The notes beneath the pieces were generated by a model. The model ran no database searches, had not been told where the DNA came from, and saw only the letters and a list, made by a program, of their open reading frames with translations. Both the position numbers and the translations under genes were made by a program. Below, piece after piece: positions 1-64,000 of a DNA stretch of 64,000 nucleotides. Source of the stretch: Haladaptatus sp. ZSTT2 (GTDB taxonomy: Archaea; Halobacteriota; Halobacteria; Halobacteriales; Halococcaceae); the NCBI RefSeq assembly GCF_037081775.1, contig NZ_JBAMHQ010000001.1, positions 1,674,001 to 1,738,000 of the forward strand, given 5' to 3'. The stretch's first letter is position 1. The number at the start of each line of letters is the position of its first letter.

Positions 1-205
<205 letters not shown>

Positions 206-212
206 AAAGACC

Positions 213-235
213 GGGATCGGGCTTCGGCCCGACCC
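213..235 (+). other. UUCG hairpin just after 16S
   Basis: Stem TCGGGC/GCCCGA closes a TTCG tetraloop (217-232) and is extended by GGG/CCC after a one-base A bulge. It sits 8 bases past the mature 16S 3' end, in the pre-rRNA spacer, and is probably a structural or processing element. The partner strand of the 16S processing stem would lie upstream of the window. Confidence 0.5.
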
Positions 236-324
236 ACCTTAACTGGTTTCACAGTTCGACCGCGTTTCACCGGTCGGGCACCTTAGAACTATCAAGGCTA
301 ACAACTGCCTTCCAGTTGGAAGGC

Positions 325-396
325 GGGCCCATAGCTCAGTGGTAGAGTGCCTCCTTTGCAAGGAGGATGCCCAGGGTTCGAATCCCTGTGGGTCCA
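325..396 (+). tRNA. tRNA-Ala (UGC anticodon)
   Basis: The cloverleaf is clear: acceptor GGGCCCA pairs with TGGGTCC and contains the G3:U70 wobble that marks alanine tRNAs. The anticodon stem CCTCC/GGAGG encloses loop TTTGCAA (anticodon TGC), and the T arm is CAGGG-TTCGAAT-CCCTG. Discriminator A is at 396; CCA is not encoded. Its place in the 16S-23S spacer is standard for euryarchaea. Confidence 0.98.
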
Positions 397-548
397 TGCA
401 AACGTGTTCAATCACGAACCGTATCCCTTAAGTGGGAGACGGCGCTTTGATTGAATACCTGCAAGAACCGATGCACCACTCCGTGTAAGCGCGAGTGGGA
501 AGGGTTGAACGCATCATCTTACCCGATGTGTGCGTGATGACGCTGTGT

Positions 549-588
549 GTACGTGCAATCCAGACGTCCACTGGACGCGTTCCGAGTC
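549..588 (+). other. 23S rRNA processing stem, 5' strand
   Basis: Bases 549-563 are perfectly complementary to 3563-3577 (15 bp), and 578-588 to 3538-3548 (11 bp). The two strands therefore bracket the whole 23S gene. This is the long flanking stem that archaea use to excise pre-23S, normally at a bulge-helix-bulge motif cut by the tRNA-splicing endonuclease. The 14-base internal-loop strands between the two helices are where that motif should be, but I could not fit the canonical 3-4-3 geometry unambiguously. Confidence 0.75.
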
Positions 589-607
589 ACAACCGGAACA
601 AACAATC

Positions 608-3530
<2,923 letters not shown>

Positions 3531-3537
3531 ACGGATG

Positions 3538-3577
3538 GACTCGGAACGAGTCCGGGCGTAAACTGGATTGCACGTAC
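3538..3577 (+). other. 23S rRNA processing stem, 3' strand
   Basis: This is the downstream strand of the 23S excision stem; it pairs with 549-563 and 578-588. It begins about 8 bases past the estimated 3' end of 23S. Confidence 0.75.
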
Positions 3578-3649
3578 ATTACAGCACATACCACCGATAA
3601 CTGGTGTTCACCACACACGGTGCCAGTGGTTCGATTCCACAGATCGGCG

Positions 3650-3879
3650 TTAAGGCGGCCAGAGCGGCAGGGTCACTCCCGTACCCATCCCGAACACGGA
3701 AGATAAGCCTGCCTGCGTTCCAGTGAGTACTGGAGTACGAGAGTCTCTGGGAGAGCTGACCCGCAAGGGTGACAAGGTACAGTCCCAGGACTGCCATCCA
3801 TAGTACACGCAGGGTTTGTCCCGGTGGAATTGGAGAACAGTCCGTTATAACGGTCTGCAACCAGTGGTTCGCCGCCTCC
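3650..3879 (+). rRNA. 5S ribosomal RNA with a 108-nt insertion
   Basis: The 5' end (TTAAGGCGGCC) pairs with the 3' end (GCCGCCT, 3871-3877), giving the usual terminal helix, but the ends are 230 nt apart instead of about 122. Bases 3650-3758 align with haloarchaeal 5S (for example CCCGTACCCATCCCGAACACGG) and the match resumes at 3867. This leaves 3759-3866, exactly 108 nt, as extra sequence in the 3' strand of the helix V/loop E arm. The insert opens with a GCAA tetraloop hairpin (3759-3770), then has hairpins at 3780-3793 and 3838-3857, so it is structured. A 108-nt 5S insertion is known from Halococcus morrhuae, where the insert stays in the mature RNA. Whether it does here is inferred. Confidence 0.93.
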
Positions 3880-3899
3880 ATTCATACTTCATTCATTTA

Positions 3900-3927
3900 G
3901 CCTAGAGCGAGAGCTCTGGGCTTTTTT
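3900..3927 (+). terminator. Hairpin plus T-tract after 5S
   Basis: GCC-T-AGAGC pairs with GCTCT-G-GGC around a GAGA (GNRA) loop, a 9-bp stem with one T-G wobble, and is followed directly by six T residues (3922-3927). It looks like an intrinsic-type terminator or 3' processing site for the 5S transcript. A separate promoter would then be needed for tRNA-Cys, or readthrough must occur. Archaea mostly rely on the T-tract alone, so the hairpin role is inferred. Confidence 0.55.
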
Positions 3928-4017
3928 CATTTACAGACGGCGAGTGACAACGCTCGCGTCTGGTGATTCATTACAGACCGCTACGCTTAAGCGACTCACC
4001 CCTCTACCATGTGATGC

Positions 4018-4093
4018 GCCAAGGTGGCAGAGTCCGGCCAAACGCAGCGGCCTGCAGAGCCGCCCATCGCCGGTTCAAATCCGGCCCTTGGCT
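4018..4093 (+). tRNA. tRNA-Cys (GCA anticodon)
   Basis: Acceptor GCCAAGG pairs with CCTTGGC. The anticodon stem GCGGC/GCCGC holds loop CTGCAGA (anticodon GCA), and the T arm is CCGG-TTCAAAT-CCGG. The discriminator is T at 4093, as expected for tRNA-Cys. A tRNA-Cys after 5S is the usual arrangement in haloarchaeal rRNA operons. Confidence 0.97.
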
Positions 4094-4419
4094 TTCTGTT
4101 GCGATCAAATCCCTGAGCGACAGCACCCAGATTAGGATTTGAAAGAAGGCGCGGTAGCGAGTGGTGTTCAACATCTAGCTCTTGGCCCTTTTTCGACCAG
4201 CCTACTCATCGAGGAGCGACAGCGCTCGGTCATCACCATGCACGTCCCACAGCTTTCGCACACAAACGCAGCGCAGAAAGACACGATTCGTTTTCCAGAC
4301 CATCACAGCTTCTCGGCTAATCCATATATTCTCGCTCGAAACATCTCCGCCCGCTTCGTTTCAGCGATGAATAGGTAGACAAAGTATCAAGAGGTCTGCA
4401 TCCGTATCACACATCTATC
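4094..4419. other. Non-coding gap between tRNA-Cys and response regulator
   Basis: There are 326 bases without a convincing gene. The short open frames here have no family resemblance and differ in codon use from the neighbours. The only promoter-like site is an AT run at 4324-4330 (ATATATT), about 95 bases before the next start codon, which would imply a leader of roughly 65 nt. Confidence 0.6.
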
Positions 4420-5004
4420 ATGGCAACTTCTGCGCAGCCAACCGTCCTCATCGTCGAAGACGAGCCAGATGTGGGCGAAACGTACGAACGGTGGCTGGCA
4501 GAGTCCTACACCGTCATACACGCTGCATCCGGCCAAGAGGCGCTCTCGAAACTTGACGATTCCATCGATGTCGTCCTCTTAGACCGCATGATGCCGGGGA
4601 TGTCCGGCGACGAGGTGCTCGAAGAAATCCGGGCACGAGACATTGATTGCCGGGTGGCAATGGTGACGGCCGTCGACCCAGGCTTCGATATCATCGAAAT
4701 GGGCTTTGACGAATACGTCACGAAACCGCCCACACGCGACCAGCTCCGTGACACCATCGAACGACTGCTCGCACGCAGTGCGGTCGCAGACGACTTACAA
4801 AACTACTTCTCGCTCGTTGCTCGCAAAGCCGCCCTCGAAGCCGAATTCACCCGCTCTGTCCTCGAATCGAACGAAGAGTACAGAGACCTCGTTGCCCGAA
4901 TCGAACGCGCGCGCGAGAATCTCGACACGTCGTTCGACGGACTCTCATCTGATGCTGATTTTGTCGGCGTGTTGCGTGCGATTGTCGACGACGATTCGAC
5001 ATAA
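4420..5004 (+). CDS. HalX-domain response regulator
   Basis: This is a 194-aa cytoplasmic two-component receiver. Residues 1-120 form a CheY-like domain with acidic pocket E13-D14, phospho-acceptor D55 (VVLLD), switch T83 and conserved K102 in the TKPP motif. Residues about 125-190 match the HalX helical output domain, which is found almost only in haloarchaeal receivers and whose partner is unknown. There is no DNA-binding domain. No histidine kinase lies nearby, so it is an orphan regulator. It is convergent with the membrane operon on the minus strand, with the ends 17 bases apart. Confidence 0.9.
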   Translation: MATSAQPTVLIVEDEPDVGETYERWLAESYTVIHAASGQEALSKLDDSIDVVLLDRMMPGMSGDEVLEEIRARDIDCRVAMVTAVDPGFDIIEMGFDEYVTKPPTRDQLRDTIERLLARSAVADDLQNYFSLVARKAALEAEFTRSVLESNEEYRDLVARIERARENLDTSFDGLSSDADFVGVLRAIVDDDST

Positions 5005-5021
5005 CCACGTCGTACGTCGAG

Positions 5022-5990
5022 TTACCAGATGGGCGCGAGCAAAATCGCCACTGCGAGTGAGATGAAAATGAGCTTCAGTCCCGTGTTCACGGCGATGACT
5101 TTCGACCCGAACTCTGCCCCCCAGATGCCGTACTGGAACGGAATCGAGCGTTTGAACGTGGTGACGGCAAACGAGATGATGCTCCCGATGAGCATCGTTG
5201 CCACCGCCGCCCGCGCGGTGAACGTCCCGTTTTCGATGAGTGGCGCAAGCACGAGCGCGCCGTTGGTCGTATCGAGGGTGAGTACAGCGATGACCGGTAC
5301 GGCCGCGCCGGGCAGCCCCACCGCTTCGACGACGGGGTCTGCGAAGGCAGTCGCGGCGGCCACGTCGTAGCGCGAGGTGAGGAACACGACCAGCGTGTAG
5401 ATGATGGCGAGCCGAGGGACGATATCGCGGAGCTTTGTCGCGGTGTTCGTGGCTGCGTCTGTGAGTTTCTCTCGGGTCGATTGGGTCTTTGCATCCGGCG
5501 TTTCGATAGTGTCGGGTCGCGCCGCGTGATTCACGTTGCGCCCAGAGAGGAGGAGTGCTCCTGCGCAGATTCCGACGATGGTGATGGCGAGGGCGATGAG
5601 CGCCCGCGCGCCGACGTACATGAGACCGACCCGGAGGCCGAGAATCGGAATGAGGACGGGTGCGTAGAAGGTGAAGATATGCTGGGCGAAGCCGAAGAAC
5701 GTGTTGATGGTGACCGCGACGAGCGTGGCGCGGTCGTCGAGCATGCCCGACTCGCGGAACTCTGCGAGCATCCCGTACCCGGCGGTGGTCGAAGCCGTCG
5801 TCGTCAGAATCGCGGTGCCGACTTCCTCGGGTAGATTTGCGGGCTGGGTGAGCGGCCGCGAGAGGGCGGCGATTTTCCGCACCGCGCCGAAGGCGACGGC
5901 GAGGTTGGCGAGGAAGACACCGATGGCGATAAACAGTGAAATCTTCGCCACCCGCGGGCCGACGGTCCAGAGAAGGTCACCGAACTGCAC
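5022..5990 (-). CDS. Nucleoside-recognition (Gate) domain membrane protein
   Basis: A polytopic membrane protein of about 322 aa with roughly eight hydrophobic segments. It resembles the archaeal 'nucleoside recognition'/Gate-domain family (COG3366-like), whose substrate is not established. Both halves contain the Gly/Thr-rich transmembrane stretches typical of Gate domains (GTAILTTTASTTAGYG near 60-75; VLTLDTTNGALVLAPLI in the second half). The GTG start at 5990 gives an N-terminus running straight into the conserved FGDLLW segment; a TTG at 6017 would add nine residues. It is the last gene after the two MgtE halves, with a gap of 40 bases (13 if the TTG is used), so it is probably co-transcribed and may serve the same transport system. 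The substrate assignment is uncertain. Confidence 0.7.
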   Translation of the reverse strand: MQFGDLLWTVGPRVAKISLFIAIGVFLANLAVAFGAVRKIAALSRPLTQPANLPEEVGTAILTTTASTTAGYGMLAEFRESGMLDDRATLVAVTINTFFGFAQHIFTFYAPVLIPILGLRVGLMYVGARALIALAITIVGICAGALLLSGRNVNHAARPDTIETPDAKTQSTREKLTDAATNTATKLRDIVPRLAIIYTLVVFLTSRYDVAAATAFADPVVEAVGLPGAAVPVIAVLTLDTTNGALVLAPLIENGTFTARAAVATMLIGSIISFAVTTFKRSIPFQYGIWGAEFGSKVIAVNTGLKLIFISLAVAILLAPIW

Positions 5991-6029
5991 GTGTGCCCGT
6001 CGGGGCGAGCGGGGCAAATGTTCGTCGGT

Positions 6030-6587
6030 TCAGACGAAAGTCCGCACGGCGAGAAACAGGATGATGACGCCGAGCACGTCTGAGGCGTTCGTGACGACGG
6101 GAATCACCACGTCGTCGGGGTCGAGCTCGAAGCGGTAGGCCGCATACGTCGCAATGAACGTGATGACGACGGCCACCACCGCGAGGGTCGCCCCGCTCGT
6201 CACCGAGACGAGCAACACCGTCAGTACCGAAAGGTCGGTGCCGACGGTGAGCCACGCGAGCACCCACGCGCCGACGCCGACGACCGGAAACACGGTAAGC
6301 GCGAGGCCGATTGTCGCAAGTGCGTTTCCGAGGAGGGTTTCATCCGCTCGGCCAAAGGAGAGCAATCCGAGGTGAAACGCCGTCGAAAGCCGCGCGGCGA
6401 GAATACTTCCGAGATTCCCCGCGGTGCCGATGGTGACGGGGACGAGCACGAGCAGCGAAGGGTGGCGAATAAGTGTGCTCTCGAACGTCCCGAGGACGAG
6501 TCCACTCCCGATTTCGACGAGCGTGAGCGGGAGTAAGACGGGCAGCATCGCGCGGGTAATCGCTTTGATGGTCCACTCGGTGGGCAT
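6030..6587 (-). CDS. MgtE-type divalent cation transporter, half protein B
   Basis: This 185-aa membrane protein corresponds to a single MgtE (SLC41) integral-membrane domain with about five helices. It has no cytoplasmic N domain or CBS domains. The family's conserved loops are visible: TIGTAGNLGSILAARLS near residues 52-68 and a PVVTNASDVLG motif near the end, whose Asp lines the ion pathway in MgtE. Bacterial MgtE proteins carry one such domain and dimerise, so this protein and its neighbour probably form a heterodimer for Mg2+ or a related ion. Its start codon directly abuts the stop codon of the other half (6587/6588), which points to translational coupling. Confidence 0.85.
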   Translation of the reverse strand: MPTEWTIKAITRAMLPVLLPLTLVEIGSGLVLGTFESTLIRHPSLLVLVPVTIGTAGNLGSILAARLSTAFHLGLLSFGRADETLLGNALATIGLALTVFPVVGVGAWVLAWLTVGTDLSVLTVLLVSVTSGATLAVVAVVITFIATYAAYRFELDPDDVVIPVVTNASDVLGVIILFLAVRTFV

Positions 6588-7166
6588 CTAGCCGCCCCCC
6601 AGCGTGAGCACGGTTCGCACGGCGAGCAGGAGAAAGGCGAGACCGAACACGTCGCCGGTCGTCGTCACGACGGGGCCAACGAGCGTGTCCGGGTTGTGTC
6701 CGCGTCGGTACCCCGCGAAGACGACGGTTACGACGACCCCCGAGAGCGCAATCCCCGAGAGTAAGCCAGCGACGAGCGCAATCGCCAACAACGTCCCGAG
6801 CGGTGCGACCGGTCTCGACAGCCCATCGAGGACGAAAAACGCGACCGACGCTGCGAACAGACTGGCGAGAATCCCATTCGCCATCGCCGCCACCACCGCA
6901 GACTGGAGCCTGCGGTCACCGTTGAAGACGTGTGGCTCGACAAGCCCTTGGTGGAGTCCGGTTGCCAGTCGCGCGCCAAGCGAGCCATAGACGTTCCCGC
7001 GGGTGGCGAGAAGCGCAGGAATCAACACAAGCAGTCCGGCCACGTCCTGAAGTTCGGCGCGCATCCCACTGAGGACGACGCCCGCGAACAGGCCGCCCGC
7101 GACACTCGCCGTGAGCGCCGGGAGGGCTTCCCGGTACGCCTCTAGTGCGATGTCGCGGGCACTCAT
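6588..7166 (-). CDS. MgtE-type divalent cation transporter, half protein A
   Basis: First gene of the membrane operon: 192 aa, one MgtE integral-membrane domain. It has the signature ALLATRGNVYGSLGARLATG near residues 51-70 and PVVTTTGDVFG near 165-175, the counterparts of the motifs in the downstream half. Like that half it has no regulatory N or CBS domains, so the Mg2+-sensing gate of bacterial MgtE is absent. It lies just downstream of srp54 on the same strand with a 46-base gap, so readthrough from the SRP operon is possible. Confidence 0.85.
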   Translation of the reverse strand: MSARDIALEAYREALPALTASVAGGLFAGVVLSGMRAELQDVAGLLVLIPALLATRGNVYGSLGARLATGLHQGLVEPHVFNGDRRLQSAVVAAMANGILASLFAASVAFFVLDGLSRPVAPLGTLLAIALVAGLLSGIALSGVVVTVVFAGYRRGHNPDTLVGPVVTTTGDVFGLAFLLLAVRTVLTLGGG

Positions 7167-7212
7167 GGTCTGACTGTGCGCCCGCAGGGATAAAAAACCA
7201 GTTTACGGCGAC

Positions 7213-8601
7213 TCAGAACGGCCCCATGCCGCCGAGGCCGCCCATGCCGCCACCGCCTTGTTTTTCCATCCGCTTCATCATCCGCTGCATGTCGCCGTCG
7301 CCCATGCCACCGAACTGCTTGAGCGTCTGCTCCATCATCTTGTGTTGCTGGAGCAGTTCACGCACCTTCTCCTCTGAGGTGCCAGAGCCACGCGCAATCC
7401 GTTTGACCTGACTCGCGCTGATAGACCGGGGGTTCTCCAACTCGTTTTCGGTCATCGAATCCATGATGAACTCGAAGACGCGCATCCGGTCTTTGGTCAC
7501 GTCCATCGCGTCGTCGGGGAGTTGGTCTTTGAGTCCGCCGCCGAGGCCGGGAATCATATCGAGCACCTGGTCGAGTGGTCCCATCTTGTTCATCGCCTGC
7601 ATCTGCCGGCGCATGTCTCGGAGGGTGAACTTGCCTTTCAGCATGTCCTCTGGGTCCCAGTCGTCGTCTTCGTCCTGGGTTTCTGCCATCGCGCGTTCGA
7701 CGCGCTCGGTGAGTTGCTTCAGATCGCCCATCCCGAGCAGCCGCGAGATGAAGCCACTCGGCTCGAAGCGTTCGATGTCCTGGACCGTCTCACCCATCCC
7801 GAGGAAGGCAATCGAGGAGTTCGTCTCCTTGACCGCGGTGAGCGCACCCCCACCTTTGGCCGTCCCGTCGAGTTTCGAGATGATGACGCCGTTGATACCC
7901 ACCGACTCGTCGAACTGCTGGGCTTGCGCTTTTGCGCCCTGCCCGATTGCCGCGTCAAGCACGAGCAGCGAGCGGTCTGGGTTCACTGCCGCGCGAATCT
8001 CCTCGATTTCTTCGATGAGGTCGTCTTCTAACGCGTGGCGACCGGCCGTGTCCACGATTTGCACGTCCGCATCCTTCGTCGCTTCGAGGCCCTCGCGGGC
8101 GATTTTGACGGGGTCTTCTTCGTCGGGGTCGCCGTAGAAATCGACTTCTGCTCGCCGACACATCTCTTTTGCCTGGTCGTAGGCACCCGGCCGGAAGGTG
8201 TCCGTTTGGATGACCGCGGGGCGCAGGCCCTTCTTCGAGAACCACCACGCCATCTTCGCGGCGGAGGTCGTCTTCCCCGACCCCTGTAAGCCCGCGAGCA
8301 TGATGGTCTGTTTTTCGAGTGGCAGTTCGGTGCTCTCACCGACGAGGTCTACGAGCTCTTCGTAGACGATGCGCAGGACGTGGTCGCGCGCGGAGGTGCC
8401 TCCCGGCGGTTCTTCCTCCAGTGCGCGTTGTTTGATGTTGTCGGAGAGTTCCATCACGAGGCCGACGTCGACGTCGGCCTGCAGGAGAGAGCGCTGAATC
8501 TCCTTGACGATCTCCTCGACATCCTCCTTGCTGAGACGAGATTTCCCGCGGAGTTTGTCGAGGGTGCCCCGAAGGGAACTCCCGAGATTGTCAAGTACCA
8601 T
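7213..8601 (-). CDS. srp54: Signal recognition particle GTPase SRP54
   Basis: A 462-aa GTPase that binds 7S RNA and signal sequences of nascent membrane proteins, then docks with FtsY. The N domain is residues 1-90. The G domain has P-loop GLQGSGKT (104-111), DTAGR (184-188) and SKLD (242-245). The Met-rich M domain runs from about 325 and ends in a Gly/Met-rich tail. The length is normal for archaea. The ATG at 8601 is preceded by a TATA box at 8628-8635, so the gene has its own leaderless promoter although it follows ftsY in the same direction. Confidence 0.98.
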
Positions 8602-8627
8602 GTTACGCGAGCCTAGGCGGTCGAAGT

Positions 8628-8635
8628 GATAAAGG
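8628..8635 (-). promoter_or_regulatory. TATA box of srp54
   Basis: CCTTTATC reads on the minus strand 27-34 bases before the srp54 ATG, the spacing expected for a leaderless haloarchaeal transcript. It lies in the 60-base gap after ftsY. Confidence 0.55.
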
Positions 8636-8661
8636 CTTTTTCTCGGGCGGTGGCCCCGAGA

Positions 8662-9855
8662 TTACTCGCCAAGGAGACGTTCGAGCATCTGCTCGGGGTC
8701 GAATCGCTCGATGTCGTCGTACCCCTGCCCGACGCCGAGGAAGAGAATTGGCTTGCCCGTGACGTGGGCGATGGAGATGGCCGCGCCGCCGTTCGAGTCG
8801 GCGTCGGCTTTCGTCAAGATTGCGCCGTCGATGGCCGCGGCGTTGTTGAACGTCCGGGCGCGCTCGACTGCGTCCTGTCCGGCCACCGCTTCGTCCACGA
8901 AGATGGTCATGTCCGGCCCGACGACGCGGTCGATTTTTTCGAGTTGCGCCATCAGGTCGTTGTTCGTGTGGAGTCGGCCGGCGGTGTCACCGAGCACCAC
9001 GTCGATGTCGTTTGCCTTCGCGTACTCGACGGCGTCGTAGATGACGGCCGTCGGGTCGCTGCCTTGGTCGTGGGTGATGATTTTCTTCTCGAGCAGGCGC
9101 GCGTGTTCTGCGAGCTGTTCGTTTGCGCCCGCCCGATACGTGTCGCCGTTTGCGAGCACCGTCGAGAGACCCTGTTTCTCGAAGTATTTCGAGAGCTTGG
9201 CGATAGAGGTCGTCTTCCCGACGCCGTTTACACCCGTGAAGATGATGACGACTGGTTTGTCTGCCTCCTGAATCCGCCCGTCGAAGTCGAACTGCCCGAC
9301 GCTAATCACGTCGTAGAGGGCGTCGTGCAGCGCTTCTTCGACGATGTCGCCCGTACTCCGTCCGCGGACGCGCGTCTCACCGACGAGTTTCTCGCGGATG
9401 CGGTCTAAAATCTCCTCTGCGACGTTCATCTCCACGTCGCTTTGGATGAGCGCCATCTCCAGATTCCAGAGCGGGTCTTCTAAGTCGTCTTCGTCGATGA
9501 CGACCCGACCGGTGGCGAACAGTTTCGCGCGCTCGCCGAGGCTTCTGCCGTTCGATTTCTCGGCTTCCTCGGTTTCCACGTCTTCAGCTACGTCGACCGG
9601 TTCTGGCTCTGATTCGGACTCGGCTTCCAGTTCGGTCTCAGGTTCGGCAACCGGTTCCGGTTCGGCTGGCTCCGGCTCTGAATCCGGCGTCGCGTCGGGT
9701 TCGACAGATTCCGGCTCGGACGCGGCGTCCTGCACTGGCTCCTCGGCCGCGTCCGTATCGGCTGCGGGCGAGTCGTCGGCGTCCTCCTCGACTTCGGCCG
9801 ACTCCTCGACGTCCTTTCGGAAGCTCGAAAGCTTCTCTTTTAGTCCATCGAACAT
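8662..9855 (-). CDS. ftsY: SRP receptor GTPase FtsY
   Basis: A 397-aa membrane-associated receptor for SRP54. Residues 1-100 form a very acidic Glu/Pro/Ser-rich A domain with repeated EPEP-like steps. The N domain follows, then the G domain with P-loop GVNGVGKT (208-215), GDTAGR and TKAD motifs. The acidic region replaces the short amphipathic A domain of many bacteria and is probably unstructured in high salt. It sits six bases after pfdA in the operon and its product works directly with srp54 downstream. Confidence 0.97.
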   Translation of the reverse strand: MFDGLKEKLSSFRKDVEESAEVEEDADDSPAADTDAAEEPVQDAASEPESVEPDATPDSEPEPAEPEPVAEPETELEAESESEPEPVDVAEDVETEEAEKSNGRSLGERAKLFATGRVVIDEDDLEDPLWNLEMALIQSDVEMNVAEEILDRIREKLVGETRVRGRSTGDIVEEALHDALYDVISVGQFDFDGRIQEADKPVVIIFTGVNGVGKTTSIAKLSKYFEKQGLSTVLANGDTYRAGANEQLAEHARLLEKKIITHDQGSDPTAVIYDAVEYAKANDIDVVLGDTAGRLHTNNDLMAQLEKIDRVVGPDMTIFVDEAVAGQDAVERARTFNNAAAIDGAILTKADADSNGGAAISIAHVTGKPILFLGVGQGYDDIERFDPEQMLERLLGE

Positions 9856-9861
9856 CCTGCC

Positions 9862-10317
9862 TTATTCTTCGTCGCCTTCGCCCTGCTGTTGCATCTGCTG
9901 CATCTGCTGTTGCATCTGCTGTTGTTGCATCTGCTGGGCCTGCTGCTCTAACTGCGAGGACTGCTCTTCGATTTCTGCGACTTCGTCCTGAAGCTCACTG
10001 ATCTCTTCGTCGACCGTCTCTTTCTTGTGCTTCAGGGTTTCGATGGCGTCTTCCTGTTCGCGTTCTGCGGCGTAGCCGCCACCGAGGGTGACGACGACTT
10101 CGTCGATGTCCTGAATCTCTGCGCGGAGGTGTGCGCCGCCACCGAGTGGCACCTGCACCGTCGAGCCGGATTCTAAGAGTTCGAGGGCTTCGATTGCCTC
10201 GTCCATCGACTGCTTTTCTTCGCGCTTCTGTTCGATTTCAGCTTCGACTTCCTGACGCTCTTCATCGAGAGCCTGAAGCTGTTGGGAGAGCTGCTGCATC
10301 TGCTGTTGGGCACTCAT
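9862..10317 (-). CDS. pfdA: Prefoldin alpha subunit
   Basis: A 151-aa subunit of the jellyfish-shaped prefoldin hexamer that captures unfolded proteins and passes them to the thermosome. Two long coiled-coil helices (about 1-50 and 85-130) flank the central beta segment ([11 protein letters not shown] near 55-65; [11 protein letters not shown] near 74-84). The C-terminus is a run of Gln/Met repeats. Start and stop overlap the ribosomal protein gene by four bases (10314-10317), indicating translational coupling. Confidence 0.95.
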
Positions 10318-10505
10318 GCTGCGACCTCCTCTGCCTCCTCGACGGAGTCAATGGTGATCTTCGCTCGGTTGAGACCGTGTTTCGAGCCGAACTGCGTGTA
10401 GATGCGCTCTTCTGCAACGTTCTCGTTTGGCGCGTCGATTGTTTTGGTGTACGACTCCCAGCCACGGCTTGTCTTGAACTGACCAGTCACGGTGAATTGA
10501 CTCAT
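10314..10505 (-). CDS. rpl18a: 50S ribosomal protein L18Ae (LX)
   Basis: A 63-aa archaeal LX protein, equivalent to eukaryotic L20/L18a, on the large subunit. The start is the ATG at 10505, giving an N-terminus [12 protein letters not shown] typical of the family; the longer reading frame upstream is not conserved in style. It is followed by pfdA with a four-base overlap. It belongs to the conserved archaeal cluster rpl39e-rpl31e-aIF6-rpl18a-pfdA-ftsY. Confidence 0.93.
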
Positions 10506-10606
10506 GGAACAACTTTCGGAGAGCGAGCGGGAAGTATCTTCCCTTCTCCTCACGAGCGGGTGTCTCCTCGACTGCGGGCCGGAGAAAAGTGGCGCTAGTC
10601 AGCCGG

Positions 10607-11272
10607 TTATGCGATGTAGTCAAGCGCGTCTTCGATACGGCCGAGTTCGGGGCCGGTCGTATCTTTGCCAGCGACGTAGCCGGTGTCGTTTGCGATGAGT
10701 CCGGAGCCAACGAGCGGGGCACCGTAGTTGATGGTGCCGATGTCGGCCGGGACGCCGAGCAGGGCTTCGATTTCGTCGAGTTCCTGGTCGGTCGCTTTCG
10801 GGTGACAGAGGACGCCCTTGTTGGTGGCGACCGCCGCCGCGCCAACGGTTCTGACGCCGGCGAGGTCGCCGCGTTCGACGGGCACAGAGAGGCCGTCGCG
10901 AACCGCCTCCACCGCCTCGTCGCTGAGGTCGGGGTGGACGTACGCGCCGGTGTCGTTTGCGAGAATCACGTTTCCAGCGGCGTTGATGCGCCCGGGCAGT
11001 TCGTACACCGGGACGGAGACGCCGTCTGCGAGACGCTCGTATTCGTACTCACTGATGCGGCTCGAAACGAGCAGACCGTTTTCGTTTCCGGTGACGAGCG
11101 CGCCAAGCGCGCCCGACCCGCCGACGGTCGTTTGCACTGGGTCGACGCCGAGTTCGTCTGCAATATCGGAGACGAGGGTGTCCTCGACGTCGGGGCGAAC
11201 GACTACGCAATCGTCAGTGGCCCGCGCGAAGATACCGACGTACGCGGAACCGGAGAATGCCGCACGAAGCAC
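10607..11272 (-). CDS. eif6: Ribosome anti-association factor aIF6
   Basis: A 221-aa factor that binds the 50S subunit near L14 and the sarcin-ricin loop and blocks joining to 30S. The five-fold pseudo-symmetric pentein fold shows as repeated blocks ending in GxLxxxT/N (for example [10 protein letters not shown] near 53-62, [13 protein letters not shown] near 99-111, [13 protein letters not shown] near 143-155, [14 protein letters not shown] near 189-202). The start lies four bases past the rpl31e stop codon, so it is part of the same operon. Confidence 0.96.
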
Positions 11273-11276
11273 AGCG

Positions 11277-11555
11277 TTACTCTGCCGGTTCGGCTTCGAC
11301 GATGTGGGCGCCGTCCTCTTCGAAGCGTGCTGCGCGAACGCGGAGTTTGCGCGGCGGACGCTTCTGACCCTGAGACCAGATGGCCTCGTTGATGGCTGGG
11401 TCGAGGCGGACGTCTTCTGCGTCGACTTTGAAGTTCTTTGCGAGGTGTTCGCGGATGATTTTCATCGCACGGTTTGCTCGCTGGTGCTTTGCTACTGCCG
11501 TCACGTCACGAAGCGGCACCGTGATGATGCGCTCCTCGAAATCGCTTGCGCTCAT
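11277..11555 (-). CDS. rpl31e: 50S ribosomal protein L31e
   Basis: A 92-aa large-subunit protein near the exit tunnel. It has the N-terminal block [10 protein letters not shown] and the basic core [13 protein letters not shown], with an acidic C-terminal extension usual in halophiles. It lies two bases after the rpl39e stop and four bases before aIF6 within one operon. Confidence 0.95.
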
Positions 11556-11557
11556 GA

Positions 11558-11710
11558 TTATTCGTCAGTGTCGCTTCGCCGCCAGCTGCGGCGCTTGTAG
11601 TTCTGTCGGACTTCCATGTCCGTCTTCATCATGACCCACGCGGGGACGCGCGTGTTCTGGCGAGTGAGTTTGGCCAGGCGCTTTTTCTTGGCCTTCGACT
11701 TCTTGCCCAT
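11558..11710 (-). CDS. rpl39e: 50S ribosomal protein L39e
   Basis: A small 50-aa, highly basic protein that lines the peptide exit tunnel. Translating 11710 down to 11558 gives [14 protein letters not shown] at the start and the conserved PAWVMMKT and RRSWRR segments later. It is the first gene of the operon; a TATA box lies at 11736-11743. Unlike most proteins here it is strongly basic because it is buried in rRNA. Confidence 0.95.
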
Positions 11711-11735
11711 AGTACACGGGCGTACCCCTTGATGG

Positions 11736-11743
11736 CTTAAATT
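11736..11743 (-). promoter_or_regulatory. TATA box of the rpl39e-rpl31e-aIF6 operon
   Basis: AATTTAAG on the minus strand, 26-33 bases before the rpl39e ATG, is well placed for a leaderless transcript. Confidence 0.55.
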
Positions 11744-11776
11744 CTTGTTCCTTTGACTCTGGCCACCCTCACTGGT

Positions 11777-12574
11777 TCAGATGAACGCGAGGGGCACCAT
11801 GATGAGCACGCCCACGACGAGTCCGGAGACGAGTTCCGCCCGTCCGCCGCCGGGCACTGCCTTGCCCAGTTCGAGCGCCTCGGGGATGAACTCAGAGAGG
11901 ACGAGATAAATCATCGCCCCTGCGGCAAAGCCAAAGCCAAAGGGCAAGAACTCCCGCGCGATGCGGACGAAGTAGAAGGCAATCACCGCCCCGATTGGCT
12001 GGGGGAGGCTCGAAAACACGGCCCACCACACCATCCGCCACTTCGAGACGCCCATCGACTGCAGCGGGATGGAGATGGCGACGCCCTCGGGGATGTTGTG
12101 AATCGAGATGGCGATGGTCATGAAGATGGCGAGCAACGGCACGCTGAATCCGAGCAGGGAAAAGCCCCCGTCCAGATTCAGGTCGGCAAACGAGACGCCG
12201 ATGGCCACGCCTTCTGGAAACGAGTGGACGGTGAGGATGCCGAGAATCAACAGGAGTTTGCGAAAATCCGCCTGCTCGTAGCGCTTTGGCGAGACTTCGA
12301 GCCCCGAGATGATGCGGTGGCTCACGACGACGAGCACGACGCCCGCGGCGAGGCCAACGCCGAGTTCTGCGGGCGTCCCGTTCGCAAGCCCCTCGCTAAT
12401 CAGCCCGAACAACGACGCAGACACCATGATGCCCGAGGCAAGCCCCCACAGCGCGACGTTCCATCGGTCGCTCACGCGTTCGACCAGAAAAAACGGCAAC
12501 GCACCAATCCCGGTTGCCAGTGCGGTGATGAATCCCGCGACGAAAACCAGCGTGAGATTCGCCAGTAGTCCCAT
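11777..12574 (-). CDS. ZIP-family metal transporter
   Basis: A 265-aa membrane protein with eight predicted helices. Metal-binding motifs of the family are intact: HSFPEG at 117-122 in helix IV and HNIPEG at 159-164 in helix V. These provide the binuclear site for Zn2+ or a similar divalent ion. The cytoplasmic loop after helix III is short and lacks a His-rich stretch. A TATA-like AATTCTTAAGC lies 24-34 bases before the ATG. The exact metal cannot be told from the sequence. Confidence 0.92.
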   Translation of the reverse strand: MGLLANLTLVFVAGFITALATGIGALPFFLVERVSDRWNVALWGLASGIMVSASLFGLISEGLANGTPAELGVGLAAGVVLVVVSHRIISGLEVSPKRYEQADFRKLLLILGILTVHSFPEGVAIGVSFADLNLDGGFSLLGFSVPLLAIFMTIAISIHNIPEGVAISIPLQSMGVSKWRMVWWAVFSSLPQPIGAVIAFYFVRIAREFLPFGFGFAAGAMIYLVLSEFIPEALELGKAVPGGGRAELVSGLVVGVLIMVPLAFI

Positions 12575-12597
12575 ACCCTTCCTTGTGCTGGCGCGGG

Positions 12598-12608
12598 CTT
12601 AAGAATTA
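12598..12608 (-). promoter_or_regulatory. TATA box of the ZIP transporter gene
   Basis: AATTCTTAAGC on the minus strand, 24-34 bases upstream of the start codon at 12574. Confidence 0.45.
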
Positions 12609-12635
12609 TCACTCAGTTGAAAAGTTTTGGCCGGC

Positions 12636-13190
12636 CTAAATCAGTTCGACGCGAGAACGCGTGACGTACACCGGGCCGTTGTCCGTAAGCAGACTCTCTT
12701 TGAGTCGCACCTCGGTCACCCGCATTGACCCCGCCGTCACCCCCTCTGCTTCGAGTGCGCGCTGTACCGTCTCTTTGCCCCCACCGTGGCGCATCCGCCC
12801 GAGGGTGACGTGCGGCGTAAATCCGTGGCTCTCCGGTTCGAACCCCTCCTCGATGAGGCGGCGTTCGATTGCTTCGTAGAGCCGCGTGAGTTCTTCGGTT
12901 CCCTCGCCCACGCCGAGCCACACGACCCGAATGTACTCCGCGCTCGGAAACGCGCCAAGTCCCTCGAACGTGGCTGAAAAAGGGCGCACCGCAGCGGTTC
13001 TGACCGCATCTTCGAGGGCGGCTTCGATGTCGTCGATGCCCTGTTCTGCGACCTCGCCGAGGAATTTCAGTGTGATGTGGGCCTGCTCGGGGGCCACGAG
13101 GTCGAGGCCACTCGCCCCCGAAAGCGGTTCTTGGACGGCGACCACCGCGTCTTCGAGCTCATCTAAGTCGATGCTCACGAACAGTCGCAT
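12636..13190 (-). CDS. thpR: RNA 2',3'-cyclic phosphodiesterase (2H family)
   Basis: A 184-aa enzyme of the 2H phosphoesterase superfamily. Its two catalytic HxT motifs are present: HITL at 38-41 and HVTL at 127-130. It opens 2',3'-cyclic phosphate ends to 2'-phosphates on RNA and can ligate tRNA halves in vitro, hence the old name LigT. It stands alone, divergent from the TPR gene across an 83-base promoter region. Confidence 0.93.
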   Translation of the reverse strand: MRLFVSIDLDELEDAVVAVQEPLSGASGLDLVAPEQAHITLKFLGEVAEQGIDDIEAALEDAVRTAAVRPFSATFEGLGAFPSAEYIRVVWLGVGEGTEELTRLYEAIERRLIEEGFEPESHGFTPHVTLGRMRHGGGKETVQRALEAEGVTAGSMRVTEVRLKESLLTDNGPVYVTRSRVELI

Positions 13191-13243
13191 ACCGAACGTT
13201 CGCCGGTCGAGACGATTACTCTGCGGGTCACTGTGGCGTAGCC

Positions 13244-13250
13244 CTTAATG
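13244..13250 (+). promoter_or_regulatory. TATA box of the TPR protein gene
   Basis: CTTAATG, 24-30 bases before the ATG at 13274, within the divergent region shared with thpR. Confidence 0.45.
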
Positions 13251-13273
13251 CGCGTGATTGCCTACGCCCGGCA

Positions 13274-14008
13274 ATGACCGACTCCGACCGCGACCCACAC
13301 CAGTTCTCGGAGGGACAGGGATTCTCTGAGTCGTACGACGAGTTTGACCTCGACCCACCCGAACTGAAAGTCGACCCCTCGAAGGTCGACCCGGTTGACG
13401 CGCGTGTCCTCACCGACCTGCTCGACCAGCGCCAGCTCGCGACGGACAACGTCGATGCGCCACAACTGCTCGAAGTCGGCCTTGGCTACATGCAAATCAA
13501 CCGCTACGAGCAGGCAACCGACGCCTTCGGGCGGGCCGCACAGTTCGCAGACGATGACCTGACCGCTCAAGAGGCGTGGGTGAACAAGGGCGTCGCCCAC
13601 GCCGAACTCGAAGAGTTCGACGAGGCGATTGGGGCGTATCAAGAAGCGCTCTCGCTCGACGACCGCTCAGAACACGCCGCGAGCGCCGAGACCAACCTCG
13701 CCTACGCGCTCTGGGAGTTCGGCCGCCCGGAACAGGCGCTCGAACACGCAGAACGCGCCGTCGAAATCGACCCGCGCTTCCCACAGGGCTGGTACAATCG
13801 CGGCTTCTTCCTGCTCGAACGCGGCCTCGCAGAGGAGGCGGTCAACTGCTTTGACAACGCCGTCCGCCTCGGCTTCCGGAGCATCGACCTGTTAGAGGAG
13901 AAAGCCCGCGCTCACGAGAAAGTCGGTGAAGACGAACTCGCAGAACAGTTCGCCGCAGAGGCAGAAGAACTGCGCCAAGAGGCAGAGCGCAAACTCGTCG
14001 ACGAATGA
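13274..14008 (+). CDS. Tetratricopeptide-repeat protein
   Basis: A 244-aa soluble protein. Residues 1-55 are acidic and probably disordered. From about 60 to 225 there are four to five TPR units with the A-x3-Y/F and P-type signatures (for example NRYEQATDAFGRAAQF, EFDEAIGAYQEALSL, WYNRGFFLLERGLAEEAVNC). Such scaffolds mediate protein contacts and the partner is unknown. The last codon overlaps the next start (14005-14008), so it is translated together with the DUF424 protein. This gene shows clearly the codon rule noted in the findings (GCA and CAA before GAN codons). Confidence 0.85.
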   Translation: MTDSDRDPHQFSEGQGFSESYDEFDLDPPELKVDPSKVDPVDARVLTDLLDQRQLATDNVDAPQLLEVGLGYMQINRYEQATDAFGRAAQFADDDLTAQEAWVNKGVAHAELEEFDEAIGAYQEALSLDDRSEHAASAETNLAYALWEFGRPEQALEHAERAVEIDPRFPQGWYNRGFFLLERGLAEEAVNCFDNAVRLGFRSIDLLEEKARAHEKVGEDELAEQFAAEAEELRQEAERKLVDE

Positions 14009-14298
14009 TTGTCAACGAACGCGAAACCCCGGAGGGCCTGCTCGTCTCCGTCTGTGACTCTGAGATTCTCGGAAAAACGTTCTCGGAGGGCGACGTCACC
14101 ATCTCGGTGAGCGAGAGCTTCTACGACGGCGAGGAGATGACCGAAGAGGCCGTCATCGCAAGCCTCCGTCGCGCGACGGTCGCAAACATCGTTGGCACGC
14201 GCTCGATTGCCCTCGCGGTCGAACACGGCTTCGTCGATGAGAGCACCGTGCTCACCATCGGTGACACCCGCCACGCGCAGGTGCTTCGACTCGGATAA
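14005..14298 (+). CDS. DUF424 family protein
   Basis: A 97-aa protein matching the archaeal DUF424 family, with VCDSEILGKTFSEGD near residues 16-30 and the AxxANIVG motif near 58-65. The family is conserved in archaea and often sits near translation genes; its biochemical role is unknown. It overlaps the TPR gene by four bases, so the two products are made together. Confidence 0.8.
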   Translation: MIVNERETPEGLLVSVCDSEILGKTFSEGDVTISVSESFYDGEEMTEEAVIASLRRATVANIVGTRSIALAVEHGFVDESTVLTIGDTRHAQVLRLG

Positions 14299-14434
14299 CG
14301 CCGCAGTTCGCCGTCTCTGGTATGATCTCTCTGTTCGTGTTTCTCGCCGTCTCGCGGCGCTTTTCGCCCGTTTTTCTGGCACAAGCAAGCGCCGACCGAA
14401 GGAAAGTTCAGTCTCCACTGCTATACTTCACCCA

Positions 14435-15688
14435 ATGGGAACCCAAGAGTCAGCACCACTCGACGTCGCCCGGTTGCGAGAGGATTTCCCGATTCTCTCG
14501 CGGACCGTCGGGGACGACACGCCGTTGGTGTATCTCGACAACGCCGCAACCAGTCAGACGCCAAACCGCGTCATCGACATCTTCGGGGACTACTACCGGG
14601 GGTACAACGCGAACGTCCACCGGGGCATCCACTACCTGAGTCAGGAAGCCTCCATCGCCTACGAACAGGCCCACGACCGCGTTGCAGAGTTCGTCGGCGC
14701 AGACGGCCGCGAGGAGATGATTTTCACGAAGAACACGACCGAGAGCATCAACCTCGTCGCCTACGCGTGGGGCTTGAACGAATTAAGCGAGGGTGACAAC
14801 GTCGTGCTCACGGAGATGGAACACCACGCCTCGCTCGTCACCTGGCAGCAGATCGCCAAGCGAACGGGCGCAGAGGTGCGCTACATCCGTATCACCGAGG
14901 ACGGGAAACTCGATATGGAGCACGCCCGCGAACTCATAGACGACGACACCCAGATGGTGAGCGCCGTCCACATCTCGAACGTGCTCGGGACGGTCAACCC
15001 CATCTCCGACCTCGCCCAACTCGCCCACGACCACGACGCCTACATCTTCGCAGACGGCGCACAGGCCGTCCCGAACCGCCGCGTGGATGTGAAAGACTTG
15101 GGCGTTGACTTCTACGCCTTTTCGGCCCACAAGATGTGCGGCCCGACGGGCGTAGGCGGCCTCTACGGCAAGAAAGCCATCCTCGAAGACATGGAGCCGT
15201 TCCTTTACGGCGGCGAGATGATTCGCAAGGTCACCTACGAGGAGTCGACGTGGAACGACCTGCCGTGGAAGTACGAAGCGGGCACGCCGCTCATCGCAGA
15301 GGGCATCGCCTTCGCTGAGGCGTGTGACTACTTAGACGACATCGGGATGGACAACATTCAGGCCCACGAACACCAGCTTGCGGAGTACGCGCTCTCGCGG
15401 TTCGCTGAGTTCGACGACGTAACCACCTACGGGCCGGGTCTCGGTGAAGACCGCTCCGGGCTCGTCGCGTTCACGCTCGACAGCGTCCACGCCCACGACC
15501 TCTCCAGCATCGTCAACGACTACGGCGTGGCCATCCGCGCGGGCGACCACTGTACGCAGCCGCTCCACGACCGCCTTGGGATCTCCGCGTCCGCTCGCGC
15601 ATCGTTCTATCTCTACAACACGCGCGAGGAAATCGACGCACTCGTAGACGCGGTGGACGCCGCTCGCGAACTGTTTGCTGATATTTAA
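14435..15688 (+). CDS. sufS: Cysteine desulfurase SufS
   Basis: A 417-aa PLP enzyme that takes sulfur from cysteine for Fe-S cluster assembly. PLP lysine K233 lies in SAHKMCG, D207 pairs with the ring nitrogen, H131 stacks on it, and catalytic C373 is in RAGDHCTQP. This is the group II (SufS) loop. I chose the ATG at 14435 because it starts the conserved N-terminus; the frame upstream is low-quality sequence. It is followed, after an unusual 489-base AT-rich gap, by sufU on the same strand. Confidence 0.96.
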   Translation: MGTQESAPLDVARLREDFPILSRTVGDDTPLVYLDNAATSQTPNRVIDIFGDYYRGYNANVHRGIHYLSQEASIAYEQAHDRVAEFVGADGREEMIFTKNTTESINLVAYAWGLNELSEGDNVVLTEMEHHASLVTWQQIAKRTGAEVRYIRITEDGKLDMEHARELIDDDTQMVSAVHISNVLGTVNPISDLAQLAHDHDAYIFADGAQAVPNRRVDVKDLGVDFYAFSAHKMCGPTGVGGLYGKKAILEDMEPFLYGGEMIRKVTYEESTWNDLPWKYEAGTPLIAEGIAFAEACDYLDDIGMDNIQAHEHQLAEYALSRFAEFDDVTTYGPGLGEDRSGLVAFTLDSVHAHDLSSIVNDYGVAIRAGDHCTQPLHDRLGISASARASFYLYNTREEIDALVDAVDAARELFADI

Positions 15689-15815
15689 TCGGACCGTTCC
15701 ACTGGCTGCTTTTTACGAATTTGTAAAAACCGCGAACGAAACCCCCCCAGACACCCCTCGTTTTCTCGCCCACCCCCATGGGCGTGCGGTGAATCGTCCC
15801 CCAACGAGCCACCGC

Positions 15816-15833
15816 GGTTCACCCCCGTGAACC
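15816..15833. repeat. Inverted repeat GGTTCAC-CCCC-GTGAACC
   Basis: A perfect 7-bp stem with a CCCC loop, 128 bases after the sufS stop, at the edge of the AT-rich block. Confidence 0.6.
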
Positions 15834-15874
15834 ACCCCCTTGCTGTATAGTATTGATTCGCGTCCCCACGCGAA

Positions 15875-15892
15875 TTCGGTTACGAAACCGAA
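15875..15892. repeat. Inverted repeat TTCGGTT-ACGA-AACCGAA
   Basis: A perfect 7-bp stem with a four-base loop. A second short one, CAGCA-GTT-TGCTG, follows at 15903-15915. Confidence 0.6.
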
Positions 15893-15942
15893 ACATACGA
15901 CTCAGCAGTTTGCTGCAATTTTCCCCCGCCAATCCCCCACAG

Positions 15943-15982
15943 TTGATACCCCATTCCAAGAACTCGGAATCTCTGGTATCAA
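15943..15982. repeat. Nested inverted repeat
   Basis: The outer arms TTGATACC (15943-15950) and GGTATCAA (15975-15982) are perfect complements. Inside them ATTCC (15953-15957) and GGAAT (15966-15970) also pair. The result is a 13-bp interrupted stem, long enough to be a folded RNA or a protein-binding palindrome. Confidence 0.6.
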
Positions 15983-16145
15983 TCATATAATGAACGTTAT
16001 CGGTAATAAAGTTATTGCTAATCACTCATTCTTGATAGGTGGAATTTGCCGTAATCAGACTTTATTCCACACACTATCGGTTATTGAGATATTTATGTAT
16101 ATTTTTTCAGACTATTTCTGAACGCACGTTTTCCGCTGCGGAATC

Positions 16146-16153
16146 CTTTTAGG
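16146..16153 (+). promoter_or_regulatory. TATA box of sufU
   Basis: CTTTTAGG, 25-32 bases before the ATG at 16178, so sufU can be transcribed independently of sufS. Confidence 0.5.
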
Positions 16154-16177
16154 CTGCACTCTCATATTCAGGACAAT

Positions 16178-16597
16178 ATGGGACTGGGTTCGGACATGTA
16201 CCGACAGCAGATTCTCGACCACTACAAAAACCCGCGTAACTACGGGAAATTGGAGAATCCGACGTTCACGCACGTCGGCGAGAATCCACTGTGTGGTGAC
16301 GAGATTCGTATGGACGTCGTCTTAGACGAGGACGAAGAAACGATCGTCCGCGTTGCCTTCACCGGCGACGGCTGTGCCATCAGTCAAGCAAGCGCCAGTC
16401 TGCTCTCACAGAAGCTGCCGGGAATGACCGTAGACGAACTCGAAGCCTTAGACCGCGACGACATGACCGAGATGCTCGGCGTTGACATCAGCCCGATGCG
16501 CATCAAGTGCGCTGTGCTCGCCGAGAAAGTCGCCCAGGACGGTGCGGAAATTTACTTCGGTGAGAAAGAACTCGATAAAACCGTCACCGAAGAGTAA
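16178..16597 (+). CDS. sufU: Fe-S cluster assembly scaffold / sulfur-transfer protein SufU
   Basis: A 139-aa IscU/SufU-type protein. All metal or sulfur ligands are present: C39 and D41 (NPLCGDE), C66 (GDGCAIS) and C111 (RIKCAVL). In SufU systems the protein binds Zn and accepts persulfide from SufS, or it acts as a scaffold. The sequence between C66 and C111 has the longer spacing that is more SufU-like than IscU-like. The partner sufS lies upstream across the AT-rich gap. Confidence 0.92.
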   Translation: MGLGSDMYRQQILDHYKNPRNYGKLENPTFTHVGENPLCGDEIRMDVVLDEDEETIVRVAFTGDGCAISQASASLLSQKLPGMTVDELEALDRDDMTEMLGVDISPMRIKCAVLAEKVAQDGAEIYFGEKELDKTVTEE

Positions 16598-16665
16598 CTC
16601 GACGCAAGCAGTCGTTTTCAGTTTTCACCCACGGTCGCAACGCCACCGAGAAAAATCGAGACCGC

Positions 16666-17700
16666 TTACTCTGGTTTCAGCCCTTCGCCTTCGACGCGCA
16701 TGACGGCTTCGCCGTCGGGGAGGTTCGGAGCGTCAACGAGGCGGACGATACGCTTCGTTCCCTTCGACTTGCGCAGGTACATCCGGAACGTCGAGGTGTG
16801 GCCGAGGATGTTCCCACCGATTGGCTGGGTTGGGTCGCCGAAGAACGAGTCGGGGTTCGAGGAGACCTGATTGGTCACGAGCACGGCGGTGTTGTTGAGG
16901 TCGCCAACGCGCATCAGGTCATGGAGGTGTTTGTTGAGTTTCTGCTGGCGCTGGGCGAGTTGGCCACGGCCGACGTACTCAGCACGGAAGTGGGCGGTCA
17001 GCGAGTCCACACTGAGCAGGCGCACCGGCCAGTCGGTTTCCTGTGAGTCGCTCGCAATCTCCTTTGCTTTCTGGGCGAGCAGCATCTGGTGGTTCGAGTT
17101 GAACGCCTTTGCGACGTGGATGTGGTCTAAGAAGTCCTGGATGAGCAGTTCCATGGCTTCGTCGTCGCCGGGACTGCCCTCGATTTCGCGCCGTTCCATC
17201 GACGCGGCGAGGATTTCGTCGTCGAGGCCACGAACCATGTCGTCGATACGCTCTGGGCGGAAGGTGTCCTCTGAGTCGATGAAGATGGCGCTGCCCTCAA
17301 GCCCGCCAAACTCGCGGGGGAGCTGGACGTTCACCGAGAGCTGGTGGGTGATCTGGGACTTCCCGGCACCGAACTCGCCGTACACTTCGGTGATCGACTG
17401 GGTCTCAACGCCGCCGCCGAGCAGTTCGTCTACCTCCGGGACGAGCCAGCTGAGTTTGCCAATCTTCTGGCGTCGTTCGAGCACCGAGGAGCCGGTCTCG
17501 AAGCCGCCGATGTCCGCCGTCTTGCGGGCGGCGTTGATGATGTCTGCGGCGGTCGACTCACCGATGTCTGCGGTGTTCGACAGTTCGCCGGGGCTCGCGA
17601 CTGCGATGGATTGGAACGTGTCGAACCCGGCTTCGATGAGTTTGTCTGCGGTTGCCGGACCGACACCAGGGAGACTCTCAAGATCGACGTCTTTTGCCAT
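16666..17700 (-). CDS. radA: Recombinase RadA
   Basis: A 344-aa archaeal RecA/Rad51 homologue that forms filaments on ssDNA and drives strand exchange. A helix-hairpin-helix N-terminal domain (about 5-60) precedes the ATPase core with Walker A GEFGAGKS (108-115) and Walker B LLSVDS (228-233). The L2 region and C-terminal [12 protein letters not shown] block are normal. No intein or intron interrupts it. A good TATA box at 17724-17730 serves the leaderless start. Confidence 0.98.
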
Positions 17701-17723
17701 ACTCCGTCCTTTTTCTCACAGGG

Positions 17724-17730
17724 GTATAAA
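17724..17730 (-). promoter_or_regulatory. TATA box of radA
   Basis: TTTATAC on the minus strand, 24-30 bases before the radA ATG; one of the best TATA matches in the window. Confidence 0.6.
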
Positions 17731-17824
17731 GCCTCGTTAACAGGAAGGTGAAAGTGAAACTGCCGGGTGGTGAACCGGTGGTCACGACTCCCACGCAAAA
17801 CTATTTCCGTGAAAACTCAGGCTG

Positions 17825-18430
17825 CTATTCCCACGGGTGGCGACCCGGCGAACTCGGCCAGAGCGGGTACCAGAACTCTTTCTGGGGTTCGAGTTCGAGT
17901 TCGCCGTCGAGGACGCTTTCGAGTTTGAACTCCACGCTCGATTCGTGTTCTTTGCTGCCCTTCGGCGCGAACGGGTAGTACGTCCCGCGCCGGAACGAGT
18001 AAATCCAGTACGCCGATTGGCCGTCTTTCTCGAAGCCGAACACCGCGGCGAGCAGGCGCGAGCCATAGTCGCGTTCGATGAACGTGTCTGCGGCGAAGTG
18101 GATGCTCGTTACGAGGTCTTCTGGGTCGTCGTCTTCGAGCACCACCCACTCGTAGCCGTGACCGTCTTTCTGGAACGACACGTCCGTCCCGGTCTCTTCT
18201 TTCCCGGCGTGGAGGATGTCGTCCACCTCGCGGACGGTGTCTGCGAAGTCGGTGTTGTCGACGCCCGCAAAGCAGAGCGCGGCCTCCGCTGACGGCTCGA
18301 AACCGAGGTCTGCTTCCATCGTGAGATACGCCGTACTCATGCCGAACAGGTCGTCCGGGTCTGCGGCGCGCATCGAATCGGCTTCGGCGCGCATCCCGAG
18401 GACTTCCCGAATGGTGTCGAGGATACCCAT
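17825..18430 (-). CDS. pspAB: PspA-associated protein PspAB
   Basis: A 201-aa soluble protein of the PspAB family, found beside htpX in haloarchaea and some actinobacteria. It has the N-terminal helix MGILDTIREVLGM, the central DDLFGMSTAYLTME block and a C-terminal aromatic region (PYPLW-like near 188-193). It is thought to work with PspA-type membrane-stress proteins, but the mechanism is unknown. Its start directly abuts the htpX stop (18430/18431), so both are made from one transcript. Confidence 0.82.
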   Translation of the reverse strand: MGILDTIREVLGMRAEADSMRAADPDDLFGMSTAYLTMEADLGFEPSAEAALCFAGVDNTDFADTVREVDDILHAGKEETGTDVSFQKDGHGYEWVVLEDDDPEDLVTSIHFAADTFIERDYGSRLLAAVFGFEKDGQSAYWIYSFRRGTYYPFAPKGSKEHESSVEFKLESVLDGELELEPQKEFWYPLWPSSPGRHPWE

Positions 18431-19312
18431 CTATGCGCGTTCCATCTCGCGTTCGAGTTCGCGGAGTTTCTCGATGCGCTTTTCCATCGGTGGGTGGGTG
18501 CTCGCAATCCGTCCGATGAAGCCGCTCTTTATCGGGATGATGAAGAACGCGTTCATCTCAGCCTGCTCGCGCAGGTCTTCTTTCGGCACGCGCTCCATCC
18601 CGCTCGAAATCTTCATCAGCGCGGAGGCGAGCGCCGACGGCCGGCCCGTGATGATGGCCCCGCCGCGGTCTGCGGAGTACTCGCGGTAGCGCGAGAGCGC
18701 ACGGATGAGCAGGAACGAGACCACCCAGACGACGAGCGAGACGAGGATGGCCACGATAACCGGCGCACCGCCCCCGTCGCGGTTGCGCCCGCCACCGCCG
18801 AACAGCCAGCCCCAGCGGACGATGAGGAACGCAATCGTCGAGAGGAACGAGGCGATGGTCATGACCATCACGTCGCGATTTTTGATATGCGCGAGTTCGT
18901 GGGCCAGAACACCCTCTAACTCATCGCGGTCGAGCGTCTGCATGATGCCCGTGGTGACTGCCACCGCCGAGTTCTTTTGCGAACGCCCGGTTGCAAACGC
19001 GTTTGGCACGCGCGAGTTTGCGACCGCGACCTTCGGTTTCGGCAGGTCAGCCTGCTGGGCGAGGCGGCCAATCATGGCGTGTAACTCGGGGTATTCGTCC
19101 TCGTCTACGACTTTCGCGCCCATCGAATAGAGCGCCAACTTGTCGCTGAAGAAAAACTGGGCGAACATGAAAATGCCCATCATCATGACGATGAGAATGA
19201 GGCTGTCAAAGTACAGCGTCAACACGCCGATGAAGACGATGTAGAGGGCAAACAGCAGGAACATGGTGAGTGCCATGCGCCCGCGCAGACCCCAGTCTGG
19301 CTTCCAATTCAT
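18431..19312 (-). CDS. htpX: Membrane zinc metalloprotease HtpX
   Basis: A 293-aa M48 peptidase that degrades damaged membrane proteins. Two N-terminal membrane segments (about 13-35 and 37-57) are followed by the catalytic domain with HELAH at 138-142. The third zinc ligand Glu is in the REYSADRGG motif, and two further hydrophobic segments lie near 155-172 and 190-210. It is upstream of and coupled to pspAB, making a membrane quality-control pair. The promoter lies in the 107-base divergent gap with nmd3. Confidence 0.96.
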   Translation of the reverse strand: MNWKPDWGLRGRMALTMFLLFALYIVFIGVLTLYFDSLILIVMMMGIFMFAQFFFSDKLALYSMGAKVVDEDEYPELHAMIGRLAQQADLPKPKVAVANSRVPNAFATGRSQKNSAVAVTTGIMQTLDRDELEGVLAHELAHIKNRDVMVMTIASFLSTIAFLIVRWGWLFGGGGRNRDGGGAPVIVAILVSLVVWVVSFLLIRALSRYREYSADRGGAIITGRPSALASALMKISSGMERVPKEDLREQAEMNAFFIIPIKSGFIGRIASTHPPMEKRIEKLRELEREMERA

Positions 19313-19388
19313 GGCTGGTCGTAAGCGACTCGCAACCTAAAGCTTCCCTGTTATACTGACGCACAGTTCTGGCCGTTGGGACGCGGCG

Positions 19389-19394
19389 TTTTTA
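19389..19394 (+). promoter_or_regulatory. TATA box of nmd3
   Basis: TTTTTA, 26-31 bases before the ATG at 19420. Confidence 0.45.
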
Positions 19395-19419
19395 CCACCT
19401 GAACCGCGTAGAGCTACCA

Positions 19420-20529
19420 ATGACCGATTCGCGCGCCTTCTGTCCACGCTGTGGGGAAACGATGGCCCCACCCGAGGAGCCACGGCCGGGTGAGCCAGTG
19501 GACCCGGACGCGAAGCTCTGTGACGCCTGTTACTTCGAGAACTTCGAGTTCGTCTCTGCGCCCGACCGCATCGAGGTGCTCGTCTGTGCCCACTGCGGGG
19601 CGCTCCACCGCAAGAGCGCCTGGGTGGATGTCGGCGCAGACGACTACACCGACATCGCCATCGAGGAGGTCTCGCGCCACCTGCAGGTCCACATCGACGT
19701 CGAAGACGTAAACTGGGTGGTCGAACCCGAACAGGTAGACCAGAACACCATCCGGATGCACTGTTATTTCACGGGCGTCATCCGCGACACGCCTGTCGAA
19801 GAGGAAGTGATGGTGCCCGTCAAAATCTCGCGCCAGACCTGCTCTCGGTGTGGAAAAATTGCGGGCAGCTACTACGCGAGCACCGTTCAGATTCGCGGGC
19901 GCAATCGCACGCCAACTGCCGAGGAGATGAATCGCGCAGAGGAAATCGCAAACGAAGTCGTCGCAGGCATGCAGGAAACTGGCGACCGCGAGGCGTTTAT
20001 CACCGAGACCAAACGCAGCGACGACGGCCTCAACGTCAAGGTCTCGACCAACAAAATCGGGATGAAAATCGCCCGTCGAGTGGTCAACGAGTTCGGCGGC
20101 TCCTACTCTGACTCAGAGACGCTCGTCACCGAGGACGAAGACGGCAACGGCGTCTACCGCGTCACCTTCGCCGTCCGCCTGCCGCCCTTCACACCCGGCG
20201 ATGTCATTGACCCCGACGACGACGCGGGGCCGGTGCTCGTAAAGAGCGTCCAAGGACACCTGAAGGGGATTCGCCTCACGACGGGTGAGCCGTTCGAAGC
20301 GCCCTTCGGCGACGAAGAGGCCGCGAGCGCGAAGAAAGTCGGTTCTGCGGATGACGCAGAAGAGACGACGCTCGTCACCGTCGAAGACGAACACGCCGTG
20401 CAGGTGTTAGACCCCGAAACCTTCGAGTCAAAGACCATCTCGCGACCGTCGTATCTCGACCCGGACGCGACGATGGTGCCCGTCCTCAAGAGTCGCGCTG
20501 GTCTCCACATCCTCCCCGACGATGCGTAA
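19420..20529 (+). CDS. nmd3: NMD3-family ribosome maturation protein
   Basis: A 369-aa archaeal relative of the eukaryotic 60S export adaptor NMD3; in archaea it is presumed to act in late 50S maturation or quality control. Four CxxC knuckles make zinc sites: CPRC (8-11), CDAC (33-36), CAHC (near 51-54) and CSRC (near 140-143). The L22e-like and eIF5A-like segments follow. Residues 205-230 (LNVKVSTNKIGMKIAR) match the core. It overlaps taw2 by eight bases, so the two are co-translated. Confidence 0.92.
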   Translation: MTDSRAFCPRCGETMAPPEEPRPGEPVDPDAKLCDACYFENFEFVSAPDRIEVLVCAHCGALHRKSAWVDVGADDYTDIAIEEVSRHLQVHIDVEDVNWVVEPEQVDQNTIRMHCYFTGVIRDTPVEEEVMVPVKISRQTCSRCGKIAGSYYASTVQIRGRNRTPTAEEMNRAEEIANEVVAGMQETGDREAFITETKRSDDGLNVKVSTNKIGMKIARRVVNEFGGSYSDSETLVTEDEDGNGVYRVTFAVRLPPFTPGDVIDPDDDAGPVLVKSVQGHLKGIRLTTGEPFEAPFGDEEAASAKKVGSADDAEETTLVTVEDEHAVQVLDPETFESKTISRPSYLDPDATMVPVLKSRAGLHILPDDA

Positions 20530-21523
20530 TCTCGCCGCGCTCGTCGCAAAGCCCGACGCGGAAGCCGCCATCGACTCGCTCAAAGCTGAGGGCGTCTACG
20601 ACGCCTCGCGCAGAGTCGTCTCCCACGACGACGAAACCGTCGAACTTCCGATTCTCACCGCGCCGAGCGAAACCGCCGTGTTCGACGTGATTCGTCAAGA
20701 ACGTCCTGAGCGGCGCACCCGCACGCTCGAAGACGTTCTTGCCACACAAGGCTGGACGGACGCAGAACTCGAACTGGCTCCCACTTCGTGGGCGGTCATC
20801 GGGTCGGTCGTGCTCGTCCAACTTCCAGACGAAACGCCGCGCCCCGAAGAGGTGGGCGAGGCGCTCCTCACCCTCCACGGCGAGGCGGACACTGTCCTCG
20901 CGCGCGAAGGCATCTCTGGTGAACTCCGGGAACCTTCTGGAACCGTCCTCGCGGGCACCGGCGACACCGAAACCGTCCACACCGAACACGGCACGAAATA
21001 CGCCCTCGACCTCGCACAGGTCATGTTCTCGCCGGGCAATCAGGCAGAACGCGCTCGGATGGGCGAGGTAGTCGAAAAAGACGAGCGCGTCTTCGACATG
21101 TTCGCGGGAATCGGCTACTTCACCCTCCCGATGGCCCGCGCCGGTGCGTCCGTCACGGCCACCGAACGCAACCCCAACTCGTTCAAATTCCTCGCAGAAA
21201 ACGCCATGCTCAACGGCGTGACCGACCGCGTGGACGCCATCCTCGCAGATTGCCGCGACGTTGACGTGTCCGCAGAGCGCGTCGTGATGGGCTACTACGA
21301 CGCCCACGAGTATCTGGACTCGGCGTTCGCCGCGCTCGAACCTGGGGGGACGCTCCACATGCACGCGACGACGCCCGAGAAACTGCTCTGGGAGCGACCG
21401 CTCGACCGGCTCACGGCGGCCGCAGCGGAGGCTGGCCGCTCGGTCGAAGTCCTCGACACGCGCAAAGTAAAGAGTCACAGCGAGGGCGTCTGGCACGTCG
21501 TCGTGGACGCGCGAATCGACTGA
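20522..21523 (+). CDS. taw2: Wyosine pathway transferase Taw2 (Trm5/Tyw2 family)
   Basis: A 333-aa SAM-binding protein. The Rossmann motif is DMFAGIGYFTLPMA (near 194-207), followed by ATERNPNSFKFL. Where Trm5 methylases have an N-(L/P)-P-P-type motif, this protein has VVMGYYDAHEYLDSA, the Gly-Tyr form typical of Taw2. The C-terminus EGVWHVVVDARI also matches Taw2. Taw2 transfers the 3-amino-3-carboxypropyl group of SAM to 4-demethylwyosine at position 37 of tRNA-Phe. A methylase function of the Trm5 type is the alternative. The gene ends base-to-base against the convergent helicase gene. Confidence 0.82.
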   Translation: MRNLAALVAKPDAEAAIDSLKAEGVYDASRRVVSHDDETVELPILTAPSETAVFDVIRQERPERRTRTLEDVLATQGWTDAELELAPTSWAVIGSVVLVQLPDETPRPEEVGEALLTLHGEADTVLAREGISGELREPSGTVLAGTGDTETVHTEHGTKYALDLAQVMFSPGNQAERARMGEVVEKDERVFDMFAGIGYFTLPMARAGASVTATERNPNSFKFLAENAMLNGVTDRVDAILADCRDVDVSAERVVMGYYDAHEYLDSAFAALEPGGTLHMHATTPEKLLWERPLDRLTAAAAEAGRSVEVLDTRKVKSHSEGVWHVVVDARID

Positions 21524-23347
21524 CTACTCGCTCCAGATATCGGAGAGGGGGTGGTCTTCGAACGATTTGTTTTTCGAGTCACCCTTTCGCCGCGAGCGGG
21601 AGCCACCGGCAGCCGAGGATGTGGACGACCCCGATGACGACCCGGACGACTGCGTCGAGGTGCGCGTCGGTGGCCGTTTTGCCTGCCGCGAGGGGCTGCC
21701 GAACTTCTCGCCCGCGGCGGCTTTCCCGTCGAACTCGGGCAGGTCGGGCACGCTCATCGCATCCACCTGCTCTTTGAACCACGGCGGCATGTCCGGTTCG
21801 GCGCGCTCGAACAGGTCGAGTAAACTCGAATCCGCGAGGTACGTCGCGCCGTAGTCGTCCGGTGCTCTGACCACCCGGCCACAGCCCTGAATCACGGTTC
21901 GGAGGGCGGCGCGGTGGTACCACGCCCACTGGCCCTCTTCGAGGCGACGGGCCACCCGTGAGTCTGCGGTGTTCAGATACGGCGCTTTACAGAGCACCTG
22001 CCAGCGCGCGAGGTCACCTTTCAGGTCGAGCGCCTCCTCCATCTTGACCGAGAGGAACACGTCGGGGTCGTCCGTTGCCTTCCAGATTTCCAAGTCCTCG
22101 TTACGGTTCTCACGGCTGTGTGCCTGCACGCGCCCGCCGACGCCGAACTCCCCAAGCATTCGCTTCAATTCGGCTTGAATCGCGTACGAGTGGGCGTGGA
22201 CGATACCCTTCTCGTCGGGGTGTTTTTGCATCAACTGGACGATGAGGCGGGCGATTTTCGGGAGCGTTTGCTCCCGGTGTTCGTAGGTCATCTTCCCCTG
22301 GGTCACGTCGTAGAGCCGCCGGTTTTCGAGCGGGAACGTGTGGGGTACGTCCACGAGCGCGACTTTGTTCGGATCGAGGCCGACCTGCCGACAGAACGCC
22401 TCGCGGTTGAGAATCGTCGCAGAGAGGAGTGCAAACTTGGTGCCTCTGTCCCAGACGGTGTGGCGCAGATACCGCTCCGGATTCATCGGTTTCACGGTGA
22501 CGCCACCACCCTCGCCGTCCGGTTGGTCTACGACCCACGTCGTTGGACTCTCGGGGTTCCGGTAGTCTTCGACGAACCATTTGAGGTCAGAGATGAGTTT
22601 TTGCAGCCGGTCGCGCTCTGCGACTTCGGCGGGCGAGAGTTCGATTTTGCGGATGAGTTCGTCCTTCCGGCGGGTGCAGATGTCTTTGACGCCGTCTGCG
22701 AACTGGACGGCGCGGTCGAGGCCGTCTATCTCGGGGACCTTCAGGTGCTCCCAGACCGGGACCGTTCGCGGCTGGAGGTCAATGGTCGCGTACATCTCCG
22801 CCCACTCCGCGAGGCCGTGGGCTTCGTCTATCACGACCACGTCGCGCTGGCCGAACGCTTCGGTGCCCGCCGTTTGCATGAAGTAAGCGAGCGTCATCGC
22901 CGCAATCGAGCGGTTCGCCGCGATAGCGCGGTCAGAAAAGTACGGACACCGGTGTTTGACGTTGCAGTCAAACCCCTTCTCGCGGGCGCAGGGCGCTTGA
23001 TTGACGGGCGTGGTCGATTCGCCCGGCAGGATGCACTTGTAGTTACCCTTGCCCCTGATAATCTGTAAATCTTCGAGCAGCGCGTCGCCTGCCACGTCGT
23101 CTAGCTGCGACACCTGCGGGGTGGTGTAGTACGCCCCAATGGGTCTAGTCGGGTCGCCCTCTCCGGGTTTACGTGCGCATCCGGCGATGGCACGGGCGAG
23201 TAGCGACTTCCCACTGCCCGTGGGTGCGCGCACGAGCACCACGTCGTTGCCCGCTTCGTAGGCCTGCTTGATGTCGAGGAGCGCCTGCTTCTGGGCACCG
23301 CGAAAGGACGGTGCGGGAAACTCGTCTAAAATGCGCTCCGGGTTCAC
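21524..23347 (-). CDS. XPD/DinG-like ATP-dependent DNA helicase
   Basis: A 607-aa superfamily 2 helicase. Walker A APTGSGKS is at 41-48 and DEAH at 174-177. Four cysteines between them (C104, C120, C128, C134) match the spacing of the 4Fe-4S cluster of XPD, FancJ and DinG. The C-terminal half carries the RecA2 motifs ending in QGCGRVVRAPDDYG. The last 70 residues are Ser/Arg/Lys-rich and low in complexity (SSGSSSGSS region), probably a disordered tail. It acts in DNA repair or R-loop/structure removal; the exact role is unknown. Confidence 0.93.
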   Translation of the reverse strand: MNPERILDEFPAPSFRGAQKQALLDIKQAYEAGNDVVLVRAPTGSGKSLLARAIAGCARKPGEGDPTRPIGAYYTTPQVSQLDDVAGDALLEDLQIIRGKGNYKCILPGESTTPVNQAPCAREKGFDCNVKHRCPYFSDRAIAANRSIAAMTLAYFMQTAGTEAFGQRDVVVIDEAHGLAEWAEMYATIDLQPRTVPVWEHLKVPEIDGLDRAVQFADGVKDICTRRKDELIRKIELSPAEVAERDRLQKLISDLKWFVEDYRNPESPTTWVVDQPDGEGGGVTVKPMNPERYLRHTVWDRGTKFALLSATILNREAFCRQVGLDPNKVALVDVPHTFPLENRRLYDVTQGKMTYEHREQTLPKIARLIVQLMQKHPDEKGIVHAHSYAIQAELKRMLGEFGVGGRVQAHSRENRNEDLEIWKATDDPDVFLSVKMEEALDLKGDLARWQVLCKAPYLNTADSRVARRLEEGQWAWYHRAALRTVIQGCGRVVRAPDDYGATYLADSSLLDLFERAEPDMPPWFKEQVDAMSVPDLPEFDGKAAAGEKFGSPSRQAKRPPTRTSTQSSGSSSGSSTSSAAGGSRSRRKGDSKNKSFEDHPLSDIWSE

Positions 23348-23390
23348 GGTAGAACGCTCTGCCCGCGCGGGGAAAATACCACCGAACCCA

Positions 23391-23588
23391 CTAGAGCGCC
23401 TCTACGTCCTCTGGGGTGGCAGCCGCCGGGAGCTGCTCGATACACTCAAAACAGAGGAAATACTCGCGGCCGTCTTCGTATTCGAGCGTCATCCCGTCTG
23501 ACGGCCCGTAATCGAACGACCAGAGGTCGCCAATGCCGCCAGCTATCTTGACTTTGCGCCCGCACGCCTCACACGACCGTCGTGCCAT
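23391..23588 (-). CDS. Small zinc-ribbon protein
   Basis: A 65-aa protein with two knuckles, CEAC (6-9) and CFEC (near 48-51), set to bind one zinc. I used the ATG at 23588, which begins MARRSCEACG; the longer frame upstream is not protein-like. The acidic C-terminus (ATPEDVEAL) is typical of halophile proteins. Small two-CxxC proteins are numerous in haloarchaea and some affect growth or biofilm traits in Haloferax, but I cannot assign this one a role. Confidence 0.75.
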   Translation of the reverse strand: MARRSCEACGRKVKIAGGIGDLWSFDYGPSDGMTLEYEDGREYFLCFECIEQLPAAATPEDVEAL

Positions 23589-23794
23589 ACCCCATTGACT
23601 CGCTCCATGGGTAAAGCAATATCCCGACTGCGGTCCACTCTCGCCCCCTCGGCTCAATTTTTCGAGAAAACCGACACGTTGCGGCCAAAACCGACTCCCG
23701 GCACGATAACTCAAACCAGTATTTGATGTTAGGCAATCGCTATTTGACTCTCTCACCTTACTACATCCTGAGCAGTTCGCTCAGAGAGACTATC

Positions 23795-25735
23795 ATGGTT
23801 CGCCTAACGCCGTTTCGCATCGTAACGCTCTCGCTCGTGATACTCGTCACGACGGGGGTGCTCGTCGGTGCGATGTTACCCGCACTTGACCGTCCGGGGG
23901 ACACCCCGAATCCAGACCCGACGCCTGCCGCGCTCGAACGCTTCGAGTCGCAAGCCGCCTTCCAGCAGTATCTCGAAGCCGGACGCGCCCGGAGCAGTAG
24001 CTACGGCGGCTTTGGCGGCGACGTGGCCGTCGAAGAAGCCAGCGCAGACGGTGCAGAGGGCGCGCCGTCGTCCACCACGAGTCAAGGCGGCGACGCCGGC
24101 GTTTCACAGCCTGACCGCTTCTCTGGCACGAACGTCCAAATCGTCGGCATTGACGAACCAGACATCGTGAAAACCGACGGGACGCACCTGTTCGTGAGCC
24201 AAGGCCAGTACTACTACTATTACGAACGCGCAGACGACGGCTCGTACAAGGAACCGGAGACGAACGTCGTGAGCGCACTCCCGCCAGAACAAGCGGACTT
24301 GGTCTCGAAAATTGACGCCTCCGGCGAACTCCTGCTCGCGAACGACACACTGCTCGTCCTCGGTGGCGACCGCATCACTGCCTACGACGTATCCGACCCC
24401 GAAAACCCACGCCAGTCGTGGGAGAAACAGGTGAACGGCTACGTCCACACCGCCCGCTTGATGAACGGCACGGTGTACCTCGTCGTCCAGCAGAACATCA
24501 ACTACGGCGAACCCTGCCCGATTGAACCCCTCGCTGGCGTGTCCGTCCGGTGTACGGATATCCTCCACCCGTCTGAGCCAGTTCCGACCTCACTCACCTA
24601 CACCGCGATGGCCGTCGACCCAGAGTCCGGTGACGTGACCGACCAACTCGCCTTTGTCGGCGGCTACGCCTCCGTCGTCACAATGTCCGAGACCGGCATC
24701 TACCTCACCTACTCCGAGTACCCAAGTCAAGGCGACATCATGCTCGACTTCCTGCTCACGGACGCCCGCGACCTGCTCGACCAGCAGACGGTCGACCGCT
24801 TAGAGCGCCTCGAAGGCTACGACCTTTCAGATCAAGCACGCACGGTCGAGGTGCAGGCCATTCTCCAGCAGTGGTACGCCTCGCTCTCCCAGCAGGAACG
24901 CGAACGGCTCGCCAAACAGCTCGAACAGCGCGCTCAGAACTACGTCGAGAAACACCAACGCGAGTTCATCACCACGAGCATCGTGAAAGTCGCCGTCGAA
25001 GACGGCTTTGAGGTAACCGCGACGGGTGCGGTTCCCGGCACGCCGCTCAACCAGTTCTCGATGGACGAACACGAGGGCAACCTCCGCATCGCCACGACCA
25101 TCTCCGCGCCATGGTTCCTCGGCGCGCAAGCCCAGTCGGTGAATGACGTGTACGTCTTAGACGAGTCGCTCTCGACGATTGGCTCGGTCAAAGACATGGG
25201 CGAAAACGAGCGCATCTTCGGCGTCCGCTTCGACGGTGACCGCGGCTACGTCGTCACCTTCCGCCAAATCGACCCGTTCCACGTCTTAGACCTCTCTGAC
25301 CCGACCAACCCGACCCTCGAAGGCGAACTGAAGCTGCCCGGCTTCTCGTCGTACCTCCACCCAGTCGGTGACGACCGCGTCCTCGGCATTGGCCAAGATA
25401 ACGGCTCGGTGAAGGCCGTCATGTTCGACGTCTCTGACCCAACGAACCCAACCATCGAAGACGACCTGAAGCTCGATGACCGCTGGTCTGCCATCCAGCA
25501 GAGCCACCACGCGTTCCTCCTCGACGCGAAACACGGCGTGTTCTTCCTCCCCGGCGTGGAGCAGGGCCACATCGTCGCCTACGAAGACGGCCTCTCCATC
25601 GAGAAGTCGGTGAACATCGACAACCCACAGCGCGCCGTCTACATCAACGACCACCTCTACATCATCGGCTCGACGGAGATTGTGGTACTCGATGAGACGA
25701 CGTGGGACGAAGTCAACCGCATCTCGCTGCGCTGA
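23795..25735 (+). CDS. Membrane-anchored beta-propeller protein
   Basis: A 646-aa surface protein with one N-terminal hydrophobic segment (residues about 8-28), then an Asp/Gly/Ser-rich linker to about 110. The extracellular domain matches the Beta_propel family (PF09826): it begins GTNVQIVGIDEPDIVKTDG and contains repeated DVSDPxNP motifs (ITAYDVSDPENP, LDLSDPTNP, FDVSDPTNP) that mark propeller blades. There is no Tat double-arginine motif or lipobox Cys, so a Sec signal anchor is likely. I used the ATG at 23795. A 6-bp hairpin (CTGAGC/GCTCAG) lies in its leader region. The ligand is unknown. Confidence 0.88.
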   Translation: MVRLTPFRIVTLSLVILVTTGVLVGAMLPALDRPGDTPNPDPTPAALERFESQAAFQQYLEAGRARSSSYGGFGGDVAVEEASADGAEGAPSSTTSQGGDAGVSQPDRFSGTNVQIVGIDEPDIVKTDGTHLFVSQGQYYYYYERADDGSYKEPETNVVSALPPEQADLVSKIDASGELLLANDTLLVLGGDRITAYDVSDPENPRQSWEKQVNGYVHTARLMNGTVYLVVQQNINYGEPCPIEPLAGVSVRCTDILHPSEPVPTSLTYTAMAVDPESGDVTDQLAFVGGYASVVTMSETGIYLTYSEYPSQGDIMLDFLLTDARDLLDQQTVDRLERLEGYDLSDQARTVEVQAILQQWYASLSQQERERLAKQLEQRAQNYVEKHQREFITTSIVKVAVEDGFEVTATGAVPGTPLNQFSMDEHEGNLRIATTISAPWFLGAQAQSVNDVYVLDESLSTIGSVKDMGENERIFGVRFDGDRGYVVTFRQIDPFHVLDLSDPTNPTLEGELKLPGFSSYLHPVGDDRVLGIGQDNGSVKAVMFDVSDPTNPTIEDDLKLDDRWSAIQQSHHAFLLDAKHGVFFLPGVEQGHIVAYEDGLSIEKSVNIDNPQRAVYINDHLYIIGSTEIVVLDETTWDEVNRISLR

Positions 25736-25774
25736 CGGCGTTTCTTTTTACCCCGTGGTATCGTGGGTCACGCT

Positions 25775-26647
25775 ATGCGCGTGAACTGCGAGGGCTGCGC
25801 TGGCTGCTGTATCGACTGGCGCGCGCTCTCTCCGACGACGCTCGACCACGAGCGACGCGGCCCGCGCCAACCGCTCGATGACGTGTACAATCTCGTTCCG
25901 CTCCGCCGCGAAGAGGTGCGGCGCTTTCTCGACGCGGGCTACGGTGACGCGCTCGTCCCCCGGCTCTTTCAGGACGACAACGTCGCCGACTCCCGGGTCA
26001 CGGTCGACGGCATCACGCTTGCCGCAATAGAGGGTGGCCCGGCGTTTTTCGTCGGGCTTCGCAAACCGCCGAAGCCGGTCGCTCCCTTCGACACCGACCC
26101 GACGTGGCTCCCGACGTGTGCGTTTCTCGACCCCGAAACGCTCCAGTGTCGCATCCACGCGAGCGACCTCTACCCCGAGGAGTGCGCGGTGTATCCTGGC
26201 TACAACCTCTCGCTCGACTACGAAACCGAGTGTGAGCGCGTCGAAGAACTGTTTGGCGGCGAGCGCCTGCTCGACCGGACGCCGACCGACGCCCGCCCCC
26301 TGTTCGGCCGTCACGCCATCGGTGAGAAGGTGTTCGTCCACCCCGACCCCGACCGACTGTCGGGAATTGTCTCCCGGCTCGCCGCCCGCGAGGCGACCGA
26401 CGAAGATCGCGCCGAATTTATTGCCGTCGCCGCCGCTTCGAGCCCCGGCACGACGGCGATAAACGAGGCGAAGTACGCCTCCGCCCGCGAGCAGGTGGTG
26501 GGCGCCGATTCGTGGGTCGGGCAGGCAATCGCTGAGTGGACAGCCCGGGCTGGTGAACTCGGGACGCCTGCGCCTCCCGGTCTCGCGGGTGCCATCGAAC
26601 TCGCACGAGGCGCACCCGAAACCGCCGGGTGGGACACAGACAATTAA
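25775..26647 (+). CDS. YkgJ-family cysteine-cluster protein
   Basis: A 290-aa cytoplasmic protein. The N-terminus has C5, C8, C11 and C12 in CEGCAGCC, the mark of the YkgJ zinc/iron-chelating family (PF03692). Additional Cys (PTCAFLDP, LQCRIH, ECAVYPG) lie near 113-145 and may complete an Fe-S or Zn site. The ATG at 25775 is preferred over a GTG four codons upstream. The C-terminal half is longer than in most YkgJ proteins and unassigned. Substrate and reaction are unknown. Confidence 0.82.
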   Translation: MRVNCEGCAGCCIDWRALSPTTLDHERRGPRQPLDDVYNLVPLRREEVRRFLDAGYGDALVPRLFQDDNVADSRVTVDGITLAAIEGGPAFFVGLRKPPKPVAPFDTDPTWLPTCAFLDPETLQCRIHASDLYPEECAVYPGYNLSLDYETECERVEELFGGERLLDRTPTDARPLFGRHAIGEKVFVHPDPDRLSGIVSRLAAREATDEDRAEFIAVAAASSPGTTAINEAKYASAREQVVGADSWVGQAIAEWTARAGELGTPAPPGLAGAIELARGAPETAGWDTDN

Positions 26648-26672
26648 GCCGTCTGCGAGACTTCTTAGCGGT

Positions 26673-27578
26673 ATGAACATTCTGGTCACCGGCGCGACGG
26701 GATTCGTTGGCCGTCGGTTGGTTCCTGCGTTGCTCGATGCTGGCCACGACGTGCGCGTTCTCGTCCGGGATGCCGCGAGCTACGACGCCCCCACAGGCGT
26801 CTCGGTCTTCTCGGGGGACTTACTCGACCCGTGGGGCGTAGACGCTGCCGTCGAAGACGTAGACGCCGCCTACTACCTCGTCCACTCGATGGGCGCGGGC
26901 GACGACTTCCGCGAACGCGACCGCCGGGCAGCCCACAACTTCGAGCGCGCCGCGAGCCGGGCGGGCGTCTCGCGCGTCATCTATCTCGGCGGCCTTGGTG
27001 AAGACCGCGACCACCTCTCAGACCACCTCCGGTCGCGCCGCGAGGTCGAACTCGTCCTCAGAGAGGGTGCCTACGACTTGACGACGCTCCGGGCGGCCAT
27101 CATTATCGGTGACGGGAGTGCGAGTTTCGAGATGGTGCGCCAGCTCGCAGACCGCCTGCCGGTGATGGTCACCCCACGCTGGGTGAACACGAAGTGCCAG
27201 CCCATCGACGTAGACGACGTGATTGCCTACCTCGTGGGCGTCCTTTCCGTCCCCGAAACCGCGGGGGAAACCTACGAAATCGGCGGCCCGGACGTGCTCA
27301 CCTACCGCGAGGTGTTAGAACGCACCGCCGAGATTCAGGGCCACGACCTGACCATCATCCAAGTGCCGGTGCTCACGCCGACGCTCTCTGCGTACTGGCT
27401 CGATTTGGTGACGGATGTCCCTTCGAGCGTCGCCCACCCGTTGATTCACGGCATGAAAAACACGGTCGTCGTCACCGACCACCGCATCGAAGGCCTGATT
27501 TCAGTCCCCGGAATCCCGTTCGACGACGCCGTGAGAAAAGCCCTCGGCGCAGGTACCGTCGAGGTCATCGATGGGTGA
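26673..27578 (+). CDS. NAD(P)-binding epimerase-like protein (NDUFA9-like SDR)
   Basis: A 301-aa atypical short-chain dehydrogenase with N-terminal nucleotide-binding motif GATGFVG (7-13). The characteristic YYLVHSMG segment is near 68-75 and a YLGGLGED motif lies near 107-114, as in the complex I NDUFA9-like/YbjT group, which usually lacks a true YxxxK catalytic pair. It ends with an eight-base overlap into the membrane protein gene, suggesting a shared function at the membrane. The substrate is unknown. Confidence 0.85.
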   Translation: MNILVTGATGFVGRRLVPALLDAGHDVRVLVRDAASYDAPTGVSVFSGDLLDPWGVDAAVEDVDAAYYLVHSMGAGDDFRERDRRAAHNFERAASRAGVSRVIYLGGLGEDRDHLSDHLRSRREVELVLREGAYDLTTLRAAIIIGDGSASFEMVRQLADRLPVMVTPRWVNTKCQPIDVDDVIAYLVGVLSVPETAGETYEIGGPDVLTYREVLERTAEIQGHDLTIIQVPVLTPTLSAYWLDLVTDVPSSVAHPLIHGMKNTVVVTDHRIEGLISVPGIPFDDAVRKALGAGTVEVIDG

Positions 27579-28293
27579 GCAGCCGTCAACGTACGGCGAC
27601 GCATGGGTGTACGAGAGCATCGTCGGCGCGCTGCCCGGCGTCAGCCTCTCGCCGTGGCGCTCTGCGCTCGTCCAGTTCGTCCTCTTCGAGGGTGGCTTGC
27701 TCGTCGTCGCGGCGCTCTCTGGGCGCTGGAACGCCGTCCCGGCGGGGACGACTGCCATCGTGGTTGCGGCGGTCGGCAGTCTTGCCATGAGCCGGATTGC
27801 GAACCGGATTCGCACCGCAGACGCCCCGCGAACCTACCGGCGACTGCTCTTTGGCCCGAACGTCGAAGTCGTCCTCGCGGTGCTCGCCTTCGTCGCCTTG
27901 GTCACCTACCTGTTCACCTTCGACACGGGCACAGAGCCGTTGGTGACTCAACTGCTGGGCGAGTCGCCGCCCATGCTCGGGGTGTACCTGCTGTTGCTCG
28001 TCTGCTGGGACCTCTGCTATCGCATCGGCACGGGCTGGTGGGCGAGCGTCACCGCACTCTGGCGGTCGTGGACGTACGAGTTCCCCCCAGACCAGGCGCG
28101 TGCGCTGTCTCGCGCCGACGGAGAGACGCTCGCGTTCGGGCTGTTACAACTCGCGCTCGTCCCGTTTGTGGCTGGCCAACCAGTGCTCGCCGCGGCGCTC
28201 CTTGGCCACGTCGTGGCGATGGTGGTCGTCACTGGACTCTCGCTTTTGTTACTGCGGAAAAACAGAAGCGTTACTGTTGTTTCATCTTCTTGA
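27571..28293 (+). CDS. Conserved haloarchaeal membrane protein, unknown function
   Basis: A 240-aa protein with about six hydrophobic helices (near 28-50, 55-75, 96-115, 128-148, 185-205, 210-232) and a long cytoplasmic loop rich in Arg and Trp. I do not recognise a family. The start overlaps the epimerase-like gene by eight bases, and the 3' end overlaps the convergent DUF5786 gene by 23 bases. No catalytic motif is visible. Confidence 0.75.
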   Translation: MGEQPSTYGDAWVYESIVGALPGVSLSPWRSALVQFVLFEGGLLVVAALSGRWNAVPAGTTAIVVAAVGSLAMSRIANRIRTADAPRTYRRLLFGPNVEVVLAVLAFVALVTYLFTFDTGTEPLVTQLLGESPPMLGVYLLLLVCWDLCYRIGTGWWASVTALWRSWTYEFPPDQARALSRADGETLAFGLLQLALVPFVAGQPVLAAALLGHVVAMVVVTGLSLLLLRKNRSVTVVSSS

Positions 28294-28447
28294 ACTGTTC
28301 GAGCAACGCCGCAGCGGAGTCGCCGGAGTCGTATTCGACTTTACCCTCGTACCGAAGGCGTGTGTCGTCTGGGTTGTCTGCGTTGACACGGCTAGTTTTC
28401 TCTTCGCGGCGCATGTGTTCCTGTTCGTCATAGGCACCCATTGACAT
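28271..28447 (-). CDS. DUF5786 family small protein
   Basis: A 58-aa very acidic protein that resembles haloarchaeal DUF5786: N-terminal MSMGAYDEQEHMRREEK and C-terminal VEYDSGDSAAALLEQFKKMK. The ATG at 28447 is chosen; an ATG two codons downstream is an alternative, and the frame further upstream is not conserved in style. Function unknown. Its last 23 bases lie inside the convergent membrane-protein gene. Confidence 0.7.
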   Translation of the reverse strand: MSMGAYDEQEHMRREEKTSRVNADNPDDTRLRYEGKVEYDSGDSAAALLEQFKKMKQQ

Positions 28448-28579
28448 GCGAAATACACTCATACTTGCAGGTTTTTCACTATCAATGTATCGGTACTTGT
28501 CTTTTTGCTGAAACACGCCAATTCGATGACCAGTCAGTTGTTCGTAACCCGTATGCACCTCCGCCCCGTCTGACCACCT

Positions 28580-29581
28580 GTGGCAGGTCCGCTTCGCTTC
28601 CGGCGTTCACCCCAGCAGTGGTCCGAAAAGCGGGTGCGCCGGGCACTGCTTTCGGAACTCGACGACACCATCGGCGCGACCATGTCTGGGCCGTGGTTCA
28701 AACCACCCGGCGGCTACGACGCGCGCCGGTTCACGATGGACAACGGCGACTTCGCGCTCTTTTGTTGGAACGACAGCGAGGCCTACTGGCTTGGGAACAC
28801 ACAAACCCCGAGTACGCTCTGGCGGACGGACAAGTACTCCTTTGACGAAGTACCCTACCCCGTCGCGCGGTGGGCACAGCGCGAACTCTTGGCCGACCTC
28901 AAAGACACGGACCCGTGGCTCGCAAGCTACGACCACGTCGCGTGGTTCTTCCTCCCCGTGTTCTTCTCGAAAGACGGCCGCGAGACTACCCGTCGGTACT
29001 TTTACGACCACGCTTCTGGGTTCCCGGACGCAGACCGCGACGAGGCCATCCAGTTCTACGAAGACCTCTTGGACACCGGCTTGCTCGACGAGTACCGCTA
29101 TACGATGGCGTCGAAACTCGGGACGAGCGCCCGCCTCGACCAGACGCGCATGGACGCGACGATGGGCGAGTTCAACGCCGCCCGCCTCCTTATCGACGCG
29201 GGCTACGAGTTGGTGCCAGAAATCGACGTTCACACCGGACACACCCTCGACTTTCGCGCCCTCAAAGGCACCGAGGATGTCATCGTTGAGGTCACCCGCC
29301 CGCGTCCGCCGACCAAACGCGTGGCGAACACGCCAACCGCGGCGGTCAGGGACACCGCGGCGACGAAGACGAACGGCCAACTCAGCGAACACCACGACGC
29401 CGTCCTGTTCGTTGACTGCACCTCGTTTCGTGACGACGAGTGGAACGCCGTCGCTGGCGAGCAACCGAACGTCCACCACGAACCAGCCGTCGTGTTTAGA
29501 GCACGACCCGACGGCTCGTTCAGTGGCTACAAAAAAGGGGCTGTGCCGCTCTCACTCGACGGCGTAATCGACTGGGCCTAG
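28580..29581 (+). CDS. DUF5784 family protein with a nuclease-like signature
   Basis: A 333-aa cytoplasmic protein resembling haloarchaeal DUF5784, with a GTG start giving MAGPLRFRRSP. Residues about 190-240 contain GEFNAARLLIDAGYELV, then LDFRA, then VIVEVTRP. This spacing of E (helix), D and E-x-T follows the PD-(D/E)xK nuclease pattern, with Thr where the Lys is usual. That reading is my inference; no activity is known. The 3' end overlaps the convergent DUF5789 gene by four bases. Confidence 0.7.
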   Translation: MAGPLRFRRSPQQWSEKRVRRALLSELDDTIGATMSGPWFKPPGGYDARRFTMDNGDFALFCWNDSEAYWLGNTQTPSTLWRTDKYSFDEVPYPVARWAQRELLADLKDTDPWLASYDHVAWFFLPVFFSKDGRETTRRYFYDHASGFPDADRDEAIQFYEDLLDTGLLDEYRYTMASKLGTSARLDQTRMDATMGEFNAARLLIDAGYELVPEIDVHTGHTLDFRALKGTEDVIVEVTRPRPPTKRVANTPTAAVRDTAATKTNGQLSEHHDAVLFVDCTSFRDDEWNAVAGEQPNVHHEPAVVFRARPDGSFSGYKKGAVPLSLDGVIDWA

Positions 29582-29868
29582 AAGGAGACGGCCTCCGGAC
29601 TGTTTTCACCGATGTCGAACGATTCACGATCAGAGTAGTAGCGCCGCCCAACGCCCTTGTGGCTCACTGCCTGGAACGCCGCGAGCTTTGCGTCCTCTGC
29701 GTCGGTGAAGGTTTCGTCGGCTTCGTACAGGCCGAACACCTCACCGAACGTCTCTGCGCCGTTTGCGAGCTGGATTTCCTCGTCGCCGTACTGCTCGACG
29801 AAGTCGCCGGAGGTTGTTGGGTAGGTCTGGGCTTCGATGAGTTCGCTTGCGCCGTTGTTGAGTCTCAT
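29578..29868 (-). CDS. DUF5789 family protein
   Basis: A 96-aa acidic protein like haloarchaeal DUF5789: MRLNNGASELIEAQTYP at the start, then the GAETFGEVFG and GVGRRYYSDRE motifs. I used the ATG at 29868 because the longer frame starts with TTG two codons earlier. Function unknown. It is divergent from the PHP gene across a 132-base AT-rich promoter region. Confidence 0.72.
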   Translation of the reverse strand: MRLNNGASELIEAQTYPTTSGDFVEQYGDEEIQLANGAETFGEVFGLYEADETFTDAEDAKLAAFQAVSHKGVGRRYYSDRESFDIGENSPEAVSF

Positions 29869-30000
29869 ACCCAATCGTGCATGAAGAATAATTATAACTG
29901 TTGTCCATGTATGACTATTGATTCTTAATGGTCTTTAAGGAAATATTACTGACATGCGTCCACCCGAAGGGGTATCCTCCCTCCCTGCGTGGGGTTTTCT

Positions 30001-30810
30001 ATGCCGGTTGCAGACCTCCACGTACACACAACGGCGTCTGACGGCACGATGGCGCTCTCCGACGTGCCGCGGGCGGCGACGCTCGCGGAACTCGACGTGG
30101 TGGCCATCACCGACCACGACCTCATCCACCCCGGCCTCGCTGCGCCCGTGACGAGCCACGAGGACATCACGTTCATCCGTGGCATCGAACTGCGCGTTGA
30201 CGCCGGAAGCTTCGACATCGACCTGCTTGGCTACGCCGTCACGCCGACCGATTCCCTCGTCTCGACGCTCGACCGCATCCAGCAAAACCGCCTCGAACGG
30301 GCGCGCGCAATCGTCGCGGCCGTTGAAGCCCGCCTCGGCGTCTCCCTCGACATCGAGTATAAATCGGGCGTTGGCCGCCCGCACATCGCCCGCGCCATCG
30401 AGGCGAGTGAGGCACCGTACGCCTATCAGGACGCCTTCGACGAACTCATCGGCGACGACGGGCCGTGTTTCGTCCGCCGGGCGGCCATTCCCTCCTTCGA
30501 CGACGGCGCGAAACTGCTCACGGACGCCTGCGCCGTCGTCAGCCTCGCCCACCCGTTCCGGTACCCACACCCCGAGAAAGCCCTCGACCTCGCTGTCTCA
30601 CTCGACGCCATCGAGGCATACTATCCCTACGACCGCCCCGTAGACGACGCGCTCGTCTGGGAGGCAGTCGAAGAGCATGACCTCCTCGTGACCGGCGGCA
30701 GCGACGCGCACATCGACGTACTCGGGAAGGAGACCCTCTCAGGGACGGAGCTCGACCGCTTTTGTCAACGCTTGTCGGGGTCGGAGCCTTCAACTGCTAG
30801 AGAAGCGTAG
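30001..30810 (+). CDS. PHP-domain phosphoesterase
   Basis: A 269-aa metal-dependent phosphoesterase of the polymerase/histidinol-phosphatase (PHP) family. Metal ligands include D5-H7-H9 (ADLHVHT), D15, TDHD (near 37-40), HPF (near 183-185) and SDAH (near 236-239). The family hydrolyses small phosphates such as 3',5'-nucleoside bisphosphates or histidinol phosphate. Start at the ATG at 30001. The gene ends seven bases before a tiny zinc-protein gene that probably shares its transcript. Confidence 0.9.
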   Translation: MPVADLHVHTTASDGTMALSDVPRAATLAELDVVAITDHDLIHPGLAAPVTSHEDITFIRGIELRVDAGSFDIDLLGYAVTPTDSLVSTLDRIQQNRLERARAIVAAVEARLGVSLDIEYKSGVGRPHIARAIEASEAPYAYQDAFDELIGDDGPCFVRRAAIPSFDDGAKLLTDACAVVSLAHPFRYPHPEKALDLAVSLDAIEAYYPYDRPVDDALVWEAVEEHDLLVTGGSDAHIDVLGKETLSGTELDRFCQRLSGSEPSTAREA

Positions 30811-30817
30811 TCATTGT

Positions 30818-30973
30818 ATGCGCTGTCACTACTGCGACCGAGAGGCTGCCTTCGCCGTGGAAAAAGACCACATGAAGGTCGGGCTCTGTGAACAGCATCT
30901 CCGCGAGCGAATGCGGGAACTCGCAGACGCGCAGGCGTTCGGCACGCTCCCGGACGGACTCGATACGAAGTAA
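30818..30973 (+). CDS. DUF6757-like small zinc protein
   Basis: A 51-aa protein found by reading the gap: MRCHYCDREAA begins it, with CHYC at 3-6 and CEQH near 24-27 making a likely zinc site, and a helical RERMRELADAQ segment after. It resembles the haloarchaeal DUF6757 family. It lies just after the PHP gene and is probably co-transcribed. Function unknown. Confidence 0.75.
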   Translation: MRCHYCDREAAFAVEKDHMKVGLCEQHLRERMRELADAQAFGTLPDGLDTK

Positions 30974-30987
30974 AATTCGCTTTTTCG

Positions 30988-31359
<372 letters not shown>

Positions 31360-31447
31360 TTAATAGCTAGCGAGGCGTGTCGCTTTCGGGCGATTTTCGG
31401 CGCGTTCGCTCGCTTCTTCACCGTGAAAAACTCTCTCACAACCGCCG

Positions 31448-32179
31448 TCAGAGCCGCACGGCCATCATCACTTCATCGATGTACGTCTCACCGAGCTTGT
31501 AGTGTTTCGCGCGCGTCGCCTCGATTTCCCAGTCGTGGGATTCGAGGAACTGGATTGCGTCGGTGTTCGTAGACGGCACCGAGTTGTAGATTTTCTCGAA
31601 GCCGTTTTCCTTGGCCCATTCGAGCCCGCGGTGCAGGAGATGGCTCCCGATGCCGTGGCCCCGGTACTCGTCGATGACGCCGACGGTCAACTCCGCGGTG
31701 TGACCGAGTTTTTCTAACTCAGGCGCGCTCAGATGCACCCAGCCGACGACCTCTCGGTTCACGCACGCGACGAAGAACATACGCGACTCCAACTCGTTGT
31801 GCCGGAGCAACACCTCTTCGTGATCGATGACGTCCGCGACCGACTCACCAACGATGTAGGTTTTCTCCTCTGAAACCTGGCGAATCGCGCCCACCAGCCC
31901 CGTGAGGTCTTCTTGCCGGGCGGGGCGGATGGTGTAATCGACGCCCTCGTCGGTGAACTCCTCTTCTGCCCCGGCCTCGATGGAGACGAGCAGCTTGTCG
32001 TCTGCGACTTCGATGAGACCGTCGCGTTTGAGAATCGCAATGTGGTGTTTGAGGCCGCTCGGGTCAACGCGGAGCGTTCGCTCTAGCTCTTTTGGCGTCA
32101 CCGCCCCGTGGCTCTCGATGTATTCGTAGATGAGACGTCGGTCTTCGTGGCCGAACTCGAGCTTGTCAGAGAGTTTCAT
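31448..32179 (-). CDS. HTH-GNAT fusion acetyltransferase
   Basis: A 243-aa protein with two parts. Residues 1-65 form a winged helix-turn-helix (DRRLIYEYIESHGAV ... LKHHIAILKRDGLIEV). Residues about 78-243 are a GNAT N-acetyltransferase with the acetyl-CoA loop EYRGHGIGSHLL near 171-182. The pairing suggests a regulator that is also an enzyme, or an acetylase targeted to DNA. ATG at 32179 chosen over a GTG five codons upstream. Substrate unknown. Confidence 0.85.
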   Translation of the reverse strand: MKLSDKLEFGHEDRRLIYEYIESHGAVTPKELERTLRVDPSGLKHHIAILKRDGLIEVADDKLLVSIEAGAEEEFTDEGVDYTIRPARQEDLTGLVGAIRQVSEEKTYIVGESVADVIDHEEVLLRHNELESRMFFVACVNREVVGWVHLSAPELEKLGHTAELTVGVIDEYRGHGIGSHLLHRGLEWAKENGFEKIYNSVPSTNTDAIQFLESHDWEIEATRAKHYKLGETYIDEVMMAVRL

Positions 32180-32204
32180 GACAAGCCTTACCACGCCGTC
32201 TTCC

Positions 32205-32597
32205 CTAATAGTTTTTCGTGATTGTTGACCGTCTGGTTGGCACGCCGGTGAGCAGTTGTGCCGTGTCGCGGATGTTGTCCGTTTTCAGGAGTAGCTCTGC
32301 GACCTCGCGGACGGTGAACTCGGCGTTCAACTCGACGCCGTAGCAGTGGGCATAGCAGTCGAGCCAGTCGTTCAGCGCGCGTTCGAGCAGCGAGAACTCG
32401 ACTGTGGAAAAGCGCACCTGCTCGTCGCCGGTGCGCGCCTCGATGTAGACGAGCGCGACTTGGCCGACTCCGTCGCGGAGGTAGGTTAGCGCCCGCTCGT
32501 CGGCCGCCTCGCCGCGTGCGAGTGTCGACTGCTCGCGGTCTGCTTGTGCCCGCTCTGCGAGCGACGAGATGCGCTCCCAGTACGGCGAGTGGGACAT
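32205..32597 (-). CDS. Unknown protein at the end of the fix operon
   Basis: A 130-aa soluble protein, mostly alpha-helical, with no motif I recognise: MSHSPYWERISSLAE at the start, a hydrophobic strand VGQVALVYIEARTG and a helical core ALNDWLDCYAHCYGVEL. Two Cys lie four apart in that core (CYAHC). It starts one base after the fixC stop (32597/32599), so it should be made along with FixABCX, and a role in assembling or regulating that complex is possible. Confidence 0.72.
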   Translation of the reverse strand: MSHSPYWERISSLAERAQADREQSTLARGEAADERALTYLRDGVGQVALVYIEARTGDEQVRFSTVEFSLLERALNDWLDCYAHCYGVELNAEFTVREVAELLLKTDNIRDTAQLLTGVPTRRSTITKNY

Positions 32598-32598
32598 C

Positions 32599-34263
32599 TC
32601 AGCCCCACTTGAACTCGACGCCCTTCTCACCGCGTGGGTGTTCCCACTTCGTCTCTGCGACCACCGCGCAGGTGCCACATTCGACACACGGCTGGGTGTC
32701 GAGGCTCACGATGCGCTCTTCTTTTCCGTCCACCATAATCGTCTCCTCGCGGTAACAGCCACCGCCGAAGTCCATCGCGCTCACCGGACACGCCGTGACC
32801 GCCGCCCCGCTCGCCTCCAGTGAGTTGTCGAGCAGTTTGATGTGCGGGTTGCCCACGTCCGTGTCGTAGGTGAGGTTGCCAATCCGGTCTGCGAGCGACG
32901 GCGGCGTGACCTCGCTCTCGGTGCTGATACGCGTCCCGAGTTCCTCTGCAATCACCGTCGGTAGCGTGACGTACGGCGTCTGGGTGTCCGGCACCATCAT
33001 CGACAGCGACGGCGCAGAGTAGAGTTTTTCGAGACGGCCACCGAGCGCACGGACGCCGAGGCGACCCACCGGCGAGGTGAGCAAGCCATCGAGAATGCCC
33101 TCTGCCGGGCCGTTTTCGCCGACCCGCCGGGCCACCTGATAGCCGCGCGGGCGGAGCTTTTTCATCACGCCTTCGTCGTAGAGTTTGTCGGTGTAGCGCT
33201 GGCCAACTGCCTCGATGTCGCCGCGGGCGCGCGCCTCTGCGAACGCCTCTGCGGCGAGCGCGCCTGCGGTCACGGCGTGGTTCATGCCCTTGATAATCGG
33301 CCCTTGGGCCTGCATCTGGCCCGCAGCGTCGCCAACGAGCACGAGGTTGTCCTTGAACGGTGACGTGTGAGCCACCTTCTTCGAGTCGGGGACGAGTTTT
33401 GCGGAGTATTCGAGTTCCGTGTAGTCGTTGCCGAGCCAGTCTGCGAGCAGCGGGTGGGTGAGCAGGTTGTCGAGCAACTGGTGGGGCTCTGCGCGCTCTT
33501 CCATGAGCGAGTCCAAGTGGAACACCGTCCCAATCGACAGCGACTCTTGGTTGGTGTAGAGGAAGCCACCGCCGCGGACGTTGCCAAAGAGGTTCCCCGA
33601 GAACAGGTGGGCAATCCCTTCGTTCTCGCTAATGTCGAACCGCTCTGCGATAACGTCTGCGGGCATCTCTGCGACCGCTTTCACGCCCTGGAACCACTCT
33701 TCTGGTTCGTCCCAGTCCATCAACCCGGCTTGCCGGGCGAGTTCCGAGTTCACGCCGTCTGCGGCGACGATGAGGTCTGCGGTGATGGGGTCGAGTTCGT
33801 CGCAGGTGACGCCCACGATTTTCCCCTTTTCCCGCAAGAGGCCGTTTACGCGCACGCCGGTGAGCAGGCCGCCACCGGTCTCGCGGGTCATCTCGTGGAC
33901 TCTTCCGGCGAGCCACGAGTCCATCTTGCGGCGGAGCACCGCATCAGACCACTCGGTGTCGTGTTCGTGGAGGTCGGTGATGTCGAACGACTTCACCTTC
34001 TTCCCAGCGATGTTGTGGAGGTGGTACTCCGTGATGGGCCGTTCTGCGGCTTCCTCGCGGAAGTCGGGGAACAGGTCGTCAATCGTGTAGGGGGCAGATT
34101 CCTCCGCGTAGAGGAGGCCGCCTGAGACGTTTTTCGACCCGGCGTCGACGCCGCGTTCTAAAACGAGTGTTTCGATACCGTTTCGTGCGAGCACCGCGGC
34201 CGCTGCCGCCCCACCGGGGCCAGCGCCGACCACGACTGCTTCGTAGTGTTCGTACTCAGTCAT
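32599..34263 (-). CDS. fixC: FixC-FixX fusion: flavoprotein-quinone oxidoreductase with ferredoxin tail
   Basis: A 554-aa fusion. Residues 1-430 are FixC/ETF-QO-like: FAD-binding VVVGAGPGGAAAA near the N-terminus, then GDAAGQMQAQGPIIKG near 305. The last 90 residues equal FixX: TACP, GGGCY and PCVECGTC supply the Cys ligands of a 4Fe-4S cluster, with the family ending KWEHPRGEKGVEFKWG. FixABCX bifurcates electrons from NADH, reducing quinone and ferredoxin/flavodoxin together. In most bacteria FixX is a separate protein. Start overlaps the fixB stop by four bases. Confidence 0.93.
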   Translation of the reverse strand: MTEYEHYEAVVVGAGPGGAAAAAVLARNGIETLVLERGVDAGSKNVSGGLLYAEESAPYTIDDLFPDFREEAAERPITEYHLHNIAGKKVKSFDITDLHEHDTEWSDAVLRRKMDSWLAGRVHEMTRETGGGLLTGVRVNGLLREKGKIVGVTCDELDPITADLIVAADGVNSELARQAGLMDWDEPEEWFQGVKAVAEMPADVIAERFDISENEGIAHLFSGNLFGNVRGGGFLYTNQESLSIGTVFHLDSLMEERAEPHQLLDNLLTHPLLADWLGNDYTELEYSAKLVPDSKKVAHTSPFKDNLVLVGDAAGQMQAQGPIIKGMNHAVTAGALAAEAFAEARARGDIEAVGQRYTDKLYDEGVMKKLRPRGYQVARRVGENGPAEGILDGLLTSPVGRLGVRALGGRLEKLYSAPSLSMMVPDTQTPYVTLPTVIAEELGTRISTESEVTPPSLADRIGNLTYDTDVGNPHIKLLDNSLEASGAAVTACPVSAMDFGGGCYREETIMVDGKEERIVSLDTQPCVECGTCAVVAETKWEHPRGEKGVEFKWG

Positions 34264-35753
34264 TGTGCGTCACCGCGTCCGTCCGCGAGTGCTTTCAGAT
34301 TCAATTCGCCGCTTTCGAGCGCCTCGGTCAACTGCGGGAGCACCTCGAACAGGTCTCCCTCGATGAAGTAATCGGAGAAATCTCGAATCCGCGCGTCGGA
34401 GTCGGTGTTGATGGCGATAATCGTGTCCGACTGGTCGACGCCGACTTTGTGCTGAATCGCCCCGGAGATGCCAGCCGCGATGTACAGCGGCGGCGCGACC
34501 ACCTGTCCGGTCTCACCGAGTTGGCGCTCCTCTGCGACGTACTGTTCGACGTGGCCGCCGACCTTGTACGACGCCGTCACCACCCCGCGCGAGAGGCCGA
34601 GGTCTGCGTCGTCGAACTGTTTGACGAGGTCGAGCGCGAGTTCGATTCCCTTCGTCGGGTCTTTGCCAATGCCGCGACCCACCGCCACGATGACCTCGCG
34701 GCCAGTGAGGTCGACGCCCTCGTCGAGTTGGTTGAACTCCGTGACATGTACCTTGAACCACTCGTCGGGTAATTCGAGGCTGTGGTCGACGATGAGGCCA
34801 ACCCGGTCTTCGTCCGCCTCAGGGACGGGGAAGCTCCCCGGAATCACCGACGCGCCCTGCGGGTGGAACTCCCGAGTCGGGTTGTCGAGACAGAGAATCG
34901 TCGAGTACTCGAATCCGCTGAAGTCGGGGCGTTTCATGTGCAACACGCGCTCGAACTCGACTTTCACGCCGGGCTCGCCCGTCTTCACGGGGTTCGAGAT
35001 GAGTTCGTCCGTGATGTAGAGGTCAGAACAGTCACTCGCCAGCCCGCTGTCGAGTTCGGCCTGCACCATCGCAGAGAGGTCGCGGCCGTTGTTCGTCGCC
35101 GGGAACAGGAAGTATCGCGGTTTATCGTAGTCGCGCCAGTCTGCGTCCCCCCGACTCATGTCCGAGACGATTTCGGTGTACGGCTTGTGCTGGAAGCGTT
35201 CGAGGCGGTCGTCCTCGTGGTAAATTGCCACGTCCGCGCCGTAGGCGATCACGTCGTCTGCGAGGTCGCTCGCATTGTCACCGATGACGACGCCGACGAC
35301 CCGTTCGTCCGCGTCGTAGTCGTCGTTGTACTCGTCTATCAGCTCGCGCGCCTTCCCGAGCATCTCCTTCGACACGTCGATGAGTTCGCCCGCCTGGGTC
35401 TCGCAGTACACCCACATGTCGCGGTAGGTGCCGCCAACGAGCGCGCGGACGTGTTTTTTGTCCACCGTGGGGTGTTCGAGTTCGTCGGGCAAGTCCTCGG
35501 CGAGTTCGATGACATCGATGGCGCGCTTGGCTTCCGGTCGCTCTTTCGCCCCTTCCGGCTCGTCCTGGGCCTCGGCTTCGTCCTCTGCTCCGCCAACCGC
35601 TTCCATGCGCGCTTCGATGGCGGCGATGGCGGTCGTTCGATTCTTCCCGTCTTTTTCGGCTTCGAGCATCTCGGCTAGCGCCGTCGCGTCGTCTATCTCC
35701 GCGAGTGCGGATTCGAGTTCCGGAACTGTGTGGTTGGATGGGTCGAGTGCCAT
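34260..35753 (-). CDS. fixB: FixB, electron-transfer flavoprotein alpha subunit
   Basis: A 497-aa ETF alpha-type protein. The C-terminal FAD domain has the expected GRGIGKDPTKGIELALDL, SRGVVTASYKVGG and YIAAGISGAIQHKVG motifs. Unusually, residues 1-90 are an extra acidic helical domain (AEMLEAEKDGKNRTTAIAAIEARMEAV) followed by an Ala/Glu linker, absent from typical 310-330-aa ETF alpha proteins. With FixA it forms the flavin core of the bifurcating complex. It follows fixA by two bases. Confidence 0.93.
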   Translation of the reverse strand: MALDPSNHTVPELESALAEIDDATALAEMLEAEKDGKNRTTAIAAIEARMEAVGGAEDEAEAQDEPEGAKERPEAKRAIDVIELAEDLPDELEHPTVDKKHVRALVGGTYRDMWVYCETQAGELIDVSKEMLGKARELIDEYNDDYDADERVVGVVIGDNASDLADDVIAYGADVAIYHEDDRLERFQHKPYTEIVSDMSRGDADWRDYDKPRYFLFPATNNGRDLSAMVQAELDSGLASDCSDLYITDELISNPVKTGEPGVKVEFERVLHMKRPDFSGFEYSTILCLDNPTREFHPQGASVIPGSFPVPEADEDRVGLIVDHSLELPDEWFKVHVTEFNQLDEGVDLTGREVIVAVGRGIGKDPTKGIELALDLVKQFDDADLGLSRGVVTASYKVGGHVEQYVAEERQLGETGQVVAPPLYIAAGISGAIQHKVGVDQSDTIIAINTDSDARIRDFSDYFIEGDLFEVLPQLTEALESGELNLKALADGRGDAQ

Positions 35754-35755
35754 GA

Positions 35756-36607
35756 TTAGTCCCCCGCTGCGAACGCGTCCATCACGTCAAACACTTCTTT
35801 CATCCCTTCCATGTCCGTCGCTTCGACCATCGTCGCCTCGCGCTCTGCGGGCGCTTTCGGAATCGGGTCGACCGAGGACACGATGGTTGGTGACCCATCA
35901 AGCCCGATGAAGTTCGGGTCTAAGTTCAACGCGACGTGGTCCCAGACCGTAATCGCGTTCTCTGCATTCTCTGCGCGTTTTTGGGTCTCCTGGCGTAGGT
36001 CTTTGAACACGAGTCGGTGTTCGGCCCGTCGATAGCTCGGCTCGAACTCGGGGTCCATCACGATGAACGCAGGCAGGTCGACCTCGACGGTCTCTACCTC
36101 CTTGATGTCGCCTTCGACGAGACGTTTTGCGCGAACTCGTTTTTCCTCCTCGTCCACGTCGAGGGCGATGACGTGGGTAATCATCGGCCAGTCGAGACAC
36201 CACGCTGTCTGGGGGCCGGTGTGGCCCGTCTCACCGTCTGCGGTTTTGAACCCCGCAAAGATGAGGTCTGGCTCACCGAGTTTCTCGATGCCCGCGCTGA
36301 GCGTAATCGCAGTCGCCCACGTATCAGAGGCGGCCATCTCGCGGTCTGAGAGCAAATACAGGTCGTCTGCGTAGACGTCTCGCATCGCTTCTATGAGGAT
36401 GCCCTGATAGCCCGGTGGCCCCATGCTCATCACGCTGACACGGCCGCCGTGTCTGACTTTTGTCTGCATCGCCGCCTCCAGTGCGAACTTGTCGTTCGGA
36501 TTCATCACCGTCGGCGTCTTTCCCCGTTCGAGGTGTCCCTCCTCGTTAAAAGAGACCTGTCCCTCTCTGAAGTCGGGGACGCCTTTCGTAAGAACAATTG
36601 AGTGCAT
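35756..36607 (-). CDS. fixA: FixA, electron-transfer flavoprotein beta subunit
   Basis: A 283-aa ETF beta-type protein, first gene of the operon. It holds the bifurcating flavin and NADH site in partnership with FixB. Motifs: the MHSIVLTKGVPD start, VMNPNDKFALEAAM near 38-51 and FAGFKTADGETGHTGPQTA near 120-138. The ATG at 36607 gives the conserved N-terminus; the longer frame upstream runs over the promoter. A TATA-like ATAATAAA lies about 50 bases before the ATG. Confidence 0.93.
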   Translation of the reverse strand: MHSIVLTKGVPDFREGQVSFNEEGHLERGKTPTVMNPNDKFALEAAMQTKVRHGGRVSVMSMGPPGYQGILIEAMRDVYADDLYLLSDREMAASDTWATAITLSAGIEKLGEPDLIFAGFKTADGETGHTGPQTAWCLDWPMITHVIALDVDEEEKRVRAKRLVEGDIKEVETVEVDLPAFIVMDPEFEPSYRRAEHRLVFKDLRQETQKRAENAENAITVWDHVALNLDPNFIGLDGSPTIVSSVDPIPKAPAEREATMVEATDMEGMKEVFDVMDAFAAGD

Positions 36608-36656
36608 TGATATCGAACCTCGTGACTCTTCGTCCCATGTTACTCCTACCTCATGG

Positions 36657-36664
36657 TTTATTAT
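36657..36664 (-). promoter_or_regulatory. Probable TATA box of the fix operon
   Basis: ATAATAAA-type run on the minus strand about 50 bases upstream of the fixA ATG, implying a leader of some 20-25 nt. The rest of the 276-base divergent gap shows no clear operator. Confidence 0.4.
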
Positions 36665-36854
36665 TATGTCGGGCCGCCAATTGGACTGGCGGGTGCCACT
36701 TTCACCCCTCTCCAAAATCCGATTCGCGCGTCTCCACGTCGTTCTCCCTTGGATTCGGTGAATGAGCGCGACGTAGCCTGGACTGAGAAACCACACGAAT
36801 CCACCCGAATCCGCCGCCGACTACTGGACAGGCAAAAAACACGAGGGCTAGGAC

Positions 36855-36860
36855 TTTTAT
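36855..36860 (+). promoter_or_regulatory. TATA box of the cupin gene
   Basis: TTTTAT, 24-29 bases before the ATG at 36884. Confidence 0.5.
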
Positions 36861-36883
36861 CGCTCCGCACCCGCGTTCCACCC

Positions 36884-37351
36884 ATGCAAAAGGTTCGTAT
36901 CGACGAGTTAGACCGTCGAATGAGTCCGGCAAGCCGCCGGGTTCCCGTCGCAAAGGCACTCGAAACCGAGGGCCTCGCGCTCAACTACTTCGAACTCGCC
37001 CCCGGCGAGAGCTTCGCCTTCGGCTATCACTGCCACCACGACCAAGAAGAGGTGTTCTACATCCAAGAGGGTACGGCGACGTTCGAAACCGACGACGGCG
37101 AGGTCACCGTCGAGGAAGGCGAGGCCATCCGCTTTGCCCCCGGCGACCACCAACAGGGGTTCAACCACACCGACGAGCGCGTCGTCGCCCTCGCCATCGG
37201 GTCGCCCAAAGAATCGACCGAAATCGATCTCTACGGCGACTGTGAGGACTGTGGCGAGCGCACCCCGCAGAAAATCGAGATGGTCGAGACCAAAGACGCC
37301 CTCGTCACCGTCTGTCTCGAATGTGGCGCACAGACCGGCCGGTACACGTAA
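36884..37351 (+). CDS. Cupin protein with C-terminal zinc ribbon
   Basis: A 155-aa protein. Residues 35-105 form a single cupin barrel with the metal motif YHCHHDQEEVFY (H, H and E ligands) and the second motif PGDHQQGFNH. Residues about 118-150 form a zinc ribbon with CEDC and CLEC knuckles. Many such proteins bind small sugars or act as dioxygenases; the zinc ribbon suggests contact with nucleic acid or protein. It is divergent from the fix operon, with no proven link to it. Confidence 0.85.
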   Translation: MQKVRIDELDRRMSPASRRVPVAKALETEGLALNYFELAPGESFAFGYHCHHDQEEVFYIQEGTATFETDDGEVTVEEGEAIRFAPGDHQQGFNHTDERVVALAIGSPKESTEIDLYGDCEDCGERTPQKIEMVETKDALVTVCLECGAQTGRYT

Positions 37352-37367
37352 TCTGCGAGCCGTTTTT

Positions 37368-38084
37368 TTAGAACCCGAGCACCACGTACGCCGTCCCGAA
37401 CAGAACCGCGTCGTACAGTCCATGAACTAGCATCGGGATGACGAGATTTTGCGTGCGGTCGTAGAGAACGCCGAGGAGGACGGAAATCCCGAACAGCACC
37501 GCGCCCGCGACGCCCACAGCGAGTGGGTCGGGCGTGGCGAGAAGTGACGTTGGGACGTGGGCGAGGGTGAACAACAGACTCGTGAGCGCGATGGCGCTCG
37601 CCGTGCTGAACGACTCGGTGAGATACCGCTGGAGAACGCCGCGAAACAGCAATTCCTCGGCCGGACCAATCACCAAAATCGAGAGGGGAACCAACACGAG
37701 CAACGTGTCGCGAAACCCGTCGAGGGCGGGGTCAACGATGGCGTTTCCCGCGACGGGAAGGCCGAGGGCGAAGATGAGGAGCAACGAAAGGTATCGGAAG
37801 ACGAGCAGGCCCACCGTCCCGGCGACGATGGCGACGTACCCGCGTCGCGCTGGCCAGTGGAGGTTGAAGTAGTCGAGGCGGTGGTGGGCGACCACGAGGA
37901 ACACGCCTGCAGCCGCTGCAAAGCCGAGTTCAGAGAGGATGACGATAATCGTGAACCCGAGAAGCGTCTCCGCTGAGATAAAGAGCGCAGGCAACGAGAG
38001 CGCCACGCTGAGGACGAACGCCCCGGCGGTGATGAGGAGCGCGCCACCGAGGTGTCTCACGGGAGTTGGTGAACGGACTGCCAT
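37368..38084 (-). CDS. CPBP-family intramembrane metalloprotease
   Basis: A 238-aa membrane protein with about seven helices. The CAAX-protease signature is intact: E143-E144-x3-R148 (PAEELLFRG), H176 (FTLAHVPT) and a final H-x3-D (HGLYDA near 222-226). Eukaryotic relatives cleave prenylated CAAX proteins; in haloarchaea the substrates are unknown, with bacteriocin-like or membrane targets suggested. Confidence 0.92.
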   Translation of the reverse strand: MAVRSPTPVRHLGGALLITAGAFVLSVALSLPALFISAETLLGFTIIVILSELGFAAAAGVFLVVAHHRLDYFNLHWPARRGYVAIVAGTVGLLVFRYLSLLLIFALGLPVAGNAIVDPALDGFRDTLLVLVPLSILVIGPAEELLFRGVLQRYLTESFSTASAIALTSLLFTLAHVPTSLLATPDPLAVGVAGAVLFGISVLLGVLYDRTQNLVIPMLVHGLYDAVLFGTAYVVLGF

Positions 38085-38126
38085 AGCCGTAAAAAGTGCG
38101 ACTCGGGCTTAGTTAGTCGGTCGTTC

Positions 38127-38831
38127 CTACCGACGGGCCGGTGCGCGCGGGATGTCCTTGACCTCGCGGACGTAGTCACAGAAGTTCTCGAAGACGAGTT
38201 TCGCCTGCTGGGCGCGGGCGTAGTTTTCCTCGGTGATGCCACCCATGACCTCGGCGCGCTTCTCGTCGGTCAGGTCTTTGCTCTCGGTGAGCAGTCTCGC
38301 CGTCTCCATATCGTATTCGGGGTGGAACTGGACGCCGAAGCTGTCGCCCAACTGGAAGCCGTGGACGCCGTAGTCGTTCTCTGCGGTGCGCGTTGCGCCG
38401 GGTGGGAGTTCCGTGACGGCGTCTTGATGTGAGGTGAACGAGAGAAAGTGCTCATCGATCCCCGCAAACAGCGGCGTGTTGTCGAGGTGCGTGATCTCTC
38501 GATACCCGATTTCATAGGCGCCCATCCCTTCGACGGTGCCGCCGAGCACGTCGGCGAGCAGTTGGTGGCCGTAACAGACGCCGAGGGCGGGCAGGCCCCG
38601 GTCTACGGCTTCGCGCGCCCAGTCTTTGAGGGGTTGAATCCACGCTTCGTCCCAGTACACAGACGAGCGCGACCCGGTCACGAGAAAGCCATCGAAGTCA
38701 AAGCTGTCCGGCAGTCTGCCTTCGGTGGCGTGAAACTCCACGAGGTCTGCGTCCACTTCGCGCCGGAAGTTGCGCTTCGTGTCCGTGTCGTCGTGAGCGG
38801 CGTTTAAAAGGGCGAATCGAAGCCGAGTCAT
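38127..38831 (-). CDS. Class I glutamine amidotransferase
   Basis: A 234-aa protein with the catalytic triad Cys-His-Glu: C86 in GVCYGHQ and H170/E172 in FHPEYD. It is a stand-alone GATase1 of the GMP-synthase-like group, which often act on gamma-glutamyl compounds rather than feeding ammonia to a synthase. No partner synthase is adjacent, so the substrate is unknown. Confidence 0.9.
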   Translation of the reverse strand: MTRLRFALLNAAHDDTDTKRNFRREVDADLVEFHATEGRLPDSFDFDGFLVTGSRSSVYWDEAWIQPLKDWAREAVDRGLPALGVCYGHQLLADVLGGTVEGMGAYEIGYREITHLDNTPLFAGIDEHFLSFTSHQDAVTELPPGATRTAENDYGVHGFQLGDSFGVQFHPEYDMETARLLTESKDLTDEKRAEVMGGITEENYARAQQAKLVFENFCDYVREVKDIPRAPARR

Positions 38832-38912
38832 TACTGTCTAGATGAGAGCAAGCGTTTAGTGCGTTACGCTCCCCAAGGTTTCTGCCGGGCGTTTGTGCGC
38901 CCGAGCCGCTGA

Positions 38913-39677
38913 TTATCGTGCTTCGAGAAAACCGAGCACCTCGTCGTTGACGACCCGTGAGTGCTCGACGTGACAGAGGTGGCCCGCGCCGGAGAGCGGG
39001 AAAAAGTCGCCCTTCGGCAAGCCCTCGGCCAGTTGTTCGCCTCCTGAGACGGGCCACACCGCGTCGGCGGTCCCGTGGCAGACAAGCGCCGGGAGCGTGA
39101 TTTCGTAGAGCGCGCCCGCATCGAACGCCTCGATGGCGGCCTGCTGGGCGGCCCACCCCGCTTGCGTCGCGTCTTCTGTGCGCCACTCGACCAACTGGTC
39201 GATGGTGGTGTCTTGCTCACTGAAGAAGTCGGGCGACAGCGCGTTCCTGAGCGACGCTCGGAGCGCCGCCGGGTCGTCGCGCGGCGCAGCAAGCGGCGTC
39301 GTGTCGATGTCCCCACCGTTCGCGGCCGTCCCAATCAGACACAGTGACCGCGCCCGCGAGTAGCGCCGGGCGTAGTCGAGTGCGACCATCCCCCCAAGAC
39401 CCGCGCCGACGAGGTGGGCTTTCCGCACGTCGTGGGCTTTCAACACCGATTCAAGGTCGTCTGCGAGCGTTTCGACCGTGTAGGGGCCGGGCGGCACATC
39501 CGAGCGCCCCGTCCCGCGGTGGTCGTACACGAGCGTTTCGAACGGCCCGGTCAGGGCGGCGTGCTGCCAGCCCCACTGCCACGCGCCGTAGCCAGCGTCG
39601 CCGACGAGCGCGACCGTCTCGCCGCTCCCGGCGATGTTGGAGACGAGCGTCGTGCCGTCTGCGGTGGTGACTTCCAT
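38913..39677 (-). CDS. Alpha/beta-hydrolase-fold protein lacking the Ser nucleophile
   Basis: A 254-aa protein with the whole alpha/beta-hydrolase outline: YDHRGTGRSD near 51-60 (oxyanion region), the acid in GTADAVW near 203 and the His in GAGHLCHVEH near 233. The nucleophile elbow, normally G-x-S-x-G, reads G91-A-G-L-G95, so the Ser is Gly at 93. It may use another residue, be a binding protein or be an atypical enzyme. The ATG at 39677 replaces a GTG three codons upstream. Confidence 0.85.
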   Translation of the reverse strand: MEVTTADGTTLVSNIAGSGETVALVGDAGYGAWQWGWQHAALTGPFETLVYDHRGTGRSDVPPGPYTVETLADDLESVLKAHDVRKAHLVGAGLGGMVALDYARRYSRARSLCLIGTAANGGDIDTTPLAAPRDDPAALRASLRNALSPDFFSEQDTTIDQLVEWRTEDATQAGWAAQQAAIEAFDAGALYEITLPALVCHGTADAVWPVSGGEQLAEGLPKGDFFPLSGAGHLCHVEHSRVVNDEVLGFLEAR

Positions 39678-39729
39678 GGTTGGCACTCGGGGGACGAAGA
39701 TAAAGAGAATAGCGACTGCGAAGCCCGAG

Positions 39730-42516
39730 TTACGCGTTCAGGACGCTTTTCAGGACTTCGGGAGCCTCGTCTAAGGCGTCGTCCAGCTTGTCGGCGTCTG
39801 GGCCGCCCCCTTGGGCGAAGTCTGCGGGGCCGCCACCGCCACCGCCGACGCGACGGGCGAGTTCGCCAACGACCTCACCGGCGTTCACGTCCACGCCGTT
39901 GGGGACGGCGACGACGAACTGTGCACCCGACGCGCCACTGCCGAGGACGGCAATCTTCCCGTCTTCTGCGAGGGCGTTCGCGGTCGCGCGGAGTTCGTCC
40001 ATGTCGGCGTCGATGCGCTGGACGATGGCGACCGCGCCGTCGCCCAGTTCGACTTCCTCGCCGCCCGCACCGCCGCTGGCGCGAATCTCGGCGAGCTGTT
40101 CTTTCAAGTCCTCTATCTGCTTGCCGCGGCCCTTCCACTCCTCGAAAAAGCGCGCTGCGGTCGCGGGCACTTCGTCGGGGCTCACGTCGAAGATGTCTGC
40201 GGCTTCGTAGAGCGAATCTTCGTTCTCCTGGGTCGCCTCGATGGCGGCGTCACCGGCGGCGAACACGAGGCGCTCGACCCCGTCTTGGACGCGCTCGGTG
40301 GTGAGAATCTTGATGGCCCCGATGTCGCCGGTTCGAGCGACGTGGGTGCCACCGCACGCCTGCACGTCGTCTGCGACGTAGATGAGACGGATGTTCTCAC
40401 CCGGTGGGATGCCGCCTTGATACAGGTCGAAGCCGTGTTTGCTCTCTGCGTCGTGGCGGTCTGGCCACTCCTGTTTGACCGGCGTGTTGTCCATCACGAT
40501 TTCGTTCGCGAGGCGTTCGATTTCCTTGACCTGCTCGCGCGTGATGCGGTTGTAGTGGGTCACGTCGATGCGCGAGGAGGTGAGTCCCTTCTGCGCTCCG
40601 GCCTGTCGGATGTGCTCGCCGAGCACCTTGCGCGCGGCGTGAATCACGACGTGGGTCGCGGTGTGGTGGCGCATCAGCCGGCGGCGACGGGTCGTATCGA
40701 CCTGCCCGCGGACGAATTCGCCCTTGCCGGGGTCGTCGTCGGTGCGATGCAGGACGACGCCATCGACGATTTGCACGTCGGTGACTTCGACGCTCACGTC
40801 GTCGGTCGAGAGCGACCCGCGGTCTGCTGGCTGGCCCCCGCCTTCGGGGTAGAACATCGTCTGGTCTAAGACGACGTCGTAGCCGTCTTCGCGCTCGAAC
40901 ACGTCGATGACGACGGCTTCGAACTCGGTGCGCTGTTGGTCTTCGTAGTACAGACGGTCTGTTTTCGGCAGTTCGGCGAGGCGGTCTTCTGCCGATTCTT
41001 CTCGCTCGTCTTCGTCCTCGAAGGCCTGCTCGCCGCCGTGGCGCGAGGCCACGAGGCTGTAGAAGTCATCTGGGACGTTCACGTCTGCCCCGACGTCAAG
41101 GGCAATCTCTTCGACCATGTCCGGCTGGATGCCGTGGGAGTCGTACAGTTCGATGAGTTCGCGCGTCGGGATGGCCTCGCCGCGCGCTGCGTACTCTTCT
41201 GCGAGCTGGCGAACCCGGCGACCGCCGCGTTCGAGCGTCTCGCGGTACTTCTCGACTTCCGTCCGGACGATGTCGCGGATGGTGTCGCGGTTGCGGTAGC
41301 CGAGGCGTTCTGCCTGCATATCCACGAGTTCGTCTAACGGCGCGTCGATGCCGACGTTGTCCACGAGGCGTTTGGTGCGCCGCAGCACCATGCGCGTCAG
41401 GTAGCCCGTCGAGACGTTCGAGGGGACGATGCCGTCGCCGAGCATGTACGCGAGCGTCCGACAGTGGTCGGCGATGGCGTAGATGTCCTCTAACGGCTCC
41501 ATCAACTCGGTCAGTTCGGTCGTGGAGACGCCGATGTGCTCTGCGATGTTGTCGCGGGCGGACTCCATGTCCTCTGCCTCGTCGATGTCCATGTGCCCCG
41601 CGAGCTTCGCGGCGCGGTGGACGATGTCCTCTTGTTCTGCGGTGAGTTCGATGCCCGCGTTCTCTTTGAGGAACGCAATCATGTCGGGGTAGACGGCTTC
41701 GTACACCGTCGGCGTGCCCTGACTGACCCACGTCCAGCGCTCTAAGCCGTACCCGGTGTCCACGATGTACGTGTCCATCTCGGAGTACGTGTTGCCGTCT
41801 TTCATCTCGTAGTCGCCCTCCGGGTCCTGTTCTAAGGACATGAAGACGAGCGTGGCGAGTTCGACGCCCTTGAAGATGACTTCGAACGCCGGTCCGGCGT
41901 TGCCGCCGCCAACCCACGGGTCTTCGATGTAGGTGATCTCGACGGGGTCGACGCCGAGCGATTCGAAGAACTTGTCGCAGTACTCGACCGTCTCGGATTT
42001 CCAGTACACTTCGCCCTCGTAGGCGTACTTGTCGCCCGCCTCCTCTTTGGCGTTGAAGGCGTGGTGGGCCATCATCTCGAACGCCATCGTGTGGCGGCCC
42101 GTCTTGCCCACGTTGTCGATGTCCTGCATCCGGATGCACGGCTGGCTAATCGTGAGCGGGTTCGCCGGTGGCGGCGTCTGCCCGCTCGTGACGAGTGGCT
42201 GGAAGTCGTAGATTGATGCTTGGGTCAACAGCACGTCGTCTCGCCAGCGGTTCGCGGCGACGGGATAGGGGTCGATGCGCGTGTGGTCGTTCGTCTCGAA
42301 AAACGAGAGAAACGCCTCGCGCATCTCCTCTAAGGTGTATTCGCCGTCGAACCCGGGGTTGTCGATGAAACTGTACTCAGCACACGGCGGCTCACCACAG
42401 GTCTCGCGAGACCCATCTCGCGTCCAGAAGTGCGCCCCGCACTCAGAGCACTCCAGTCGGTGGAAGTCCTCCGTCTCGAAATATTCGAGACGATACTCCG
42501 CTTCGAGGTCGCTCAT
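39730..42516 (-). CDS. alaS: Alanyl-tRNA synthetase
   Basis: A 928-aa archaeal-type AlaRS. The N-terminal zinc-binding module ([11 protein letters not shown] near 24-34; CGEPPC near 41-46) is typical of archaea. The class II aminoacylation core follows, then the tRNA-recognition domain, then the editing domain with HHTATH (near 629-634) and CGGTH, and the C-terminal C-Ala region with DHH-like GGGGG stretches. Start at the ATG at 42516, not the frame 18 codons longer. The tRNA-Ala with its G3:U70 identity pair is at 325-396 of this window. Confidence 0.97.
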
Positions 42517-42869
42517 TCGTGTCCACAACTGGCCTGTGTGCGCGTAAAACAGTTCCGCATACTCTCTCAACAGTGGACAAATCGACAGGTAGCGCCCGTC
42601 AGGCGGCTTAACTGCGCGGTCACCCGGCGTAACTCACTCACCTCCTGCTTACCTCGGGTATTTACATTACCAATAGTTACCGTCTAACTGGGAGTTACCC
42701 GAATTCGCGTATCGTCATATCGTGTTTGTGTCACGCAGGGTTGCGGGAACTCCTCCACCCACCAGGTGGCCACAGGCAAAGCGGGTTCCCCCACCCCCTT
42801 CCCGTGGAACATGGTATTTTCCCACCTCTCTCCCCTTTCCTCAAAACCCGTGAGCACGTACTGGTCACC
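42517..42869. other. Non-coding gap between alaS and tspO
   Basis: These 353 bases contain no credible gene. The alaS promoter lies at the left side (TTTTAC on the minus strand about 30 bases before its ATG). In the middle is an AT-richer block (42655-42720) with a perfect hairpin TAACT-GGG-AGTTA (42685-42697) inside a larger CGGGTA/TACCCG pairing. The right part is C-rich and leads to tspO. Confidence 0.6.
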
Positions 42870-43370
42870 ATGGACGTCTCTCACTCGTCGCTCCCGGTCC
42901 GACGCCCGTACAGCACCCTCGCCGGAGCGATTCTCGGCGCAGAACTCCTCGGCGCGCTCGGAACCGTGTTCACCGCGTCGCAAATCAACACGTGGTACGC
43001 AACCCTCGCCAAACCTGCGTTCAACCCGCCAAACTGGGTGTTTGGCCCGGTCTGGACGACGCTCTTTGCGCTCATGGGCGCTGGCGCGTGGCTCGTCTGG
43101 CGCGGCGGCTTCCACAGACGTGCCGTGCGCGTCGCCCTCGCCGCGTTCGCCCTCCAGTTTGCGCTCAATATCGGGTGGTCTGCGGCGTTCTTCGGCCTCG
43201 AATCGCCGTTTCTCGGGCTGGTCACCATCGCCGCGCTCTGGGCGGCCATCGTCGCCACCATCGCGCTGTTCGACCGCGTCGACCGCCGCGCGGCGCTGTT
43301 GCTCGTGCCCTATCTGCTCTGGGTGTCGTTCGCCGCGCTCCTCAACTACGAAATCTGGCGGCTCAACTAG
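42870..43370 (+). CDS. tspO: TspO/MBR-family membrane protein
   Basis: A 166-aa protein with five helices, matching the TspO/peripheral benzodiazepine receptor family: [23 protein letters not shown] (near 49-71) and the C-terminal [16 protein letters not shown]. Family members bind porphyrins and cholesterol-like molecules and respond to oxygen or light; in haloarchaea the ligand is unproven but tetrapyrroles or retinoids are likely. The upstream frame is not conserved. It overlaps the convergent rfcS by four bases. Confidence 0.92.
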
Positions 43371-44344
43371 TTGTGGAGCGCGAGCGAGGCCAGAAGCGCC
43401 TCTAACTGGACGCGCTCGTTTGCGCCCGCGGTAATCCGGTAGTCGGCTTCTCCAATCCGATCCATGACGCGCACGGCGTCCTTGTCAGAGAGGCCGAACT
43501 CCCAGACAGAACGGTGGAGTTGGTTGATGATGTCGCCGCCCGCGAGCCCTTTTTCGGTGAGCAACTCATCGAGCGTCGAGCGCGCGGCGGTGAAATCGCC
43601 GTCGAGCGCCTTCATGACCATCTCCTTTATCTCCTCGGGGCGGGCGGTCGAGGTGATGGTGAAGACGGCTTCCTCGTTCACTTCTTCGCCCATGACCGCG
43701 GCGGCCTGCAATGCGTTGATGGCCTTTCGCATGTCACCATCTGCGGCGTAGACGAGGGCATCGACGCCCTCGTCGGTAACCGGAATACCCTCGGTTTCTG
43801 CGATGATGCGCACCTGTGCAGCCACGGACTCGTCGTCGAGGGGTGCGAAGCGGAAGACGGCGCACCGCGACTGGATTGGGTCAATGATGCGCGAGGAGTA
43901 GTTACACGAGAGGATGAAGCGCGTGTTGTTCGAGAACTGCTCCATCGTCCGGCGGAGGGCGGACTGGGCGTCTGAGGTCAGCGAGTCTGCCTCGTCTAAG
44001 AAGATGACGCGGTAGTCGTAGCCGCCGAAGCTCGCGCGGGCGAAGTTCTTGATGCGGTCGCGCACCACGTCGATGCCGCGCTCGTCCGAGGCGTTCAGTT
44101 CGAGAAAGTTCTCGCGCCAGTCGTCGCCATAGAGTTCGCGGGCGATGGCGACCGCCGAGGTGGTTTTCCCGACGCCTGCTGGTCCCGAAAACAGGAGGTG
44201 GGGGAGGTCGTTTTTCGCCACGTAGCTCTTGAGCCGTCCCACGATGTTCTCGTGGCCCACGACGTCGTCTAACGTCTGTGGGCGATACTTCTCGATCCAG
44301 ATTTCCTCGCGTCCGGCTCGCGATTCAGTGTCCGCCTCGCTCAT
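43367..44344 (-). CDS. rfcS: Replication factor C small subunit
   Basis: A 325-aa AAA+ clamp-loader subunit that opens PCNA on DNA with the RFC large subunit. Walker A GPAGVGKT is at 54-61, Walker B LDEAD near 116-120, the arginine-finger SRC motif near 175, and an alpha-helical collar lies at the C-terminus. No intein interrupts the gene, although rfcS inteins are common in archaea. The start is the ATG at 44344, since the extra upstream frame overlaps the divergent promoter. Confidence 0.96.
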
Positions 44345-44444
44345 GGCCGAAGTGAGGGGCCATCGGCTTGTAAACGCTCCGAGACTCAGGTGGGGTCGAA
44401 GGGACGTTCCAGCCCGGGTGAGACTCTGTATTGCACACAACGCA

Positions 44445-44452
44445 CTTTATCG
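44445..44452 (+). promoter_or_regulatory. TATA box of the bactofilin-like gene
   Basis: CTTTATCG, 27-34 bases before the ATG at 44479, in the 134-base region divergent from rfcS. Confidence 0.5.
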
Positions 44453-44478
44453 TCTCTTCTGGCGTACATTTACCTACC

Positions 44479-45585
44479 ATGAGGGTACGGGTGGGAACAC
44501 ACAGACACATCCTTGCGGCCTTGCTCACGCTCATCGTCCTGTTCGGAGCGATACCGGGCGTCGTCGCGGCTGACACGCGCACCGGTGGCGACGTGACGAT
44601 TGCCGCCGGCGAGACCATCAACGACAACCTCGACATCTTCGCTGGCAACGTCGTCATCAACGGCGTCGTAAACGGCGACGTAAACGTGTTTTCGGGAAAC
44701 GTCGTCATCAACGGTGAGGTGACCGGCTCCGTCTCTGCCTTCGCGGGCACCATCACGGTGAACGGGGATGTCGCCGGCGACGTGGGAGCCTACGGTGGAA
44801 CGACAACGCTCGGGCCTGAGGCGACCGTCGGCGGCGACTTCGAATCCGGCTCCGGTTCGACCGTTGTGAACGGCCAAATCGCCGGTGACGCGCGCATCGA
44901 CAGCGAGAGTATCGTCCTCGGCTCGACCGCGGCCATCGCGGGCAACCTCGAGTACGACGGCGAACTCAACCGCGCACCTGACGCCACCGTTGGCGGCGCG
45001 GTCACGCGCAACGCTGGACTCGGTGTCGGCCCGGTCGTTGACACGCCCGATACGGGCTTCTTCGACGCGACGCTCACCATCTACGGCTTCCTCGTGAGCT
45101 TCCTGCTCGGCGCGGTGTTGTTGCTCGTTTTCCCGAAGTTCTCGGGTCGGGTTTCGACAGCCGCGACGACCGCCCCGCTGCGCTCGGGTGGCGTGGGTCT
45201 GCTCACGCTGATTGGCGTGCCAATCGTCCTGGTGGTGCTGCTGTTCACCATCGTCGGCATCCCGCTCTCGCTCGCGGGCATCTTCCTGTTCGCCGTCGTC
45301 CTGTGGATTGGCACCATCTACGGGCGCTTCGCCATCGGGACGTGGCTGCTCGACTTTGCGGGCTACCCGAACCGCTGGGCGGCGCTGTTCCTTGGCCTGC
45401 TCGTCGTCGCCTTAGCCGCGCGCATCCCCTTCGTCGGGGGCCTCATCTCGTTCCTCGTCCTCCTGCTAGGGCTTGGGGCGCTCGCGCTTACGGCGTATCG
45501 CACCTACCGGGGCGAGCGGACCCCACCGGAGCCGCTGGTCGAAGAACCCGATGACATGGGCGATTCGTGGGTGCCGCCGACCTAA
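44479..45585 (+). CDS. Bactofilin-like, membrane-anchored beta-solenoid protein
   Basis: A 368-aa protein. Residues 1-31 form a signal peptide ending in VVAAD. Residues 32-165 are repeats of the GDVNVFSGNVVINGxVxG type, each about 18 residues, that build a beta-solenoid like bactofilin polymers; here they face the outside. From about 195 there are four to five hydrophobic helices with a conserved PFVGGLISF loop. So the fold is a surface solenoid on a membrane base rather than a cytoskeletal filament. Its operon continues with samp2 and a GNAT gene. Confidence 0.85.
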   Translation: MRVRVGTHRHILAALLTLIVLFGAIPGVVAADTRTGGDVTIAAGETINDNLDIFAGNVVINGVVNGDVNVFSGNVVINGEVTGSVSAFAGTITVNGDVAGDVGAYGGTTTLGPEATVGGDFESGSGSTVVNGQIAGDARIDSESIVLGSTAAIAGNLEYDGELNRAPDATVGGAVTRNAGLGVGPVVDTPDTGFFDATLTIYGFLVSFLLGAVLLLVFPKFSGRVSTAATTAPLRSGGVGLLTLIGVPIVLVVLLFTIVGIPLSLAGIFLFAVVLWIGTIYGRFAIGTWLLDFAGYPNRWAALFLGLLVVALAARIPFVGGLISFLVLLLGLGALALTAYRTYRGERTPPEPLVEEPDDMGDSWVPPT

Positions 45586-45624
45586 CGCGACACGTTTAGG
45601 GCGCGTCCGGTCATGTTTCACGCC

Positions 45625-45822
45625 ATGCGCGTCACGGTCGAAGTCGTTGGCGAGGACACCCACGAGGTCACACTCGAAGACGGCACGTACGCAGACCTCG
45701 TGGAAGCGGTGGGCCTCAACGTCCACGAAGTTTCAGTGTTAGTCGATGGCTCGCTCGTCCCCGAAGATCAACCGGTTGACGCAGCGCGCGTGAAGATTCT
45801 CCGACTCATCAAGGGCGGATAA
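45625..45822 (+). CDS. samp2: Ubiquitin-like small archaeal modifier protein 2
   Basis: A 65-aa beta-grasp protein ending in the diglycine needed for UbaA activation (LRLIKGG). Sequence and length match Haloferax SAMP2, which is joined to lysines of proteins and also donates sulfur for tRNA thiolation. Core motif: VTVLVDG-like VSVLVDGSLVPEDQPV. The ATG at 45625 is used. UbaA is not in the window. The stop shares one base with the start of the next gene (TAATG at 45820-45824), so both are made in coupled fashion. Confidence 0.93.
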   Translation: MRVTVEVVGEDTHEVTLEDGTYADLVEAVGLNVHEVSVLVDGSLVPEDQPVDAARVKILRLIKGG

Positions 45823-46184
45823 TGCGTGTCCGGCCCGGCACCGTCGAAGAACTGCCGACGGTGATGACCATTTTAGACGGCGCGATGCTCGAAATCGACG
45901 CCGCCACCGTCCGCGAAAAGTGTGACACGCGCGAGGCACTCGTCGCCGTGGAGGACGGGCGACTTTTAGGTGCGCTCGTCCGCTCTGGTGGGCATATCGA
46001 CGCCGTGGCCGTCCGCCGCGCCCGCCGCGGGCAGGGCATTGGCCGGAGACTCGTGGAAGCCGCTCTCGAGGACGTGCCTCGGTTAGACGCGGAATTCGAC
46101 ACGAAAAATCGGCCGTTCTACGCAAAACTGGGATTCGATATCGAAGCACTCGGCGGGGGACGGTTTCGCGGCGTCAGACGCTAA
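45822..46184 (+). CDS. GNAT N-acetyltransferase
   Basis: A 120-aa acetyl-CoA transferase of minimal GNAT size, with the acetyl-CoA loop RARRGQGIGRRLVEAA near 66-81. It lies one base after samp2 within a coupled pair, so acetylation of SAMP2-linked proteins, amino ends or tRNA is possible, but the substrate is unknown. Confidence 0.85.
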   Translation: MRVRPGTVEELPTVMTILDGAMLEIDAATVREKCDTREALVAVEDGRLLGALVRSGGHIDAVAVRRARRGQGIGRRLVEAALEDVPRLDAEFDTKNRPFYAKLGFDIEALGGGRFRGVRR

Positions 46185-46187
46185 CTT

Positions 46188-46364
46188 TCAGGAGTTTGCC
46201 TGCGTTCGCTCGCCGGTTTTGACGTACCACACCAGAAGCGAGAGACTCCCAACTGCCGCGAGCGCTGCAACCCCTGCCTGAATCGTGTTCTGGTCAATGA
46301 AAAACCCAACCGCGAGCGCCGTATAGGCCAGAAACAGGACGAACAGGAGTCGCAGATGATTCAC
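46188..46364 (-). CDS. Small membrane protein
   Basis: A 58-aa protein read directly from the gap: GTG start, MNHLRLLFVLFLAYT then two hydrophobic helices (about 4-22 and 28-47) and a short basic/polar tail. It lies convergent with the GNAT gene. I do not recognise a family, and it could be an accessory subunit of a membrane complex or a spurious frame, but its hydrophobicity and codon use look real. Confidence 0.55.
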   Translation of the reverse strand: MNHLRLLFVLFLAYTALAVGFFIDQNTIQAGVAALAAVGSLSLLVWYVKTGERTQANS

Positions 46365-46440
46365 TCCGCTTCAATCGCTGTGTGAGCTTATTACTGTATC
46401 GTGCTGCCATGTCTGCGAATAATGGCGCTCTCCGGCCGAT

Positions 46441-47814
46441 TCAGACGAGCGGTTCGACCAGTTCTCGGCCTGCCTCAAGCAACTCTGCGACGCGCTCGTC
46501 GCTGCCCGCCTCCGCATACACGCGAAGTTTCGGCTCCGTTCCAGACGGTCGAACCAGCAGCCACGACCCATCTTCGAGGAGGATTTTGAAGCCGTCTTTC
46601 GAGTTCACGTCCTTGACATTCACCCCGGCGACCGTCTCGGGGAGGTCGCCGTCGAGTGCTTCGAGCACCCGCGCTTTCTCTGAGTCGGGGCAGTCGAGGC
46701 TAATCTTGTTCTGCCGGATTTCGCCGTGTGCTTCGAGCAGGTCCGTGACGCGCTGGTCGAGCGATTTTTCGGACTCTGCGACGGCGGCGAGCAGCGCCAT
46801 CAGGACGCCGTCTTTCTCGGGGACGTGCCCACGGATGGAGAAGCCGCCCGACTCCTCGCCGCCGATGAGCGCGTCTGAATCCTGCATCGCTTGGGCGACC
46901 CACTTGAAGCCAACGGCGGTCTCGACGACTGCTTCGCCGTGGGATTCTGCGATGCGGTCGATAAGGTACGTGGTCGAAACCGTCCGGACGGCTGGCCCTG
47001 AATCCGATTCGAGCAGGTAGTCGTAGATGGCGGCGAAAAACAGGTTCGCGCTCAGGTAGCCCCGTTCTGCGGTCACGACGCCGATGCGGTCTGCGTCGCC
47101 GTCGTTCGCCACGCCGAGGTCGGCCTCGCCCGATTCGACGGCGACTGCGAGTGCCTGCAGGTTCTCGGCATTTGGCTCCGGTGGCGTGCCACCGAAGGTC
47201 GCGTCCTGTTCGTCCCGCAGGCGAACGACCTCCGCACCGGCGGCTTCGAGCAGGGCGTCGGTGACGCCGCGACCGCTCCCGTGCATCGCGTCGTAGGCAA
47301 TCGTGAGTCCAGAGAGGTCGCCCGAAACGAGGTCGAGGGCGTGGTCACGGTGTGCGCCGACGAAGTCCACTTCCTCGACGCTGCCGTGGTCGGCTTCGGG
47401 AAGCGATTCGGGTTCTGCGAGATTAGCGACAATTTCGTCCGTGACCGCCGGGAGTGCGGGCGCGCCGTTGTCCGGGATGAATTTCACGCCGTTGTACTCG
47501 GGTGGGTTGTGGCTCGCCGTGACCATGAGCGCGCCCGCGAGGTCTCGCTCCACGATGTTCCACGCGACGACCGGCGTCGGGCAGTCACGCGGCGGCATCA
47601 CCACGTCGAAGCCGTTCGCGGTGAGTACGTCTGCGAGCGTGTCTGCGAACCCGCGTGAGCTCTCCCGGGCGTCGTAGCCGATAGCGACGGGTCGCGTTTC
47701 ACCCGTGTCTGCGAGGGTGGTGGCGACGGCTTGCCCGACCATGCGCACGCGCGGGGTGGTGAACACGTCAAGGGTGGCGCGCCACCCGTCGGTGCCGAAT
47801 GAAATCTTGTCCAT
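46441..47814 (-). CDS. Phosphohexomutase (phosphoglucomutase/phosphomannomutase)
   Basis: A 457-aa alpha-D-phosphohexomutase. Start at the ATG at 47814 gives MDKISFGTDGWR; the active serine is S101 in TASHNP, the metal loop is NDGDADR (near 234-240), the sugar loop is GGEESGG and the phosphate-binding loop is RPSGTEPK at the end. It interconverts hexose 1- and 6-phosphates for glycan or nucleotide-sugar synthesis. A second member of the family is encoded at 50411. Confidence 0.93.
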   Translation of the reverse strand: MDKISFGTDGWRATLDVFTTPRVRMVGQAVATTLADTGETRPVAIGYDARESSRGFADTLADVLTANGFDVVMPPRDCPTPVVAWNIVERDLAGALMVTASHNPPEYNGVKFIPDNGAPALPAVTDEIVANLAEPESLPEADHGSVEEVDFVGAHRDHALDLVSGDLSGLTIAYDAMHGSGRGVTDALLEAAGAEVVRLRDEQDATFGGTPPEPNAENLQALAVAVESGEADLGVANDGDADRIGVVTAERGYLSANLFFAAIYDYLLESDSGPAVRTVSTTYLIDRIAESHGEAVVETAVGFKWVAQAMQDSDALIGGEESGGFSIRGHVPEKDGVLMALLAAVAESEKSLDQRVTDLLEAHGEIRQNKISLDCPDSEKARVLEALDGDLPETVAGVNVKDVNSKDGFKILLEDGSWLLVRPSGTEPKLRVYAEAGSDERVAELLEAGRELVEPLV

Positions 47815-47871
47815 ACGCTTCACTCCGACTGCGGGGTGAAAAATCTCGCTGCTGCCGGGTCGGGAATTTAC

Positions 47872-48108
47872 TCACTCACACAGCCGCTCTTTTCGCGTCC
47901 GGGAAAACTGTTTAATCTCGTATTCGCGGCTCATCGCCCGCGACTTCGATTCGAACTGTTCTGTGTGGACGAGTTCGACGGGACCACGTCCGCGCGTGTA
48001 CTTCGCTCCGGTTCCGGCGTTGTGTTCTTCGACGCGGCGTTCCACGTCGGTCGTGTAACCCGTGTAGAGCGACCCGTCTGCGCATTCGACGACGTAGACG
48101 TAGTGCAT
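47872..48108 (-). CDS. GIY-YIG domain protein
   Basis: A 78-aa minimal GIY-YIG nuclease-fold protein: VYVVEC... LYTGYTTD supplies the YVY/YTG strands, and RRVEEHNAG and SREYEIKQ hold the conserved Arg and Glu. Stand-alone proteins of this size (YhbQ/UPF0213 type) are widespread and some nick DNA or act on RNA; the role here is unknown. Confidence 0.9.
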   Translation of the reverse strand: MHYVYVVECADGSLYTGYTTDVERRVEEHNAGTGAKYTRGRGPVELVHTEQFESKSRAMSREYEIKQFSRTRKERLCE

Positions 48109-48218
48109 CTAGTTGCGTAAACGAAACCGACAGCCGTAGCGATTTCGGCGAATGAGAATGGGGGGTAGGGAGGAAAACGCGCCGAATAATTGGTCTCTAG
48201 TCGATACGAATCCGCGGA

Positions 48219-48377
48219 TTATCTGGCGGGTTGTCGATCCGCACGGGTCTTGGATGCCTCCGCAATTCCCGCGTTCGCTGAGCAGTTCGGACATGCGTTT
48301 ACCTGTCCACTCTCGTCTGCAAATACTCGAGCGAAGCGGTCAGACACGTGGGAGCCACAGTAGTTGCACTCTGGCAT
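48219..48377 (-). CDS. DUF7563-like small zinc protein
   Basis: A 52-aa protein starting MPECNYCGSHVSD, with CNYC and CPNC knuckles (4-7 and 29-32) that should bind one zinc. RFARVFADESG sits between them. It belongs to a haloarchaeal family (DUF7563-like by memory). I used the ATG at 48377 since the upstream frame of the long ORF is not conserved in style. Function unknown. Confidence 0.75.
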   Translation of the reverse strand: MPECNYCGSHVSDRFARVFADESGQVNACPNCSANAGIAEASKTRADRQPAR

Positions 48378-48452
48378 TATACGCGCCGGCACTTGTCTAC
48401 CGGCAGGAATCGTTCGCGGCCGAGGTAGATATACTCTTGCACGATTCTTGCC

Positions 48453-48493
48453 CGATTCTCCTGAGAATCGTACGATAGTCCGGCAAAAGCCGG
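48453..48493. repeat. Pair of hairpins between the zinc-protein gene and larB
   Basis: CGATTCTC/GAGAATCG (48453-48470) and CCGGC-AAAA-GCCGG (48480-48493) lie directly after the larB stop codon (48494). The second begins one base past it and may end larB transcription. GAATCGT-type half-sites also occur at about 48411 and 48441, so the group could instead be operator sites for the zinc-protein promoter. Confidence 0.5.
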
Positions 48494-49264
48494 TTATTCC
48501 TGCCGATTCCTCGCAGAATGGAGCCGTCGCGCAATCAATCCGGCTTGCGCCCCTGCAACGAAGCCCGCATCGATGTTCACGGTTGTCAACGCCGTACACG
48601 ACTGCAGCATCCCAAACAGCGCGGCTTCGCCATCGCCGCCGACGCCGTAGCCAGAGGCGATGGGCAGGGCAATCACCGGCACGTCTACGAGTCCGGCAAT
48701 CACCGTCGGCAACGCGCCTTCGCGACCCGCCGCCACGATGAGCACGTCGAGCGCGCGCAGGTCTTCTAAGGAATCGAACAGCCGATGGATGCCCGCCACG
48801 CCCACGTCGTCGATGCGTTCTACGGTCGCACCCATCTCGCTCGCAATCGCCGCCGCTTCGCCTGCGGGGCCGCCGTCTGCGGTTCCGGCCGTCACGATAC
48901 CGACCGTCGCGTCCAGGTCACGGCGCTCGAAGTCTTCTGCGTGCGCTCTGAGCACGCCCGCGCGCTCGTCGAACGAGAGTGTCCCGGAGAATGCGGGGCG
49001 GAGCGCAGAACGAACCGCGTTCGCGTCTTCGATGGTCAGTCTGGTGGCGATTGCTCGCCCCGTCGTTTCCAGTGCAGTTTCGACCAGCGAACAGATTTCA
49101 GCGGTCGTTTTGCCCGTCCCATAGACGGCTTCGGGGACGCCGCTTCGGTGCTCGCGGGCGGCGTCAAATCGCCCGGCGTCGTCGGTTGCATACCCCGCTA
49201 ACTCGGCTTCCGCGGCCGCGGGGCTCAACTCACCTGCGGCGACGGCTTCTAATATGTCGCGCAT
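48494..49264 (-). CDS. larB: LarB: pyridinium-biscarboxylate mononucleotide synthase
   Basis: A 256-aa enzyme with a PurE-like C-terminal domain (VGIVTAGTADGGPAGEAA near 113-130; ALPIASGYGVGGDG near 200-213) and the LarB N-terminal module (GRFDAAREHRSGVPEAVYG). LarB carboxylates nicotinic acid adenine dinucleotide in the first step of nickel-pincer-nucleotide synthesis for lactate racemase and related enzymes. LarE is encoded 8.5 kb further on; LarC is not in the window. Start at ATG 49264. Confidence 0.9.
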   Translation of the reverse strand: MRDILEAVAAGELSPAAAEAELAGYATDDAGRFDAAREHRSGVPEAVYGTGKTTAEICSLVETALETTGRAIATRLTIEDANAVRSALRPAFSGTLSFDERAGVLRAHAEDFERRDLDATVGIVTAGTADGGPAGEAAAIASEMGATVERIDDVGVAGIHRLFDSLEDLRALDVLIVAAGREGALPTVIAGLVDVPVIALPIASGYGVGGDGEAALFGMLQSCTALTTVNIDAGFVAGAQAGLIARRLHSARNRQE

Positions 49265-49362
49265 ACCCCCTCGTTTACACTCGAAGCGCACCTAGTTATC
49301 GACTCGAAACGGGGGTTTGTCGGGGGTAGGGACCTTCTTACACCGAGTCCATTTGAGAAACC

Positions 49363-49369
49363 TTATAAA
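49363..49369 (+). promoter_or_regulatory. TATA box of the DUF1931 histone-fold gene
   Basis: TTATAAA, 25-31 bases before the ATG at 49394; a strong consensus match. Confidence 0.6.
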
Positions 49370-49393
49370 CGGTGATGGGAAACAGAAGTCCGT

Positions 49394-49561
49394 ATGGCAG
49401 ACCTGATCGTCAAAGCCGCCGTCAAGGAAGCGCTCGATGACATGAACGTTGCGTCCGACTTTTACGACGCACTCGACGAGGAAGTCGCAGAGCTTCTCGA
49501 AGACGCCGCACGCCGCGCCAAAGAGAACGACCGTAAGACGGTCCAGCCGCGCGACCTCTAA
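49394..49561 (+). CDS. DUF1931-type histone-fold protein
   Basis: A 55-aa protein read from the gap: MADLIVKAAVKEALDDMN starts it and DRKTVQPRDL ends it. It aligns with histone-fold helices 1 and 2 and the first turn of helix 3 (the KTVQPRDL loop is the histone DNA-binding L2 loop). This resembles the CBF/NF-Y-like DUF1931 family. A complete histone fold has about 66 residues, so helix 3 appears cut short. It may pair with another subunit. Confidence 0.8.
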   Translation: MADLIVKAAVKEALDDMNVASDFYDALDEEVAELLEDAARRAKENDRKTVQPRDL

Positions 49562-49639
49562 ACTCGGATAGTCTCTCTCCCATTCTGGGGGAAAATCAAC
49601 CATTCTTTCACACCCCACACCTCTGAGCGCCAGCGCCGC

Positions 49640-50329
49640 CTAAAACGGCTGTTCTTCGACGCCCGCGTCCGTGCCGACGAACGCCGTATCGACGAGATTG
49701 ATGAACAGGCCGTGTTCGACCACGCCCGGAATCGCGGCGAGGTCGAGTGCGAGCATGGCCGGGTCGCGTATCTCACCGAAGTCGCAGTCGAGGACGACGT
49801 TTCCGTTGTCCGTGACGACGGGGCCGTCTTTGCGCTCGGCTTCGCGGAGGGTGGCTGCGCCGCCGACTTTGTTCGAAATATCGTCTGTGACGACGGTCCA
49901 CGCCTCGGGGATGACTTCGACGGGAACCGGATGGTCGAGCGTCTCTGCTTGCTTTGTACTATCGGCGACGACGACGAACCGCTCTGCGGCCGCATCCACG
50001 ATTTTCTCGCGCGTGTGGGCCGCGCCGCCGCCTTTGATGCAGTGGCGACCGGCGAGTTGGTCTGCGCCGTCGATGGCGAGGTGGACGGTGTCTACTGCAT
50101 CGAGTGAGGTGAGTGGAATCCCGGCGCTCAGGGCGAGCTGGCGCGACTGAAACGAGGTCGGAATGCCTTGGATGTCGAGGCCCGCGTTCACCGCTTGCCC
50201 GAGTGCGCGAATCGCGTAGGCGGTCGTCGACCCCGTTCCAAGGCCGACGACCATTCCGTCTGTGGCTTCTGCCGCGGCGCGTTCGCCCGCGCGGCGCTTT
50301 GCGTCATCGCTTCCACCGGTCGCTTTCAT
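49640..50329 (-). CDS. rpiA: Ribose-5-phosphate isomerase A
   Basis: A 229-aa enzyme converting ribose 5-phosphate and ribulose 5-phosphate for nucleotide and histidine synthesis. Motifs: GLGTGSTT (29-36), DGADQL (near 88-93) and KGGGAAHTREK (near 98-108), matching the substrate phosphate and catalytic sites. The ATG at 50329 is used; the long upstream extension overlaps the glmM start region on the other strand and is spurious. Confidence 0.95.
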   Translation of the reverse strand: MKATGGSDDAKRRAGERAAAEATDGMVVGLGTGSTTAYAIRALGQAVNAGLDIQGIPTSFQSRQLALSAGIPLTSLDAVDTVHLAIDGADQLAGRHCIKGGGAAHTREKIVDAAAERFVVVADSTKQAETLDHPVPVEVIPEAWTVVTDDISNKVGGAATLREAERKDGPVVTDNGNVVLDCDFGEIRDPAMLALDLAAIPGVVEHGLFINLVDTAFVGTDAGVEEQPF

Positions 50330-50410
50330 GTGCCCACCATAGACGTGGGGTGTCAAAAAGCACCGCGGCCGGCCACGCCCTTTTTGGTTCCGTACTCCGT
50401 CGCCAGTATC

Positions 50411-51715
50411 ATGTTTGGAACGAGTGGTATTCGAGGCCCCGTCGGTGAGGTCGTGACAGCAGACCTTGCACTCGCCGTCGGGCGGGCACTTGCCGCCGAA
50501 GCCGACCGCGTCGTCGTCGGCCGCGACCCCCGCGAAAGTGGCGAATTTTTGACTGATGCGCTGGTCGCCGGGCTGCGAGAAAGCGGCACCGACGTCATCG
50601 ACATCGGCCTCGCTGCCACGCCAACCGTCGCCCGTGCCGTCGCGGGCGAGGACGCAGACGCAGGCGTCTCGATTACCGCCTCCCACAACCCCGCCCCCGA
50701 CAACGGTATCAAGCTCTGGAACCCCTCCGGGCAGGCGTTTGACGAAGCCCAACGCGAGGCCATCACCGCACGCATCCGCGACGACTACTTCGACCCCGTC
50801 GGCTGGGAGGGCCTCGGCAAGCGCCACGCGAAAGACGGCGCAGAGCGCCACATCCAGACGCTCGTCGACGCCGTCTCTCTCGACGAACCGCTCTCGGTCA
50901 TCGTGGACGTGGGAAACGGCGCAGGCGGCGTCACCGCAGAAGCCCTCACTCGCCTCGATTGTGAGGTTGAAACCCTGAACGCCCAGCCGGACGGCCGGTT
51001 CCCCGGTCGCCCGAGCGAGCCAACCGCAGAGACCTGCGAGTCGCTCTGCCAGCTCGTCGCGGCCTCCGACGCAGACCTCGGCATCGCCCACGACGGCGAC
51101 GCAGACCGCATGATGGCCGTCACCGGCGACGGCGACTTTATCTCTGGAGATATGCTGCTCGCGCTCTTCGCACTCGACGCCGCAGGCGAGGGCGATCGGG
51201 TCGCCGCGCCCGTAGACACCAGTCTCGTCGTCGCAGACCTGCTCGCAGAAAAAGGCGCAGAACTCACGCGCACCAAAGTCGGCGACGTGTACGTCGCAGA
51301 GCGCGCCACGGAACCGGACGTGGTGTTCGGCGGCGAACCCTCTGGCGCGTGGATTTGGCCCGACGAAACCCTGTGTCCGGACGGCCCGCTCGCCGCGGTT
51401 CGCCTCGTCGAACTCGCGAGCAAGCGCTCGCTCGCAGAGCGCGTCGGCGAATTAGAGCCGTATCCGATTCGCCGCACCAGCCTCGAAGTCGAGCGCAAAG
51501 ACGAACTCATGGCGGCTATCGAAGCCCGCGTGCTCTCCGAGTTCGACGACGTGCAAACCTTAGACGGCGTCCGCGTCGACCTCGGTGACGCGTGGTTCCT
51601 CCTGCGCGCGTCTGGCACCCAGCCGCTCATCCGCGTCACCGCAGAGGCCCGCGACCCCGCCCGCGCAGACGAAGTATTCGAGCGCGCGACCGGCATCGTC
51701 GCGGACTCGCAGTAA
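50411..51715 (+). CDS. glmM: Phosphoglucosamine mutase-like phosphohexomutase
   Basis: A 434-aa alpha-D-phosphohexomutase. N-terminus MFGTSGIRG, active serine S91 in TASHNP, metal loop HDGDADR (near 231-237), and the sugar-specificity loop GGEPSG (near 301-306), which in GlmM favours glucosamine phosphate. Phosphate loop RASGTQPL is near the C-terminus. It is the GlmM/PMM branch and supplies UDP-GlcNAc-type sugars for S-layer glycosylation; exact specificity is not certain. Confidence 0.9.
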   Translation: MFGTSGIRGPVGEVVTADLALAVGRALAAEADRVVVGRDPRESGEFLTDALVAGLRESGTDVIDIGLAATPTVARAVAGEDADAGVSITASHNPAPDNGIKLWNPSGQAFDEAQREAITARIRDDYFDPVGWEGLGKRHAKDGAERHIQTLVDAVSLDEPLSVIVDVGNGAGGVTAEALTRLDCEVETLNAQPDGRFPGRPSEPTAETCESLCQLVAASDADLGIAHDGDADRMMAVTGDGDFISGDMLLALFALDAAGEGDRVAAPVDTSLVVADLLAEKGAELTRTKVGDVYVAERATEPDVVFGGEPSGAWIWPDETLCPDGPLAAVRLVELASKRSLAERVGELEPYPIRRTSLEVERKDELMAAIEARVLSEFDDVQTLDGVRVDLGDAWFLLRASGTQPLIRVTAEARDPARADEVFERATGIVADSQ

Positions 51716-51765
51716 CCGTAGTCGGGCACGAATCGTTTTTCTCCTCACGCAGATATTGAACAGCA

Positions 51766-52476
51766 ATGGGCGAGACGGTAGTAATTTCGGGGGTGGGGCC
51801 GGGACTCGGGGCGGCGCTCGCGCGCCGGTTCGCGGTCGAAGGGTGTCAGATTGCGCTGCTCGCACGGTCGGGTGACTACCTCGACGCACTTGTCGACGAA
51901 CTCGACGCCGCGCCCGGAACCGTCCTCGCCGTCCCTGTGGACGTAACCGACCCTGCGGCCGTGGCCGCCGCCTTCGCCACCGTCCGCGAGGCGTTTGGCC
52001 CGGTCTCCGTGCTCGTCAACAACGCGAGCGACTCGGCGCGGAAGGGCGTGCGAGACATCTCGCTCGCTGAGTTCGAACACGCCTGGCGCGTCGCCGCCGT
52101 CGGTAGTCTGCTCTGTACGAAAGCCGTCCTCCCCGACATGCTCGACGCCGAACGCGGGACCATCATCTTCACCGGCGCGACCTCCTCGGTTCGCGGTAGA
52201 GAGGGCGCGGTCGGCTTTTCGGCCGCCAAGTTCGCGGTTCGCGGGATGGCCGAATCCATGGCGCGCGAACTCGGCCCCGAGGGGATTCACGTCGCCCACG
52301 TCGTCATCGACGGCCCGATTCGAGACCCGACGGTCACGGATGCAGCCGTTGAGGGCGACCCGTACCAGTACCTCGACCCAGAATCGATTGCGAATTCGTA
52401 CTGGCATCTCGTAGAACAAGAACCGGACTCATGGACGCTCGAACTGGACGTGCAAGCGCACGTCGAGACGTTTTAA
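51766..52476 (+). CDS. SDR-family protein with Phe in place of catalytic Tyr
   Basis: A 236-aa short-chain dehydrogenase. The cofactor motif GVGPGLG is at 9-15 and NNAS at 85-88. The catalytic stretch reads F151-S-A-A-K155, so the usual Tyr of YxxxK is Phe while Lys and a Ser/Thr pair (GATSS, 137-141) remain. Activity must be altered or missing unless another residue substitutes. The gene overlaps the convergent orc gene by four bases. Confidence 0.85.
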   Translation: MGETVVISGVGPGLGAALARRFAVEGCQIALLARSGDYLDALVDELDAAPGTVLAVPVDVTDPAAVAAAFATVREAFGPVSVLVNNASDSARKGVRDISLAEFEHAWRVAAVGSLLCTKAVLPDMLDAERGTIIFTGATSSVRGREGAVGFSAAKFAVRGMAESMARELGPEGIHVAHVVIDGPIRDPTVTDAAVEGDPYQYLDPESIANSYWHLVEQEPDSWTLELDVQAHVETF

Positions 52477-53606
52477 AGCCGGTCTAAGACGGCTTGGGCG
52501 TCGTATTTCAGCGTCAACTCGCGCGACCGGCCGCGGCCTTCGACGTTCGTGTAGCGCGCTTCGATGAGGCCGAGTTGGTCGAGTTTGTTGATGAGTTCAG
52601 AGTAGCGCGTGTAACCGAGGTCGGTCTCCTCGTGGAACGACTCGTAGACGGCTCCCGCCTGCTCGCCTTCGTGTTCTGCAATTACCTTGATGAGCGCACG
52701 CTCTGGCTCTGACAAGCCTCTGAGGCTCCGCGAGAGGTGGATGTACTTCGATTTGTCGAAGGCGGCTTCCACGTCGTCGCCCGTGACGACGCGACTCGCG
52801 CGCATCTCGGCGTTCAGCCCCGCCCGGCGCAGGAGGTCAATCCCGACGCGCAGGTCGCCTGCGTCCGCGGTGAGCGCGGCCACGCGGTCTAACACGTCGC
52901 CTTTGATGACGCCCTCGTGGAAGCCGGGTTTCGCGCGGTCTGCGAGGATGTCGCGAATCGCGGCTTCGTCGTAGGCCGGGAAGAACACCTCTTCGGGGCG
53001 GAACACGCTCTGGACGCGGCTGTCGAGTTCCTCGATAACGTCCAAACTGAGGTCTGAAGAAATCACCACGACGCCGATTTTCGCCCCGGCGTGGGCCTCG
53101 TGAGCGCGCAAAAGCGAGTAGAGCGTGTCTGAAGCCTCCGATTCGTAGAACAGGTAGTTCACGTCGTCGAGGGCGACCACCAGCACTTCGTCTTCGTCCA
53201 CGAGGTGGTCGGTGACTTGGCCGAACAGCTTTTTAAAGGAGATGCCGCTTGAGGGCGGCTCGTAGTCGAAGATTCCCTGGAAGATGCGCGAGAAGACGGA
53301 GTAGCGCGTCGAATCCACCTGACAGTTGACGCGCACCGTGCGCACATCGGTTTCTGCGTTGAGTTCCCCGAACAGGCTCTGGACGGCGGTCGTCTTGCCA
53401 GTTCCGGGCGGCCCGCGAATCAGGACGTTCAGCGGGCGCGACCCCCGCACCGCTGGCCGGAGTGCGTATTTCAGACTCCGCATCTGCGTCTCGCGGTGGC
53501 GGAATACTTCGGGGACGTAGTCGATTTCGAACACATGCTCGTCTCGGAACACCGACTCATCCCACGAAAGCATCCCCCCGTCGGGGTCATCAGCCATCAC
53601 TTTCAC
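52473..53606 (-). CDS. orc: Orc1/Cdc6-type replication initiator (orphan copy)
   Basis: A 377-aa AAA+ initiator with Walker A RGPPGTGKT (64-72), Walker B with D147-D148 (VALDD, not the more common DE), and a C-terminal winged-helix domain (VYESFHEETDLGYTRYSELINKLDQLGLIEA). The N-terminus could start at M4 (MADDPDG), preserving the frame. I see no origin recognition boxes nearby, so this may be a secondary initiator that does not mark an active origin. Confidence 0.9.
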   Translation of the reverse strand: MKVMADDPDGGMLSWDESVFRDEHVFEIDYVPEVFRHRETQMRSLKYALRPAVRGSRPLNVLIRGPPGTGKTTAVQSLFGELNAETDVRTVRVNCQVDSTRYSVFSRIFQGIFDYEPPSSGISFKKLFGQVTDHLVDEDEVLVVALDDVNYLFYESEASDTLYSLLRAHEAHAGAKIGVVVISSDLSLDVIEELDSRVQSVFRPEEVFFPAYDEAAIRDILADRAKPGFHEGVIKGDVLDRVAALTADAGDLRVGIDLLRRAGLNAEMRASRVVTGDDVEAAFDKSKYIHLSRSLRGLSEPERALIKVIAEHEGEQAGAVYESFHEETDLGYTRYSELINKLDQLGLIEARYTNVEGRGRSRELTLKYDAQAVLDRL

Positions 53607-53655
53607 CGTGCCTGTGACGCTACTTAACTGTTCGCCAAATTGGGGTTTATCGGTG

Positions 53656-53814
53656 TCAGACGAGCGTCATCGTGCGTCTGACTTCTGCCCCGGAGACGGG
53701 TGTGTCGTGTTTGAGTTCGTGGTGTTTGACGGCCATCGTGAGGACGTGATTCTCGTCGTCGGCGCGCACCAGAAACGCACAGCCCTTCACTGGACACCGG
53801 TACTGGGAAGACAT
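53656..53814 (-). CDS. Small C2H2-like zinc protein
   Basis: A 52-aa protein read from the gap: MSSQYRCPVKGCAF, then HHELKHD later. C7-x4-C12 and the His residues (near 30-35) fit a short zinc finger. Similar proteins are common in haloarchaea (DUF1059-like). It lies just upstream of the orc gene on the same strand, 49 bases from its start, and could share transcription with it. Function unknown. Confidence 0.7.
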   Translation of the reverse strand: MSSQYRCPVKGCAFLVRADDENHVLTMAVKHHELKHDTPVSGAEVRRTMTLV

Positions 53815-53855
53815 CACCGAAGATAGGCGCGCTGAAAGCTTAGAAGCCGCGGGCT

Positions 53856-55838
53856 TCAGGCTTCGAACTTTTCGAGCAACCGGCCGTAGAAGGTGGCGTC
53901 GCCCTCCGCCGCGAGCTTTTCGACGATCAACTCCGGCGTCGAGCGCGCGAGATGATTTTTCTGCGGCGAGCGGTTCACGACCAGCTCCCCATCCACGAGT
54001 CCCACGGCTTCGATGCCGTCCACCGCGACGGTGTAGTCGGCCGCATCGCGTATCTCGCCTGCGAGGTGGGAGACGAACACGCCAGAGGCGTCGCGCTCGT
54101 CCAAGGCTTCGAGGATGCCCGCGATGATTTTCGCACTCGCGCCGGGTTCGGTAATCGACTCCAACTCGTCTACGAGCACGAGCTTTTTCGCCTCGCCCGT
54201 GACGAGCCCCGCGAAGTCGCGGAGCGTGCTCTCGAACGCACCGGCGTCAAGCGTCCCCTGCGTTTTCGCGTGGTAATGCAGTTCTTCGACCAGCCCGACG
54301 CGCGCATGTTCAGCGGGCACGGGCAGGCCCATGTGCGCGAGGATGACGATGACCGCACAAAGGTCGAGCGTCGAGGTTTTCCCCCCGCTGTTGACCCCCG
54401 AGAGCAACGTAACGCCGGAGACGGCGTAATCAACCGGCTCAACGTCCTCGAAGGACACGTCGAGCAACGGCGAACGCCCACCTTCGATGGCGAACCCCTC
54501 GCCCGACAACTCGGGCATCACGCAGTCGAAATCCGCGACGAAGCGCGCGATGGCGAGTTCCACGTCGAGTTCGAGCGAGGCGAACACGAGTTCGTCTACC
54601 GCCTCCGTCAGCCCAGCCAACTCGCGGGCGACTTCGCGCTTTCGGCGCGCGGCCCGGCGGTCACGCGCCACTGTCAAGTCCTCACGAAGTCGGGTCACAA
54701 CCTGCTCTTGATGCCCCACGGGAAACGTCGGCTCCTCGCCGAAAATCATGCGCCCGACTTCTTCCTCGCCTGCGTCGAGCGAGAGCGAATCCACGAGATG
54801 GTCGCGTGCCGCCTCGATGGCCGCGTCGTACTCGTCTGCGAGTTCGCGCGAGAGCAGGGAATCGACGCCTGCGCCCTGCTCCACGAGTGAAAGCAGGTCT
54901 GAGCCTTCGATGGTCACGTCGCGGGCCTGAATCGCCTCGCGCAGGCGGTCGTTCGCCACGTTTTCGGCCATCGACACCGCCGCGTCGAGGTCGTTTGCGG
55001 CCGCAGTGAGCCGTTCGAGTTCGTCGTCACCCTTGACCGTGCCGTCGTCGTTCAGTCGGGCGAGTCCGGCTTCGAGCGCGTCCAAATCGAGGCCCGCAGG
55101 CGGCTTCATCTCCGCCGCGCGGTGGACGCGAATCGCCGCCTGTAGGCGCTCGCGGTTGGTCGCAAAAAAGGAGAGCGTCCGTTCGGGGACGATTTCGACG
55201 ACGTTGTCGAGCGCGTCGGGCTTCACCTGCACGTCGCCGTCTATGTCCACGCCCGCGAACTCCTCGTCTAAGGCGATGACGGTGGCGTAGCCCCGCGCCA
55301 AATCTCCGAGACGGCGAGCGTCGTCGACGATTTCGACGCTCAACTCGGGGATGGCTTCCTTCGCGCTCGCGTAGGTCTCTGCGTCCATCGTCGCCAGACA
55401 GCGGTCGCGCACCCGGACGCCGCGCGGGTTGACGAGCGGTTCGACCGCAGAAAGCGCGTCTAATACCTCCGGTGTCGGTTCGCGCTCCGTCGCCACCTCC
55501 ACGAACGCACGCACCTCGTCGATGCGCGAGCGTTTCGAACTCGGAAACAGCGTCTCTAAGCGCTTTTTCGCGTACGTCGTGACGGTGCGCTGTTGGAGCA
55601 ACGACAGGGTGTCAGCGTACAGTTCGCGGGCGCGGCTGGTGGCGAGAAATCGGCCGGGGTCACCGTGTTGCTCGCGGATGGCCGCCCGCGCGATGCTCGC
55701 CGCGCGCCCTTCGGTGATGCCGGGCGCGCTCGATAACCGCAGGACGTCGCCGCGTTTGAGCGCCGTCTCGGGGTCGTCGAGTTGCGCAAGCGCCGCCGCT
55801 GTTTTCTCTCCAACGCCCGGGATGCCCTCGAAATCCAT
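53856..55838 (-). CDS. MutS-like ATPase with N-terminal helix-hairpin-helix
   Basis: A 660-aa protein. Residues 1-55 hold an HhH DNA-binding domain (GIPGVGEKTAAALAQL; APGITEGRAASI). A long helical region (60-430) resembles MutS core and clamp domains, without the MutS mismatch-binding N domain. The ABC-type ATPase follows: Walker A GVNSGGKTST (near 490-500), Walker B VLVDELESIT and signature near 545. It belongs to the archaeal MutS2/MutS5-like group, which is thought to act on branched DNA or recombination. It has no Smr nuclease tail. Confidence 0.88.
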   Translation of the reverse strand: MDFEGIPGVGEKTAAALAQLDDPETALKRGDVLRLSSAPGITEGRAASIARAAIREQHGDPGRFLATSRARELYADTLSLLQQRTVTTYAKKRLETLFPSSKRSRIDEVRAFVEVATEREPTPEVLDALSAVEPLVNPRGVRVRDRCLATMDAETYASAKEAIPELSVEIVDDARRLGDLARGYATVIALDEEFAGVDIDGDVQVKPDALDNVVEIVPERTLSFFATNRERLQAAIRVHRAAEMKPPAGLDLDALEAGLARLNDDGTVKGDDELERLTAAANDLDAAVSMAENVANDRLREAIQARDVTIEGSDLLSLVEQGAGVDSLLSRELADEYDAAIEAARDHLVDSLSLDAGEEEVGRMIFGEEPTFPVGHQEQVVTRLREDLTVARDRRAARRKREVARELAGLTEAVDELVFASLELDVELAIARFVADFDCVMPELSGEGFAIEGGRSPLLDVSFEDVEPVDYAVSGVTLLSGVNSGGKTSTLDLCAVIVILAHMGLPVPAEHARVGLVEELHYHAKTQGTLDAGAFESTLRDFAGLVTGEAKKLVLVDELESITEPGASAKIIAGILEALDERDASGVFVSHLAGEIRDAADYTVAVDGIEAVGLVDGELVVNRSPQKNHLARSTPELIVEKLAAEGDATFYGRLLEKFEA

Positions 55839-55947
55839 TCAGCGCAGTGATACCCACCCCGAGACAAAAAGCGTTCGCGGTAGCACACCGCCGCGCCACG
55901 GCCCGAAAAATTCCCGCGAGAGTCCGGTTTTCGGGAGTTACAGGCCC

Positions 55948-55960
55948 TCCTGAATCAGGA
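55948..55960. promoter_or_regulatory. Palindrome TCCTGA-A-TCAGGA upstream of MFS gene
   Basis: A perfect 6-bp inverted repeat about one central base, 83 bases before the MFS start codon and in the 204-base gap divergent from the MutS-like gene. It has the size of a dimer operator, but no regulator gene is adjacent. Confidence 0.4.
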
Positions 55961-56042
55961 TTATCCATGCTGCAAGCGACGTAGCTAGTATGGTGTGGTT
56001 AGTGCGTGGGAACAGACCGGTCGCCGCGCGGGGAATGGACTG

Positions 56043-57269
56043 ATGGCTGGACGTTTCTCGTCGGGACAGGTTCCGTGGCGCTCACGGACAGTACAAGTCG
56101 TGCTCTTGAGCACGCTGCTCGCGCCAATCGGCGTCCCGCTCATCGCCCCGGCGCTCCCGGTGATTCGTGACGCCTTCGTCGTCACCGACGCCCAAGCAAG
56201 CCTCGTGGTGAGCGCCTACTTCGTCGTCGGCATCGTGCTCTCGCCGTTTATTGGCCTGCTTGCAGACCGCGTCGGGAGAAAGCGCGTGCTCGTGACGAGC
56301 CTGTTCGCCTTCGGCCTCACCGGCGGGGCCATCTTCTTCGCGCCGAATTTCACCACGCTGCTCGTCCTCCGGGCGATTCAGGGCACGGCCGCCGCCGGGT
56401 TGTTCGTGGCGACCGTGACCATCATCGGTGACACCTACGAGGGCACGCAACGAAACGCCGTCCTCGGGATGAACATCGCCGTGCTGTCTGCGGGTGCGGC
56501 GCTGTTCCCGCTCGTTGGCGGCATCCTCGTCACCTTCGGGTGGAACGTCCCCTTCGTCGCCTGCCTCCTCGCACTTCCGGTGGGACTGTTCGCCCTCCTC
56601 GCACTCGAGGAACCGGCCATTGAGCGTGAGATGCGCAGCCTCACCTACCTCCGCAATGCGGTTTCGGTGGTCACGGGGCCGAACACGCTGTTTCTCTACG
56701 CGGCGGCCTTCGCGACTGAACTGCTGTTGTTCGGGGCCATCATCACGGTTCTGCCGTTCTTACTCTCAGAACAGTACGCCCTCGCGCCGGTGTTCATCGG
56801 CGGCACCATCGTTGCGGCGGAAGCTGGTTCCATCGTCGTCTCGACCCAGAATGGCCGCCTCGCGCGCTACATCTCGAACGGCCTGCTCGTCGCGGGCGGG
56901 TTCGTCTGCTTCGGCCTCGGCCTGCTCGTCATCTGGCTCGCGCCGAGCGTCCTTGTCGTGGCCGTCGGTGCGGTCATCGTCGGGGCGGGCCTCGGCCTCT
57001 CGATGCCCGCGGTTGACGCCGCCATCAGCGACGCGGTGAGCGGCGAGTACCGCGCCGGGGCGCTCAGCCTGCGCAACAGCACCACTTTCCTCGGCCGGGC
57101 GACCGGGCCGGCGCTGTTCGCGGGACTTGCGACCGCCACGGGCTATCCGCTGCTCTTGCTCGGCGCGGGACTCGTCTCGATTCTCTTCGCGCTCGTCATC
57201 GTCGCTGTCGCAAGCCGACTGCTCGCAGAAACGCCACTGCCGCCCGAAGAACCGGAGGAAATCGTATGA
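56043..57269 (+). CDS. Major facilitator superfamily transporter
   Basis: A 408-aa membrane protein with about 12 helices. The MFS loop 2-3 motif is visible as GLLADRVGRKRVLV (near 76-89), and helix 5 has the PxxGG-type LVGGILV found in drug:H+ antiporters (DHA1/DHA2). It probably exports a drug or metabolite. Start at the ATG at 56043; the 16-codon longer frame is weak. It overlaps the thioesterase start by four bases, so the two are co-translated and may act on linked compounds. Confidence 0.9.
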   Translation: MAGRFSSGQVPWRSRTVQVVLLSTLLAPIGVPLIAPALPVIRDAFVVTDAQASLVVSAYFVVGIVLSPFIGLLADRVGRKRVLVTSLFAFGLTGGAIFFAPNFTTLLVLRAIQGTAAAGLFVATVTIIGDTYEGTQRNAVLGMNIAVLSAGAALFPLVGGILVTFGWNVPFVACLLALPVGLFALLALEEPAIEREMRSLTYLRNAVSVVTGPNTLFLYAAAFATELLLFGAIITVLPFLLSEQYALAPVFIGGTIVAAEAGSIVVSTQNGRLARYISNGLLVAGGFVCFGLGLLVIWLAPSVLVVAVGAVIVGAGLGLSMPAVDAAISDAVSGEYRAGALSLRNSTTFLGRATGPALFAGLATATGYPLLLLGAGLVSILFALVIVAVASRLLAETPLPPEEPEEIV

Positions 57270-57754
57270 CTGCCATACAGCTTGCCGTCCAAGATTCGTG
57301 GCCGGAGTTGACCTGCTACGGCTGTGGTCCCGCAAATCATCACGGGTTTCAGCTGAAGAGCTACGAAGACGGCGAGGCGCTTGTGGCGACGGTGCACCCC
57401 GACACGCAGTACAACGCTGGGTTTGCACAGGTGCTCTACGGCGGCTACATCGCCTCCGTCATCGACTGCCACGCCATGTGGACGGCGATGACGGCGGCCT
57501 ATCGCGCCGAAGGTCGGCCACTCGGAAGTCAGCCGCGTATCGTCTGCGTCACCGGTCGTCTCGACGTCTCCTACCTGCGGCCAACGCCAATCGGCCCAAT
57601 CCACCTGCGTGGGTGGGTGGAGGGAGATGTTGGCCCGAAGATGCGGGTTCGAGTCGAACTCGGCCCCGAAGGCGAGGTGACCGCCACCGGGTCGGTTCTC
57701 GCGGTGCAGTACGACCTGTCGCGCGACCCGCTCGCCCGGCCCGCACACCCCTGA
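57266..57754 (+). CDS. PaaI-type hotdog-fold thioesterase
   Basis: A 162-aa hotdog-fold protein. The N-terminal segment CYGCGPANHHGF is the CxxCG cluster found in one PaaI branch, followed by GGYIASVIDCHAMWTA, where the catalytic Asp and the long helix lie. These enzymes cut acyl-CoA thioesters. It overlaps the MFS gene by four bases. Acyl chain specificity is unknown. Confidence 0.85.
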   Translation: MTAIQLAVQDSWPELTCYGCGPANHHGFQLKSYEDGEALVATVHPDTQYNAGFAQVLYGGYIASVIDCHAMWTAMTAAYRAEGRPLGSQPRIVCVTGRLDVSYLRPTPIGPIHLRGWVEGDVGPKMRVRVELGPEGEVTATGSVLAVQYDLSRDPLARPAHP

Positions 57755-57798
57755 CGCGGGACAACGTGCTTTTCTGCGCGCGGGAAGTAGCGACGCGC

Positions 57799-58668
57799 AT
57801 GCCTACGGTCGAGGAGAAAGCACAAGCCGTCCGCGACGACCTCGCGGAAAGAGAGAGCGTTCTCGTCGCCTTCAGTGGCGGCGTTGATTCGAGCGTGGTC
57901 GCGGCACTCGCCGCAGACGCCCTCGGTGAGAACGCCGTCGCGTGCACCGCAAAGAGCGAGACGCTGCCCGACGCCGAACTCAGCGACGCCGTCTCGGTCG
58001 CAGAAGAAATCGGGATTTGCCACGAAATCGTGGAATTCAGCGAACTCGACAGCCCCGACTTCGTCAAAAACGACGAAGACCGCTGCTATCACTGCCGGAC
58101 GATGCGCCTCGGCAAGATGTTCGACAAAGCCCGCGAACTCGACATCGAACTCGTCTGCGACGGCACGAACGCTTCCGACCTCGGCGAGGGCCACCGCCCC
58201 GGCCTGCGCGCCGTCGAGGAACTGAACGCCTACTCGCCGCTCGTCGCCCAAGGTATCACCAAAGCCGAAGTCCGCGAGATTGCGGAGTTGTACAACCTCT
58301 CGGTGGCCGACAAACCCGCGATGGCATGTCTCTCCTCGCGCATCCCGACCGGCCTCGAAGTCACCGAAGAACGCCTCACGCGGGTTGACAAAGCAGAACA
58401 GTTGCTCCGGACGTGGGGGTTCTCGCAGTTCCGGGTGCGCGACCACGACGGCCTCGCGCGCATCGAAATCGACGAGCAGGAACTGGAGCGCGCCCTCGAC
58501 GTAGACTTCATCCGCGCCGCCCGCGACCACCTCAAAAACGTGGGCTTCGACCACGTCACGCTCGATTTATTCGGGTATCGAACGGGGAGCGTGAGTCCGG
58601 CCGGGCAGCAAGAAGATGAACCTCTCGTTGAGAACGTGTTCGACACCGAATATCCGACCGGTCAATAG
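57799..58668 (+). CDS. larE: LarE: sacrificial sulfur transferase
   Basis: A 289-aa ATP-pyrophosphatase. PP-loop SGGVDSS is at 26-32, and conserved RCYHCR (C96, C99) and PAMACLSSRIP (C177) cysteines are present. LarE converts the carboxylates of P2CMN to thiocarboxylates in nickel-pincer nucleotide synthesis. In one LarE type, C177 gives up its sulfur; in another, three cysteines hold a 4Fe-4S cluster that passes on sulfide. The three here suggest the cluster type. LarB is 8.5 kb away at 48494. Start at ATG 57799; the track's longer frame overlaps the thioesterase gene. Confidence 0.9.
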   Translation: MPTVEEKAQAVRDDLAERESVLVAFSGGVDSSVVAALAADALGENAVACTAKSETLPDAELSDAVSVAEEIGICHEIVEFSELDSPDFVKNDEDRCYHCRTMRLGKMFDKARELDIELVCDGTNASDLGEGHRPGLRAVEELNAYSPLVAQGITKAEVREIAELYNLSVADKPAMACLSSRIPTGLEVTEERLTRVDKAEQLLRTWGFSQFRVRDHDGLARIEIDEQELERALDVDFIRAARDHLKNVGFDHVTLDLFGYRTGSVSPAGQQEDEPLVENVFDTEYPTGQ

Positions 58669-59270
58669 GGCGTCTCGTTTTCGCGCACGACCCGCGCGTC
58701 GCCGTCCTCGACTGCGATTTCTGAGACGGCGCAGTTTTGCAGATTCATACGCATGTAGCTCTCGACGATGTCGTGACCTTGGAGGTGGCCAAGCAGCAAG
58801 TAGAGCGGGCCGCCGTGGCTCACGACGAGCACGGTGTCGTCGTCGTGGCCGTTTGCTGTGAGTTCCTGCCAGCCGCCGAGCACGCGCTCTCTGACCTGCA
58901 CGATGCTCTCGCCGCCGTCTGGCACCTTCGCGGCGGCTTCCAGTCCGGCTCTCTGGAGCGAAAACTCGGGGAATCGCTCGGTGATGTCGTCGTAGGTGAG
59001 TCCCTGATACACGCCGAGGTCGCGCTCGCGCCACGCGGCGTCGAAGGTGACGGCTGCCGCGACGGATTCGCGGATGAGCGCCGTCGTCTCGCGGGTGCGC
59101 GTCAGGTCGGAGGCGTAGATGTGGGAGATGTCGTATTCGGCGGCAAGCCGTTCGCCCGTCACTCGCGCTTGTTCTTGCCCGGCTTCGGTGAGCTGTGAGG
59201 GGGCCCACCCTTGCATGCGTCGCTCGCGATTCCAGTGCGTCTCGCCGTGGCGGACCACCAACACTCTCAT
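58662..59270 (-). CDS. Histidine phosphatase (phosphoglycerate-mutase-like)
   Basis: A 202-aa phosphatase of the histidine phosphatase superfamily. The catalytic motif is VVRHGETHWN (H8 phospho-acceptor), with E near 82 and the second His in VSHGG near 150. The compact size matches the PhoE/CobC type, acting on small phosphate esters. Start at ATG 59270; the frame beyond that is not conserved. It overlaps the convergent larE by seven bases. Confidence 0.9.
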   Translation of the reverse strand: MRVLVVRHGETHWNRERRMQGWAPSQLTEAGQEQARVTGERLAAEYDISHIYASDLTRTRETTALIRESVAAAVTFDAAWRERDLGVYQGLTYDDITERFPEFSLQRAGLEAAAKVPDGGESIVQVRERVLGGWQELTANGHDDDTVLVVSHGGPLYLLLGHLQGHDIVESYMRMNLQNCAVSEIAVEDGDARVVRENETPY

Positions 59271-59304
59271 TCGAGTGGGCAGAGGGTGGGCGGAGAAAAG
59301 AGTG

Positions 59305-60081
59305 TTATCGCTGCGTCCACCGCAGGAGCAACAGGGTGCCTTCGAACAGCGCAATCATCGTGGCGGCGACGATGATGGGGGCCATCCCCGTCGGGTCAGG
59401 ACTGAACAGGAATGCAATCCCCGCGAACGCCCCCCAGAAGTAGAGGCGACGGTCTGCCAGCCACTTGCGGGTGGTCAACCCCATCATGATGGCGAGCATG
59501 ACCATGAGCGGAATCTGGAAGATGAGCGCGAAAAAGCCCATCAGCAACACGATGAGGTTGAACGTCTCGGTCAGGCCGTAGGCGACGGTCGCTGCTCCCT
59601 GCGTGTAGTAGGTGAAGTAGGTGAAAATCGTCGGGAGCACGAGATAGAACGCGAACGCGACGCCGATGAACGCGAGGATGAGACTCGTCGGGACGGCGGC
59701 GAGGTAGTAGCGGCGCTCGTGTTTGTAGAGGCCGGGGCGCATGAACAGATACGTCTCGTAGACGAACACGGGGAGCGCGATGACGAACCCGGCGAGCGTG
59801 GCGACCTTAAGCCGCGCGAGCAACAGCGCGAGCGGGTGGTACACCCGCGGGCGGGCAACGTCGGTGCCGGGGAGGATGTTGTTCCAGAGGAAGTTGATGA
59901 TCTGGTCTGCGAAGGGAAAGACGATGCCGCTCACGACGGCCATGAGAATGAGGACGATGCCGGTGCGCCGCACCATCTCCTCTATGTGCTCTGCAAGTGG
60001 CATCTCTTTGTCAGAAGAGGGGCCCTCGCTGACGATGCCGCCGTCCTCTTCTACCGCCGGAGCCGAGAAGTGGTCAGCCAT
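59305..60081 (-). CDS. tatC: Twin-arginine translocase TatC, single form
   Basis: A 258-aa TatC with six helices, the receptor for double-arginine signal peptides of folded proteins. The N-terminal acidic arm (residues 1-30) is longer than in bacteria; the family motif HIEEMVRRTG near 32-41 and FMRPGLYKHERRYY near 112-125 are clear. Haloarchaea send most secreted proteins through Tat, so this is likely essential. It is divergent from the double TatC gene. Confidence 0.94.
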   Translation of the reverse strand: MADHFSAPAVEEDGGIVSEGPSSDKEMPLAEHIEEMVRRTGIVLILMAVVSGIVFPFADQIINFLWNNILPGTDVARPRVYHPLALLLARLKVATLAGFVIALPVFVYETYLFMRPGLYKHERRYYLAAVPTSLILAFIGVAFAFYLVLPTIFTYFTYYTQGAATVAYGLTETFNLIVLLMGFFALIFQIPLMVMLAIMMGLTTRKWLADRRLYFWGAFAGIAFLFSPDPTGMAPIIVAATMIALFEGTLLLLRWTQR

Positions 60082-60206
60082 CGTCTCTCTCCTCCGCTAC
60101 TCCCGTCATTACACGAGGGTAGTCCGGCCAACGTTTGTAAGCTTTCTTCTCCGCGCAGAGAACAAGATTGATAACTCAGACCGGGCTACGTTCGCCAGAT
60201 ACGGGG

Positions 60207-62189
60207 ATGTCTGGAGCGATAGACGACGACACGAAACGCGCTGTCGCAAGCGGGCGCGAAACGCTTGGCGCGATGCTCAGCACCGCACAGACCCATCTAC
60301 AGAAGGTGTTCATCGTGTTCGTCATCGGGCTGATGGGCACCATCTACGCCCTGCGTAAGTTCGTCTGGGTGCAACTCAAAGCCGACCTGTTCTCGAAACT
60401 CGGTGACAACGTCGCTTCCCAGACCGACGTGATTGCAGTCACGCCGTTCGACGTCATCCTATTACAGGTGAAAATCGGGCTCGTCGTCGGCGCGCTCCTC
60501 GCGCTCCCCTTCCTCATTTACTATTCGCGCGGTGCACTGCGCGAACGCGGCCTCTGGCCCACCCAGCGCATCGGCTTTTGGAAACTCGCGTTCGTGCTCA
60601 CGCTCAGCTTCGTCCTGTTCGTCGCTGGCATCGTGTACGCCTACTTCCTGTTTTTCCCCCTCATGTTCGAGTTCCTCGCCGGGAACGCGATTAAAGGCGG
60701 TTTCCAGCCAACGTACTCCATCGTCCACTGGGCGCAGTTCGTCTTCTTGCTCACCGTCTCCTTCGGCCTCGCCGCCCAGCTTCCGCTGGCGATGAGCGGC
60801 CTCGCCTACATCGAAGTCGTCCCCTACGAAACGTGGCGAGACAAGTGGCGCCACGCGGTGGTCGCCATCTTCGTCTTCGGCGCGCTGTTCTCGCCGCCAG
60901 ACCCCTTCACCCAAATCATGTGGGCCGTGCCGCTGCTCATTCTCTACGGCTTTAGCCTCATGCTCACCAAGGTCGTCGTCTCGACGCGGCGGTCGCGGAA
61001 GGCCCCCGACGCGGCGAGCGCGGGCGACCCCGCAGACATCGACATCGAACCGCTCGACGCTGCCGCGGTCTACGCCGCACCCGCAGAAGTGTTCGCCGCC
61101 ATGTCCGAAGACGAGGCGCTCCAACACGCGAGCGCCGCGATGCAAGATGACGACGCGGACAAGGCCCAAGCCATCTTAGACCGCTTCGACGAGGTACAAG
61201 AGGCGCTCGAAGCAGAGCCGGTCGAAAACGGCGCGACGGCCGCCGCGGCCAACGACATGGCCGAAGCCGACGACGCAGAAGCGCCCGTCGAAACGGAAGC
61301 CGACGTCGAGGCGCGAGAAGAGCGGGAACGCGAAGAGTCGAGCACGCTGACGCGCACGACGACGGGCATCTTCAACGCCTTCTCAGAGGACGAGAAATCC
61401 GAAGACGACATCGGCGGCTACTACTACGACATCGCGTTCATCTTGGACAGTCTCACGTCCAAAGCGTTCTGGCTGGTCGGGACGTTCATGCTCGTCCTCG
61501 CGTCTGTGTTCGTCTTCCTCTACCAGGGCGGGATTGGCCTCATCAAGGCCGACTTCCTGCGTCGCCTGCCAGAAGCCGTGCGCCCCGAAGAGGTGGGCAT
61601 CGTCGCGCTCCACCCCGTCGAGGCGCTCATCTTCGAGGTGAAAATCGCCACGGTGCTCGCCGCCGTCTCCATCATCCCCGTGTTGCTCTACTTCGCGTGG
61701 CCCGCGCTCAAGGAGCGTGGCTTCGCCCGCGGCAACCGCAACGTCCTGCTCGTCTGGGGGCTGTCGCTGTTCGTCGGCATCATCGCCGGCAGCGCCATTG
61801 GCTACTCCTACATCGCGCCAACGGTCATCTCGTGGCTGACAAACGACGCGATTCAGGCGAACATGATAATCTCCTATCGCATCAACGCCTTCGGGTGGCT
61901 GGTGTTCCTCACCACCGCCGGGGTTGGCATCCTCGCCATGATTCCGGTCACGATGTTGCTGTTCCACCGCGGGCGCATCATCACCTACCGCACCTTCCGC
62001 GGCCGGTGGCGCGAGGTCACCATCGCCGTCCTCGCGATTGCTGCGTTTGGCGCGCCCGGGGGGATGTTCATGATGTTCATCCTCTCGATTCCGACGCTGC
62101 TTGCCTACTTCATCGGGCTTGGGCTGCTCTGGGTCGTCACGCTCGGCGGCCGTCGCATCCCCGAGAAAAAGCAAGCGGGTGCGGACTAG
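60207..62189 (+). CDS. tatCt: Twin-arginine translocase TatC, tandem fusion (TatCt)
   Basis: A 660-aa membrane protein in which two TatC-like domains (about 30-260 and 420-650) are joined by a roughly 160-residue acidic, Ala/Glu-rich cytoplasmic linker. Both halves have the paired-helix TatC outline (VVPYETWRDKWRHA; GRIITYRTFRGRWREV). Such a double TatC is known from haloarchaea. The ATG at 60207 starts MSGAIDDD; the earlier M in the frame is not preferred. Confidence 0.92.
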   Translation: MSGAIDDDTKRAVASGRETLGAMLSTAQTHLQKVFIVFVIGLMGTIYALRKFVWVQLKADLFSKLGDNVASQTDVIAVTPFDVILLQVKIGLVVGALLALPFLIYYSRGALRERGLWPTQRIGFWKLAFVLTLSFVLFVAGIVYAYFLFFPLMFEFLAGNAIKGGFQPTYSIVHWAQFVFLLTVSFGLAAQLPLAMSGLAYIEVVPYETWRDKWRHAVVAIFVFGALFSPPDPFTQIMWAVPLLILYGFSLMLTKVVVSTRRSRKAPDAASAGDPADIDIEPLDAAAVYAAPAEVFAAMSEDEALQHASAAMQDDDADKAQAILDRFDEVQEALEAEPVENGATAAAANDMAEADDAEAPVETEADVEAREEREREESSTLTRTTTGIFNAFSEDEKSEDDIGGYYYDIAFILDSLTSKAFWLVGTFMLVLASVFVFLYQGGIGLIKADFLRRLPEAVRPEEVGIVALHPVEALIFEVKIATVLAAVSIIPVLLYFAWPALKERGFARGNRNVLLVWGLSLFVGIIAGSAIGYSYIAPTVISWLTNDAIQANMIISYRINAFGWLVFLTTAGVGILAMIPVTMLLFHRGRIITYRTFRGRWREVTIAVLAIAAFGAPGGMFMMFILSIPTLLAYFIGLGLLWVVTLGGRRIPEKKQAGAD

Positions 62190-62195
62190 TACAGG

Positions 62196-62203
62196 TTTAA
62201 GTA
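62196..62203 (+). promoter_or_regulatory. TATA box of the RHH-transporter operon
   Basis: TTTAAGTA, 22-29 bases before the RHH gene's ATG at 62225, just after the tatCt stop. Confidence 0.5.
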
Positions 62204-62224
62204 ATCGAGTCGTAATTTTTTCAT

Positions 62225-62398
62225 ATGCCTAAAATCAGCGTTGAGGTCCCACAGGAACTTCTCTCAGACCTCGATGCCCACGTCGGAGACGAGGGAAAAT
62301 TTGTCAACCGCAGCGAGGCAATTCGCGCGTCGATTCGGAAAATGCTCGATTTACTGGATGAAATTGACGACCGACACGGGAGAATCGAGGATGAGTGA
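62225..62398 (+). CDS. Ribbon-helix-helix regulator
   Basis: A 57-aa protein: MPKISVEVPQELLSDLDAHV opens it, with the beta strand KISVEV that sits in the DNA groove in CopG/MetJ-type dimers and NRSEAIRASIRKML as the helix pair. It overlaps the following transporter gene by eight bases, so the two are co-translated. A likely job is feedback control of its own promoter in response to the transporter's substrate. It was found by reading the gap. Confidence 0.85.
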   Translation: MPKISVEVPQELLSDLDAHVGDEGKFVNRSEAIRASIRKMLDLLDEIDDRHGRIEDE

Positions 62399-63107
62399 CG
62401 GGGACGATATCGTCGTTATCTCACTTGCGTCTCTCTTCATCACTGCGCTCGTCACCGCCCAACTCACCGCCTCGAAGGTGCTCGCCTTTGCCATTCCTTT
62501 CTCGCTTCCCTTCACCGGCAACACGCTCACGCTCCCCGGCGCGGCGCTCGCCTACGCGCTCACCTTCTTCGCCTCTGACTGCTATGCCGAACTCTACGGC
62601 CGAGAGCGTGCGACTCGCCTCGTGAACATCGGCTTTGTGATGAACTTCATCATGCTCGCGCTCGTCTGGACGACGATTCAAGCACCGACGTTCCAGTTTT
62701 CGCCGGTTGATGCCGGAACCTTCGCCCAGGTGCTCGGCGCGAGTACGAACATCGTCATCGGCAGCCTCGCCGCCTACATCGTGAGCCAGAACTGGGACGT
62801 GTTCGCGTTCCATAGAATCAGAGAGTACACCGACGGCGACCACCTCTGGCTTAGAAACATCGGCTCGACCGCGAGCAGCCAGATTATCGACACCGTCATC
62901 TTCGTCACGCTCGCCTTCCTCCTCGTCCCCCAACTCCTCGGGACGGGCGCACCACTGCCGCTCCCGCAGGTCGCGGGTCTCATCATCGGCCAGTACGTCC
63001 TCAAACTCCTGATTGCGTTCGCAGACACCCCGTTCGTCTACGCGGTCGTCGGCTACGTCCGCTCGCGTGAGGAGGGCGCAGAAACCGGCGGCTTCGTGTT
63101 CGACTAA
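62391..63107 (+). CDS. Queuosine/archaeosine precursor transporter (VUT family)
   Basis: A 238-aa membrane protein with six helices, matching the YhhQ/VUT (COG1738) family: SLASLFITALVTAQLTASKVLAF at the start, LTFFASDCYAELYGRERA near 57-74, and GSTASSQIIDTVIF near 157-170. Family members bring in preQ0 or preQ1, precursors of the tRNA nucleosides queuosine and archaeosine. Archaea need preQ0 for archaeosine. It overlaps the RHH gene by eight bases. Confidence 0.9.
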   Translation: MSDGDDIVVISLASLFITALVTAQLTASKVLAFAIPFSLPFTGNTLTLPGAALAYALTFFASDCYAELYGRERATRLVNIGFVMNFIMLALVWTTIQAPTFQFSPVDAGTFAQVLGASTNIVIGSLAAYIVSQNWDVFAFHRIREYTDGDHLWLRNIGSTASSQIIDTVIFVTLAFLLVPQLLGTGAPLPLPQVAGLIIGQYVLKLLIAFADTPFVYAVVGYVRSREEGAETGGFVFD

Positions 63108-63209
63108 CGCATCCTGCGTTTTCTACCCTACCGCAGCCGAGAGCGACGCCTCCCACAACCTCGGCAGTCTCGTACTCGTAAAAATGACTGGCCCGTCACC
63201 GCTCGCAGA

Positions 63210-63971
63210 CTAGTTGTCGATGCGCTCTGCGAAGCCAAAGCGCGGCTTGATGTCCGTGACTTTGACTTCCACCGTTTCGCCTTCTTCCGTGCCCGGAACG
63301 AACAGCGTGTACCCTTCTAATTTGGCGACGCCGTCGCCTTCCTTGCCGACGCTCTCGATGGTGACTTCGACGCGGTCACCCTCGCGGACGGGCGAGGTGA
63401 GGAAGCCTTTGGCGACCAGATAGAGTTCGGAGGATTCGTCACGCGAGGCGTCGGGGTGGATGGCGCGGACGTATTTGAACTCCTTTCCCATGTCCTCGCG
63501 GAGCGGTTGGACGTCTTGACCGTCGAAAATCTTGGCCACGAAGTCGCCGCCGGGGGCGAGGATATCGATTGCCGTCTCGAACGCTTGGCGAGCGAGGTAC
63601 GCAGAGCGCGCCGAGTCTAAGCTGTACTCGCCGGTCATGTTCGGCGCCATGTCGGAGATGACGACGTCGGCCTCGCCTGCGGTCTCTCTCACCGCGTCTT
63701 TGATTTCGTCGGTCGTCATGTCGCCTTTGATGGTCTCCACGCCGTCGATGGGGTCGATGCGCTGGAGGTCGACGCCGATGACCGTCCCCGAGGGGCCGGC
63801 CAACTCGTTTGCGACCTGCAGCCAGCCACCGGGGGCGGCCCCGAGGTCGACCACGGTGTCGCCTTCGTCGATGAGGTGGGCCTCTTCGTTCAGCTGTTTC
63901 AGCTTGTAGGCCGCCCGCGACCGGTAGCCTTCCTGCTTCGATTTGTTGTAGTAGTGGTCTTTGCGTGGCAT
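63210..63971 (-). CDS. rlmE: 23S rRNA 2'-O-methyltransferase RlmE with TRAM domain
   Basis: A 253-aa FtsJ/RrmJ-type enzyme that methylates the 2'-O of U2552 (E. coli numbering) in 23S. SAM motif DLGAAPGG is at 42-49, D107 is in SDMAPNMTG, and the KDKE-type tetrad is likely complete (K23, D107, K near 147, E near 177). Residues about 195-253 form a TRAM RNA-binding domain (VREGDRVEVTIESVGKEGDG) added in haloarchaea and other archaea. The upstream frame runs out of the window at 64000. Confidence 0.94.
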   Translation of the reverse strand: MPRKDHYYNKSKQEGYRSRAAYKLKQLNEEAHLIDEGDTVVDLGAAPGGWLQVANELAGPSGTVIGVDLQRIDPIDGVETIKGDMTTDEIKDAVRETAGEADVVISDMAPNMTGEYSLDSARSAYLARQAFETAIDILAPGGDFVAKIFDGQDVQPLREDMGKEFKYVRAIHPDASRDESSELYLVAKGFLTSPVREGDRVEVTIESVGKEGDGVAKLEGYTLFVPGTEEGETVEVKVTDIKPRFGFAERIDN

Positions 63972-64000
63972 CTGATTGCCGTGGCGTAGGGAACGGGGCT
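63972..64000. other. Start of the region beyond rlmE
   Basis: Twenty-nine bases upstream of rlmE at the window edge; the leader of rlmE or the next gene lies here, and nothing further can be said. Confidence 0.3.

Follow-up and report, generated by a model that had tools for sequence, protein, structure and literature searches.

To our knowledge, it is for few archaeal small RNAs that the mode of action has been established. The sponge RNAs CsrB and RsmZ are formed by many hairpins with a repeated GGA motif in their loops, which is bound by the protein CsrA. In sX13 of Xanthomonas, three stem-loops display loops of 4C or 5C and repress mRNAs with 4G motifs (PMC3771888; here and below, "in part" marks statements that rest on a portion of the source, as in this case). 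Among the archaea, sRNA132 of Haloferax volcanii is a proven transcript of 138 nt with proven ends that belongs to the phosphate regulon (PMC6560208, in part).

The locus compared here with these systems is the gap between sufS and sufU in Haladaptatus sp. ZSTT2. It is numbered within the window, which is the whole 64,000-nt stretch of DNA that was analysed. We think, with slightly better than even confidence, that the left two thirds of this gap are a genus-specific intergenic gene on the minus strand, whose product is a non-coding RNA with GGGG loops.

Genomic setting and composition

The window is haloarchaeal, with archaeal 16S, 23S and 5S rRNA genes and two tRNA genes at its start, and it belongs to a chromosomal contig 2.74 Mb long. 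The gap is flanked by sufS (Aminotran_5), ending at 15688, and sufU (NifU_N), starting at 16178, both on the plus strand, which bears out the size of 489 nt given in the first-pass annotation. It is the longest among 25 compared gaps of at least 50 nt, 9 of which exceed 150 nt, in a comparison based on a crude ORF choice under which some of the gaps above 150 nt may contain missed genes. The abrupt shift in composition that had been claimed is real. In its left part the gap is rich in C and poor in G (GC skew of −0.33 at 15800-15999), and in its right part it is AT-rich, with a GC content of 0.385 at 16000-16199 vs about 0.6 around it. The description as AT-rich holds for the right half only and not for the gap as a whole, with its GC content of 0.47.

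It had also been stated that no gene explains the gap, with which the present data agree: neither of the two gap ORFs tested has a Pfam match. Substitutions in the gap are spread evenly over the codon positions (9/8/7 and 11/11/16 in the right half), and on this ground a coding ORF at 15840-16121 was rejected, as was a small one that would start at the ATG close to 15989. A known RNA family was also dropped, with no match in the gap at an Rfam gathering score; a permissive Rfam search returned only sR16 at 16.4 bits (gathering score 70) and sR46 at 14.1 bits (gathering score 50).

Conservation and range

The genus was sampled by three genomes: G000, which is that of the window, G001 and G002. 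The gap is present in all of them, with lengths of 489, 478 and 497 nt, respectively. Within it, 40 of the 43 sites of 15940-15982 are the same in the three species, for which the third codon positions of sufS give a fraction of 0.60 as reference (P = 1.3e-6), and so are all 18 sites of 15899-15916, both blocks having been picked after inspection. The three-way identity of 15689-15845 is 0.36, which is below that of synonymous sites, and most hairpins are nonetheless kept there. Other gaps of the window differ in length within the genus. The one before the sufS ORF (14009-14191) has 183 nt in G000 and G001 and about 1265 nt in G002, where there is an insertion just upstream of sufS. The short gaps 42571-42725 and 8602-8661 correspond to about 4.35 kb in G001 and about 3.45 kb in G002, respectively, and are therefore regarded as insertions or gene gains.

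Outside the genus, nine genomes picked for the closeness of their sufS and sufU were inspected. Four family sisters have gaps of 45, 46, 55 and 56 nt, with little beyond a GGAATCCTTTTGCG box; in a fifth one the same box accompanies 254 nt of unrelated sequence, and in the four genomes from other families the gap ranges from 52 to 242 nt. A larger distance between sufS and sufU is seen in many further genomes. The SufU scan that provided gap positions and the background for the hairpin counts kept 80 of 268 relatives, apparently none of them from the genus, with a best SufU identity of 84-86% vs 92-96% inside the genus. The refuting condition set by the first-pass annotation, a simple short gap in relatives, gives a divided answer, the island being found in all three genus genomes and in none of the inspected genomes beyond. 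Given its absence from the inspected sister genera, the gap insert was probably gained once.

Searches over the order lead to the same range. Among 392 order genomes, the pattern of hairpin A (Table 1), with up to 3 mismatches, is found in 3, those of the genus alone. An RNA model of the conserved part, R1, matches 3 of 243 order genomes, all from the genus, with E values from 1e-37 to 2e-32; this model was built from the same three genomes, and the strict search filters lose some weak matches. Repeats elsewhere in the genome were sought by BLAST, which short single hairpins could escape, and the gap has one match, itself, while the 18-mer of hairpin B occurs in one exact copy per genome. The search for plasmid relatives ended without a match, and so did the one in viral contigs. 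As an observation on another contig, C3 (L116), 69% of its first 20 kb matches a plasmid of Natrinema zhouii at 89% identity, perhaps through a recent exchange between haloarchaea. In a literature search no paper on this element was recognised, which is weak evidence of novelty.

These results bear on the proposal of a decayed mobile element, which finds no support in view of a single genome match and the retention of length, position and structure in all three genus genomes. We regard any functionless remnant, either of a mobile element or of a decayed gene, as highly unlikely. Such a remnant would suit the absence from the inspected sister genera, but the island is single-copy and has no protein match, hairpin A is much better kept than synonymous sites, and it is the loops that are kept while the stems change.

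Predicted hairpins and their loops

The four perfect inverted repeats listed in the first-pass annotation are exact (15816-15833, 15875-15892, 15903-15915 and the arms 15943-15950/15975-15982). With G-U pairs allowed, the minus strand of 15717-15992 forms 6 local hairpins with 41 stem pairs, a number that none of 200 dinucleotide shuffles reaches (20.2 ± 7.8 pairs). For the three species the counts are 41, 46 and 48 with shuffle means of 19-20, and in each of them none of 200 shuffles attains the observed value. The layout on this strand is a nearly invariant 5′ hairpin, two more hairpins and then up to four hairpins with GGGG tetraloops (Table 1). The predicted RNA (15724-15983, minus) has a minimum free energy of −101.7 kcal/mol and a z-score of −4.08.

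Table 1. Features of the sufS-sufU gap and their state in the three genus genomes (window coordinates).
Feature	Position	Strand	Remarks
Proposed RNA gene, ~258 nt	15725..15982	minus	5′ end ~15980-15984, 3′ end ~15725; hairpin row in 3/3 genus genomes
TATA-like box TTTATTA	16004..16010	minus	same in three species; ~25 nt before hairpin A; weak
Hairpin A	15943..15982	minus	nearly invariant
Hairpin B, CAGCA-AAC-UGCUG	15903..15915	minus	within 18-nt invariant run 15899-15916
Hairpin C	15875..15892	minus	two pairs altered on both sides, pairing retained
Hairpin D, GGGG tetraloop	15857..15874	minus	GGGGG in G001
Hairpin E, GGGG tetraloop	15816..15833	minus	tetraloop in G000 and G001; no GGGG hairpin in G002
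Hairpin F, GGGG tetraloop	15786..15815	minus	two-part stem
Hairpin G, GGGG tetraloop	15767..15784	minus	G002 stem sequence differs, hairpin and loop retained
T5 run, proposed terminator	15725..15729	minus	in 3/3 species; predicted from sequence
AT-rich right half, proposed upstream control region	16011..16134		invariant blocks 16026-16037, 16058-16066, 16078-16087
sufU core promoter GCTGCGGAATCCTTTTAGG	16135..16153	plus	separate element; same in three species

Hairpin A is composed of an outer stem UUGAUACC/GGUAUCAA, a 4x2 internal loop, an inner stem AUUCCGA/UUGGAAU and a GUUC loop; a kink-turn in the internal loop was dropped, as no fit was found by eye. The 33 pairs of hairpins A-D are formed in 99.0% of 96 cells. 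The covariation score of the three sequences falls within the range of the shuffles, being reached by 165 of 500. Alifold energies are low against column shuffles on both strands (z = −3.99 for minus and −4.07 for plus, 0/100 shuffles in each case); as controls, four sufS segments give z from −1.12 to +1.47, and the sufU coding sequence is also low with −2.62 and −2.75. The island of G002 (L004, 1956-1973) contains in addition a perfect palindrome of its own, ACGAGCCACGTGGCTCGT, in place of a short spacer.

Exact GGGG tetraloops on the minus strand number 4 in G000, 3 in G001 and 3 in G002, and the hairpins F and G of G002 have other stems under the same loop. Over both strands of 927,871 haloarchaeal bases, comprising the window, L024-L103 and L107-L117 and including the other two islands, 43 hairpins with a GGGG tetraloop were counted, those of the islands among them, and the three genus islands are the only places with at least two of them inside 300 nt. 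The contrast is smaller when loops of 4-8 nt are allowed: G-loop hairpins then appear in groups of three in L053 and L103, and a group of four C-loop hairpins appears in L075. As the stems diverge while the loops stay constant, we infer that function resides in the loops. In our opinion, this constant four-base loop on changing stems makes the idea testable by altering the loops alone.

The gap also holds the most G- or C-runs of at least 4 per 280 nt, namely 10, in the window scanned from 4401 on. With its 10 G-runs of at least 4 next to an AT-rich stretch, it could recall an active or dormant replication origin, in which an AT-rich unwinding stretch would lie beside G-string repeats, as haloarchaeal origins join AT-rich DNA to G-string ORB repeats (PMC3528665, in part). 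We find this hardly credible: origins of this kind are looked for immediately next to orc1/cdc6, and here the closest such gene is about 36 kb off. The hairpins, for their part, do not repeat a single unit and are confined to one side. An ORB-like pattern was not found in the gap. The orc1/cdc6 initiator gene of the window (52473-53606, minus; TIGR02928, 335.7 bits) is one of about seven above the cut-off in the genome, so that the right part of the window may be close to an origin.

Strand and ends of the candidate RNA

Among the cells changed with respect to G000, 13 pair only on the minus strand and 3 only on the plus strand (sign test 0.011, for cells that are not independent). Wobble-type vs other transitions number 17 vs 8 at paired sites and 22 vs 29 at unpaired ones; the wobble excess is absent from the unpaired sites, and it is weaker when set against them. 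Exact tetraloops over the three species are 10 on the minus strand vs 3, of CCCC, on the plus strand. Alifold gives −55.32 with a covariation term of −2.09 for minus vs −39.95 with a term of +2.01 for plus, in a comparison where the G-rich strand folds better through composition. The fold z-scores do not separate the strands, the plus strand being often the lower one on pieces. The wobble changes together with the uniformity of the loops favour the minus strand, which we take as the probable one provided that an RNA exists.

Transcription of the minus strand would start near 15982 under the invariant TTTATTA box. A promoter PWM was obtained by a position-limited motif search in 91 upstream sequences, six genes of doubtful start (judged by hand) and sufU being excluded. 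Its match on the minus strand that starts at 16016 scores 5.73, which exceeds the window's 99.9th percentile of 5.16, and the score in G001 is 5.74; in G002, the candidate box site is not among the matches listed. An earlier free search had yielded a weak motif. Haloarchaeal TATA boxes are described as TTWT and the BRE as CGAAA (PMC4983044, in part), and the BRE at the candidate promoter is weak. Promoter matches are common on both strands of the AT-rich stretch, and the claim of an RNA promoter therefore stays weak. At the other end, the RNA would finish at the conserved T5 run; in Haloferax volcanii, the motif at which intergenic transcripts terminate is a T stretch (PMC7237163, in part).

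The opposite strand deserves to be weighed as well. The RNA could be a long structured 3′ UTR of sufS, or be processed from it, and end near 16102-16107, where a T5-T6 run is conserved on the plus strand in all three species. It would need no promoter of its own, its fold z-scores at least equal those of the minus strand, and G-rich sites of mRNAs could be paired by its C-rich loops, in the manner of sX13 (PMC3771888, in part). CCCC in the apical loops of several stems, the sX13 feature, would be present solely with the plus strand as the RNA, and in unequal loops. The tetraloop counts, the changed cells and the alifold values given above run against this strand, the covariation term being positive, and no conserved plus-strand promoter was found. 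For these reasons we hold a plus-strand RNA to be unlikely, although with an appreciable chance.

Relation to the sufU promoter

The GGAATCCTTTTGCG box is found at the same place as the sufU core promoter in the five family sisters, and it is kept here as GGAATCCTTTTAGG at 16140-16153. Given the short gaps of the sisters and the retention of this box, about 430 nt precede a complete sufU promoter. The idea of a regulatory region for Fe-S assembly, understood as something that sufU needs, finds no support here, as the sisters have only the promoter box and the box is intact in this genome; a regulatory role specific to the genus is possible. A second invariant TATA-like box, GACTTTATT, lies on the plus strand at 16058-16066, about 110 nt upstream of the sufU start, and is possibly a second sufU promoter or the divergent partner of the RNA promoter.

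The whole gap might also act as DNA, that is, as a cis-acting control region whose palindromes and AT-rich blocks bind transcription factors of sufU or sufS, with no RNA involved. The location upstream of sufU and the invariant blocks of the right half agree with this. Nevertheless, four family sisters manage with 45-56 nt and the same box, and the hairpin sequences are unlike one another. Moreover, one would not expect sites for DNA-binding proteins to form hairpins in a set order, with equal tetraloops and wobbles biased to one strand. We therefore see such a control region as rather unlikely. A minus-strand RNA, the reading we prefer, would be read against both sufS and sufU, and its place adjoining sufU is probably incidental.

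Proposed mode of action and comparison with known systems

From three readings offered by the first-pass annotation (decayed mobile element, small RNA gene, regulatory region), the small RNA gene, here a predicted candidate, is the best fit. We infer that the segment 15725..15982 is transcribed. The RNA would begin with the nearly invariant 5′ hairpin with its internal loop, followed by two hairpins and then by up to four, each presenting an exact GGGG tetraloop. These loops could be several equal binding sites for one partner, which might be an RNA-binding protein sequestered in the manner of a sponge, or C-rich stretches of mRNA bound loop by loop. Hairpin A is conserved in sequence, and hairpins D-G in their loop and shape; the 5′ part would be recognised in detail. 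The predicted hairpins are compatible with all three modes: sponging of a protein, pairing of the loops with C-rich mRNA, or a quadruplex made of the loops. That the equal GGGG hairpins are a scaffold whose loops act jointly, either as a sponge for a haloarchaeal RNA-binding protein (a convergent counterpart of CsrB) or as an inter-hairpin G-quadruplex, is in our view doubtful. Potassium is very high inside these cells, which would favour a G-quadruplex. Archaeal ncRNA is enriched in G4-prone motifs (PMC7565180, in part). If the candidate holds, it would show how a single genus can acquire a new RNA gene, in a gap that contains little beyond a promoter in sister genomes.

With the haloarchaeal origins beside orc1/cdc6, which carry G-string ORBs (PMC3528665, in part), the gap shares an AT-rich stretch near G-runs, but it is not beside orc1/cdc6 and no ORB repeat was found in it. 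The likeness to CsrB and RsmZ, which belong to another domain of life, is one repeated G-containing loop, which hints at several copies of the partner. CsrA (PF02599) is absent from the genome by a search that was positive in 3 of 14 control genomes, and a true CsrB system is therefore excluded. Like sRNA132, the candidate is intergenic, limited to one genus and fixed in place between two protein genes, and both have a conserved predicted structure; sRNA132 has promoter elements of its own, to which a putative, weak box would correspond in the candidate (PMC6560208, in part). The candidate differs from sRNA132 in being about 260 nt long, in having several G-loop hairpins and in being predicted only, and we claim no sequence relation between them. 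Finally, sX13, like other sRNAs with C-rich loops, resembles the candidate in its several stable stem-loops that carry the same short homopolymer run in the apical loops. It is, however, bacterial and pairs CCCC loops with GGGG motifs of mRNAs, whereas the strand favoured here presents GGGG, the complement (PMC3771888, in part).
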